Part shown: positions 1 to 51,589 of the stretch, piece by piece
How positions within the stretch are numbered: the first letter of the stretch is position 1
Layout: every line of letters starts with the position of its first letter
Source: Malaciobacter halophilus
GTDB lineage: Bacteria; Campylobacterota; Campylobacteria; Campylobacterales; Arcobacteraceae
Length of the DNA stretch: 51,589 nt
Reading direction: 5' to 3'
Assembly (NCBI RefSeq): GCF_002837275.1
Contig: NZ_NXIF01000031.1
Location: forward strand, 1-51,589
Translations under genes and position numbers: made by a program
The notes under the pieces: generated by a model
What the model was told of the DNA's origin: nothing
Databases searched by the model: none
What the model saw: the letters and a program-made list of their open reading frames with translations, nothing else

Positions 1-50
1 TGCAGGTTTCACTTGTGGAAACGTAGGCCTCTGCCAGCTCTTGAGTCTTT
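1..50 (+). other. 3' part of an unidentified structured plus-strand transcript (partial)
   Basis: No reading frame of known type covers this stretch. It folds well on paper: GTTTC at 6-10 pairs with GAAAC at 18-22 (CAC/GTG adds to the stem around a bulged G), and GCAG at 2-5 can pair with CTGC at 31-34 around it. It is followed by a terminator-like element with long T-runs on the same strand, so something transcribed left to right appears to end here. I do not recognise it as tmRNA, RNase P RNA or SRP RNA. A small stable RNA or the tail of a gene whose body lies outside the window are both possible. Confidence 0.25.
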
Positions 51-53
51 TTA

Positions 54-107
54 AGCCCTTATCTATTTTAACTTTTTACAGTTATCTTAGTTATGGGCTC
101 TTTTTTT
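54..107 (+). terminator. Rho-independent-like terminator of the entering plus-strand transcript
   Basis: AGCCC at 54-58 pairs with GGGCT at 95-99, and an inner hairpin TAACT/AGTTA (69-73/80-84) closes most of the loop. A run of seven T follows at 101-107 and another eight T at 113-120. In the minus direction the stem is followed by A rather than T, so it is oriented for plus-strand transcription. Confidence 0.4.
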
Positions 108-134
108 GCCTTTTTTTTACCCGTTTTTTCCCCT

Positions 135-911
135 TTATTTTCTTTTTATATAAAATGCCAATAATGTTGATATACTTAATGTTATCAATAAAATTGTAAT
201 TACAAAAAATGTACCATTTTCTATTTTTGTAAAAGGCAGAGCTGTTGTATTCATTCCAAAAAAACCTACAATAAGATTTAATGGTAAAAATATAGCTGAT
301 AGTAGTGTAAGAATATAAACAATTCTATTCATTTGCTCACTTGTTTTACTTTGATAAAAATTATAAAGTGTATCAAGTTTTTCAAGACATAATCCACTAT
401 TTCTATAACTTCTTTGTAAATGCTCTTGAATATCAGCAAAATTTCGTTCTAAATAGTCTTTTTCAGTTTTATAATTATCAATTAAATTTTCTAAAGCTTC
501 ATTTGCCTTATAAAGAACTCTATTAACTCTTATTAACTCATTTTTATATTCATACCAGGTTTTGTTGAAATTATCTTGACTTTTGTTTTCATAAATACTC
601 TCTTCTAAATCTAAAGTTTTTGTATAGTAATCATTTGTTAGCTTCATAGCTACTTTAATAGCTTTATCTAAATATAAATAGAATTGCTTTATATTATCTA
701 GTGCAACTATTTGATTTGTTTGTTTATCAAATAAGTAGTATATTTCATCGGTAATTATAAATGAGTAGTTAATAAATTCAAGTTTGTCATTTAAAACAAA
801 AGGTAACCTTAATATAAAAAGGTCATAGTTTTCATCGCTATAGAAAATAGAAGGATGCAAAGGATTTTTTAAATCTTCTTGATGTAAAGAATCGATTTGT
901 TTAATTAACAT
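135..911 (-). CDS. corA: CorA-family divalent metal ion transporter
   Basis: CorA proteins are pentameric inner-membrane channels for Mg2+ (sometimes Co2+/Ni2+). The family signature is clear: a long charged helical region (about residues 80-195) followed by two C-terminal membrane helices, the first ending in the GMN motif within 'VGFFGMNT', and a basic tail 'YIKRK'. At 258 aa it is shorter than typical CorA (about 316 aa); the N-terminal cytoplasmic domain is reduced. I prefer ATG at 911 because AAAGGG lies 5 nt upstream. A GTG at 917 is in frame but directly abuts that ribosome site. It follows the cyclophilin gene by about 20 bp on the same strand, so the two are probably co-transcribed. 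Substrate is not shown by sequence. Confidence 0.85.
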   Translation of the reverse strand: MLIKQIDSLHQEDLKNPLHPSIFYSDENYDLFILRLPFVLNDKLEFINYSFIITDEIYYLFDKQTNQIVALDNIKQFYLYLDKAIKVAMKLTNDYYTKTLDLEESIYENKSQDNFNKTWYEYKNELIRVNRVLYKANEALENLIDNYKTEKDYLERNFADIQEHLQRSYRNSGLCLEKLDTLYNFYQSKTSEQMNRIVYILTLLSAIFLPLNLIVGFFGMNTTALPFTKIENGTFFVITILLITLSISTLLAFYIKRK

Positions 912-933
912 TTGCACCCTTTATGAATAAGTT

Positions 934-1440
934 TTATTTAGTTTGTTTAATCTCAATAGAGATGATTTTATCATTTCCTTCAATACTATCTAAAGTAGAA
1001 AAGCTAGTTTCATCATCTTCTTCAATTTCTCCAAAAACAGTGTGAACACCATCTAAATGAGGGCAATCAACAAAACAAATAAAGAATTGACTACCACCAG
1101 TATTTAATCCTGCATGTGCCATTGATAAACTACCTCTTTTATGAACTTGTTTATCAGCATTTGTCTCACAAGCAATAGCCCAATCTGGACCACCTGTACC
1201 AGTACCTTGTGGACAACCACCTTGTGCCATAAAACCTGGAATTACTCTGTGAAAAATAAGATTATCGTAAAATTTATCATTTGCTAGTGTTGCAAAATTT
1301 GCAACTGTATTTGGAGTTTCATGGTTGAATAGTTTTAACCAGATAGTTCCTTTATCAGTAGTTATCTTTGCATAATTAAAACTATCCATTTCCTCTTGTG
1401 AATAGTTATACTCTTTTAGTTCTTTTGAAAAACCAAACAT
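934..1440 (-). CDS. Cyclophilin-type peptidyl-prolyl cis-trans isomerase (cytoplasmic, PpiB-like)
   Basis: Cyclophilins isomerise Xaa-Pro bonds during folding. The core active-site motif '[13 protein letters not shown]' is intact (catalytic Arg, Phe, Met, Gln), followed by the '[14 protein letters not shown]' loop and '[17 protein letters not shown]'. There is no signal peptide, so it is a cytoplasmic PpiB-type enzyme of normal size (168 aa). '[10 protein letters not shown]' is an unusual form of the common 'GGPGYxxxxE' loop. TATAAT is found 36-41 bp upstream of the ATG, and an AAAGGA ribosome site precedes the start. The corA gene follows closely. Confidence 0.93.
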
Positions 1441-1475
1441 ATTTAAATCCTTTAGTAAAATTATTTTAAAAAAAG

Positions 1476-1481
1476 ATTATA
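1476..1481 (-). promoter_or_regulatory. -10 box of the cyclophilin-corA transcript
   Basis: TATAAT on the minus strand, about 36 nt before the cyclophilin ATG, in the 73-bp gap after ftsI. No clear -35 box is seen, which is usual for the main sigma factor of this phylum. Confidence 0.4.
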
Positions 1482-1513
1482 TCTACTTATATCTAAAATA
1501 CACTTGTTATATA

Positions 1514-3370
1514 TTATTCACTTTTTTTTATATAGTTAAGGCTAATCATATTTTTAACTATCTCTTTAAATACAGGAACAGCTGATTGTGCGGCATAATA
1601 ATAGTACCAATATCTTCCAGTTGAGTTTGGTCTAAATACTGTAACACCTATTGTATATGAGTTCTTATCATCATTTACAAAACCAAAAAATGATGAAATA
1701 TACTCTCTTTGATAGTTTCCTCTTCTTGCAACTTTTGCAGTTCCAGTTTTTCCTCCTATTTCTAATCCATCAATTTGAGCACTTCTTCCTGTTCCTTTTG
1801 TAACCGTTTTAATAAGCATTCTTTTTACTTCATTTGCTGCATCTTTTGAAATAACTTTTTCTTTTAAAACCGTATCAGGTTTATATTTTCCTGAATCAGT
1901 TTGTAAATATGAAACAATTCTAGGAGTTACACTATATCCTTCATTATTAAATACAGTAAAAGCTTTCATGATTTGCATAAAAGTTGAAGTCATTCCTTGC
2001 CCATATGAAACAGTTGCTTTATAAACATTATCTTTATCTTGGTCTTCTCCTGCTGCTAGCTTATATATTGGCGGGATTTTCCCAACTTTTTCATAAGGTA
2101 AATCAATTCCAGTTTTTCTAGTAAAGCCAAATCTTTTATATCCTTCATACATCTCAGCACCTTTTAATCTTTGTGCAAGTTGTAAAGTACCAATATTTGA
2201 TGAAAAGATAAAAATATCATCTAAAGTTAAATAGTGTTTTTTAAATCTATGGTCATCATTTATATAAAATCTATCTATTTTATATCTTCCTCTTCTGTAT
2301 TGACCTTTAGAGTTTGGTTTACTTTCATTATAAGCAAAAAACAACTCATCTTTTTTCACTCTATTTTTATCTAATACAAGAGCAATTGACATGGGTTTTA
2401 TAACTGAACCTGGCTCAAATTGGTACTCAATAGCATTTACGTTTAAAGATGGAATATCTTCTTGTTTAATACTTTCGGGATTAAATCTATTTGAAGAAGC
2501 AAGAGATAGTACTTCTCCTGTTTTACTATTCATTATTGATACAATTATCTCTTGTGCACTTAGTTTTTTCTTATGTCTATCTAATATCATTTCAATATTT
2601 TTTTGAAGTTTTAAAGGAACGTTCAATACTAATTTTGCTCCATCTTCTCTTCTTTTAATAATTGAGTTTTTATCAAAAGAGATATATGAAAGTACATCTC
2701 TATTTCCTTTTAATATTCCATCTTCTGTTTTATTTAATATGCTATTATATTTTTTTTCTAAACCTTTAATTCCTCTTACTTTTGTTTTACCTCTTTTTGT
2801 TTCAAATTTAGTAATATATCCAACAACAGGAGTTAGAGTATTTTCATAAGAGTATATTCTTTTTTCACCACTTTCAATGATACTTAATCCTCTTAAAATT
2901 CTACCACCTGCAACTTTTCTTGCTTTAAATACATCTAGTCTTCTTAATTTAAAACCAAGCTCTTTTAGATTTTTTGCAGTTCTTGCATCAATATTATATG
3001 ATAAGACAAGATTTCCTGGTCTATTTCTTAAAGAGTCATCAACCTTTTTTTTCAATTTAGCGTAAGAAATATCACTATAAATTGAGAAGAGTTTTAAAAA
3101 CAACTCTTTTTTATCAAGGTCAAGGTGTCTTGTATCAATAGATGCTTTGTATAATTTTTTTGATGATGCAATTTTAAAATTATCAGCACTTACTATATCT
3201 CCTCTTACTGCAAGCTCTTTTTTTGAACTTTGCAAAGAAGGAAGTCTTCTTTCATTTGTCATAGTATTAGCAATTGAGAATACTAGAATAATTAGAAAAA
3301 GTAAGATTAATAAAAATAAAATTACAATTTTTTTTGTTTTATTAATATTTTCGATTTTATTTGAAGTCAT
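1514..3370 (-). CDS. ftsI: Peptidoglycan D,D-transpeptidase FtsI (class B PBP, septal)
   Basis: This is a class B penicillin-binding protein that cross-links septal peptidoglycan on the periplasmic side of the inner membrane. It has one N-terminal membrane anchor (about residues 14-35), a dimerisation domain with 'RGDIVSADN' (residues 56-64), and a transpeptidase domain with all three active-site motifs: S322-V-I-K325, S390-S-N392 and K541-T-G543. Length (618 aa) is normal. It lies head to head with ftsW, its glycosyltransferase partner, across only 28 bp; in most bacteria ftsI sits in the dcw cluster beside murE. The ATG is preceded by GGATAAAT. Pairing with ftsW rather than a rodA gene favours FtsI over the elongation PBP2. 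Confidence 0.9.
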   Translation of the reverse strand: MTSNKIENINKTKKIVILFLLILLFLIILVFSIANTMTNERRLPSLQSSKKELAVRGDIVSADNFKIASSKKLYKASIDTRHLDLDKKELFLKLFSIYSDISYAKLKKKVDDSLRNRPGNLVLSYNIDARTAKNLKELGFKLRRLDVFKARKVAGGRILRGLSIIESGEKRIYSYENTLTPVVGYITKFETKRGKTKVRGIKGLEKKYNSILNKTEDGILKGNRDVLSYISFDKNSIIKRREDGAKLVLNVPLKLQKNIEMILDRHKKKLSAQEIIVSIMNSKTGEVLSLASSNRFNPESIKQEDIPSLNVNAIEYQFEPGSVIKPMSIALVLDKNRVKKDELFFAYNESKPNSKGQYRRGRYKIDRFYINDDHRFKKHYLTLDDIFIFSSNIGTLQLAQRLKGAEMYEGYKRFGFTRKTGIDLPYEKVGKIPPIYKLAAGEDQDKDNVYKATVSYGQGMTSTFMQIMKAFTVFNNEGYSVTPRIVSYLQTDSGKYKPDTVLKEKVISKDAANEVKRMLIKTVTKGTGRSAQIDGLEIGGKTGTAKVARRGNYQREYISSFFGFVNDDKNSYTIGVTVFRPNSTGRYWYYYYAAQSAVPVFKEIVKNMISLNYIKKSE

Positions 3371-3398
3371 ATTTATCCATTATATATTATAATAGGAA
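3371..3398. promoter_or_regulatory. 28-bp divergent start region between ftsI and ftsW
   Basis: The whole gap holds TATAAT on the plus strand (3388-3393) and TATAAT on the minus strand (3384-3379). If these are used, both mRNAs would begin within a few bases of the start codons. The alternative is that the real promoters lie inside the opposing genes. Ribosome sites are GGAT for ftsI and AGGA, very close to the ATG, for ftsW. Confidence 0.35.
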
Positions 3399-4628
3399 AT
3401 GAATTTTAGCACAAATAAGATTAAACCCAAAGTCCAAAATAGATATAACCAACCAGACTATTTACTTTTTCTATTAGTATCTATTTTAATTACTATTAGT
3501 ATTATATTTTCATACTCTCTTACAATCTATACTGTGGAGTATTATGGCTATAATCAATTTCACTTTTTTTCTAGACAACTTCTTGTTGGAGTATTGTCTT
3601 TACTATTGATGTGGACATTATCTTTAATAAACCCTGATAAGATTGTAGGTAAAATAGGTATGAGTCTATTTATATTATTCTTTTTACTAATGGCAGCAAT
3701 GCCATTACTTCCTTCTAGTTTAGTTACGGAAAGTGGTGGAGCAAATAGATGGATTAGATTGCCAGGAGTATCTCTTTCTCCTGTGGAATTTTTTAAAGTA
3801 GGATTTATTTATTTTCTTTCGTGGTCATTTCATAGAAGGGTTATGGTTATGCCTAAAAAAATGACTTTAAAAGATGAACTTTTATTATTAGCTCCATACT
3901 TTGGTGCTTTTTTACTTGTGGTTTTTATAGTTGCATTTTTACAAAAAGATTTAGGACAAGTTGTTCTTTTGGGGCTTATATTAATTGTTTTATTAGTATT
4001 TGCAAATAGAAGTTTTAAAGTATTCTTATCTTTAGGTGCAACAGCATTAGTGGCATTTGTAGTATTAATTGTTTCAGCGCCTCATAGAATCAACAGAATA
4101 TACTCTTGGTGGGCTATGAATCAAGATGGTATTTTAGCAATTATGCCAGAGTGGGTAGATAAATATCTAAGAATTGATGAATTACCAGAACCATATCAAG
4201 TTTCACACTCTTTAAATGCTATTCATAATGGTGGTTTTTTTGGACAAGGAATCTCTTTAGGAGATATAAAATTAGGTTTTTTATCTGAAGTGCATACAGA
4301 TTTTGTATTAGCAGGAATTACTGAAGAGTTAGGGCTAGTTGGATTACTATTTATTTTAATAATACTTTTTTCAATTGTTTGGAGAATATTTATAATTAGT
4401 AGAAGAGTAGATAATCCAATTTATCATCTTTTTAGTTTAGGAATTGCACTTATGATAATAATCGCTTTTTTAATAAACTCATATGGTATCTCAGGTATGA
4501 TTCCAATTAAAGGTATTGCTGTACCATTTTTAAGTTATGGTGGTTCTTCAATGTTATCAATGGCAATATCAATAGGTTTAGTTTTATCAATTAGTAGAAC
4601 AATAAGTAAGGAGAAAAAGAGTAAATGA
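3399..4628 (+). CDS. ftsW: Peptidoglycan glycosyltransferase FtsW (SEDS family)
   Basis: SEDS-family polymerase that builds septal glycan strands from lipid II with FtsI. It is an integral membrane protein with about ten hydrophobic segments. Family motifs are present: 'GGANRWIRLPGVSLSPVEFFK' region near residues 112-132, 'AFLQKDLGQVVLL', 'QVSHSLNAIHNGGFFGQG', 'HTDFVLAGITEELG' and the C-terminal 'AVPFLSYGGSSMLSM'. Length is 409 aa, as usual. It is the first gene of a plus-strand unit with murG: the stop overlaps the murG start by 4 bp (ATGA), which suggests coupled translation. The operon thus makes lipid II (MurG) and uses it (FtsW). Confidence 0.94.
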   Translation: MNFSTNKIKPKVQNRYNQPDYLLFLLVSILITISIIFSYSLTIYTVEYYGYNQFHFFSRQLLVGVLSLLLMWTLSLINPDKIVGKIGMSLFILFFLLMAAMPLLPSSLVTESGGANRWIRLPGVSLSPVEFFKVGFIYFLSWSFHRRVMVMPKKMTLKDELLLLAPYFGAFLLVVFIVAFLQKDLGQVVLLGLILIVLLVFANRSFKVFLSLGATALVAFVVLIVSAPHRINRIYSWWAMNQDGILAIMPEWVDKYLRIDELPEPYQVSHSLNAIHNGGFFGQGISLGDIKLGFLSEVHTDFVLAGITEELGLVGLLFILIILFSIVWRIFIISRRVDNPIYHLFSLGIALMIIIAFLINSYGISGMIPIKGIAVPFLSYGGSSMLSMAISIGLVLSISRTISKEKKSK

Positions 4629-5656
4629 AAGGCAAAGTTGTTATAACAGGTGGTGGAACAGGAGGGCACTTAAAAGTTGCAAAAGCTTTTATTGATGAGT
4701 TTCATAAAAGAGGTATTTCTCCTATTTTTATTGGTTCTAAAACAGGACAAGATGAACAGTGGTTTAAAGATGAAAGAAAATTAAAAAAAGCATTTTTTTT
4801 AGATACAAAAGGAGTAGTAGATAAGAACTTTCTTGGAAAAATAAAATCACTTTTTCAAATTATTAAAGAGGTAAATCACTGTTTAAATATTTTTGATAAA
4901 GCAGAAGTAAAAACTGTTATTTCAGTTGGAGGTTTTTCAGCAGCACCTGCTACATTTGCTTCAGTTTTATCTTTTGGTTGTAAACTATATATTCATGAAC
5001 AAAATTCGAAAATGGGTAAACTAAATGAACTAACTAGCAGATTTGCAACAGAGGTGTTTTCTTCTTATTTACAAGACTCTTTAGTAAAAGACTATCCTGT
5101 TAATAGTGAATTCTTTGATAATGCAAGAGTTAGGCATGAAATACAAACTATTATTTTTCTTGGAGGTTCTCAAGGGGCAAAAGCTATAAATGATTTTGCA
5201 TTAAGTGTTGCTGTAAAATTAGATAAACTAGGAATAAAAATAATCCATCAAACAGGAAAAGCAGATTTTCAAAGAGTTAAAAGTAAATATGAAGAGTTAA
5301 ATCTTGATGTAGATGTTTTTGATTTTACATCTGATATTTCAAAAAAAATGAGTTTAGCAGATTTTGCAATAAGTAGAAGTGGAGCTTCTACTCTTTGGGA
5401 GCTTGCAGCTAATTCTTTACCAACTTTATTTGTACCTTATCCATATGCAGCAAAAGACCATCAATACTATAATGCAAAGTTTTTAAAAGATAAAAAATTA
5501 TGTTTTATATGTAGAGAAAGGAATTTAAACCCTGAAATAATTGATAAGATTTTAAAAGCTGATATTAAATCAATGAGTAAAGGTTTAATTGATTCAATAG
5601 GCTATAATGCTATTGAATCAATAGTTGATATTATTATTCAGAATAATCAAAAGTAG
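4625..5656 (+). CDS. murG: UDP-GlcNAc:lipid I N-acetylglucosaminyltransferase MurG
   Basis: MurG adds GlcNAc to lipid I to make lipid II on the inner face of the membrane. It shows the GT28 N-terminal loop 'GGGTGGHL' (residues 8-15), '[11 protein letters not shown]', 'IHEQN', the second glycine-rich loop '[12 protein letters not shown]' and the C-terminal nucleotide-sugar site '[17 protein letters not shown]'. The '[11 protein letters not shown]' stretch replaces the more usual 'HEQNAVPGLTN'. Length is 343 aa. Its 3' end overlaps the opposing uppP gene by 39 bp. Confidence 0.93.
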
Positions 5657-6403
5657 TATTCCAAAAGCAATTCTATAAATACCAAAACTTACAAAAGTGA
5701 AATTTTCTAAGAATTTTAGAAATAGTTTTATTGTTAGAAAAGCAACAAAAAAGGCAACTACAAAACCAACTGCTAAATTTAATAGATTTGAGCTTTGAAG
5801 TAGTTGTTCATGGTGTTTTAATAAGTCATATCCTGTTGTTGCACACATTACAGGAAAAGCAAGTAAGAAAGAGAACTCTGCACTTGCTTTTCTATTTAGT
5901 CCTACAAGCATAGCACCTATAATACTAGCTCCTGCTCTACTTGTCCCTGGAATTAATGCAAAAATTTGAGCAATTCCTATATATAAAGCTTGTTTAAAAG
6001 AGACATCTTCTACATTTGAAACTGTATGTTTACTTTCATCATAAAATTTTTCAACAATTAAAAATACTATACCACCTACAATAAACATATATGCAACAAT
6101 TTCAATTGTAAACATTGCTTTTACATATGAAGAGAATAAAAATCCAATTGCTGCAATTGGAAGAAAGGCAATAAAGATTTTACTCCATAAATTTATATGT
6201 TTTGTATTAAATTTATCTGGATAGTTTAATATAACTGCTAAAATTGCAGCAAACTGTATTATTACTTCATATGCTTTATTTATACTATTTTGCTCTAAGT
6301 TTAAAAATTCACTTGCTACAATTAAGTGTCCCGTAGATGAAATTGGCAAAAACTCTGTAAAACCTTCTATAATTCCTAAAATAATTGAATCAAAAACTGT
6401 CAT
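5618..6403 (-). CDS. uppP: Undecaprenyl-diphosphatase UppP (BacA)
   Basis: UppP dephosphorylates undecaprenyl pyrophosphate so the lipid carrier can be reused for peptidoglycan and other envelope polymers. Both conserved motifs are present: '[14 protein letters not shown]' (residues 15-28; contains the catalytic Glu, Ser and His) and '[10 protein letters not shown]'. About seven or eight membrane helices span the 261 aa. The start overlaps the stop of mqnA by one base (TAATG), so the two are probably translated together. The 3' end overlaps murG tail to tail by 39 bp, so the two convergent mRNAs are complementary there. Confidence 0.94.
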
Positions 6404-7065
6404 TATTTAATACCTTGTTCTTTTGTTAATTTAAAAAATAGCTTTAATGCAAGTTTTTCTTTTATACCAATATCGTAATCTATTTTTGTTAAATATTCTA
6501 AAATATTTTTTTTACAGATTCCTGAACGTTTTTCATACTTTTCTAAAATATATTGGGGGATTTTAATATGTCTTTTATTAAAGTTTTTCATGGTTTTTTT
6601 CAATAATTTACCATTTTTGTTATAAGATAATCGAGCAAAAACAAATGGTAATTTATATTTGTCTTGCCATGCTTTTGCTAAATCTATAAAACTATCTTTA
6701 TCATTTTCATGATAAAACTTTAAAGCTTTATCTCCAATAATAACTTGTCCATTTAAATCAAGTACTTTTGCAAGTGCATTTGATGTATCACTTTGAAAAT
6801 CTTTTGAATAAGTACCTGGTACTAATAATACAGATGTAACTTCATCTCTTGCAATAATCCCATAATCTAATGATTTTTCTCCTCTTGAGGCAATTGAAGA
6901 TATAAAAGCTGACTCAACAGTTCTTTTTTTAAATTTTTTATTTATTGCTGAAGGATAAGATTTCTTATATTCGATTATAGCTCTTAGTTGGTTAGATTTT
7001 ATATTTTTTTTCATATATACAGTTACAGGTAATAAATTAATAAAATCTATCTTTGCAAACTTCAT
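6403..7065 (-). CDS. mqnA: MqnA-like chorismate dehydratase (futalosine menaquinone pathway)
   Basis: MqnA makes 3-[(1-carboxyvinyl)oxy]benzoate from chorismate, the first step of the futalosine route to menaquinone used by Campylobacterota. The protein begins '[14 protein letters not shown]' and contains 'AFISSIAS', '[10 protein letters not shown]' and '[17 protein letters not shown]', which are landmarks of the family. At 220 aa it is shorter than many MqnA proteins (about 270 aa), as is common in this phylum. Assignment rests on these motifs; a related solute-binding-fold protein of unknown role cannot be excluded. It precedes uppP on the minus strand and diverges from moaD. Confidence 0.75.
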
Positions 7066-7096
7066 TATGTTTTCCTAAAAATTAAATTATTTTTGA

Positions 7097-7126
7097 TATA
7101 ATATTGAAAAATTGGTAAATAAGGGG
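7097..7126 (+). promoter_or_regulatory. moaD operon promoter and ribosome site
   Basis: TTTTGA directly followed by TATAAT (7097-7102) forms an extended -10 element. AAGGGG at 7121-7126 is the ribosome site, 5 nt before the ATG. The same TTTTGATATAAT arrangement occurs before tuf. Confidence 0.6.
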
Positions 7127-7131
7127 TTAAA

Positions 7132-7353
7132 ATGGTTGAAGTAGAATTTTTAGGACCAATTAATAAACAAAAAATGAATTTAGATATTTCAAATTTATCA
7201 CAATTAAGTGAAGTTTTAAAAGGTGATGAAGAAGTAAGCTCTTGGTTAGAGAAGTGTGCAGTAGCTGTTAATGATACTTTAGTTTCTTCAAAAGATATTA
7301 GTTTAAAAGATGGGGATAAAATTTCATTACTTCCTCCTGTTTGTGGTGGGTGA
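7132..7353 (+). CDS. moaD: Molybdopterin synthase small (sulfur-carrier) subunit MoaD
   Basis: MoaD is a ubiquitin-like protein whose C-terminal Gly-Gly is made a thiocarboxylate and donates sulfur to precursor Z. The 73-aa protein ends in 'LLPPVCGG', the required di-glycine tail, after a beta-grasp pattern 'VNDTLVSSKDISLKDGDKIS'. moaE starts 3 bp after its stop, so the two synthase subunits are made together. The product is needed by molybdoenzymes such as the TorA-type enzyme at 43.6-46.1 kb. Confidence 0.93.
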   Translation: MVEVEFLGPINKQKMNLDISNLSQLSEVLKGDEEVSSWLEKCAVAVNDTLVSSKDISLKDGDKISLLPPVCGG

Positions 7354-7356
7354 TAA

Positions 7357-7800
7357 ATGGAAAAATTGCAATTATTTGAAGGTAGTTTACCTGTAGAGCA
7401 AATTACTAATTCTTGGTATGACGAGTTTAGAAACTCTAATTATGGGGCTATTATTACTTTTGTTGGTGTGGTAAGAGATGAAGATAATATTGAAGGATTA
7501 TCTTTTGATATATATGAACCAATTTTAAAATCATGGTTTGATACTTGGCAAGATAGAGCAAAAAAGAAGAATGCTATTGTTCTTATGGCTCACTCAAAAG
7601 GTGATGTATTAAATCATACAAGCTCATATATAGCAGCAGTTTGTTCACCAAAAAGAAGAGTTGCTTTAGAGATGATTGATGAATTTGTTGAAGATTTTAA
7701 AGCAAATGCACCAATATGGAAATACGATATAAAAAATAATACTAGAGTCTATGCAGAAGATAGAAGTACTCCAATAAATGGTGCTGGCTTACTAAATTAA
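7357..7800 (+). CDS. moaE: Molybdopterin synthase catalytic subunit MoaE
   Basis: MoaE forms the heterotetramer with MoaD and converts precursor Z to molybdopterin. Family features are 'NYGAIITFVGVVRDED' near residue 28, 'LSFDIYEPILKSWF', 'AHSKGDVLNHTSSYIAAVCSPKRR' with the conserved Arg pair, and 'APIWKYD' (Lys binding the MoaD tail). Length is 147 aa. It sits 3 bp behind moaD and 3 bp before the REC-REC-GGDEF gene. Confidence 0.93.
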   Translation: MEKLQLFEGSLPVEQITNSWYDEFRNSNYGAIITFVGVVRDEDNIEGLSFDIYEPILKSWFDTWQDRAKKKNAIVLMAHSKGDVLNHTSSYIAAVCSPKRRVALEMIDEFVEDFKANAPIWKYDIKNNTRVYAEDRSTPINGAGLLN

Positions 7801-7803
7801 ATT

Positions 7804-9054
7804 ATGAAAAGAGTTTTAATAATTGAGGATAGTAAATCAGTAGCAAGTAGCTTAAGTCTTATGATAAAAGAGCAGTTTGGATATAAAACTGTTCTTGGCT
7901 CATCAGTAAAACAGTGTGCAAAAATCTTACTTGAGTATAAAGGAAAATTTGATGTAGCTTTACTAGATTTAGGTTTACCTGATTCTGAAAATGGTGAAAT
8001 TGTAGATTTTGTAGCAAAGTTTAATATTCCTATAATTATTCTTACTGGTTCTACTTTGGTAGAAGATGAAATTAAAAATCGTAGTAAAAATATTGTTGAT
8101 TATGTTGTAAAAGATGGAATGTACTCTTTTAAGTATGCCTTATCAGTTATAAATAGAGTTATAAAAAATGAAAAAACAAAAGTATTAATTGTTGATGATT
8201 CAAATACTTTTTTAGAAACAACTAAGGCATTAATTGAAAAATATAGGCTAAATGTATTTACAGCTAGTAATGGTTTAGAAGCTTTAGAAGTATTAGAAAA
8301 AAATAGAGATATTAAACTTTTACTAACTGATTATATTATGCCTTACATGAATGGCTTAGATTTAGTAAGAGAGATAAGAAAAAAGTATAATAAAGATCAA
8401 TTATCAATAATTGTTACTTCGGCAGTTAAACAAAGAAATACAGCATCAAAATTTTTAAAATATGGAGCAAATGATTTTTTATATAAAGGTTTTACTCAGG
8501 AAGAACTTTTTGTAAGACTTGGAGCAAATTTAGAGTTAATAGAGTTGTTTGAAGAATTAACTAATAGAGCAAATAAAGATTTTTTAACAGGAATGTATAA
8601 TAGACGTTATCTTTTTAATGAAGGCAATATTTTATATCAAAGAGCAAAAAAGAAAAAACAGAAATTTGCAGTTGCTTTACTTGATATAGATAGATTTAAA
8701 TCAATTAATGATAATTTTGGTCATGATGTAGGTGATATAGCAATTAAAAAAGTTTCAACTATTCTTGAGAAGTTCTTGTATAATCAAGAACTAGTAGCAA
8801 GATTAGGTGGAGAAGAGTTTTGTATTGTTTTTGAAAATGCAGATGAGAATGAAATAAAATCAAAATTAGAGTTGATAAAAGATGAATTTGAAAATAGTTG
8901 TATAGAATTAGAAACAACAAAATTAAATTTTACTGTTTCAATTGGGTGTAGTTTTGATTTAGCAAACTCTTTAGATGAGATGCTTCAAGCTGCAGATAAA
9001 GAGCTATATAGTGCAAAAAATGGTGGAAGAAATCAAATAAGGTATAGAAAATGA
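7804..9054 (+). CDS. Response regulator with two receiver domains and a GGDEF diguanylate cyclase domain
   Basis: Likely cytoplasmic phosphorelay-controlled enzyme making c-di-GMP. Receiver 1 (about 1-120) has acidic residues E8/D9 and phospho-acceptor D55 in 'ALLDLGLPD'. Receiver 2 (about 125-245) has D131/D132 and D176 in 'LLTDYIMP'. The GGDEF domain (about 258-416) starts 'DFLTGMYNRRYLF' and has the active-site loop GGEEF at 335-339, a functional variant, so it is probably active. The inhibitory RxxD I-site five residues before GGEEF is absent (sequence 'YNQE'), so product inhibition by that route is unlikely. It follows moaE by 3 bp and overlaps the next gene by 4 bp. No kinase gene is adjacent. 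Confidence 0.9.
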   Translation: MKRVLIIEDSKSVASSLSLMIKEQFGYKTVLGSSVKQCAKILLEYKGKFDVALLDLGLPDSENGEIVDFVAKFNIPIIILTGSTLVEDEIKNRSKNIVDYVVKDGMYSFKYALSVINRVIKNEKTKVLIVDDSNTFLETTKALIEKYRLNVFTASNGLEALEVLEKNRDIKLLLTDYIMPYMNGLDLVREIRKKYNKDQLSIIVTSAVKQRNTASKFLKYGANDFLYKGFTQEELFVRLGANLELIELFEELTNRANKDFLTGMYNRRYLFNEGNILYQRAKKKKQKFAVALLDIDRFKSINDNFGHDVGDIAIKKVSTILEKFLYNQELVARLGGEEFCIVFENADENEIKSKLELIKDEFENSCIELETTKLNFTVSIGCSFDLANSLDEMLQAADKELYSAKNGGRNQIRYRK

Positions 9055-9851
9055 GAGTAGATTTGCATAACCATACAGTTTTATGTAATCATGCACATGG
9101 AAGTGTAGAAGAGTTTATCAAAAGAGCAATAGAGTTAAAAATTGATTATTATGGTTTTACTGAACATGCACCTATGAATTTTGATGAAAAGTATAGAATG
9201 AAACTTTATGAAAAAGAGTTTTATGAATCATCACTAAAATATTATCAACAAAAATATACAGATAAGATAAATTTACTTATAGGATATGAAGTTGATTTTA
9301 TGCAAAGTGTACCTATGCTTGAGGATATTTTAAATTCAAAAGTTGATTATCTTATAGGTTCAGTACATTTTTTAGAATCAAAAAATGAGAACTTACCATG
9401 GGGCTTTGATAATCCAGAGTTTATAGGAAAATATAAAAATAAAGATATTGATACAATATGGATTGAGTATTTTGAAGCAATTAAACAATTAGCAAAAAGC
9501 TCTTGCTTTGATATTGTAGGTCATTTGGATTTAATTAAAGTTTTCAAATATTTACCTAAAAAAGATATAAAGATATTAGCTCTTAGTGCACTAAAAGAGA
9601 TAAAAAAATCAAATATGACAGTTGAGATTAATTCAGCAGGTTTTAGAAAACCAATAAAAGAGCAATATCCTTCAAAACAGCTATTAGAGTTATGCTTTGA
9701 ATTAGGAATTGATATTACATTTAGTTCTGATGCTCATGAAGTTGAACAAGTAGGGTATTGTTATGATGAGGTAGTAACTCTTGCTAAATCAATAGGCTAT
9801 AATAAGTGTGCAATTTTTAAAAATAGAGAAAAAGCTCTAGTTGAGTTTTAA
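9051..9851 (+). CDS. hisJ: PHP-family histidinol-phosphatase (HisJ type)
   Basis: Removes phosphate from L-histidinol phosphate in histidine synthesis. PHP metal-binding motifs are visible: 'DLHNHTVLCNHA' at the N-terminus, 'FTEHAP', a Glu in 'GYEVDF', 'GSVHFLE', 'VGHLDLIKVF' and 'FSSDAHE' near the C-terminus. Length is 266 aa, matching the family. The ATG overlaps the upstream stop (ATGA). It is the last gene of the moaD operon; an inverted repeat follows. PHP proteins of other specificity (for example DNA polymerase-associated phosphatases) look similar, but the overall pattern is HisJ. Confidence 0.85.
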   Translation: MRVDLHNHTVLCNHAHGSVEEFIKRAIELKIDYYGFTEHAPMNFDEKYRMKLYEKEFYESSLKYYQQKYTDKINLLIGYEVDFMQSVPMLEDILNSKVDYLIGSVHFLESKNENLPWGFDNPEFIGKYKNKDIDTIWIEYFEAIKQLAKSSCFDIVGHLDLIKVFKYLPKKDIKILALSALKEIKKSNMTVEINSAGFRKPIKEQYPSKQLLELCFELGIDITFSSDAHEVEQVGYCYDEVVTLAKSIGYNKCAIFKNREKALVEF

Positions 9852-9867
9852 AGGATAAAAAATATCA

Positions 9868-9890
9868 AACTGTATAAAAAATATACAGTT
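9868..9890 (+). terminator. Inverted repeat between hisJ and glnA (terminator or operator)
   Basis: AACTGTATA (9868-9876) and TATACAGTT (9882-9890) are perfect 9-bp arms around five A. The downstream sequence is T-rich but mixed (AATTTATTTTATTTTTTC). It fits a weak terminator for the moaD-hisJ operon. Its position about 30 bp before the glnA -10 box also makes a repressor or activator site possible. Confidence 0.45.
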
Positions 9891-9918
9891 AATTTATTTT
9901 ATTTTTTCTTTATTTTGC

Positions 9919-9947
9919 TACAATAATTCTAATAATAATTCAAGGAG
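9919..9947 (+). promoter_or_regulatory. glnA promoter and ribosome site
   Basis: TACAAT at 9919-9924 preceded by TTTTGC is an extended -10 of the housekeeping type. AAGGAG at 9942-9947 is a strong ribosome site 8 nt before the ATG. There is no GG-N10-GC sigma-54 element in the gap. Confidence 0.6.
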
Positions 9948-9955
9948 CTATAAAT

Positions 9956-11383
9956 ATGGGTAAGTTTGTAAACAACACAGAAGAGTTTTTTAAATTTTGT
10001 GAAGAGAATGAAGTAGAGTTTGTAGATTTTAGATTCACTGATATGAAAGGTATGTGGCATCATCTTACATATATGATGGATGCAGTAAGTGCAGAACAGT
10101 TAGAAAATGGTATGCCATTTGATGGTTCATCTGTTGATGCATGGCAACCAATTAATAAATCAGATATGATTTTAAAACCAGATGTTGAAACAGCATTCCT
10201 AGATCCATTTACAGCAGATCCAACTATAATTGTATTTTGTGATGTATTTGATATTTATAAAGGTCAAATGTATGAAAAATGTCCAAGATCTATTGCTAAA
10301 AAAGCATTAACTCATTTAAGTGAGTCAGGTGTTGGTGATGTTGCATATTTTGGACCAGAAAATGAATTTTTTATTTTTGATGATGTAAAAATTAGAGATG
10401 ATATAAATGAATCATATTATAGAGTTGATTCAGAAGAGGGATGTTGGTCAGATGATACTGATTATGAAGTAGGGAATATAGGTCATAGACCAAGAACAAA
10501 AGGTGGTTATTTCCCAGTTCAACCAACAGATTCAATGGTTGACTTAAGAGCTGAAATGATGCAAGTATTAAAGCAAGTTGGACTTGAAGTTGTACTTGGA
10601 CACCATGAAGTTGCTCAAGGACAAGGTGAGATTGGTATTGTATTTGGAGATTTAATAGAAGCTGCAGATAACGTACAAAAATATAAATATGTTGTAAAAA
10701 TGGTAGCACACTTAAATGGTAAATCTGCTACATTTATGCCAAAGCCATTATTTGGTGATAATGGAAATGGAATGCATGTACACCAATCAATCTGGAAAGA
10801 TGGTAAAAACTTATTCTATAAAGAAGGAGAGTATGGAAATCTTTCAGATATGGCAAGACATTATGTAGGTGGTATTTTTAAACATGCTAGAGCAGTTGCT
10901 GCATTTACTAACCCATCAACTAACTCTTATAAAAGATTGATTCCAGGTTATGAGGCACCATCAATTTTAACTTACTCATCACAAAATAGATCTGCTTCTT
11001 GTAGAATTCCTTATGGAGCAGGAGAAAAAGCAACTAGAATTGAGATGAGATTCCCTGATTCAACAGCTTGCCCATATTTAGCATTTGCTGCTATGTTATG
11101 TGCTGGATTAGATGGAATTAAAAATAAATATGAGCCTATTGGTCCAATGGATGATGATTTATTTGAGTTATCTTTAGATGAGATTAGACAAAGAAAAATT
11201 CCTCAAATGCCACATACATTAAGAGGTTCATTAGAAGCATTAATTAGAGATAATGAGTTCTTACAGCCAGTATTTACTCAAGATATGATTGATACATATC
11301 AACACTATAAATTTGAAACACAAGTTTGGCCAGATGAGTCTAGACCAACAGCATTTGAATTTAAGTCAACTTACTCTTGTTAA
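9956..11383 (+). CDS. glnA: Glutamine synthetase, type I
   Basis: Makes glutamine from glutamate, ammonia and ATP; type I enzymes are dodecamers. Landmarks: '[13 protein letters not shown]' near residue 24, '[11 protein letters not shown]' (53-63), '[11 protein letters not shown]' with metal-binding Glu, '[12 protein letters not shown]' (270-281), '[15 protein letters not shown]', 'NRSASCRIP' and '[17 protein letters not shown]'. Length 475 aa is typical. The place of the adenylylated Tyr (NLYDLP in enteric enzymes) reads 'DDLFELSL': Phe403 replaces Tyr, so this enzyme cannot be adenylylated there. The same loss is known for Helicobacter pylori GlnA. It is monocistronic, with its own promoter and terminator. 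Confidence 0.96.
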
Positions 11384-11411
11384 TATATAATTAAACAAAC
11401 TTATAAAAATA

Positions 11412-11448
11412 AAAAAAGGCTTGAAAGTTTATCTTACAAGCCTTTTTT
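11412..11448. terminator. Bidirectional terminator between glnA and the class A PBP gene
   Basis: AAAAAAGGCTTG (11412-11423) and CAAGCCTTTTTT (11437-11448) form a 12-bp stem with a 13-nt loop. A/T tracts on both sides let it work for both convergent genes. Confidence 0.85.
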
Positions 11449-11467
11449 ATTGAATAATTAATTAAAA

Positions 11468-13471
11468 TTAAAACTGAATTTGATTCTCTTTTGGAATATC
11501 AATAGTATTAACTGGAAGTTTTGAAGTATTTGTGAAATACTCCTTTTTACCATTTATAACTGATGTTCTTACTCCTTCTGGTTTTTCAAACTCTCTTTTT
11601 AATTCTGGATGCAGTTTTAAGTAGTTTTCATAAAAATATTTAAAAGCAGGAATTGCTGCAATTCCACCAGTTTCACTCCTTCTCATAGGTGTATTGTCAT
11701 CATTACCAAACCATACAATTGTTTGAATTGATGGAGAAAAACCACAGAACCATGCATCAACATTATTATTTGTTGTACCTGTTTTACCAGCTAAATCTAA
11801 ACCTTTAACTTTTGCTCTTTTCCCTGTACCTCTAATTACAGTTTCATGCATAATATCTTTTGTTAAAAAAGCTTGTTCTTTACTTGTAACATATCTTGTT
11901 TCTGGTTCAAAGTTTATTCCTGTACCGTTTCTATTAATAATTGAATTAATAATATAAGGTTTAACTTCTGTTCCATCATTTGAAATAATTGAATATGCTT
12001 GAGATAAATCTAAAGGTGAGATTACAAATGAACCAAGAGTAATTGATAAATCATAAGGCATATCTTTAAAACCATATTTTTTTAATGTTTCATAAACTAC
12101 ATCAATTCCAATATCAGTTACTAGATTAATAGTTGCTAAGTTTCTTGAATATATTAGCGCATCCCTTAAGCTAATTAAACCTTTATATTTACCTCCATAA
12201 TTTTTTGGTTTCCATTTTTTTGTTTCTTCAGAGTCTCCTACTTTATATTCATATGTTCTACTAATATCTGCAATTTTAGTCGCAGGAGAGTAACCTATAT
12301 CTAAAGCAGCTTGATAAATAAAAGGTTTAATTGCAGAACCTGGTTGTCTTTTACTTTGTACTACTCTATTAAAATTAGATTTTTTATAATCAATTCCTCC
12401 AACCATTGCAAGGATTTTTCCAGTATTATTCTCCATTGAGATAAAAGAGCCATTTACATTTTGTACAAATCTATCTTCGCTTAATTCGTTACCTTCTTCA
12501 TCATACTCTTTATCAATTCCCCTTTTTTTATTTAAATTTCTAAAGTACTGATCTCTTTTTAATATTTTTTGGTATGCAACATCAAGTCCTTCTTTTGCAA
12601 TTCTTTGTGCATCTAAATCAACTGTTAAGTTAATCTTATAACCACCTGTTTTTATATCTTTAAGCTCATCTTTTAGTGTTTTTAATACATAATCAACTAT
12701 ATATGGTGCTTTATTTTGAGTAAGGGTTTTATCATAAATTTTAGGAGTATGTTTCATGGCTTCTTCATACTCTTTTTTATTTATCCAACCAAGAGTGTTC
12801 ATTCTTTTAATTACTTGATTTGCTCTAGCAAGTGAGAATTTTAGATTTCTTGTTGGGTCATAAAAACTTGGGGCTCTTGGTAAACCAACTAACATGGCAA
12901 TCTCTTTTAAATTTAACTCATATAGCTCTTTATCAAAATAACCTTTTGCAGCAGTTTTTATACCATAATAACCATGACCAAAATATACTTGATTTAAGTA
13001 TCTTTCTAAAATCTCTTCTTTAGTAAGAATAGTTTCTAGTTTTAATGCAAGTAATACCTCTTTTATTTTTCTTATAATTTTCTTTTCTCTTGTTAGAATT
13101 AGAGTTTTTATTAATTGTTGAGTTAGTGTACTTGCTCCTTCAACTAAAGCCCCAGCTTTTATATCTTTTATTATTGCACGACTAATTGCATCTGGATTTA
13201 TTCCATTATGTTCAAAAAATTGTGTGTCTTCTATTGCTACTAAAGCCTCTATAACTCTTGCTGGAATATTATCATATTTTACATATACTCTATTCTCTTT
13301 TGAAAAAAGATTTGATACAAGTTTTCCATCTTTATCAAAAATTTGTGTTGTTAATCTTGGTTGATAGTTTACAACTTTATCAAGTTCAAATCTTATATTT
13401 GAATATAGATATAAAAGCCATGCACAAATTGCAACTGCTAAAATGGTAAAAAATCCTAAAATATATTTCAT
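11468..13471 (-). CDS. mrcA: Class A penicillin-binding protein 1A (transglycosylase/transpeptidase)
   Basis: Bifunctional peptidoglycan synthase anchored by one N-terminal helix (residues 3-22). The GT51 domain (about 50-230) has the catalytic Glu in 'EDTQFFEHNG' (E81) and 'EGASTLTQQLIKT'. The transpeptidase domain has S379-A-I-K382, S442-R-N444 and K563-T-G565. I start at ATG 13471 (667 aa) because AGGAAATAAT precedes it and it follows the ABC gene stop by one base; an in-frame ATG at 13510 would overlap the upstream gene by 38 bp and put 13 extra residues before the membrane anchor. It is the last gene of the gpmI operon. Confidence 0.93.
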   Translation of the reverse strand: MKYILGFFTILAVAICAWLLYLYSNIRFELDKVVNYQPRLTTQIFDKDGKLVSNLFSKENRVYVKYDNIPARVIEALVAIEDTQFFEHNGINPDAISRAIIKDIKAGALVEGASTLTQQLIKTLILTREKKIIRKIKEVLLALKLETILTKEEILERYLNQVYFGHGYYGIKTAAKGYFDKELYELNLKEIAMLVGLPRAPSFYDPTRNLKFSLARANQVIKRMNTLGWINKKEYEEAMKHTPKIYDKTLTQNKAPYIVDYVLKTLKDELKDIKTGGYKINLTVDLDAQRIAKEGLDVAYQKILKRDQYFRNLNKKRGIDKEYDEEGNELSEDRFVQNVNGSFISMENNTGKILAMVGGIDYKKSNFNRVVQSKRQPGSAIKPFIYQAALDIGYSPATKIADISRTYEYKVGDSEETKKWKPKNYGGKYKGLISLRDALIYSRNLATINLVTDIGIDVVYETLKKYGFKDMPYDLSITLGSFVISPLDLSQAYSIISNDGTEVKPYIINSIINRNGTGINFEPETRYVTSKEQAFLTKDIMHETVIRGTGKRAKVKGLDLAGKTGTTNNNVDAWFCGFSPSIQTIVWFGNDDNTPMRRSETGGIAAIPAFKYFYENYLKLHPELKREFEKPEGVRTSVINGKKEYFTNTSKLPVNTIDIPKENQIQF

Positions 13472-13472
13472 A

Positions 13473-14171
13473 TTATTTCCTAAATTCTCTAGTTTTAAAA
13501 TTAGACTCAATTAAAGTTTTTGTGTATTGTTTTTTTGGATTTGATAATATTTGTGAAGTTTTGCCTTCTTCTATTACTTTTCCATTTTTTATGATAATTA
13601 TTTTTTTACATAAATCTTTAATTGAATCTATATCATGTGTTACAAAAAGAAGTGTTAAGTTAAGTTGAGTTGCTAATTGTCTAATTAGTTCTATTATTAG
13701 CTTTTTGCTTTGTTCATCTAATGCAGTTGTTGGTTCATCTAAAAGTAAAAGTTTTATATTTTTACTTATAGCAATTGCTATTACTACTCTTTGTAACTGT
13801 CCTCCACTTAATTGATTTGGAAATCTATTAAGTACCCATGTGTTTAAACCTACTTTTTTTAATACATCAATTTTTCTCTTTTTATCACAAAAAAATTGAT
13901 TCTCTATTTTTGTCATAGGAGAGAGGGAAGTAAATGGATTTTGAGGAATGAAACCAATATTTTCATAATTTAATTCAAATGGTGAATCATAAAGAAACTC
14001 TTTATATAAATTTGTAGGCAAAAGATTTAATAAAGCCTTTAAGGTTAAAGATTTTCCACTCCCACTTTCCCCTATTAGTGCAGTGGTTTCTTCTATTTTA
14101 AAGCATAAATCAAGTAATGTGATTTCATTACTTTTTATATGTAGTTTATTAATATTTACTGTTTTTGACAT
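13473..14171 (-). CDS. ABC transporter ATP-binding protein, oligopeptide/nickel (DppD/NikD-like) type
   Basis: A cytoplasmic ATPase subunit. Walker A 'GESGSGKS' (34-41), Q-loop 'IPQNPFTSLSPM', signature 'LSGGQLQRV' (121-129), Walker B 'LLLLDEP' (141-147) and H-loop 'FVTHD' are all intact. The 'QNPFTSLSP' Q-loop is typical of the dipeptide/oligopeptide/nickel importer group. At 232 aa it lacks the long C-terminal extension of DppD/OppD. No permease or binding protein gene is nearby, so its partners are unknown. It lies between a response regulator gene (2-bp gap) and the PBP1A gene (1-bp gap). Confidence 0.85.
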   Translation of the reverse strand: MSKTVNINKLHIKSNEITLLDLCFKIEETTALIGESGSGKSLTLKALLNLLPTNLYKEFLYDSPFELNYENIGFIPQNPFTSLSPMTKIENQFFCDKKRKIDVLKKVGLNTWVLNRFPNQLSGGQLQRVVIAIAISKNIKLLLLDEPTTALDEQSKKLIIELIRQLATQLNLTLLFVTHDIDSIKDLCKKIIIIKNGKVIEEGKTSQILSNPKKQYTKTLIESNFKTREFRK

Positions 14172-14173
14172 CT

Positions 14174-14551
14174 TTAAATTAATTCATCTATTTTATTAAT
14201 TAATGCAATAAAGTTTATTGGTTTTGAAAATATTGCATTAACTAATTTTCTATCCTCTTCTTCTAAATCTTCTTCATATGCTGTAATTACGATAATTGGT
14301 GTATTTAAATCCTCTTCTCTTAATTTTTTAACAAACTCTACTCCATCCATATGAGGCATTCTTAAATCGGTTAATATTAAATCAGGCTTTTTATTTTTGT
14401 AGTGTTCTAGTGCTTCAACTCCATCATTTGCTAAAGCAATATTATTTACTACCATTTTAAATGTTCTATCCATTATATTAATAATATCTTTTCCATCTTC
14501 TACTATTAATATATCAAGTTTTTTTAGCTCTGATTTAATTTTATCTAACAT
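14174..14551 (-). CDS. Single-domain (CheY-like) response regulator
   Basis: A 125-aa stand-alone receiver domain. Acidic pocket E18/D19 ('LIVEDG'), phospho-acceptor D62 ('LILTDLRMPHMDG'), the conserved Thr in 'IIVITAYEED' and Lys in 'FSKPINF' are all present, so it should accept phosphate. There is no output domain. AAAGG precedes the ATG. It sits in an operon between gpmI (10-bp gap) and the ABC ATPase (2-bp gap), with no kinase beside it; its partner cannot be told from context. Confidence 0.88.
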   Translation of the reverse strand: MLDKIKSELKKLDILIVEDGKDIINIMDRTFKMVVNNIALANDGVEALEHYKNKKPDLILTDLRMPHMDGVEFVKKLREEDLNTPIIVITAYEEDLEEEDRKLVNAIFSKPINFIALINKIDELI

Positions 14552-14561
14552 GATTTTACCT

Positions 14562-16037
14562 TTAAATTAGTGGCTTATCCATCTCTTGTGGAATTTCAAG
14601 ATTCATAAGCTTTAAAACTGTTGGTGCTATATTATTAAGGCCTCCAGTATTAACTTTTGAAACATTATTTGCTAATACAAAGCAATATACATCTCCGACT
14701 GTGTGATTTGTTAATGTTTTACCATCTTTATCTTTCATCTCTTCACAATTTCCATGGTCGCTTGTCAATATTAAATTATAACCTTTTTCTTTAGCTTTTT
14801 CAATTATTAATCCAAGCTCTTTATCCACAGCCTCTACAGCTTTAACAGCAGCATCATAAACTCCAGTGTGTCCAACCATATCTCCATTTGCAAAGTTTAC
14901 AACAATAAAATCATTGTTCTCATCCATAGCTTTTCTTACTGTACTTGATACTTCTGGTGCACTCATCTCAGGTTTTAAATCATAAGTAGCAACATTAGGA
15001 GAAGGTATTAAGACTCTTGTTTCATTTTCAACTGGTTCTTCAACTCCACCATTAAAGAAAAAAGTCACATGTGCATATTTTTCTGTTTCTGCTGTGTGAA
15101 GTTGAGTTAATCCTGCTTTTGAGATAACTTCTGCAAGGGTATTTTTAGGTGTTTGTTTTGGAAAAAGAATATCAATTGGTGTATTTTTATCATATTGAGT
15201 CATTGTTGCTAAGTTTAGGCTTATCTTTTTTCTTTGAAACTCATCAAACTCTTTTTTTGCAAATACAGATGAAATCTCTCGCATTCTATCACTTCTAAAG
15301 TTACAAAAGATAATTCCATCGTCATTTTGTATACCATCATATCCTTCAAAAGCGCATGGTTCTATAAACTCATCAAAAATCTCATTTTCATATGAGTTAG
15401 CTAAATAGTCTAAAATATCTTCTTTAATTTTTGGTTGTGCAAATGCTATTGCATCATATCCTTTTTTAACTCTTTCCCATCTATTATCTCTATCCATAGT
15501 ATAATATCTTCCAGAAATAGTAGCAATTTTAATATTTTCATTACAAATTGATTTAATTTGATTAATGTATTGTGCTGCACAATTATAAGCAACATCTCTA
15601 CCATCTGTAATAACATGAATAAAAACTTTTTTATTAAATGAGTCTGCAATTTTTGCCATTTCAATAATATGATTTATATGTGAGTGAACTCCTCCATCAC
15701 TTACTAATCCTATAAGATGAATATTATTTGAAGATTCAATAGTATTTTTTAAAACTTCATTGTCTTTTAATTTATTCTCTTTTATAGATAAATTTATTTT
15801 TACTAAATCTTGATATAAAACTCTTCCACTACCAATTGTCATATGACCTACTTCACTATTTCCCATTTGTCCATCTGGAAGTCCAACAAAGTTTCCATAT
15901 GTATGAATTAAAGAGTAAGGTACATTTTTGAATAAATAATCATAAGTTGGAGTATTTGCATTTGTAAATGCATTATAGTTATTTGAATTATTATGTCCAA
16001 TACCATCCGTAATTACAAGAATAGTTTTTTGTGTCAT
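14562..16037 (-). CDS. gpmI: 2,3-bisphosphoglycerate-independent phosphoglycerate mutase
   Basis: Interconverts 3- and 2-phosphoglycerate in glycolysis and gluconeogenesis using two Mn2+ ions. Landmarks: metal-binding D11 in 'VITDGIGHN', catalytic Ser61 in 'GQMGNSEVGHMTIGSG', 'LVSDGGVHSHINHI', 'VITDGRD', 'GRYYTMDRDNRWERV', 'FFNGGVEEP', 'VVNFANGDMVGHTG' and 'TSDHGNCEEM'. Length 491 aa is slightly short of the usual 510 but complete. It is the first gene of a four-gene minus-strand operon and diverges from mraY over 96 bp. Confidence 0.96.
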   Translation of the reverse strand: MTQKTILVITDGIGHNNSNNYNAFTNANTPTYDYLFKNVPYSLIHTYGNFVGLPDGQMGNSEVGHMTIGSGRVLYQDLVKINLSIKENKLKDNEVLKNTIESSNNIHLIGLVSDGGVHSHINHIIEMAKIADSFNKKVFIHVITDGRDVAYNCAAQYINQIKSICNENIKIATISGRYYTMDRDNRWERVKKGYDAIAFAQPKIKEDILDYLANSYENEIFDEFIEPCAFEGYDGIQNDDGIIFCNFRSDRMREISSVFAKKEFDEFQRKKISLNLATMTQYDKNTPIDILFPKQTPKNTLAEVISKAGLTQLHTAETEKYAHVTFFFNGGVEEPVENETRVLIPSPNVATYDLKPEMSAPEVSSTVRKAMDENNDFIVVNFANGDMVGHTGVYDAAVKAVEAVDKELGLIIEKAKEKGYNLILTSDHGNCEEMKDKDGKTLTNHTVGDVYCFVLANNVSKVNTGGLNNIAPTVLKLMNLEIPQEMDKPLI

Positions 16038-16133
16038 TTTAAACCTTTTTTTCTATTTACCAATTAAAATTTATCTAAATATTTGGTAATATATAATATA
16101 ATCGCCCGATTATATCCAAACTAAGGTTTAATT
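16038..16133. promoter_or_regulatory. Divergent promoter region gpmI / mraY
   Basis: On the plus strand two overlapping TATAAT boxes (16092-16097 and 16097-16102) follow TTTGGTAA. AAGG at 16123-16126 lies 7 nt before the TTG start of mraY. For gpmI, the minus strand has AAAAAAGG before the ATG. Confidence 0.5.
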
Positions 16134-17195
16134 TTGTTTTACTGGTTTTATAGACACCTAGATATTAATATTTTCCAATATATTTCAGTTCGAGCAGGAA
16201 TTGGTTTTTTCATTTCATTTTTTTTAACAATGTATTTAATGCCTAAATTTATTAAGTGGGCGAAGAGTAAAAAAGCCTCTCAACCAATTTATGAGTATGC
16301 ACCTGATTCTCATAAATCAAAAGTTGGTACTCCAACTATGGGGGGAGTAGTTTTTATTTTTTCTACCATAATAGCAACAATCCTAACTGTAAAATTAAAT
16401 AATTTTTATGTAGTAGGAGGATTATTGACATTAGCTTTATTCTCTTTAATTGGCATAAAAGATGATTATGCAAAAATTTCAAACAATAAAAATGATGCAG
16501 GGTTAAGTGCTAGAATGAAATTAATATTACAAATAATTTCTGCAATAATTATTGTTTTAACTTTATACTTTTATGGACACACTACTGAGATTTATACACC
16601 ATTTTACAAGCTTCCATTATTTGATATTGGTTTTTATATTACTGTTTTTTGGGTTTTAGTAATAATTGCAGCTTCTAATGCTGTTAACTTAACTGATGGT
16701 TTAGATGGACTTGCTACGGTTCCTTCAATTATGGCTTTTTGTACACTTTCTGTAATAATTTATATTACAGGGCATGCAATATTGGCTTCATATTTACTTT
16801 TACCAAATATAAAGCTTACTGGTGAATTGGCTATTTTAGGTGCATGTACTATTGGTTCTTTAATCGCATTTTTATGGTATAACTCTCATCCTGCACAAAT
16901 TTTTATGGGTGATAGTGGAAGTTTACCAATTGGTGCTTTTATGGGATATATGGCAATAGTTGGAAAATCTGAAATTCTTTTATTATTAGTAGGGTTTATT
17001 TTTGTTTTAGAAACTATATCTGTAATTCTTCAAGTTGGTTCTTATAAATTAAGACAAAAAAGAGTTTTCTTAATGGCACCTATTCACCATCACTTTGAGC
17101 AAAAAGGTTGGAAAGAGAATAAAATAATAGTACGTTTTTGGATTATCTCTTTTATGACAAACCTTGTGGCATTAATGAGTTTAAAAATAAGATAA
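16134..17195 (+). CDS. mraY: Phospho-N-acetylmuramoyl-pentapeptide transferase MraY
   Basis: Transfers phospho-MurNAc-pentapeptide to undecaprenyl phosphate, making lipid I in the inner membrane. About ten membrane helices. Active-site motifs: '[20 protein letters not shown]', '[13 protein letters not shown]' (catalytic Asp region), '[12 protein letters not shown]' and '[14 protein letters not shown]'. Length 353 aa. The start is TTG: the sequence from it, '[16 protein letters not shown]', matches the expected MraY N-terminus and AAGG lies 7 nt upstream, while the first internal ATG would delete the first helix. murD follows by 10 bp. Confidence 0.95.
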
Positions 17196-17205
17196 AGGCA
17201 AAAGT

Positions 17206-18372
17206 ATGTCAGAAAAAAAGTTGAGAGTTCTTGGTAAAGGTATTACTGCTCAAGCAATTAAAGATAATTTTAAAAATGTTGAATTATATGATGACTCAAA
17301 TTTTCATATGTATGATGCAACTAGTGATGAATTAACAGTTGTAAGTCCTGGAATACCACCTTATAATGAAATGGTAAAAAAATCAAATTGTGTTATTAGT
17401 GATTATGATTTATTAAGTGATGATATGCCTTTTTCTATATGGATAAGTGGTACAAATGGAAAAACTACCACAACACAAATGTGCCAACATCTTTTAAAAG
17501 AGTATGGAAGTGTTTGTGGAGGAAATATTGGAACACCAATATCAAGTTTAGATAAAAACTCAAAAATATGGATTTTAGAGACATCATCTTTTACATTGCA
17601 TTATACAAATAAAGCAAAACCCAACTTATATATACTACTTCCAATAAGTGAAGATCATATTTCATGGCATGGAAGTTTCCAAGAGTATAAAAATGCAAAA
17701 TTAAAGCCGCTAGAGCAGATGTTAGAAGGTGAGATTGCAATAGTACCAAAAGAGTTTGAAAATTATAATACTAATGCATCTTTAATAACTTATGATAACA
17801 GTGATGATTTATGTAAGAAGTTTGATATTGATAAATCAAAAATAAATTTTAAAGAACCTTTTTTAATGGATGCTTTATTAGCGCTTGCTACAAAAAAGAT
17901 AATTTTTGATTTAGTAGATTATGAAAAAATAAATAGCTTTAAGGTTGATGAACATAAAGTTGAAGAGTTTTTAGATAAAAAAAATAGAGTTTGGATTAAT
18001 GATAGCAAAGCCACAAATGTTGATGCAACAATTAATGCAATTAATACATATAAAGAGAAAAATATTCATTTAATACTTGGAGGTGATGATAAAGGAGCAA
18101 ACTTAGAACCTTTATTTAACTATTTAAAAGATAAAAAAGTTCAAATTTATGCAATAGGAACAAATTATGAAAGAATTATTAAGCTTTCAAATAAGTTTTG
18201 TGTAGATTCTTATGAAGTAAAAACTTTAGATAAAGCAGTAGAAAAAATTGACATGAATTACCATGAAAACGATATTGCTATGCTATCTCCCGCTGCTTCA
18301 TCACTTGACCAATTTAGCTCATATGCAAGTAGAGGAAAACTTTTTAAAGAACTTGTAAATAATTTAAGCTAA
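17206..18372 (+). CDS. murD: UDP-N-acetylmuramoylalanine-D-glutamate ligase MurD
   Basis: Adds D-glutamate to UDP-MurNAc-L-Ala using ATP in the cytoplasm. The P-loop 'SGTNGKTTTT' (81-90), 'LETSSFTL', 'ISEDHISWHGS', 'NDSKATNVDATINAI' and 'LSPAASSLDQFSSYASRG' are Mur-ligase/MurD signatures. At 388 aa it is shorter than enteric MurD (438 aa), mostly in the N-terminal domain. It forms a two-gene unit with mraY; the tRNA cluster follows after about 45 bp with its own promoter. Confidence 0.94.
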   Translation: MSEKKLRVLGKGITAQAIKDNFKNVELYDDSNFHMYDATSDELTVVSPGIPPYNEMVKKSNCVISDYDLLSDDMPFSIWISGTNGKTTTTQMCQHLLKEYGSVCGGNIGTPISSLDKNSKIWILETSSFTLHYTNKAKPNLYILLPISEDHISWHGSFQEYKNAKLKPLEQMLEGEIAIVPKEFENYNTNASLITYDNSDDLCKKFDIDKSKINFKEPFLMDALLALATKKIIFDLVDYEKINSFKVDEHKVEEFLDKKNRVWINDSKATNVDATINAINTYKEKNIHLILGGDDKGANLEPLFNYLKDKKVQIYAIGTNYERIIKLSNKFCVDSYEVKTLDKAVEKIDMNYHENDIAMLSPAASSLDQFSSYASRGKLFKELVNNLS

Positions 18373-18390
18373 AATTAATAAACTACTGTG

Positions 18391-18396
18391 TATAAT
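18391..18396 (+). promoter_or_regulatory. -10 box of the tRNA-Phe cluster
   Basis: TATAAT preceded by TGTG (extended -10), 20 bp before the first base of tRNA-Phe. Confidence 0.6.
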
Positions 18397-18416
18397 TTCA
18401 CTCCAATTTACGAAAT

Positions 18417-18492
18417 GGCTCGGTAGCTCAGTCGGTAGAGCAAAGGACTGAAAATCCTTGTGTCGGCAGTTCGATTCTGCCCCGCGCCACCA
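18417..18492 (+). tRNA. tRNA-Phe (GAA)
   Basis: A 76-nt cloverleaf with encoded CCA. D-stem GCUC/GAGC, anticodon stem AAGGA/UCCUU with loop CUGAAAA (GAA), T-stem GGCAG/CUGCC. The acceptor stem GGCUCGG/CCGCGCC has one mismatch, U4 opposite C69; A at position 69 would make it perfect. Confidence 0.95.
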
Positions 18493-18507
18493 TGTAAATT
18501 AACGGAC

Positions 18508-18584
18508 GCTGGTGTAGCTCAGTTGGCTAGAGCAGCTGATTTGTAATCAGCAGGTCGGGGGTTCAAGTCCCTTCACCAGCTCCA
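18508..18584 (+). tRNA. tRNA-Thr (TGT)
   Basis: A 77-nt cloverleaf with encoded CCA. Acceptor GCUGGUG/CACCAGC is perfect; anticodon stem GCUGA/UCAGC with UGU anticodon; discriminator U. Confidence 0.96.
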
Positions 18585-18647
18585 TTTTTTTATTGTCGTG
18601 CGTAATCTTTTAAAGATCAGCGCTTGACCAGATTAATAATTTTCAAC

Positions 18648-18732
18648 GGTGAGGTTGGAGAGTGGTCAAATCCAGGAGACTGTAAATCTCCCGCCTATGG
18701 CTTCGAAGGTTCAAATCCTTCTCTCACCACCA
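18648..18732 (+). tRNA. tRNA-Tyr (GTA)
   Basis: An 85-nt class II tRNA with long variable arm and encoded CCA. Acceptor GGUGAGG/UCUCACC (one G-U), anticodon stem GGAGA/UCUCC with GUA anticodon. Confidence 0.96.
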
Positions 18733-18743
18733 CGCAAATGATT

Positions 18744-18820
18744 GCGGGAGTAGCTCAGTTGGCTAGAGCTTCTGCCTTCCAAGCAGATTGTCGCGAGTTC
18801 GAGTCTCGTCTCCCGCTCCA
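18744..18820 (+). tRNA. tRNA-Gly (TCC)
   Basis: A 77-nt cloverleaf with encoded CCA. Acceptor GCGGGAG/CUCCCGC is perfect; anticodon stem UCUGC/GCAGA with loop CUUCCAA (UCC). Order Thr-Tyr-Gly-tuf is the classic bacterial arrangement. Confidence 0.96.
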
Positions 18821-18907
18821 TTTATTTTATTGATACTGGGAGCTGAGTTATAAGCACATTTGAATATAACTCTGATATATGTAATCTCCCTGTAATCTTT
18901 TTTTTGA

Positions 18908-18913
18908 TATAAT
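18908..18913 (+). promoter_or_regulatory. tuf promoter -10 box
   Basis: TATAAT preceded by TTTTTGA, the same extended -10 form seen before moaD. It predicts a leader of about 150 nt containing two large hairpins. Confidence 0.6.
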
Positions 18914-18925
18914 GCGAATTTAATT

Positions 18926-18976
18926 CATACAGCTTAGAAGTTTTGCTGTGTTTAAGCACAATTTCTAAGCTGTATG
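18926..18976 (+). promoter_or_regulatory. tuf leader hairpin 1 (14-bp stem)
   Basis: CATACAGCTTAGAA (18926-18939) pairs perfectly with TTCTAAGCTGTATG (18963-18976). The 23-nt loop can form a further small stem (TGCT/AGCA). No T-run follows, so it is not a simple terminator. Confidence 0.6.
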
Positions 18977-18999
18977 CGAATAATAAAAAACAATTTAAA

Positions 19000-19042
19000 C
19001 CCTCTGAATAGAGAAGCTAATATGGCTTATCTACTCAGAGGG
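19000..19042 (+). promoter_or_regulatory. tuf leader hairpin 2
   Basis: CCCTCTGA (19000-19007) pairs with TCAGAGGG (19035-19042). Inside, TAGAGAAGC (19009-19017) pairs with GCTTATCTA (19025-19033) with one G-A mismatch. Together this is a 17-bp hairpin ending about 15 nt before the AAGGGG ribosome site of tuf. It could be a processing site or a translational control element. Confidence 0.6.
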
Positions 19043-19071
19043 AATTTTTAAAATCTTTAAGGGGAATTTCA

Positions 19072-20280
19072 ATGGCAAAAGAAAAGTTCGAACGAAGCAA
19101 GCCGCATGTTAACATTGGTACAATTGGTCACGTTGACCACGGTAAAACTACTTTAACAGCTGCAATTTCTGCAGTATTAGCAGTTAAGGGTAGTGCACAG
19201 CTTATGGATTATGATCAAATCGATAATGCTCCAGAAGAAAGAGATAGAGGAATTACTATTGCTACATCTCATATTGAGTATGAAACTGAAACTAGACACT
19301 ACGCTCACGTAGATTGTCCAGGTCACGCCGATTATGTTAAAAACATGATTACTGGTGCTGCACAAATGGATGGTGCGATTTTAGTAATTGCTTCAACTGA
19401 TGGACCTATGGCTCAAACAAGAGAGCACATTCTATTATCTAAACAAGTTGGTGTTCCATATATCGTTGTATTTATGAACAAAGAAGATCAACTAGACGAA
19501 GAAGATAGAGAAGAAATGTTAGAGCTAGTAGAAATGGAAATCAGAGAATTATTATCTGAGTATGATTTCCCAGGTGATGATACTCCTATCGTTGCTGGTT
19601 CTGCATTCCAAGCTTTAGAAGAAGCAAAAGCTGGTTCTCTTGGAACATGGTCTGAAAAAATTCTTAAGTTAATGGATGAAGTTGATAACTATATCCCAAC
19701 TCCAGAAAGAGATATTGACCAAGATTTTTTAATGCCTGTAGAAGATGTATTCTCTATCCCAGGAAGAGGTACAGTTGTTACTGGTAGAATTGAAAAAGGT
19801 ACTATCAAAGTTGGTGAAGAAATCGAAATCGTTGGTATGAGAGATACACAAAAAACTACTGTAACTGGTGTTGAAATGTTCAGAAAAGAGATGGAACAAG
19901 GTCAAGCTGGTGATAACTGCGGTATTTTATTAAGAGGTATCAAAAAAGAAGAAGTAGAAAGAGGACAAGTTCTTGTTAAGCCAGGAACAATTACTCCACA
20001 TACTAAATTCAGATGTGAAGTGTATATCCTTTCTAAAGAGGAAGGTGGTAGACATACTCCATTCTTCTCTGGATATAGACCACAATTTTATGTAAGAACA
20101 ACAGACGTTACTGGTTCAGTTTCTTTACCAGAAGGTGTAGAAATGGTTATGCCTGGTGATAACGTTGAAATGACAGTTGAATTAGTTGCTCCAATTGCTC
20201 TAGAAAAAGGTACTAAGTTTGCTATTAGAGAAGGTGGTAGAACTGTAGGTGCTGGAGTTGTTGCAGAAATCATCGAGTAA
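19072..20280 (+). CDS. tuf: Elongation factor Tu
   Basis: GTPase that brings aminoacyl-tRNA to the ribosome. G1 'GHVDHGKTT' (19-27), switch I 'EERDRGITI', G3 'DCPGHADY', G4 'NKED', G5 'GSAFQ', then the two beta-barrel domains ending '[17 protein letters not shown]'. Length 402 aa. AAGGGG precedes the ATG. Codon choice contains more C-ending codons (for example GTT/GAC/ATC) than the neighbours, as expected for a highly expressed gene. rpmG starts 10 bp downstream. Confidence 0.98.
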
Positions 20281-20290
20281 GGATTGATTA

Positions 20291-20458
20291 ATGGCAGCAA
20301 TTAGAATCAAAATTGGATTAAAATGTCAAGAGAGTGGAGATATTAACTACACTACTTGGAAAAACCCAAAAACTCATAGTGAGAAATTTGAGGTTAAAAA
20401 ATATAGTCCAAGATTAAGAAAACACACAATTCATAAAGAAGTTAAGTTAAAGTCGTAA
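20291..20458 (+). CDS. rpmG: 50S ribosomal protein L33
   Basis: A 55-aa basic ribosomal protein of the large subunit: '[20 protein letters not shown]' then '[20 protein letters not shown]' and '[15 protein letters not shown]'. Only one cysteine (Cys12) is present, so both CxxC zinc knuckles are missing; this is the zinc-independent (C-minus) form. It lies between tuf and tRNA-Trp, its usual place in this operon. Confidence 0.95.
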
Positions 20459-20485
20459 GACTTTAGCTTACTTTTTTATCCCTAT

Positions 20486-20561
20486 AGGTCAGTAGCTCCA
20501 ATGGTAGAGCGCCGGATTCCAAATCCGATGGTTGGGGGTTCGAATCCTCTCTGGCCTGCCA
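20486..20561 (+). tRNA. tRNA-Trp (CCA)
   Basis: A 76-nt cloverleaf with encoded CCA. Acceptor AGGUCAG/CUGGCCU (one U-G), anticodon stem CCGGA/UCCGA with one G-U-type weak pair, loop UUCCAAA (CCA anticodon), discriminator G. Confidence 0.96.
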
Positions 20562-20571
20562 TAATCAAAAA

Positions 20572-20617
20572 AAGTTCTTTTAAAAGTAGTCAAAAACTTT
20601 TTTTAAAAGAATTTTAT
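20572..20617 (+). other. A/T-rich hairpin region after tRNA-Trp
   Basis: AAAAAAAGTT can pair with AACTTTTTTT, and the overlapping TTCTTTTAAAA can pair with TTTTAAAAGAA. The two pairings exclude each other. It may be a weak terminator or simply a spacer before secE. Confidence 0.3.
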
Positions 20618-20642
20618 AGCTTAATACATACTGGAGTCACTT

Positions 20643-20825
20643 GTGAATAAATTCAAAACTTATTATAAAAATGCTAAAGATGAACTTTTTAAAGTTATTT
20701 TCCCAATAAAAGAACAAATCAGATCAGCTTACTTATCTGTATTTATAGTCGTAACAGTTATTACTTTATTCTTAGCATTAATTGATACAGTAATGTCATT
20801 AAGTTTATCTTCGGTAATTAACTAA
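20643..20825 (+). CDS. secE: Protein translocase subunit SecE
   Basis: Small SecYEG subunit of the inner membrane. The 60-aa protein has an amphipathic N-terminal part 'YYKNAKDELFKVIFPIKEQI' and one C-terminal membrane helix (about residues 30-52), the minimal single-helix form. The start is GTG with GGAG 6 nt upstream. nusG follows after 8 bp. Confidence 0.93.
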   Translation: MNKFKTYYKNAKDELFKVIFPIKEQIRSAYLSVFIVVTVITLFLALIDTVMSLSLSSVIN

Positions 20826-20833
20826 GGATTAAA

Positions 20834-21361
20834 ATGGCACATAAATGGTACGCAATTCAAACACACTCAGGAAGTGAACTTACAGTAAAAAAAGCTTTAG
20901 AGAAGCTTGCTGATGAAATGGGAAATGATAAGATAGCTGAAGTATTAGTTCCTACTGAAGATTTAATTGAAGTAAAAAAAAGTAAAAAAGTGATTGTTGA
21001 AAGACCACTTTATCCAGCTTATGCATTTGCTAAAATTGACTTAGATACTGCATTATGGCATAGAATACAATCAATGCCAAAAGTTGGAAGATTTATTGGT
21101 GAATCAAAAAAACCAACTCCGCTTGCTGAGAAAGATATTAACCTAATTTTAGAAAAAGTTAATAATAGATCAGCAGCTAAACCAAAAGTTTCATTTGATG
21201 AAGGTGAAATGGTTAGAATCAATGAAGGTCCATTTGCAAACTTCAACGGTGTTGTTGAAGATTTTGATATGACTTCAGGAATATTAAAACTAAATGTTTC
21301 TATTTTTGGTAGAAATACTCCAGTTGAAATCTCTTATACGCAAGTAGAAAGAGTAGTTTAA
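20834..21361 (+). CDS. nusG: Transcription termination/antitermination protein NusG
   Basis: Binds RNA polymerase and links transcription to Rho and the ribosome. NGN domain starts 'HKWYAIQTHSGSELTVKKAL' and has 'RPLYPAYAFAKID'; a hinge leads to the KOW domain 'EGEMVRINEGPFANFNGVVE'. Length 175 aa. Directly downstream of secE, as in most bacteria. Confidence 0.96.
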   Translation: MAHKWYAIQTHSGSELTVKKALEKLADEMGNDKIAEVLVPTEDLIEVKKSKKVIVERPLYPAYAFAKIDLDTALWHRIQSMPKVGRFIGESKKPTPLAEKDINLILEKVNNRSAAKPKVSFDEGEMVRINEGPFANFNGVVEDFDMTSGILKLNVSIFGRNTPVEISYTQVERVV

Positions 21362-21371
21362 AAAGTAATTT

Positions 21372-21428
21372 ATAGGCATTAGGCAATACAAACTTGCTTC
21401 TTTTATAGTTTTATTGCCTAATGCCTAT
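21372..21428 (+). promoter_or_regulatory. 17-bp hairpin between nusG and rplK
   Basis: Positions 21372-21388 (ATAGGCATTAGGCAATA) are perfectly complementary to 21412-21428 around a 23-nt loop. No T-run follows. TATAAT-like sequence lies just after it (21432-21437). In E. coli the L1 autogenous control site is in the rplK leader; this hairpin is in the equivalent place but its role is not established. Confidence 0.65.
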
Positions 21429-21459
21429 GGTTATAATAAATTTAGAAAAGGAATTTTAG

Positions 21460-21885
21460 ATGGCTAAAAAAGTAGAAGGTACACTTAAACTTCAAATACC
21501 AGCTGGTGCTGCAAATCCATCACCACCTGTTGGACCTGCATTAGGTCAAAGAGGTATTAATATTATGGAATTTTGTAAAGCATTTAATGAAAAAACAAAA
21601 GATAAAGGTGGATTCAACATTCCTGTAGAAATCACTGTTTATTCTGATAAAAGCTTTACATTTACATTAAAGCAACCACCAATGACTGATTTAATTAAAA
21701 AGACTTCAGGAGTTAAAAAAGGTAGTGATAATCCACTTAAAAATAAAGTTGGAAAATTAACTAAAGAACAAGTTTTAGAAATTGTTGATATGAAAATTGC
21801 TGATTTAAATACTGATGATAAAGAACAAGCTGCAAAAATTGTTGCTGGTTCAGCAAGATCAATGGGAATTGAAGTAGAAGCATAA
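21460..21885 (+). CDS. rplK: 50S ribosomal protein L11
   Basis: Forms the GTPase-associated stalk base. N-terminal '[21 protein letters not shown]' region with the PxxP motif, '[16 protein letters not shown]', and C-terminal rRNA-binding domain ending '[15 protein letters not shown]'. Length 141 aa is standard. AAAAGGA precedes the ATG. Confidence 0.97.
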
Positions 21886-21893
21886 TTTCTAAG

Positions 21894-21916
21894 TAAAGTC
21901 TAACCACCAGACTTTA
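21894..21916 (+). promoter_or_regulatory. Hairpin between rplK and rplA
   Basis: TAAAGTCT (21894-21901) pairs with AGACTTTA (21909-21916) around ACCACC-containing loop. It lies in the 72-bp gap before rplA, which has GCGGAG as ribosome site. Confidence 0.45.
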
Positions 21917-21957
21917 AAAACAGGCGGTAGCAAAATAAAAAAATTGCGGAGAAAAAT

Positions 21958-22656
21958 ATGGCAAAAGTTTCAAAAAGATATAAAACATTATTAGAAAAGA
22001 TTGAAGACAAAAACTACTCATTAGTAGATGCTTGTAATCAAGTTAAAGAGTTAAAGTCTGCTAAATTTGATGAGTCTGTTGAAGTAGCATTAAACTTAAA
22101 TGTAGATCCAAGACATGCTGACCAAATGATTAGAGGTGCAGTTGTTCTTCCAAATGGTACTGGTAAAACTGTAAGAGTTGCAGTTTTTGCAAAAGGTGCT
22201 AAAATGGATGAAGCAAAAGAAGCTGGTGCAGATATTGTTGGTAATGATGAATTAGCAGCAGATATTCAAGCTGGTAATATTAACTTTGACGTACTTATTG
22301 CAACACCAGATTGTATGGGTATTGTTGGTAAAGTTGGTAGAATCTTAGGACCAAAAGGTTTAATGCCAAATCCTAAAACTGGAACAGTAACTATGGACGT
22401 AACTAAAGCAGTAAGTGATGCTAAAGGTGGTCAAGTTACATATAGAGTTGATAAGAAAGGTAATATGCAAGCAGCAGTTGGAAAAGTATCTTTTTCTACT
22501 GAAGCTATCAAAGAGAATGTTGAAGCATTCCTTTCAGCTATAAATAAAGCTAAACCATCAACTGCAAAAGGTAGATATATTACTAACGCAGCTATTTCAT
22601 TAACTATGTCACCATCTATTAAATTAGATACAACAGAATTAATGGAAATCAAATAA
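21958..22656 (+). CDS. rplA: 50S ribosomal protein L1
   Basis: Forms the L1 stalk and in many bacteria represses its own operon. Landmarks: '[24 protein letters not shown]', '[15 protein letters not shown]', '[26 protein letters not shown]' region. Length 232 aa is standard. A 10-bp hairpin (22650-22675) overlaps its stop codon. Confidence 0.97.
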
Positions 22657-22675
22657 GGAATTTACTCCTTATTTG
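22650..22675 (+). promoter_or_regulatory. Hairpin overlapping the rplA stop codon
   Basis: CAAATAAGGA (22650-22659) pairs with TCCTTATTTG (22666-22675), loop of 6 nt, TAA stop in the 5' arm. No T-run follows, so an mRNA processing or attenuation role is more likely than full termination. Confidence 0.5.
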
Positions 22676-22740
22676 AATAGTAGCATTCAAATGTGTGGAT
22701 AAAAATCTATATTTTTGAGTGTTATCAAAACACTGATTTA

Positions 22741-22800
22741 AAACTGGAGACAGCCGGTAAAAGACGCCTCCGTCTTTTGTAAAACCTGCTTAAGTTTCAT
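22741..22800 (+). promoter_or_regulatory. Ribosomal protein L10 leader (autoregulatory site)
   Basis: The 160-bp gap before rplJ holds a compact structure: AAACT/AGTTT closing pairs (22741-22745/22793-22797), an internal loop with 'GGAGACAGCCGG', and hairpin AAAAGACG-CCTC-CGTCTTTT (22759-22778). This matches the general layout of L10 leaders, where L10-(L12)4 binds a kink-turn-like site and represses rplJL translation. An AAAGGAGG ribosome site follows. Confidence 0.65.
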
Positions 22801-22822
22801 GTTTTGAAAGGAGGAAACTTTT

Positions 22823-23311
22823 ATGACTAAACAACAAAAAGCTGAAGTTATTGATTTTTTAACAGCTGAATTTAAAGAGTCTCAAGCTATCGTAGTATGT
22901 GATTATAAAGGTCTTACTCATAAAGAGTTAGAATCTTTAAGAAAAAGTGCTAAAGAGAATGGGGCTAAAGTTCAAGTTGCTAAAAATACGCTTGTTACTG
23001 TTGCTGTTAAAAATGCTGAGTTAGGAGATGTTGAGTTAAGTGGAACTAACGTTTTCTTATGGTCTGAAGATCAAATCTCTGCTTGTAAAGTAGCGGACAA
23101 GTTTGCATCTGAAAATAGCGAAAAATTCGTTATTAAATCAGGTATCATTGAAGGTGAACCAGCTGATCTTGCTAGAGTTAATGCATTTGCTAAATTACCA
23201 TCTAGAGATGAGCTTATTGGTATGTTACTTTCTGTTTGGACAGCTCCTGCAAGAAATCTTGTTACAGGGCTTGACAATCTTAGAGCAAAAAAAGAAGAGG
23301 AAGCTGCTTAA
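22823..23311 (+). CDS. rplJ: 50S ribosomal protein L10
   Basis: Anchors the L7/L12 stalk to the large subunit. N-terminal rRNA-binding domain 'IVVCDYKGLTHKELESLRKS' and 'KVQVAKNTLVTVAVK', C-terminal helix for L12 dimers near 'LDNLRAKKEEEAA'. Length 162 aa. A strong AAAGGAGG precedes the ATG. Confidence 0.96.
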   Translation: MTKQQKAEVIDFLTAEFKESQAIVVCDYKGLTHKELESLRKSAKENGAKVQVAKNTLVTVAVKNAELGDVELSGTNVFLWSEDQISACKVADKFASENSEKFVIKSGIIEGEPADLARVNAFAKLPSRDELIGMLLSVWTAPARNLVTGLDNLRAKKEEEAA

Positions 23312-23361
23312 TATAAGCGGTTATTATTAATAAAAAAATAAAAATATTTAGAGGAAATAAA

Positions 23362-23739
23362 ATGGCAATTTCTAAAGAAGATGTATTAGAGTACATTTCA
23401 GGTTTATCTGTATTAGAGTTATCTGAATTAGTTAAAGAATTTGAAGAAAAATTTGGTGTATCTGCACAACCAACTGTTGTTGCTGGTGGAGCTGCTGCTG
23501 GTGGAGCTGCTGAAGCAGAAGAAGAAAAAACTGAATTTGACGTAGTTATCACTGATGCTGGTGCTAAGAAAATTAATGTAATTAAAGTTATTAGATCATT
23601 AACTGGTCTTGGATTAAAAGAAGCAAAAGCTGCTGCTGAAGAAACTCCATCAACTGTAAAAGAGGGTGTTTCTAAAGAAGATGCAGAAGCTGCAAAAGCT
23701 GAATTAGAAGCTGCTGGAGCATCTGTAGAAATCAAATAA
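23362..23739 (+). CDS. rplL: 50S ribosomal protein L7/L12
   Basis: Stalk protein that recruits translation factors. N-terminal dimerisation helix pair, Ala/Gly hinge '[20 protein letters not shown]', and C-terminal domain '[20 protein letters not shown]' to '[11 protein letters not shown]'. Length 125 aa. GAGGAAA precedes the start. High Ala content gives this gene locally higher GC. Confidence 0.97.
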
Positions 23740-23762
23740 TTACTTAAATTAAAGATTATTGA

Positions 23763-23790
23763 ATGCAAAGTAGAGCTTTCTACTTTGCAT
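23763..23790 (+). promoter_or_regulatory. 12-bp hairpin between rplL and rpoB
   Basis: ATGCAAAGTAGA (23763-23774), loop GCTT, TCTACTTTGCAT (23779-23790). It lies where E. coli has an attenuator and an RNase III site separating ribosomal protein from polymerase mRNA. No T-run follows here, so processing is the better guess. The remaining 126 bp before rpoB contain no gene that I can see. Confidence 0.6.
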
Positions 23791-23886
23791 AAGACTGGCA
23801 TCACTGAGGGCTAAGTTTAGAATTTTTTTGAAGAATTTTAACCTTATCCTTTAGGGATGCTTTTTGCGCTTTATAAAAAAAGCTAA

Positions 23887-32584
<8,698 letters not shown>

Positions 32585-32585
32585 T

Positions 32586-32608
32586 ATAGTAAGGCTTTGC
32601 CTTACTAT
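32586..32608 (+). terminator. Hairpin after rpoC
   Basis: ATAGTAAGGC, loop TTT, GCCTTACTAT: a perfect 10-bp stem starting 2 bp after the rpoC stop. Only TTTATCT follows, so termination may be partial. Confidence 0.6.
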
Positions 32609-32617
32609 TTATCTATC

Positions 32618-33007
32618 ATGGATATTTTAACTCTATTTTTTCTTTTTATTGCTATTGAGTTATTTGAATCAAATTGGCAAAAATCAGATACTATTTATGG
32701 ACTATTGGCAAATAATTTGATAGTTTTTAATAAGAGTATTCTTCTATATTTTCTTTTAAATTTGAGTTTTATTTACTCAATATTTTTAACTATATATCTA
32801 AATAATTATGGATTTTTGATGTTAAGTATTGTAGGAATAAAATTTTTTGATATAGCATTTAAATTATCAATCTTTCAAAAAATAAATAATGGAGTACTTT
32901 TAGAAGAGATTATGCCAAATATAAAAATTTCATTAGTTCTAAGATATTTTAATGCAGTTGCTTATCCTGTAACATTTCTATTTGCTACAAATTATTTTCA
33001 ATATTGA
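32618..33007 (+). CDS. Small integral membrane protein of unknown function
   Basis: I do not recognise a family. The 129-aa product has three or four hydrophobic segments (about 3-13, 38-58, 64-80 and 110-125) separated by short charged loops ('ESNWQKSD', 'KISLVLRYF'). I start at ATG 32618; an in-frame TTG at 32597 lies inside the rpoC terminator hairpin and is unlikely. No good ribosome site precedes 32618. It may be read through from the rpoBC transcript. Composition and codon use look like the surrounding genes. Confidence 0.6.
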   Translation: MDILTLFFLFIAIELFESNWQKSDTIYGLLANNLIVFNKSILLYFLLNLSFIYSIFLTIYLNNYGFLMLSIVGIKFFDIAFKLSIFQKINNGVLLEEIMPNIKISLVLRYFNAVAYPVTFLFATNYFQY

Positions 33008-33055
33008 TACTAATTATCAAAAAATATTAAGTTATTTTTAGTTATATTATTATTT

Positions 33056-33763
33056 ATGAATAATATAGAATTTAAATACTTAATACTCAATGCAAAATAT
33101 TTTACAAAATATGAACCTATAATAGAAGTATGTAATGATGAAATCTTTGCATATGAAGCCTTATCAAAGTTTGAGATTGATAATAATCTTATTTCTACTG
33201 AAGATATTTTTAGACACTTACATCATAATAATAAATTATTTTTTGAATTAGAAAAAAGAAATAAACAACTACAATTTGAAAATTTTAATGTAGATAAAAA
33301 ATTATTTCTTAACTTTGATGCAGACATTTTTGTCTCAAGTGAACAGCAATCATATTGGGAACTTTTTTTAAACGATAAAAAAGACAATATAGTTGTTGAA
33401 ATCACAGAAAATGGTAGTGATGATGAAACTAGTGCAAATATAATGAGAGATTTTTCTTCTTGGTTAAGTAGTAAAAATATTGATACTGCACTTGATGATT
33501 TTGGGCAAGATGGTTCAATGTTCTCTTTTTATATGATGAATGGAAGCAAATATATAAAAATAGATAAATCATTTTTAAGGCAAATAGAAGCAAATAGAAA
33601 CTATTTACACTACTTAAAAGGTGTTTTAAAGACTATAAAGTTAAATGGGCAAAAAAGTGTTATTGAAGGTGTAGAAACAAAAAGAGATTATGAACTAGTA
33701 AAAGAGTTAGGTTGTGATTATATGCAAGGTTACTATTTTGATGAATATTTAATTGTAAAGTAG
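33056..33763 (+). CDS. Stand-alone EAL-domain protein (c-di-GMP phosphodiesterase)
   Basis: The whole 235-aa protein is one EAL domain and should hydrolyse c-di-GMP in the cytoplasm. The signature is 'YEALSKF' (E34-A-L) in place of 'EALLR'. Other catalytic and metal-binding positions look kept: 'LFLNFDAD', 'VVEITENG', 'ALDDFGQDGS', 'YIKIDKSF', 'IEGVETKRD' and 'GCDYMQGYYF'. An active enzyme is therefore likely, although loop 6 and the EALxR Arg differ. There is no sensor or membrane domain. It could oppose the GGDEF protein at 7.8 kb; that link is inference. Confidence 0.85.
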   Translation: MNNIEFKYLILNAKYFTKYEPIIEVCNDEIFAYEALSKFEIDNNLISTEDIFRHLHHNNKLFFELEKRNKQLQFENFNVDKKLFLNFDADIFVSSEQQSYWELFLNDKKDNIVVEITENGSDDETSANIMRDFSSWLSSKNIDTALDDFGQDGSMFSFYMMNGSKYIKIDKSFLRQIEANRNYLHYLKGVLKTIKLNGQKSVIEGVETKRDYELVKELGCDYMQGYYFDEYLIVK

Positions 33764-33790
33764 TGTAATTTTTATATCATCTAAATATGA

Positions 33791-33796
33791 TATAAT
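33791..33796 (+). promoter_or_regulatory. -10 box of the YciI-family gene
   Basis: TATAAT preceded by TGA, 24 bp before the ATG; AAAAAGGA serves as ribosome site. Confidence 0.55.
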
Positions 33797-33819
33797 TTGA
33801 AAAAATAAAAAGGAATAGT

Positions 33820-34107
33820 ATGCAATATCTTATAATTGCTTATGATAATGAAAATGCACTAGAAAAGAGATTAGAAGTTAGAGATGCACATGTGCAAGGT
33901 GCTCAAAAACTAATGGCAGAGGGAAAAATAATTAGTGCAGGAGCACTAATAGAAGAGGACATGATGGTTGGTTCAACACTTTTTGTAGACTTTGAAACTG
34001 ATGAGGAATTAAATGAATGGTTAGAAAATGAACCATATGTTACAAATGATGTATGGAATATGGATGAGTTCCAAATCGTTCCTGTGAAGCTACTTCCTAA
34101 AGATTAA
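33820..34107 (+). CDS. YciI family protein
   Basis: A 95-aa alpha-beta barrel protein of the YCII-related family. It shows the typical 'YLIIAYD' first strand, 'RLEVRDAHVQGAQKLMAEGK' helix with the conserved Arg and His (R20, H24 region) and 'AGALIEEDMMVGSTLFVDFE'. The family has a conserved His-Asp pair and is suspected to be enzymatic, but the substrate is unknown. It is monocistronic, with its own promoter and a following hairpin, and marks the left border of the accessory island. Confidence 0.85.
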   Translation: MQYLIIAYDNENALEKRLEVRDAHVQGAQKLMAEGKIISAGALIEEDMMVGSTLFVDFETDEELNEWLENEPYVTNDVWNMDEFQIVPVKLLPKD

Positions 34108-34121
34108 TAAATAACCACAAA

Positions 34122-34153
34122 AAACCCTATAAAATCGATACTTTGTAGGGTTT
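34122..34153 (+). terminator. Hairpin after the YciI gene
   Basis: AAACCCTA (34122-34129) and TAGGGTTT (34146-34153) pair perfectly around 16 nt. Only three T close the arm, so it is a weak terminator candidate; it also lies at the island edge. Confidence 0.45.
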
Positions 34154-34210
34154 AAAACTGCAAAACAATAACAATCAATTACAAACTTTTTAGAATAATT
34201 ACAGTATTTT

Positions 34211-34248
34211 TACGGTACTGAGAAACTTTTAGAAAGTGAGTACCGTAA
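34211..34248. repeat. 10-bp inverted repeat in front of the integrase gene
   Basis: TTACGGTACT and AGTACCGTAA flank about 18 bp and end 5 bp before the integrase ATG. A third copy of the 9-mer AGTACCGTA lies at 43479-43487, at the far side of the accessory region. Integrase-binding or attachment-site function is possible. Confidence 0.5.
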
Positions 34249-34252
34249 TAAA

Positions 34253-35485
34253 ATGGCAAGAATCGTTAAACCCCTTAATGATACGCAACTTAAAAATGCT
34301 AAAGCTAAAGAAAAAGATTACAAACTAAGTGATGGAGAAGGTCTTTATTTTGTAGTTAAAAAAAATGGAACAAAATCATGGAGATATGACTTCTCTTATG
34401 GTGGAAAAAGAAAATCTATGTCTTTTGGTATTTATCCCACTGTATCTTTAAAAGATGCAAGAATAAAAAAAGATGAAGCAAAATATTCACTAGCTAATAA
34501 TATAAATCCTATATCAATTAAAAAAGCAAAAAAAACATCTGAAACAATAACTTTAAGTGATGTAATAGAAGATTGGTTAGAGTTAAGAAAAAAGAGTAAA
34601 TCAGAATCTACTATTATTCAAAACAAAAGAATACTTAAAAATATCACTATATGGCTTGGTAATATAGCAATAAAAGATATTAGAAGAATAGATATTATAA
34701 ATGCTTTACAAAAGTATCAAGAAAAAGGTGTAATAGAATCTGCTCATAGATTATTAGCTTTAGTAAATAAAATATATATGTATGCAGTGACAAATGAGTA
34801 TGTAGAGCATAATATTATTGCTAATATAGATAAAAAATCAATTCTTATACCAAATAAAAAAGATGCACATCTTCCAGCACTTATAGAACTAGAAGATATT
34901 AAACAGTTGCTTATTGATATAAATTCAATAAGTGAAAAATATAGAAGTGATATAAGTACTATATTTATCTTTAAACTACTTCCTTATGTATTTGTACGAA
35001 GTGAGAATATAAGATTAATGCGATGGAATGAGTTAAATTTAGAAGAGGGCTATTGGGCTATACCAAAAGAAAAAATGAAAATGAATATAGAGTTTGTTTG
35101 TCCCTTACCCCATCAAGCTATTACGCTTATAAAAGAGATAGAACCATATTCAAGACATAGAAGTGAGTTTGTATTTCCTTCTCCTCAAAAAAGTGATAGA
35201 GGTGTATCAGGGGCAACACTAAGTGATACATTAGTAAGACTAGGGTATCAAAATCGACATACAGTACATGGCTTTAGAAGTATGTTCTCAACTACTGCAC
35301 ATAATCTTTATAAAGAGCATGGTTTTCATTCTGATATTATAGAAGCTTGTTTAGCTCATAAAGAAAGAAATAGAGTAAAAGCTTCATATAATAGAGAATC
35401 AAAATTTAAATATTTTGAAGAGAAAAGAGAATTGATACAGTGGTATGCTGATTGGTTGGATAATCTTATAATAAATAAAATTTAA
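34253..35485 (+). CDS. P4-type tyrosine recombinase (integrase)
   Basis: Integrase of a mobile island. N-terminal arm-binding domain of the DUF4102 type ('LNDTQLKNAKAKEKDYKL', 'SDGEGLYFVV', 'YPTVSLKDAR'), then a SAM-like core-binding domain (about 100-180) and the catalytic domain. Catalytic residues fit R249 ('VRSENIRLMRW'), H339-x-x-R342 ('HGFR'), H369 ('LAHKERN') and nucleophile Y379 ('ASYNRE'). Full length (410 aa), so probably active. No tRNA gene is beside it, although relatives often use tRNA genes as targets. It marks the left end of the island holding the NACHT and HEPN genes. Confidence 0.92.
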   Translation: MARIVKPLNDTQLKNAKAKEKDYKLSDGEGLYFVVKKNGTKSWRYDFSYGGKRKSMSFGIYPTVSLKDARIKKDEAKYSLANNINPISIKKAKKTSETITLSDVIEDWLELRKKSKSESTIIQNKRILKNITIWLGNIAIKDIRRIDIINALQKYQEKGVIESAHRLLALVNKIYMYAVTNEYVEHNIIANIDKKSILIPNKKDAHLPALIELEDIKQLLIDINSISEKYRSDISTIFIFKLLPYVFVRSENIRLMRWNELNLEEGYWAIPKEKMKMNIEFVCPLPHQAITLIKEIEPYSRHRSEFVFPSPQKSDRGVSGATLSDTLVRLGYQNRHTVHGFRSMFSTTAHNLYKEHGFHSDIIEACLAHKERNRVKASYNRESKFKYFEEKRELIQWYADWLDNLIINKI

Positions 35486-35523
35486 ATATAATTATATTTA
35501 ATTAAATTATTATATGGATACCA

Positions 35524-38475
35524 ATGTCTTCTTTCAACAACAAAAATTTTTTATTTTATATAACACTAGTAACTGTTCCTTTAATTATATCTCTTACTTA
35601 TATTTTAATTAAAGAACTTACTCTTGCTATAAGTTTTATTATAGTTATTATTTTGTATTTTACTAAGAATATTTGGTTACCAAATAATCATAATAAATAC
35701 AAGCTAAAGTTTCTTTCTTTAGCAGGTTTTATCACATTAGCATTATCTAATAATTTCTTGAATAGCTTGATGGCTGAAAGTTTAAAAGATTTATCAAATA
35801 ATAGCTTTTTAAAGTTTATGAATATCTCTACTGACACCTTTCCTTTTTTATTTATAATAACCCTTTATACTATTCTAGCGATTGCAATAAACTATTTTAC
35901 CTCTAGAGAGAAACCTATTTTAAATAAACATCCAAACAAAATACAAGATACTTTCAAAGAAAAAAACTTTGAAGAAAAACTTAAGTCCTTTTGTAAAAGT
36001 TTAGAATATGATTTAATAAGAATAGATAAAGAATTAAATTGGAATGATTCTTATTTTATTCCTCTTGAAGCTGAAGTCGAAATAAAATCTAATAAAATAT
36101 ATAGAAGAGAGATAACTAAGCTTAATGCAGCAATAAAAAAGAATAAGAAAGATAAAGCCTTTTTAGTATTAGGAGACCCTGGTTCGGGTAAAAGTACTTC
36201 GTTACGTAAATTATGTTTTGATTTATTAGGTGATGTTGAAAAAACTAATAGAGTTCCTATTTATGTCAATTTAAAAGAGTGGATAATAGACAAAAAATGG
36301 GATGAAGATAATCCACCTACTGCAACAGAACTTCATACTTTTATCAAAGAAAATATGATAAACAGACTTGATAATGTATGTGACACAAAATTTATTAATC
36401 AATACTTTGATCGTCTATTAGAAAACGGGCATTTATTTTTAGTTTTAGATTCTTTTGATGAGATACCAGCAGTTTTAGATGAAGAAGACTCTTCTTGGCT
36501 TATTAACGAATTATCTAAAATAATTTATAAATTTTTATTGAATGGACATGACTCAAGAGGTTTATTATCTTCACGAATTTTTAGAAAACCTACAAATGAT
36601 TTTAATGTAAATATTTCATATGAGATAAAACCACTTGATGACGATAAAATTATTGCAATAATGAGAAAAAGGATTGATAACAAAGAAGATTTAATAATAA
36701 AATTATTTAAAGAAAAACCAGAGCTGTTATCTCTTGCAAGAAATCCTTTTAGTTCTGCTTTAATTAGTTTGTATATAGAGAACCATAATAAGTTGCCTAT
36801 AAATCAAAGTCATATATATGAAGATTTTATAAATGAACAGTTAAATTTATCTTTATCTAGACCTAATGTAAAAAAATTAGATAATAATTTGATAATAGAT
36901 ATAAGCAAAATGATTGCAAATAGAATGTATGATAATTCTATATATGGTTTAGAAATGCCTATAAACTTAGTTTATGAGGAGTTAAAAAATAAATATTCAG
37001 AAGAAGACATTTCCTTGGCAATAAATGAATTGAAGTATTCGAAAATTATTAGATTAGGAAATGGATATAATCAATTATTAAGTTTTGTACATAGAAGGTT
37101 TCATGAATATTTTGTAGCAATAAATTTAATTGATAAAGATATTGAATATATGATGTTGGAATCAATACCCAAAGATACTAAATGGAGAGATTCTTTAATA
37201 ATGTATTGTGAACTCTCAACAGAAAAAAAGGTAGTTAAAATTGCAAAATATTGTTGGAATGAAGTTAAAAAGATTGAAAATCAAAATGTAAATCAAGGTG
37301 ATGAACAATATTCAAGATCTATACATTGCCTTAGATTTTTAAAAGAAGCATTTAGATCAAGAAGAGAATGTTTGAAAGATTTTGAGCTTGATTTAAAGGT
37401 TTTCTTAAAAGAACAGATTGAAAGTAAAAAAGGAATTTTGCATAAAAAGTTTACTGTAGAAGCAGTTGGATTATTAAGTGATAATGACATTGATGAAGTA
37501 ATAACAAATGTATTGAATATTAAAAATATGTGGATTAAGGAAGAATCTTTTAAATCATGTAGACATTTAGGTTCAATTAGCAAAGAGTTATCAATAAAAA
37601 TAAAAAAATATTTATTTTCGATTGATTCTTTAACTTTAGTTTTAAAGCGTAAAAATATAATTTTTTCATTAAAAGTTTCAAATGCATTTACTTCTATTTG
37701 CAAAATTATAAAACTTAAAATTTTAAATATTTACATACAAGTTATCAGTTCTATTATTTTAGCAATTTTAGCTCCTTTATATGCATTAACTTATATTCTT
37801 CTCATTTTTATATATGAACTTGTAGTAAAGTTACTTGGATTTAAAATAGAACGAAATTATGAGCTATTATTTACAATTTATGCTACCATTGCGATAATAT
37901 TATTAAATGCTCCAGAATCTAATAGGGTATTTTTATTGGATATAAATTCTATTAATTTGAATTACATAATTTATTCAGTTGTAATAATTTTAACTTTTCC
38001 TTGGTTTGAATTCTTCATAAAAATACAGTCATTTTATTCTATATTAAAATCAATAACTCTAAAAAAATTTAAAGAATTTCTACTTAAATTAAGTGCATTT
38101 ATTTTAATTGTTATTGTGGGTCTCTTTATGATAGTCGGAGTTGGATTCATTGCAAATAAATTTACTACTATATTTTTAATAATAGGAAGTTTGTCTTTTC
38201 TATTTCTTTTCATTTTCTTAATATATATTAGAGTTCATGATTACTTAATTCTAAAAAAAATAAAATATACTAACATAATAGAACGAGATACTATAAATAC
38301 ATCATTACAAAAATTTAAAACACAATGGGGACAAGTAAGGTATGTTAATAAACTTGATAGCTTGAGTTGTAAGTTCATTGGAATATGGGGGAATGAAGTT
38401 GAATATAGATGTAAAAATGAAGAAGCAGAAACTTTATTAGCTAAGCTTGATGAAAAATGGCTTGGCTTAAGTTAA
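35524..38475 (+). CDS. Membrane-spanning NACHT-family NTPase, probable defence protein
   Basis: A 983-aa STAND-type NTPase. Layout: about four hydrophobic segments at the N-terminus (8-28, 33-48, 62-80, 106-124); NACHT domain with Walker A 'LGDPGSGKST' (216-225), Walker B 'LFLVLDSFDE' (304-313), 'LLSSR' sensor strand (347-351) and 'LARNPFSSALI'; the post-NACHT motif 'FVHRRFHEYFVA' (521-532); a helical region to about 720; then about five more membrane segments (734-765, 783-797, 813-835, 854-876, 880-902) and a 75-aa soluble tail. Bacterial NACHT proteins are known anti-phage sensors. Membrane segments on both sides suggest a membrane-damaging effector, which is inference. It begins 38 bp after the integrase gene; TATAAT at 35487-35492 could be its own promoter. 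Confidence 0.85.
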   Translation: MSSFNNKNFLFYITLVTVPLIISLTYILIKELTLAISFIIVIILYFTKNIWLPNNHNKYKLKFLSLAGFITLALSNNFLNSLMAESLKDLSNNSFLKFMNISTDTFPFLFIITLYTILAIAINYFTSREKPILNKHPNKIQDTFKEKNFEEKLKSFCKSLEYDLIRIDKELNWNDSYFIPLEAEVEIKSNKIYRREITKLNAAIKKNKKDKAFLVLGDPGSGKSTSLRKLCFDLLGDVEKTNRVPIYVNLKEWIIDKKWDEDNPPTATELHTFIKENMINRLDNVCDTKFINQYFDRLLENGHLFLVLDSFDEIPAVLDEEDSSWLINELSKIIYKFLLNGHDSRGLLSSRIFRKPTNDFNVNISYEIKPLDDDKIIAIMRKRIDNKEDLIIKLFKEKPELLSLARNPFSSALISLYIENHNKLPINQSHIYEDFINEQLNLSLSRPNVKKLDNNLIIDISKMIANRMYDNSIYGLEMPINLVYEELKNKYSEEDISLAINELKYSKIIRLGNGYNQLLSFVHRRFHEYFVAINLIDKDIEYMMLESIPKDTKWRDSLIMYCELSTEKKVVKIAKYCWNEVKKIENQNVNQGDEQYSRSIHCLRFLKEAFRSRRECLKDFELDLKVFLKEQIESKKGILHKKFTVEAVGLLSDNDIDEVITNVLNIKNMWIKEESFKSCRHLGSISKELSIKIKKYLFSIDSLTLVLKRKNIIFSLKVSNAFTSICKIIKLKILNIYIQVISSIILAILAPLYALTYILLIFIYELVVKLLGFKIERNYELLFTIYATIAIILLNAPESNRVFLLDINSINLNYIIYSVVIILTFPWFEFFIKIQSFYSILKSITLKKFKEFLLKLSAFILIVIVGLFMIVGVGFIANKFTTIFLIIGSLSFLFLFIFLIYIRVHDYLILKKIKYTNIIERDTINTSLQKFKTQWGQVRYVNKLDSLSCKFIGIWGNEVEYRCKNEEAETLLAKLDEKWLGLS

Positions 38476-38481
38476 TATAGA

Positions 38482-38519
38482 GACGTAGATAGTTATTTAT
38501 ACAAATAACTATCTACGTC
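38482..38519. repeat. 17-bp perfect inverted repeat at the NACHT / acidic-protein junction
   Basis: 38482-38498 is fully complementary to 38503-38519 around the loop ATAC. It starts 7 bp after the NACHT stop and covers the last nine codons of the opposing gene. No T-run follows on either strand. It may act as a shared terminator-like or mRNA-stabilising 3' hairpin, or be a protein site. Confidence 0.7.
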
Positions 38520-38894
38520 CATTTCATAACCTCTATCACTTTTTTCTGTTAAATCAGATTCTTCTAATTCAAACTCATAGCCATATTTATCTAAATAATC
38601 AGTTTGTTCCAAGTACTTATCTGAAAATGCAAACAAAGTAGGATCTTTAATCATTCGTTCTGATTCAGCTAATAAATCAATAAGTAAGTCAACTTTATGA
38701 TTAGGTTCTAATCTAATTAGCTCTTTAATATCATCAAATTGTTCCATTGCTTCATCAAGAAACCTTGATAATCTAAATGGACATTTATATTTTTTTATTT
38801 CATCAATAAAATACTCATTTTCAGTTTCGTAGTAGAATGTTGCACAATCTCCAACTGGCTCTACTGGTTTTCCTAGTTTTATTACAATAATCAT
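38493..38894 (-). CDS. Acidic protein of unknown function
   Basis: A 133-aa protein with no family that I recognise. It is soluble and strongly acidic, especially in its C-terminal half ('FELEESDLTEKSDRGYEMDV'). A central helix-rich part contains 'HKVDLLIDLLAESERMI'. AAAAGG lies 8-9 nt before the ATG, which supports real translation. It converges on the NACHT gene and its last codons form the 17-bp hairpin with the intergenic sequence. It could be an immunity or regulatory partner of the NACHT protein, but nothing in the sequence proves that. Confidence 0.65.
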   Translation of the reverse strand: MIIVIKLGKPVEPVGDCATFYYETENEYFIDEIKKYKCPFRLSRFLDEAMEQFDDIKELIRLEPNHKVDLLIDLLAESERMIKDPTLFAFSDKYLEQTDYLDKYGYEFELEESDLTEKSDRGYEMDVDSYLYK

Positions 38895-38946
38895 AGTTTT
38901 TCCTTTTAAATTTTAATATAGAAACTTTACAATTGTATTTATTAAG

Positions 38947-38980
38947 TAATGATTATATATAATATTATAAATAATCATTA
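38947..38980. promoter_or_regulatory. Operator-like inverted repeat with embedded -10 box
   Basis: TAATGATTAT (38947-38956) and ATAATCATTA (38971-38980) are perfect 10-bp arms 14 bp apart. TATAAT (38958-38963) sits between them, 30 bp before the ATG of the ribbon-helix-helix gene. A repressor bound here would cover the promoter, which fits autoregulation by the gene product. Confidence 0.6.
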
Positions 38981-38992
38981 TTTGGAGAAAAA

Positions 38993-39289
38993 ATGGAAGA
39001 TTTTTCAACACAAAATATTGACAAAATATCCCATAATATAGCCTCTTTATCAAAAGATATGTATGAGATAAAAAAGACTATTTTATCTAAGGAAAAAGAG
39101 AAAGAAAAAATATCAAAAAAAGATAAAAAAAGAAGAGAAAGTCTTAAAAAGGCACAAGCTAAGTTTAAAAATGTATCTACAAATTTAAGTCTTGAAGATT
39201 ATGAAAAGTTTGAAAAAAGGTTTAAAAAATTAGGATTAAGTAAATCTGCTTATTTAAAGAAATTGATAATGGATGATAACTTAGAATAG
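38993..39289 (+). CDS. Ribbon-helix-helix DNA-binding protein with N-terminal coiled coil
   Basis: A 98-aa basic protein. Residues 1-60 are a Lys/Glu-rich coiled coil ('EKEKEKISKKDKKRRES'). Residues 62-95 fit a ribbon-helix-helix fold: strand 'VSTNLSLEDYEKFEKRFKKL' followed by 'GLSKSAYLKKLIM'. Such proteins are plasmid or island regulators and relaxosome accessory (MobC-like) proteins. TTTGGAG precedes the ATG, and the inverted repeat over its promoter suggests it represses itself. It stands alone on the plus strand between two minus-strand units. Confidence 0.7.
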   Translation: MEDFSTQNIDKISHNIASLSKDMYEIKKTILSKEKEKEKISKKDKKRRESLKKAQAKFKNVSTNLSLEDYEKFEKRFKKLGLSKSAYLKKLIMDDNLE

Positions 39290-39337
39290 AGTATTAATAA
39301 ATACAACATATATTGAGATAATAGTAAATTTTAGTTA

Positions 39338-39721
39338 TTAATTAATCAAAAAATTATTAACTTTAGAATCTAGAAATTTTTTAGCAACTAATCCTAAAGT
39401 TTCAATACTAATATTTTTGAAATTTTTTTTAATTTTATTTCTAAACTCATTATCTTTTATAGCTTCATAAAAATTATAACCATTGTCATTTAGTCTAACT
39501 TTAATATCCCAATAGTTAATATCAGTAGTTGTTCTTGAGTAAAACTTACCTAAGTCTCCTTGTGTATCTACTATCACTCTTTTATCAAGCAAAATATCCC
39601 AATGAAATAAAAACTTTTCATCTTCTAAAAAATCTTTAAATACAGAAGTATTTATATACTGAGTATTACTTTTTACAAATTTATCTAAAATTGTTTTTAA
39701 ATAATCAATATCTATTTGCAT
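39338..39721 (-). CDS. DUF2513-like protein, last gene of the HEPN operon
   Basis: The 127-aa protein resembles, by eye, the DUF2513 group of phage and island proteins: an N-terminal helix 'DYLKTILDKFVKSN', a 'HWDILLDKRVIVDT' segment, and 'VRLNDNGYNFYEAIKDNEF' followed by 'IETLGLVAKKFLDSKVNNFL'. That layout suggests a winged-helix-like fold. No catalytic residues are evident. It follows the 161-aa membrane protein gene by 44 bp on the same strand and is probably the fourth cistron of the operon. The resemblance needs a profile search. Confidence 0.6.
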   Translation of the reverse strand: MQIDIDYLKTILDKFVKSNTQYINTSVFKDFLEDEKFLFHWDILLDKRVIVDTQGDLGKFYSRTTTDINYWDIKVRLNDNGYNFYEAIKDNEFRNKIKKNFKNISIETLGLVAKKFLDSKVNNFLIN

Positions 39722-39765
39722 GGTGTTAGTTTTCTTCTCTTTATATAATTTTTAAAATTAATTCA

Positions 39766-40251
39766 TCATATTTGAACTTTCTTAAAATCAAGCCAAGATA
39801 TAAGAGCTTGTTCTAAATCTTTAAGAATTAGAATTGGAATACGCTTTTGATCCTTTATTTCACATAGTTTGTTATATACATCTTTATTGTGATCATTATC
39901 ACTATAGTTATTATCAAAGTCATTTAAAAAACAAAGAGTATCCTTTAACTCAGTTAATATTTTATAAACATCTGAATCCTCACCAAATAAAAACATAGAT
40001 TCTCTATATGAATGAATAAACTCTTGCTTGATTTTTGAATGGTTTTCTTTCTCTTTGGAGTAATAATCTTCCACAAAGGATAAAGAGTTTTCATATACTG
40101 TAAATCTTCGATTATAAAGTTCAAGTCTAAATTTGTACCTATTTATTTTATATTGAGAATAAGCAATATATGCGACACCTAATGAAATGATAATTGGTGT
40201 AATCGCAATTATCCAGTCAAAACAACTCTTATCTGATATAGAATAACCCAT
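39766..40251 (-). CDS. Single-pass membrane protein of unknown function, HEPN operon
   Basis: A 161-aa protein with one membrane helix near the N-terminus (about 13-31) followed by 'YSQYKINRYKFRLELYNRRF' and a cytoplasmic helical domain. The helix plus 'Y-x-Q-(x)n-K-x-R-L-x-L-Y-x-R-R-F' pattern is common in small island-borne membrane proteins, but I cannot assign a function. AGGAAATTAAAA precedes its ATG; the gap to the preceding 222-aa gene is 2 bp, so they are translated together. It could anchor the operon's complex to the membrane. Confidence 0.65.
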   Translation of the reverse strand: MGYSISDKSCFDWIIAITPIIISLGVAYIAYSQYKINRYKFRLELYNRRFTVYENSLSFVEDYYSKEKENHSKIKQEFIHSYRESMFLFGEDSDVYKILTELKDTLCFLNDFDNNYSDNDHNKDVYNKLCEIKDQKRIPILILKDLEQALISWLDFKKVQI

Positions 40252-40253
40252 TT

Positions 40254-40922
40254 TTAATTTCCTATTTCTTGATATTTTTCAATCATCTCATACAATTCTA
40301 TTGCAAATGGGTATAAGTAAAGTATAACGCTTGAAATATCTTCTTCTGAATTTATAATCTTCTCTTGAAACTGTGCCCTTGAATTATTTATCATACCAAT
40401 ATTTACAAATTTTTTTATACTTAAATTTCGTTCATCAGTATTAAGTGTGTTTAATAATCCATAATTTTGCTTAGCTTGAATAGGTTTTTCAAGACTTTCT
40501 AATATATCACATAAGTTTAAAAAATCATCTTCTGTAATTTGATTTATATTATAGTAAAGTGATTTTTCCCAATAGTTTAATTCTCCATTTTTTTTGAATG
40601 ATTTTGTTAATTGACTCAAAATATAAATTTGTAAGGAATCATCCATATCTATTATTTTATTCACTGTCTTTATGAAAAATACCTTTTCATTATGATTTAA
40701 ACTCTTAACAAAATCTAAAATTGAATTGCCATTTTTATCTTCAATATATTTTAAAAATTGTGATATTTTATTTTCCATAAAAGCAGTTTTCATTGTTAAA
40801 AAGTACTGTACTACTTTTGTATCATTCACTGTATATTGCAAAGTTCCTTTGGCTATAGGTACTATTATATTGTCAAAAAAATCATTTCCATTTTCATCTA
40901 TACAATCAATTATCTTCTTCAT
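40254..40922 (-). CDS. Helical protein of unknown function, second gene of the HEPN operon
   Basis: A 222-aa, mostly helical, soluble protein. The middle part ('KISQFLKYIEDKNGNSILDF', then 'TVNKIIDMDDSLQIYILSQL', then 'ELNYWEKSLYYNINQITEDD') resembles a recurring accessory-gene domain with alternating helices, but I cannot name it. The ATG overlaps the stop of the HEPN gene by 4 bp (ATGA) and its own stop is 2 bp before the next start, so it is a fixed partner. It may be a substrate-binding, inhibitor or antitoxin-like partner of the HEPN protein; that is inference. Confidence 0.65.
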   Translation of the reverse strand: MKKIIDCIDENGNDFFDNIIVPIAKGTLQYTVNDTKVVQYFLTMKTAFMENKISQFLKYIEDKNGNSILDFVKSLNHNEKVFFIKTVNKIIDMDDSLQIYILSQLTKSFKKNGELNYWEKSLYYNINQITEDDFLNLCDILESLEKPIQAKQNYGLLNTLNTDERNLSIKKFVNIGMINNSRAQFQEKIINSEEDISSVILYLYPFAIELYEMIEKYQEIGN

Positions 40923-42427
40923 ATATCCTCTATGATTTTAATCTCTAATTCATCAATCATTTTACTTATCTCTTTATCTTTAATACTTATTTTAGTATTT
41001 GATTTTTTATCAATCATAAGATCTTGATTAAAAACTACGATTCCATAAATATGCAAAGCCATCCACAAAGAACTAGCCTTTTCTAAATAAATCTTTTTTA
41101 TTTCTTCTGTGAAACTTTCATCATAAACAAAATCATCAGGCTGAGCATCTTTAAACTGCTCATGAGATATTAAAGTTTGGTAAGTAACCGAATTTTCATT
41201 TAATTTAGGGTTTTGGATATTTATATCAGTATTATAAATTATGATTTCATCATTTTTATATTTGTATTTATGTTTTACCAAAGGATAAATGTCAAAATCA
41301 GCTAAAATTTTGTTTATATCATAATCCTTATCACTTATTTCTAAAATGTGTTTAATAACATAAAGTTGCAATACTCCTTTAGCAAAAACGAAACATTTTT
41401 CTAAATCAAATTTGATATATTCTTTTTGATGTCTTACCATATTTCTGAAATATGATAAGACTTTTATTAAATTTTTATCTTGGTTTATTTTGTACTGTTT
41501 CAATGATGGTTCTAATTTATCTAAAACATAATCAATTTTTTGATTTAAAAGAGAGCTTTTACTAAGCTTTTCTCGTTGACTTTTTGAATCACTGATATTT
41601 TCAATTTTGATTTTTAAATCAATAAATATTCCATCAAATAGATCTATAAAGCCTGATATATCATTCAAATTATATTTTATTTTTCCATCAAATATATCAT
41701 ATACAAGGTATTGACATAATAATATGTTAAGCAAATCATCCTCATTTTTTAGCTCTAAGTAGTTATCTAAATACTTTTCTAAATTTGAAGAAAAGTGACT
41801 ATTACGCAGAAGAGGAAATTCTTCATCAAGTTTTTTTATAATATCTACCCTGATATACTGACTTTGGAAAACTATATTGTTAATATTATTGTTATAGAAG
41901 TATAATTTTTCTATTAAAATAGGTGTTTTATATATAAAAGAATTTAACTCGACCAAATATCTATATTTTTTATTGTACTCTTCATACGAAATATTTTTAA
42001 AACTAAATAAATCTTTTTCATCAAGCCTATCCATATAATGAATCATATTGTTTGTTGGTATTATCTCTAAATTGAATTTTTCTGATGATTCAAAAAAGAA
42101 TCTATTTTGTTTGGAAAACTCTATTAAATCTATGATTATTCTATATCTTTTAAATGGATAGTTAGAACCAATATATTCTGTTTTATTAACAGTTGCAAAA
42201 AAACGGTATTTATAAAATCTACCTTCTATTGTTTTTAAACTATTTTTATCAAAACAATTTTTATGTTCTTTAATAATTACACTAAATACTATAGCTCTAT
42301 TTTTTTGAAATTTTACCTCTATATCACTGATTTCAAACTGCTCATCATCTAACTTTTCAATTACAAAACCTCTTAAAGTTTCATCATTAAAAGAGAACTT
42401 TTCTACATTTGAAATATATGCCATCAT
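40919..42427 (-). CDS. Large protein with HEPN RNase motif (ApeA-like), first gene of a four-gene operon
   Basis: A 502-aa soluble protein. The N-terminal ~270 residues are beta-rich and unassigned, similar in style to the N-terminal domain of ApeA-type proteins. A helical region (about 280-365) contains R328-N-M-V-R-H333, the R-x4-H RNase motif of HEPN domains with the usual polar residue after Arg, followed by the helix 'CFVFAKGVLQLYVIKHILEI'. This predicts a metal-independent RNase. ApeA-family HEPN proteins are known anti-phage effectors. Translation starts at ATG 42427 or 42424; the latter is better spaced from AAGG. The start overlaps the stop of a restriction-modification remnant. The order HEPN, 222 aa, 161 aa, 127 aa is not a system known to me. 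Confidence 0.7.
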   Translation of the reverse strand: MMAYISNVEKFSFNDETLRGFVIEKLDDEQFEISDIEVKFQKNRAIVFSVIIKEHKNCFDKNSLKTIEGRFYKYRFFATVNKTEYIGSNYPFKRYRIIIDLIEFSKQNRFFFESSEKFNLEIIPTNNMIHYMDRLDEKDLFSFKNISYEEYNKKYRYLVELNSFIYKTPILIEKLYFYNNNINNIVFQSQYIRVDIIKKLDEEFPLLRNSHFSSNLEKYLDNYLELKNEDDLLNILLCQYLVYDIFDGKIKYNLNDISGFIDLFDGIFIDLKIKIENISDSKSQREKLSKSSLLNQKIDYVLDKLEPSLKQYKINQDKNLIKVLSYFRNMVRHQKEYIKFDLEKCFVFAKGVLQLYVIKHILEISDKDYDINKILADFDIYPLVKHKYKYKNDEIIIYNTDINIQNPKLNENSVTYQTLISHEQFKDAQPDDFVYDESFTEEIKKIYLEKASSLWMALHIYGIVVFNQDLMIDKKSNTKISIKDKEISKMIDELEIKIIEDI

Positions 42428-42513
42428 CCACCTTCTACAATCTTAATCTCTTCATCTGTTAAATCATAAAGTTTATAGACCATCGCATCTATCTCTTTAT
42501 CTGTTTGACACAT
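42424..42513 (-). pseudogene. C-terminal remnant of a type IIG-like restriction-modification / Eco57I-type methyltransferase gene
   Basis: A 29-codon open stretch reads 'QTDKEIDAMVYKLYDLTDEE' and ends 'IKIVEGG'. This is the recognisable C-terminal tail of large restriction-modification/methyltransferase proteins (pattern EIDxLVYxLYxLTxEEIxIVEG). Upstream in the same frame only about ten more residues are open before a stop, and nothing else of the enzyme remains. Its TGA overlaps the ATG of the HEPN gene, so in an ancestor the HEPN gene probably followed the enzyme gene with coupled translation. Assignment of the tail is by memory of the motif. Confidence 0.6.
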
Positions 42514-42577
42514 AAAAAGAAAATCTCTCAATAATAATTAATTAAATTTTATTAAAAATAAAATAGTTTAATATAAA

Positions 42578-42733
42578 TCACTTTAACTTATTATGATTTA
42601 TCTTTCCTTTTTTCTCTTCACTCCCAGTATATTTTGAAATCTTAGAAATTATCACATCTAAATTATCTTCACACTTAAGATATTTACTTATTTGAGTAAA
42701 TGCTTCATCCATTCTTTTGTGTTCTTCTTGCAT
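42578..42733 (-). pseudogene. Possible small ORF or gene fragment (51 codons)
   Basis: An open frame starts at ATG 42733 ('MQEEHKRMDEAFTQISKYLK') and ends at 42578. It is open upstream for about 18 further codons without a start. It is charged and helical, there is no ribosome site, and I recognise no family. It looks like a fragment left in the 422-bp stretch between the HEPN operon and the TRIC gene; otherwise that stretch holds only A/T-rich DNA. Confidence 0.3.
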
Positions 42734-42849
42734 AATATCAAGGTTATGTAGTTTTATTTTAAGGTCATTTGATTTTTCTTTTCATTTTTTTTTCACATAA
42801 AATATGCTTTTGTTAAAATGACTCCAAGTGTATGTCAACTGATTTTCTC

Positions 42850-43461
42850 CTAATCCTTCAATGGAGGTAGTTGCCATCCTTTATAGTAAGCAAGCATTCT
42901 TGTTGTAATACCTAAAGCAAGTAGTGTTATGATATAAAAAATTGTATTTAATCCTACAAGGTGTAAGATGTAATATGTTATACCAACTCCAAAACTTATT
43001 GTTCCATAAAGACCTGTTCTCATAAACCATGGTACTTCATTTAGAAGAATATCTCTTAAGATACCCCCTCCAACTCCATTAAAAAATGCAACAAATGCAA
43101 CACCAAATATGTTGTAACCAAATTCAATTGCTATCATTGCCCCAACTATAGAAAAACATATGACATCAATGGCATCAGCAAATATAAAAATAAATTTTTT
43201 TTCAAGTTCATGTTTTTTGTAAACTTTAAAAAATCTGGAGATAAATAAAACTACAATAACAATAAGTACTGGCATATAGTGAGTAAAAGAGTAAATATCT
43301 CTACTTACGAGAACATCTCTTATTATTCCACCACCTAATGCTGTTAAAAAAGCTGCTATAAATAATCCAAGCCAATCACAACCTTTTTTTACGCCAAATA
43401 AAAAGCCACTAAGTGCAGCTGATGCGATTCCTATATATTCAATAAATAAAATAATATCCAT
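42850..43461 (-). CDS. TRIC-family (UPF0126) cation channel protein
   Basis: Prokaryotic TRIC channels are trimeric K+-permeable membrane proteins. The 203-aa protein has seven predicted membrane helices in two repeats, each with the glycine-rich signature: 'ALGGGIIRDVLVSRD' and 'GVGGGILRDILLNEVPW'. AGGAAAT precedes the ATG and TATAAA lies upstream on the minus strand. It is usually a core gene, so it probably flanks the island on the right, though a third copy of the integrase-side 9-mer lies just beyond its start. Confidence 0.9.
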   Translation of the reverse strand: MDIILFIEYIGIASAALSGFLFGVKKGCDWLGLFIAAFLTALGGGIIRDVLVSRDIYSFTHYMPVLIVIVVLFISRFFKVYKKHELEKKFIFIFADAIDVICFSIVGAMIAIEFGYNIFGVAFVAFFNGVGGGILRDILLNEVPWFMRTGLYGTISFGVGITYYILHLVGLNTIFYIITLLALGITTRMLAYYKGWQLPPLKD

Positions 43462-43578
43462 ATTTCCTACTTAAATAAAGTACCGTATTTTATACCTACT
43501 ATGCATAAAAATGAATAAATTTGAAGACTATTGGTTTAAAAGCTTGAGTTTATAAGTTTTGTTATTATTTGTGAAGAT

Positions 43579-43606
43579 AAAAAGGCACGAAAACGTGCCT
43601 TTTTTT
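43579..43606. terminator. Terminator of the torA gene
   Basis: GGCACG and CGTGCC form a strong stem around AAAA, extended by A/T pairs on both sides. On the minus strand the stem is followed by TTTTT, immediately after the torA stop. It can also act on the plus strand. Confidence 0.85.
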
Positions 43607-46076
43607 ATAAGCTTTGAACAATTTTTGGTTTTGTAAAAGCGTTTATAGGTTTCAATTCACCTTTGAATTTTTCAATTTCAACTAATGCAGTATGAGCAAT
43701 ATTACTTTGAGCTAATTTTGATGTTCCTTTATCTATAGTAAGAACATTTACATTACCATGTTGGCAAAGTGTTTTATCTCCTAAGTTTTCAGGTGAGTAC
43801 CAAGCTCCTTCGCATAATACAGCAACTTCATCTATTACAGCATCTGTTACATAAACACCAGCTAAAATTTCACCTCTATCATTAAATACTCTTGCAATAT
43901 CACCTGTTTTTAATCCTCTTCTTTTAGCTTCTTTAGGATTGATTAGTACAGGTTCTCTTCCACTTATTTCATATAAACCTCTAATAAATGTATTATTTAA
44001 TTGAGAGTGTAGTCTATATTTAGAGTGTGGACTAATAATATGCATTGGATATTTTTTAGTCTGTTTTTTATCACCTAACCACTCAATTGGTTCCATCCAA
44101 GTTGGGTGTCCTTTACAATCATCATAATTAAACTTAGCAATTACCGGAGAATAAATTTCAATTTTTCCTGAAGGTGTACCAAGTCTATGTTTATATGGAT
44201 TTTCTCTAAAGTCAGTATATCTAGTATAATTTTGAGTAGCTTTATCGTCATCCTCAAATCTTACATACCCTTTTTCCCAGAATTTATCAAATGATGGCAT
44301 TTTTAAATTCATAGCTTTTGCTTTTTGTACAGCATCTTCATAGATATATTTAACCCACTCTAATTCAGTTTTTTCTTCTGTAAATACTTCTTCATATCCC
44401 CATCTTTTACAAAGTTCTTTACAAATCCAGAAATCACTTTGGCTTTCACCTGCTGGTTTAACATGTGCTTTTCTAGCAATAATATACTCTTTTGTTCCAC
44501 CTGTTTGGTCAATATCAACTCTTTCAAGTTCTGTTGCTACAGGAAATACAATATCAGACATTTTTGCAGTAGAAGTCCAGTAAGGTTCAGCTGTAATTAC
44601 AGTATCAACTTTTTTCCATTGTTCAATCATATTATTTACATCATGGTGTCTTGTAAGTGGTGAACCAGATGCATTATACATTAATCTAATATGTGGAAGT
44701 TTGATTTTTTTCCCATTTTGGTCTAAATCTTCTCCTGGTCTTTGAATTGCTTCAATTGATCTTGATGAAGGAATTACAACATCATGATGTTTTAACCAAG
44801 GTGCATTTGGATATTTTTTATTATATTTTTCAGGAATAGATTGGCTAATACCAGTAATTGTAGGAGCTAACTTATCTGTTGCACCACTTGAATTATATGC
44901 AAGTGAGAACTCAATTCCTCCACCTGGTAATCCCATGTGTCCTAGCATTGCTGCTAATACTGTGCACATCCAGTGAGCTTGCTCTCCATGGTCTTGTCTT
45001 TGTAGTGCTCTACCGCATAATAGTACTGTTCTTTCTTTTGCTAATGTTGTTGCAAATTTAGCAATTGTTTTTTCATCAACACCACATATTTTAGATGCCC
45101 ATTTTATATCTTTTTCTTGACCATCTTCTTTACCTAATAGATATTTTTTAAATTTATTGAAACCAACAGTATATTTTCTTATGAATTTTTCGTCATATAG
45201 TTTTTTTGTATATAAATAGTGTGCCATACCAATCATTAAAGCTACATCTGTATTTGGTTTTACTGCAATGTGTTCTGCATCTAAGAATTTTTGTGTATCA
45301 TTCTTTCTTGGGTCTACACTAAATGCTTTAATTTTACCACTAAACACTGCAGCTTGTAGTTTTTCATAATCTTTGTAACATCTATGAAGTGGTGTAGACC
45401 AAGTAATTTGGTTTGTAACTAATGGATCACAACCCCACACAACAACATTTTTTGCATTTTCAATAATTGATTTCCATTTTGTTGGAGTATCATATACAGA
45501 AGAACCCCCAAGAACGTGAGGCATAATAACAAGACCAGCACCAGTAGAGTAATCACCTGATTCAGTAACAAATCCACCTAAAATTCTCATCATTCTTCTT
45601 GATACAGTTCGTCCCCAACTTACTCTACCAGAACCACCCCACCAGTAGCATTCACCATAGATACTTTCAGGTCCATGTTTATCAAATGTATCTCTCATGT
45701 GTTTTGCTGCTAAATCAAGTGCAACATCCCAAGATACTCTTACAAACTCTTCTTTCCCTCTTAGATGGTTATTTGAAGGACCTTTTGCTTTAAGAAATGA
45801 TTTTCTAACCATAGGATATTCAACTCTAGTTTGATTTTGAATTCTATCAGCAGCTGCTTTTATCATAGGGCTTGGGAAATAGTCACCTTTAAATGCTTTA
45901 GTTTCTAAAACTTCTCCACTTTGAATTACTGCTTCAAACATACCAAATCTATTTGAACTTAATACTGTTTTTCTATCAAAATTAGTTAAATCTGCCCAAC
46001 CATCAAAACCTTTTGCTTTTACAGTTGTTGCTGCACCAAGAATCGAACCATATTTTATAAAATCTCTTCTTTTCAT
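43605..46076 (-). CDS. torA: TorA-type periplasmic molybdenum reductase (TMAO/DMSO/biotin sulfoxide group)
   Basis: An 823-aa bis-MGD molybdoenzyme of the DMSO reductase family, group III (no N-terminal FeS cluster). A twin-arginine signal starts 'KRRDFIKYG', so it is exported folded to the periplasm. The Mo-ligand Ser is S177 in 'GDYSTGAG'; the motifs 'YGECYWWGGSGRVSWGR', 'VVWGCDPLVTNQ' and the C-terminal 'INPKEAKRRGLKTGDIARVF' agree with TorA/DorA enzymes. It lies directly behind a monohaem cytochrome c gene, as in Campylobacter Cj0265c-Cj0264c, where the pair reduces TMAO and DMSO. AAAGGAG precedes the ATG. The exact substrate is inferred. Confidence 0.88.
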   Translation of the reverse strand: MKRRDFIKYGSILGAATTVKAKGFDGWADLTNFDRKTVLSSNRFGMFEAVIQSGEVLETKAFKGDYFPSPMIKAAADRIQNQTRVEYPMVRKSFLKAKGPSNNHLRGKEEFVRVSWDVALDLAAKHMRDTFDKHGPESIYGECYWWGGSGRVSWGRTVSRRMMRILGGFVTESGDYSTGAGLVIMPHVLGGSSVYDTPTKWKSIIENAKNVVVWGCDPLVTNQITWSTPLHRCYKDYEKLQAAVFSGKIKAFSVDPRKNDTQKFLDAEHIAVKPNTDVALMIGMAHYLYTKKLYDEKFIRKYTVGFNKFKKYLLGKEDGQEKDIKWASKICGVDEKTIAKFATTLAKERTVLLCGRALQRQDHGEQAHWMCTVLAAMLGHMGLPGGGIEFSLAYNSSGATDKLAPTITGISQSIPEKYNKKYPNAPWLKHHDVVIPSSRSIEAIQRPGEDLDQNGKKIKLPHIRLMYNASGSPLTRHHDVNNMIEQWKKVDTVITAEPYWTSTAKMSDIVFPVATELERVDIDQTGGTKEYIIARKAHVKPAGESQSDFWICKELCKRWGYEEVFTEEKTELEWVKYIYEDAVQKAKAMNLKMPSFDKFWEKGYVRFEDDDKATQNYTRYTDFRENPYKHRLGTPSGKIEIYSPVIAKFNYDDCKGHPTWMEPIEWLGDKKQTKKYPMHIISPHSKYRLHSQLNNTFIRGLYEISGREPVLINPKEAKRRGLKTGDIARVFNDRGEILAGVYVTDAVIDEVAVLCEGAWYSPENLGDKTLCQHGNVNVLTIDKGTSKLAQSNIAHTALVEIEKFKGELKPINAFTKPKIVQSL

Positions 46077-46087
46077 TTTAAACTCCT

Positions 46088-46675
46088 TTATTTTGCATCA
46101 GCCGCATGTTGCTGAAGATATTTAATGATTAAATTTTTTGTTTTAGGTTCAAGTGTTACTTGTTCCATCATACTCTCAATTTGTTGTGGCCATTGATTTA
46201 CAGTATAAGCATTAGATGCAGGTAAATGGTGGCACATTGAACAACTTTGTTCATAAGTTTTTTTAGCTTTAAGTTTTAATTTATCAGGATTTTTTGCAAT
46301 ATTTTTTGTATCTATTGTAAAAACACCTTCAACTTCGTGCCAAATTTCACCATAATCATCTTCATGTTTTTTGATAGTTTTAAAGTATTTGTTTGAGCTT
46401 TCTTCATCTTTAAACTCAGCATATAACTCTTTTCTTTTTAAGTCTCTAACTATCATTTGAGGATAATTTTCTAATCTATATCCTTTTATTTTAATAGTTG
46501 CCTTATTTGCTTGCTTTTTTACTACATCAATTGGAGTTAAGACAGTTATAAAACCTAAGTCTTTTCCATTTTGTAGTATTTTTGTTCGCTCATTGATTAC
46601 GGAATCTTGAGCAAAAGTAAAGCTTGTTAATGAAATTAAACTTAACAATAACAAACTTTTTTTAAGTCTTCTCAT
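46088..46675 (-). CDS. Monohaem cytochrome c, electron donor to the TorA-type reductase
   Basis: A 195-aa secreted protein. Signal peptide 1-22 with cleavage after 'FTFA'. The N-terminal ~130 residues are a non-haem domain; the C-terminal part has one haem site C145-S-M-C148-H149 and Met residues near 169-170 that may be the sixth ligand. It should pass electrons from the menaquinol pool to the downstream reductase (11-bp gap). AGGAG lies 7-8 nt before the ATG. Regulator-like direct repeats lie upstream. Confidence 0.87.
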   Translation of the reverse strand: MRRLKKSLLLLSLISLTSFTFAQDSVINERTKILQNGKDLGFITVLTPIDVVKKQANKATIKIKGYRLENYPQMIVRDLKRKELYAEFKDEESSNKYFKTIKKHEDDYGEIWHEVEGVFTIDTKNIAKNPDKLKLKAKKTYEQSCSMCHHLPASNAYTVNQWPQQIESMMEQVTLEPKTKNLIIKYLQQHAADAK

Positions 46676-46707
46676 TTAGTGTCTCCTATATTTGTCTTTC
46701 AACAAAT

Positions 46708-46736
46708 GTTATAAGAAGAGTATAAAAAAAGTATAA
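46708..46736 (-). promoter_or_regulatory. Three 11-bp-spaced direct repeats upstream of the cytochrome-torA operon
   Basis: On the minus strand TTATACT (46736-46730), TTATACT (46725-46719) and TTATAAC (46714-46708) recur every 11 bp, one helical turn. OmpR-family regulators bind such tandem direct repeats, and one is encoded by the neighbouring gene. The last repeat could double as a -10 box (TATAAC). A small inverted repeat ATTTGT/ACAAAT lies between it and the ribosome site. Confidence 0.5.
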
Positions 46737-46770
46737 TCTTTTATTTTTTATTTAATAAAAAAAAATAAAA

Positions 46771-47460
46771 TTATTTTAATGTTAATTTATAACCAATTCC
46801 TTGGATATTCTCAATAAGTTCTGGATAGATTTTTTTTCTTAGTTTATTGATAAACATTCTTATGGCATCTGGAGTAGCTCCATTCTCACTCCAAACATAA
46901 CTCTCAATTAAAGAAAATGGCACAGTATGCTCTTGATGTTTAATTAGTAGTTCTAAAAGTTTTTGTTCTTTTCTTGTAAGATTTATATGCTCATTTTTTT
47001 GTTTTAGTTCTTTTGTTTCAATATTATAATTAAAATTATTTTTTAATTTTAAAATTTTAAAGTCATCATTAAAAGAGGAAATAGCTAAACCCATTGAGAT
47101 TAATAATTGCTTTTTATCAAAGGGTTTTATTAAGATACTTTTACTTTTTAGTTCAATTGCTTTAAGCATATTTTCATCTGTGTCATATGCAGTTAAAAAT
47201 ATTAAAGGTATATTAGGGTCAATCTCTCTTATTTCACTACTCATTTTTAAACCATTCATTTTTGCCATATGAATATCTGAAATTATTAAATCAATAGAGT
47301 TTGTTTTGAAAACTTCAAGTCCTTCAAGTCCATTAATAGCAGTATAAACACAATTAACATATTCTTGAATAGATTCAACTATTATCTCTTGTAAACTTAT
47401 TTCATCTTCAACGATTAAAATATTTTTATTCTCTAATAACTTAGTAATTTTATTATACAT
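46771..47460 (-). CDS. OmpR-family response regulator
   Basis: A 229-aa two-domain regulator. Receiver: E18/D19/E20 pocket ('LIVEDE'), phospho-acceptor D62 ('LIISDIHMAKMNG'), Thr in 'FLTAYD', Lys in 'LIKPFD'. Effector: winged helix from about residue 155 ('INLTRKEQKLLELLI', 'DAIRMFINKLRKKI', 'IQGIGYKL'). I start at ATG 47460, which has GGAG 6 nt upstream; an in-frame TTG at 47472 is weaker. The first codons overlap the kinase gene by 8 bp. It lies between the kinase gene and the cytochrome-torA operon and probably controls the latter through the repeats at 46708-46736. Confidence 0.92.
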   Translation of the reverse strand: MYNKITKLLENKNILIVEDEISLQEIIVESIQEYVNCVYTAINGLEGLEVFKTNSIDLIISDIHMAKMNGLKMSSEIREIDPNIPLIFLTAYDTDENMLKAIELKSKSILIKPFDKKQLLISMGLAISSFNDDFKILKLKNNFNYNIETKELKQKNEHINLTRKEQKLLELLIKHQEHTVPFSLIESYVWSENGATPDAIRMFINKLRKKIYPELIENIQGIGYKLTLK

Positions 47461-49468
47461 CGCTCTCTCCAAATTTTATTAAAAATTTTGTTGGGTCTTT
47501 ATAATTTGATAAAGATATTTCACCATTCATTTTATTTTCTACTAATAGTTTGCACAAATATAATCCTGTTCCCGTTCCTTGTGCTTTTGTAGTAAAAAAT
47601 GGTTCAAATAGTTTTTCTTTATTATCTTTAGATATACCTCTTCCATTATCTTGAATAGTTAAGTAAAATTGATTATTTTCTTTTTTTAAAGTAATACTTA
47701 TTTTTGCTTCAAATAGAGGTGTTTGACGTAAAATCAAACATAATTCATCTTTTGCATTACTAATTAAGTTAATTAAAACTTGTTTTATATATGAAGGATA
47801 GCTATTGCAAGTATAGTTGATATCTTTGTCATATTTAAACTCAAGTTCAATTCCATTGATTTTCATTTGAGGTAGAGTTATTAAAAGGATTTCATCAATA
47901 GTTTTGATTAAATCAAACTCTCTTTTATCAAAATCTTCTTTATAGAAATTTCTAAAAGCATTTACTGTCTCATTCATAAGCTCAATAGTATCTCTTGACC
48001 TTGATAAAAACCTACTAGCTTTATATAAAGAGTTTTTTTCTACTATCTCTTCAGCATTACTAATTAGCATTAAAAGAGTACTTAATGGCTGTCTCCATTG
48101 GTGAGAAATTGCACTTACCATCTCTCCTAGTGCTGCCATTTTACTATTTTGTATTAGTAATTGTTCTTGTTCACTCTCTTTTTTTTCTAAATATTTTTCA
48201 TGACTAATATCATTTAGTGTAATAATAGTTCCTTCTAATTGTTTTTGAAACTTATTTAATAAAGGAGTTATTTGTACACGATAGACTTTATTATTTTTTT
48301 GTAAGTTGTAAGATTTTACAGTAAATAGGCTCTTTTTAATATCATGAAAACTTTTTAGTTCATTTATATTTTTTTTATTTTTTAAAACAGGAAGAATAGT
48401 ATCTAAAGGCTTTTCATAAAGACTTTTACTTTTAATATTAAAAATTTGTTCAAAAACCTTATTTATAAAAATAATATTTCCATTTTTATCTGTTAATAAA
48501 ATTCCCCAAGTAGGACTTTTGGCAAAATGTCCTAATAATAAATGTTTTTCATAAAGTTTTTTTTGTGTAATTGACATAAAGATTATTGTTCCAAGTCCTA
48601 ATATAAAAAGGATTAATGATGAAATTAGATTCATAAATAGTTGTTGATTTAAAGTCTTAAAAATCTCTTTTTTTTCTAAAACAGAAACAAATAACCAATC
48701 ACTATTTTTTAAGCTTTCATAAGTGAAAATAAACTCTTCACCTTTTAAGTTAAAAGTTTTATCTCCTTTTTTTTGTTTTGAGAAGCTTTGCAAAAATGCT
48801 TTTAATTTACTATTATTAAAATCAAGACCTAATTTATTTGATTGTACAATTACTTCAGATTCACTTGTCATCAAAAAGGCAAAACCTTTTTTTACAGGAA
48901 ATAGTTCAGATAGCTCTTTTTGTACAGAATTTAATTCTAAATCACTTGACATAACTGCTAAAAGTTTACCATTTTTATCATATATAGGTGAAGCAATACT
49001 TATGTAAAGTTTATCTTCAAATCCAGCTGAACCTACATAAGGTTTTGAAATTGTTGTTGTTCTTTTTTCAATAGCTTCAATATACCAAGGTCTTTTTGTT
49101 GCAATATAATCATCTGAATAGTACCAGTCTGTTCTTCCTGAGATTGTGAAGTTATCTGGATAAGAGATATAAACACTTTTAAAACCATCTCCTGAAATCA
49201 TAGCAGTAGTTAACATCTCTTTTATTGAATCAAAATCTCTAAATCTATCTTTTTTTATTAGTTTTTTCCCCATAGTCTCAACGATTCTTTTTAATGCAGA
49301 TAATCTTTCATCAAACTTTTGTTTATATGAACTTACAAGTTTTAATTGACTATGAATTGTTGTATCAAGTAAGTAGCTTCTATTTTTATTATATGTAGTA
49401 CAAATAACAAAAATATATACAAGGAAAAATATAATAGATATAAGAATATAAACTCTATTTCTTTTCAT
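47453..49468 (-). CDS. dCache-PAS sensor histidine kinase
   Basis: A 671-aa membrane kinase. Helix 1 (about 6-24), periplasmic dCache domain (about 30-275), helix 2 (about 279-300), PAS domain (about 312-430), H-box 'ISHQWRQPLSTLL' with phospho-acceptor H456, and HATPase with N-box 'NLISNAKDEL', G1 'DNGRGI' and G2 'GTGTGLYL'. In the sensor Y121, R126, W128 and Y129 ('YIATKRPWY') and D176 resemble the conserved ligand motif of amino-acid/amine-binding dCache domains. I choose ATG 49468 (AAAGG upstream); a TTG at 49504 is in frame. It overlaps the regulator gene by 8 bp, so the pair is cognate. Confidence 0.9.
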   Translation of the reverse strand: MKRNRVYILISIIFFLVYIFVICTTYNKNRSYLLDTTIHSQLKLVSSYKQKFDERLSALKRIVETMGKKLIKKDRFRDFDSIKEMLTTAMISGDGFKSVYISYPDNFTISGRTDWYYSDDYIATKRPWYIEAIEKRTTTISKPYVGSAGFEDKLYISIASPIYDKNGKLLAVMSSDLELNSVQKELSELFPVKKGFAFLMTSESEVIVQSNKLGLDFNNSKLKAFLQSFSKQKKGDKTFNLKGEEFIFTYESLKNSDWLFVSVLEKKEIFKTLNQQLFMNLISSLILFILGLGTIIFMSITQKKLYEKHLLLGHFAKSPTWGILLTDKNGNIIFINKVFEQIFNIKSKSLYEKPLDTILPVLKNKKNINELKSFHDIKKSLFTVKSYNLQKNNKVYRVQITPLLNKFQKQLEGTIITLNDISHEKYLEKKESEQEQLLIQNSKMAALGEMVSAISHQWRQPLSTLLMLISNAEEIVEKNSLYKASRFLSRSRDTIELMNETVNAFRNFYKEDFDKREFDLIKTIDEILLITLPQMKINGIELEFKYDKDINYTCNSYPSYIKQVLINLISNAKDELCLILRQTPLFEAKISITLKKENNQFYLTIQDNGRGISKDNKEKLFEPFFTTKAQGTGTGLYLCKLLVENKMNGEISLSNYKDPTKFLIKFGESDV

Positions 49469-49626
49469 ACGACTAATACCTTTGACACATTTTAAATATT
49501 TCAATAAAGTAATAATAGTATAGTTTTTCTAAAATATAATTATTATTAAAAATATTTTTTAATTTATTAAGTTCTAAAAATACACAAGATAGCACAAAAC
49601 TTATACTCATATAAAAATAATACTAT

Positions 49627-49632
49627 TATAAT
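49627..49632 (+). promoter_or_regulatory. -10 box of the Ni/Co uptake operon
   Basis: TATAAT 28 bp before the ATG of the DUF4198 gene; AGGGGA follows as ribosome site. I see no convincing NikR-type palindrome in the 155-bp gap. Confidence 0.45.
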
Positions 49633-49659
49633 TAAAAAAATCAAGTTTAGGGGAAAATT

Positions 49660-50382
49660 ATGAAGAAGTTATTAGCTATATTATCAATTGCAGTGGTGGC
49701 AAATGCTCACTTTTTAACTATGCTTCCATCAACAGATAATGTAAAAAGTCAAAAAGAGGCAGATTTAAAAATTGAGTCTATGTTTATTCATCCTTTTGAA
49801 CAAACAGGCATGCAAATGGTAAAACCTGAAGGTATTTACGTAAATAGTAAACAAAATAGATTAAAATTAAAACAAATTGAAAAGTTTAATAAAAAAGCTT
49901 GGAAAACATCATACAAAATTAAAAGACCAGGTGTTTATAAGTTTTTTACTATTCCAAAACCATATTTTGAACCAAGTGAAGGAAAGTTTATTTCACATGT
50001 ACCAAAAATTATAGTAAGTGCGTACGGTTTAGAAGAGGGTTGGGATGAACCAATAGGTTTAAAATATGAAATTATTCCTATGTCTAAGCCATTTGCTTTA
50101 TATAAAGGAAATATATTTACGGGAAAAGTTTTACACAATGGTAAACCAGCTTCAAATGTTGAAGTTGAGGTTGAGTTATATAATGAATTTAATTTAAAAG
50201 CACCAACTGATGCTCATATTACACAAGTTGTTAAAACAGATGAAAATGGTAATTTCTCTTTTGTAATGAACCATAAAGGATGGTGGGGATTTGCCGCACT
50301 TATAGAAGAGGGTGAGAAATTAAAAGATGGAAAAAAATATCCAATAGAAAATGGTGCTTTACTTTGGATAAAAGCTTATTAA
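49660..50382 (+). CDS. DUF4198 periplasmic metal-binding protein (NikK-like) of a Ni/Co ECF transporter
   Basis: A 240-aa secreted protein. Signal peptide 1-16 ends 'VANA' and the mature protein begins with His ('HFLTMLPSTD'). The rest is a DUF4198 beta-sandwich, including 'GKVLHNGKPASNVEVEVELY' and 'TDENGNFSFVMNHKGWWGFA'. NikK-type proteins supply Ni2+ or Co2+ to the CbiM/NikM membrane component. It is the first gene of an operon; cbiM/nikM follows after 12 bp. Nickel versus cobalt cannot be decided from sequence alone. Confidence 0.8.
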   Translation: MKKLLAILSIAVVANAHFLTMLPSTDNVKSQKEADLKIESMFIHPFEQTGMQMVKPEGIYVNSKQNRLKLKQIEKFNKKAWKTSYKIKRPGVYKFFTIPKPYFEPSEGKFISHVPKIIVSAYGLEEGWDEPIGLKYEIIPMSKPFALYKGNIFTGKVLHNGKPASNVEVEVELYNEFNLKAPTDAHITQVVKTDENGNFSFVMNHKGWWGFAALIEEGEKLKDGKKYPIENGALLWIKAY

Positions 50383-50394
50383 GAAGAAGGTAAA

Positions 50395-50997
50395 ATGCAT
50401 ATATCAGATGGAATTTTAAGTCCCGAAGTAGCAACTACATTAGCTGTAGTTGGTGGGGCTATGTGTCTATACTCTTTAAAAGAGATAAAAAATGAAAATA
50501 TTGCTTTAAGTGCAGCTATGAGTGCACTTTTTTTTGTAGCATCGTTTATTCATATTCCTTTAGGACCTACTCAAATACATCTAATTTTAGTAGGAGTTAT
50601 AGGATTGTTTTTAGGAAGACTTAGTTTTCTTCCAATTAGTATTGCTTTAATATTACAAGCTACTATGTTAGGTTATGGCGGAGTAACCTCTTTAGGAGCA
50701 AATATTGTTATTATGGCACTACCTGCGTATTTAGTTCATTTAATATTTAAAGCTAATTTTGTACAAAAAATTAATGAAAAAGTTAAGTTCTTTTTTGTTG
50801 GCTTTTTAGGGGTTTTTTTTGCAACAGTAATTTTAGCTTTAGTTTTATTATTTGCAAAAGATGAATATTTAATTGCTTCTTATACAGTAGTTGCAGCAAA
50901 TGTTCCAGCTATGGTTTTAGAAGGTATAATTACACTATTTTTATTAATGTATATAAAAAAAGCTATGCCTTCTTTATTAAAAGAGTATAAAATATGA
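50395..50997 (+). CDS. cbiM: CbiM/NikM-type substrate-binding membrane subunit of a Ni/Co ECF transporter
   Basis: A 200-aa membrane protein with about six or seven helices. It starts 'MHISDG', the metal-binding N-terminus of CbiM/NikM where the amino group and His2 hold the ion. A further His lies in 'PLGPTQIHLIL', at the position of the conserved second His loop. The stop overlaps the next ATG by 4 bp (ATGA). Family subunits CbiQ and CbiO are expected downstream; the start of CbiQ is visible. Confidence 0.9.
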   Translation: MHISDGILSPEVATTLAVVGGAMCLYSLKEIKNENIALSAAMSALFFVASFIHIPLGPTQIHLILVGVIGLFLGRLSFLPISIALILQATMLGYGGVTSLGANIVIMALPAYLVHLIFKANFVQKINEKVKFFFVGFLGVFFATVILALVLLFAKDEYLIASYTVVAANVPAMVLEGIITLFLLMYIKKAMPSLLKEYKI

Positions 50998-51476
50998 GAC
51001 TAATTTTTTTACTAACATTTCTTTGTTTATCATTATTTGCACATAGATTAAATCTATTTACTACTTATGAAGAAGATAATTTATTTATTAATGCATATTT
51101 TGCAAATGGAAATGGATGTCAAAATTGTAAGATTACAATAAAAGATGAAAATGGAAATGTAATAAAAAATCTATTTACAGATAAAAAAGGGGAAGCTATA
51201 CTTAAGCTTCCTAAAAATAATGTTACATTAATAGTTGATGCCAAAGGTGGTCATATTGTGACTAAAAAACTTACTTTTCATAAGGCAACAAAAAAAAGTA
51301 ATACTAAAAACATTGAAGAAGAATCAAAAAGTAAACTTCAAATGGAAAATGAAAAACTAAAAGCAGAGATTAAATCTTTACAAGCAAAGCTTGAAGCTTT
51401 TAATTTTTTAAAAACTATTTTTGCACTTTTAGTTATAATAGGGATATTTTATATTTTAAAAAGAGTTAAAAGATGA
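50994..51476 (+). CDS. NikL-like accessory protein of the Ni/Co transporter
   Basis: A 160-aa protein: signal peptide 1-16 ('FLCLSLFA'), mature N-terminal His ('HRLNLF'), a small beta domain (about 17-95) with C-Q-N-C ('NGCQNCKI'), a Lys/Glu-rich coiled coil (about 100-135) and one C-terminal membrane helix (138-156). This is the layout of NikL subunits, which replace CbiN. It overlaps cbiM by 4 bp upstream and the next gene by 4 bp downstream, so all are coupled. Confidence 0.8.
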   Translation: MRLIFLLTFLCLSLFAHRLNLFTTYEEDNLFINAYFANGNGCQNCKITIKDENGNVIKNLFTDKKGEAILKLPKNNVTLIVDAKGGHIVTKKLTFHKATKKSNTKNIEEESKSKLQMENEKLKAEIKSLQAKLEAFNFLKTIFALLVIIGIFYILKRVKR

Positions 51477-51589
51477 TATTCTCCCCTGCTGTTTCAATAT
51501 TAGCAGCACTTTTTTATTCAATTATTGTTAGTTTTTCTTCTTATGAAATTTACTATTTATTACCTACAATATATATTTTATATTTTTGT
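51473..51589 (+). CDS. Start of a CbiQ/NikQ-type ECF transporter permease (partial)
   Basis: ATG at 51473 overlaps the previous stop (ATGA). The 39 codons before the window ends encode a hydrophobic N-terminus starting 'MIFSPAVSILAALFYSII'. Position and hydrophobicity fit the CbiQ/NikQ transmembrane subunit expected next in the operon. The rest is outside the window. Confidence 0.6.
   Translation, partial: MIFSPAVSILAALFYSIIVSFSSYEIYYLLPTIYILYFC

Follow-up and report, generated by a model that had tools for sequence, protein, structure and literature searches.

The stretch of DNA analysed here, called the window below, comprises 51,589 nt of Malaciobacter halophilus (GCF_002837275.1, contig NZ_NXIF01000031.1, positions 1 to 51,589), and the 2.75 Mb genome holding it is designated G000. 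On the minus strand the gene order is a membrane histidine kinase (HK1, 47453..49468), an OmpR/PhoB-family response regulator (RR1, 46771..47460), a gap of 95 bp from the RR1 stop to the start of the next gene, a monohaem c-type cytochrome (46088..46675) and a TorA-like periplasmic S/N-oxide reductase (43605..46076). The starts of HK1 and RR1 were set at ATG codons inside TTG-initiated ORFs; the two ORFs overlap, and the kinase is taken as cognate by adjacency alone. Pfam assigns HK1 a dCache_1 sensor (1.7e-16), a PAS domain, a HisKA-like domain (23.9 bits, under the cutoff of 26.9) and HATPase_c (2.5e-20, 73.4 bits, above cutoff). RR1 matches Response_reg (3.8e-23, 82.2 bits) and Trans_reg_C (1.2e-13, 51.3 bits), both above their cutoffs, and its presumed recognition helix is TPDAIRMFINKLR. 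The cytochrome, first gene of the putative target operon, carries one CxxCH (CSMCH) and a probable ribosome-binding site, AGGAGA, read from the sequence at 46682..46687 of the minus strand. It aligns with the C-terminal part of TorC (NCBIfam torC, model positions 226-382 of 387) at 69.7 bits, the cutoff being 478.2. The reductase has a RRDFIK twin-arginine signal and falls slightly short of the cutoffs of both bisC_fam (954.6 against 1017.55) and PRK15102 TorA (868.8 against 909). Divergent from HK1, a DUF4198 gene, a transporter gene and a third gene occupy 49660-51476; we take the transporter to be CbiM-like and the trio to serve nickel/cobalt uptake.

Within the gap, the minus strand reads AAAGA TTATACT TTTT TTATACT CTTCTTA TAACAT. 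The flank AAAGA (46737..46741) lies directly upstream of a first TTATACT (half-site 1, 46730..46736), and a second TTATACT (half-site 2, 46719..46725) follows 11 bp downstream. A third 7-mer, TTATAAC (46708..46714), overlaps the putative -10 hexamer TAACAT (46706..46711), all on the minus strand. An earlier note on this DNA had described three TTATA-containing 7-mers at exact 11-bp steps between an OmpR-family regulator and the cytochrome-torA operon; the three are indeed present at 46736-46708 of the minus strand, and their place in the 95-bp gap is borne out. A TTATA triple at 11 bp did not occur in 20,000 dinucleotide shuffles of the gap. Under looser definitions, 22 of 5,000 gap shuffles contained some non-homopolymer 5-mer three times at 11-bp spacing, and 72 of 5,000 contained one three times at a constant step between 9 and 12 bp. 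Across the AT-rich genome as a whole, two places match the triple exactly and 42 match it with at most one mismatch, compared with 34 for a reversed control pattern. The second exact triple (L117:1452-1478, G000:C45) is an 11-bp tandem between genes, close to one resembling a transporter gene. The triple is thus unusual for the gap but ordinary for the genome, and by itself a weak signal. As the genome counts lend the triple no support, its significance rests on conservation.

RR1 orthologues were searched for in 104 genomes of the family (E ≤ 1e-60) and found in nine; RR2 of G000 and G003 also falls within this cutoff. In all nine RR1 genomes a cytochrome-torA operon follows the regulator. 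Half-site 1 is TTATACT in every one of the nine promoters adjoining RR1 orthologues, half-site 2 is TTATACT in eight and TTATGCT in one, and the step between the half-sites is always 11 bp. Likewise, TAnnnT is found at offset 25 from half-site 1 in 9/9. Invariant columns make up 14 of the 18 operator positions, compared with none of the 24 columns upstream (-30 to -7) and three of the 29 columns downstream (+31 to +59); AAAG next to the first box is invariant (9/9) and the final A of the flank is kept in 8/9. Two of the genomes, G004 and G005, are near copies, which brings the number of independent RR1 promoters nearer to eight than to nine. The third place behaves differently. TTATA is present there in only three of the nine promoters (G000, G004 and G005), the others having CAATA, CCATA (three times), GCATA or TCATA, so that an operator of three half-sites is ruled out. 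Since TAnnnT is kept in 9/9 promoters and TTATA at the third place in 3/9, the third 7-mer is best read as the edge of the -10 element. The conserved operator predicted by this comparison is made up of two half-sites, and the third repeat belongs to the basic promoter. Of the three-box operator first proposed, the two 11-bp-phased half-sites stand and the third 7-mer, overlapping the -10, does not; correspondingly, the 11-bp periodicity expected in relatives that share the gene order holds for the two-box step and is lost for the third box.

The same layout extends beyond the close orthologues. Profile searches covered 398 genomes of the order and 44 genomes of one family, and the 24 regulators considered here comprise 18 rows scoring at least 235 bits in the order search plus six found earlier (RR1 of G003, G108, G109 and G110, RR2 of G003, and RR3 of G110). 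In each of the 24 modules of this clade the half-sites form a direct repeat with a step of 11 bp, roughly one turn of the helix. Twenty of the regulators carry N in the helix motif I-N-K/N-L-R and are called N-type. Their first half-site is TTATACT in 19 cases and TTATAGT in one, and TAnnnT lies at offset 25 in all 20; the second half-site is TTATACT, TTATGCT, TTATTCT, TTACACT or, in G045, TCATACT. The AAAGA flank, kept among the RR1 promoters, is not kept in the other N-type modules. The remaining four regulators (RR2 of G000, RR2 of G003, and those of G315 and G341) have K or Y at this helix position, and their boxes read (A/T)TCA(C/T)A, again 11 bp apart, with TAnnnT at offset 26. This box pattern, written after its four members had been viewed, was matched in 0-1 of 3,000 shuffles per region and is absent from the other 22 loci. 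On the tree the K/Y state requires two changes, with long branches and an unsure placement of G341. Across the 24 regulators, helix residue and box base change together.

The genes behind the N-type boxes vary. In G245 and in G451 (the latter with two mismatches) torCA is convergent to the regulator. In G449, G261 and G045 the target is nrfHA; here the operator lies before nrfH and the regulator pair after nrfHA (L181:10064, L182:3488, L185:9896). The NrfH and NrfA models were run for L181 only, with NrfH above cutoff in G449, and the other two nrfHA pairs are named by likeness. Porin-like genes stand behind the operator at L195:930, L183:1510 and L184:1117, the one at L183 matching an Opr porin model below cutoff, and one of the three (G374) lies on a contig away from the reductase module. 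OmpR-family regulators were also seen directly upstream of other genes, presumably ccoN, at L153, L154, L158, L162, L166, L168, L170-L173 and L175-L178, and upstream of what we take to be Tat-type enzyme genes at L156, L157, L159, L164 and L174; their helices and promoters differ from those of RR1. Yet another type of kinase-cytochrome-torA locus, with repeats like CCCACTTTTTTCCCACTTTTTT before the cytochrome, occurs at L011 and L012, upstream of position 1501.

Boxes of this composition could in principle be a periodic A/T-rich signal with stacked -10-like elements, that is, a constitutive sigma-70 promoter served by no dedicated regulator. TTATACT does resemble a -10 element, the third 7-mer overlaps the -10, and loose matches to the two-box pattern are as frequent as those to reversed controls. 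Against this stands the conservation of the non-T letters in both boxes, and the distribution of the site among genomes. We used an 18-base two-box pattern and, with the -10 added, a 31-base pattern, TTATACTTnnTTTATACT-N7-TAnnnT. Exact matches to the 18-base pattern numbered 23 and were spread over 19 of the 104 genomes, eight of the nine RR1 genomes and 11 of the 95 others; the exact 18-mer of G014 lies off the kinase-regulator-torCA module. The 11 RR1-less genomes hold 12 exact 18-mers, two of them (L048:1501 and L050:1518) near Tat-type enzyme genes. With at most one mismatch, the 31-base pattern gave 13 sites in 23 genomes, with all nine RR1 genomes positive and all 14 genomes from the same two genera in which RR1 had no match at E ≤ 1e-60 negative; the genomes compared are related, and p-values overstate their independence. 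The 13 sites are eight torCA1 promoters, torCA2 of G108, torCA3 of G014, the kinase promoters of G108 and G110, and a relic in G109. Six of them (torCA1 of G000, G001, G003, G004, G005 and G014) helped to define the pattern, torCA3 of G014 was also known beforehand, and the pattern was written after the G108-G110 sites were known from the 18-base pattern. At up to two mismatches the specificity is gone, with 86 sites as opposed to 84 for the reversed pattern and hits in all 23 genomes. The relic (L069:2951-4373, G109:C63) consists of a sensor-less kinase and a regulator tail only, with the operator intact, and adjoins HK3-RR3.

A second, partly held-out set of 30 genomes gave a similar picture at up to one mismatch: nine of the ten N-type genomes had sites and neither the two K/Y-type genomes nor the 18 controls had any, in total 14 sites compared with 2 for the reversed pattern. 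Here the pattern had been fixed before the ten modules were read and the count was made after reading them; the 18 controls were drawn from the 36 genomes of that family in which no regulator reached 235 bits, and make up half of them. Eight of the 14 sites precede torCA or nrfHA and four a kinase or porin-kinase operon; the remaining two lie before the porin on another contig (G374) and inside an ORF (G449). G451 has its site at two mismatches only, and the torCA promoter of G374 differs from the 18-base pattern at two positions. In a motif-free control, a perfect 7-bp repeat at 11 bp before TAnnnT was found in 11 of 266 upstream regions, nine before a cytochrome and two before a kinase, whereas repeats matching in 6 of 7 positions occurred in 18 regions, 8 of them at these boxes and 10 elsewhere; the regions belong to ATG-started ORFs of 25 loci chosen for these modules, and the share is not a genome rate. 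The absence of the pattern, at up to one mismatch, from the 14 RR1-less genomes and from another 20 that carry no N-type regulator of this clade, together with the restriction of perfect repeats to cytochrome and kinase promoters, makes a constitutive promoter very improbable. The repeat is very probably a landing site of RR1, the regulator encoded next door.

Further sites of this kind were noted in passing. Among six listed places in G000 only the window site has at most one mismatch, and no further regulon members are claimed there; of the other five (C14, C31, C33, C40 and C94), C33 and C40 lie inside listed ORFs and C31 is intergenic. The last (L112:1500-1530, G000:C31) is a two-box site about 310 bp before a molybdoenzyme-like gene, with one mismatch to the 18-base and two to the 31-base pattern. 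A scan of genome contigs returned three loci, at the same places as in G014, G109 and G110. In G110 (L056:1490-1518, G110:C4:37997-38025) the run TTAAAAT/TTATACT/TTATACT at 11-bp steps precedes an nrfHA-like pair by about 260 bp, and its two exact boxes are not followed by TAnnnT at the usual distance.

Using the 18-base pattern, two boxes were also found before the kinase operon in five of eight readable RR1 genomes, with at most one mismatch in G110, G108 and G014 and with two in G001 and G003; in G014 another ORF lies between the box site and the kinase. The kinase-operon promoters of G299, G164, G231 and G338 have two boxes as well. No recognisable box was seen in the kinase promoters of G000, G004 and G005, and autoregulation through such a box is not supported for the Malaciobacter halophilus genome.

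The genome G000 carries a second module, HK2-RR2-cytochrome-TorA2 (G000:C57, corresponding to L076 2439-8268), with the boxes TTCATAG/TTCACAC 11 bp apart, and in both G000 and G003 TorCA2 adjoins RR2 with these boxes. Genome G108 combines elements of the two modules. Its regulator is RR1 (86% identity to RR1 of G109, 50-52% to RR2), its reductase is the TorA2 paralogue (88% to TorA2, 48-50% to TorA1) and its cytochrome is likewise closer to TorCA2 (60-64%) than to TorCA1 (21-27%). The operator before this torCA2 is of the RR1 type, TTATACT/TTATACT. As judged from these alignments, the putative operator goes with the regulator and not with the reductase. This bears on whether some other OmpR-family regulator of the same cell, and not RR1, uses the site. 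The genome is rich in such proteins, with 85 first-look RR1 candidates including RR2, which is 49% identical to RR1. However, the site tracks the presence of RR1, the operon of RR2 has boxes of its own, and G108 keeps both RR1 and the box despite its different reductase paralogue. We therefore regard recognition by another regulator as very unlikely. The earlier note's prediction that the adjacent kinase and regulator control torCA directly is well supported by comparison, through conservation, co-occurrence and the exchange in G108.

Our favoured reading, which we hold with high though not complete confidence, is that the site combines operator and promoter, and that RR1, phosphorylated by HK1, turns on the cytochrome and torA. 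HK1 would answer a periplasmic signal and phosphorylate RR1, two monomers of which would bind head-to-tail on the same helix face of TTATACT-N4-TTATACT (46736-46719). If TAnnnT is the -10 element, half-site 1 covers approximately -37 to -31 and half-site 2 approximately -26 to -20, and the pair of boxes would replace the -35 box at about -37 to -20. RR1 could then recruit or stabilise RNA polymerase at TAACAT (46711-46706), switching on transcription of the cytochrome and torA. A sigma-70 consensus scan of 43000-51000 returned 34 sites, compared with 49.2 expected from shuffles, with none in the gap and hence no -35 promoter there. Campylobacter promoters are described as having no clear -35 (PMC3656092), so a dimer bound at this position would most likely recruit polymerase, with repression as the lesser possibility. 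In the latter case RR1 would sit on the boxes, at the position of the polymerase (-37 to -20), and keep the operon silent until a signal removes it. The comparative evidence for binding is the same for both modes, and boxes placed directly before the -10 could serve either to block polymerase or to recruit it. The fixed offset between the boxes and the -10 (25 in 20 N-type, 26 in four K/Y-type modules) and the lack of a -35 promoter in the gap would nevertheless fit class II activation better, and TorR, the OmpR-family regulator of torCAD, is an activator (PMC9239176). Repression thus appears improbable, and activation by RR1 is retained as the preferred mode.

Regarding the signal, the HK1 sensor aligns with dCache domains of chemoreceptors (best match 6iop, 9.5e-16; PctA 5ltx, 1.2e-8) and keeps the PctA residues Y121, R126, W128, Y129, Y144 and D173, the dCache amino-acid motif. 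Sixteen of the 18 Cache-bearing kinases aligned have the complete set of six; G341 is without Cache, and G005, G014, G109, G338, G245 and G261 were left out of the alignment, three being split. The motif would predict an amino-acid-like ligand and not TMAO, which we treat as a lead only. BisA of Campylobacter concisus, a similar reductase, sustains growth on methionine sulfoxide and repairs the same compound in proteins (PMC10653797), and this use makes methionine sulfoxide a candidate signal of HK1. The candidate is likewise a lead only, because the two nrfHA kinases in the alignment keep the same six residues; as a clue to a torCA-specific signal the motif is ruled out for this reason.

A broader arrangement may be suggested tentatively, and we consider it possible but less than probable. 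One lineage of kinase-regulator pairs in the Campylobacterota could act as a portable cassette that takes its two-box promoter to a neighbouring respiratory operon, be it a TorCA paralogue, nrfHA or a porin. The exchange of N for K/Y in the helix (I-N-K-L-R) would pair with the change of the third base of both boxes from A to C and so insulate paralogous TMAO-type systems in one cell, such as those of RR1 and RR2, from each other. Because the sensors retain the amino-acid motif, the ligand of these kinases may be methionine sulfoxide or a similar oxide of amino-acid type rather than TMAO.

With its tandem operator, the RR1 system appears to be an OmpR/PhoB-type two-component system of a known kind. 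In the pho box, two half-sites are spaced 11 bp apart in the -35 position. PhoB and other OmpR-family class II activators share this layout, but the sequence used by RR1 (TTATACT) and its target genes differ. The DccR box of C. jejuni, WTTCAC-N6-TTCACW, is an 11-bp direct repeat of TTCAC and in this respect like the boxes of the K/Y-helix regulators, although it serves another regulon. Compared with the periodic RpoD promoters of Campylobacter, the RR1 site has specific conserved letters tied to one regulator lineage; at up to one mismatch the regulator-independent pattern of a periodic sigma-70 signal was not found, and at up to two there was no difference from the control. Another functional parallel is TorRS-torCAD of gamma-proteobacteria, likewise a two-component control of TMAO type with an OmpR-family regulator and repeated boxes before torC-torA. 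The TorR model gives RR1 63.9 bits where 275 are required, and the TorS model gives HK1, which has its own dCache sensor, 60.4 bits where 676.5 are required. The Tor box is given as CTGTTCATAT (PMC9239176); its best match in the gap reaches 8 of 10 positions and lies at the spacer, which varies among the nine promoters. The TorC of the TorRS system is pentahaem, whereas the cytochrome here has one CxxCH. Membership in TorRS is ruled out by all four tests. For growth at low oxygen on TMAO or nitrate, a review of the Campylobacterota names the two-component system RacRS of Campylobacter jejuni (PMC6682613), which binds DNA in its phosphorylated form (PMC4456614). The passages available name aspA, gltBD, ggt and cytochrome c peroxidase as its targets, put the site at ggt some 80 bp before the start and, unlike the situation for RR1, describe no adjacent reductase operon. 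The accessible portions of the literature on TMAO-type control in Campylobacterota mention RacRS, and CsrA as affecting TorA; they name no dedicated regulator of a reductase operon and give no earlier description of the predicted two-half-site operator of RR1. Set beside these systems, the present locus yields a joint prediction of regulator, operator, target genes and a candidate residue for specificity, for which the natural exchange of regulators provides built-in support.
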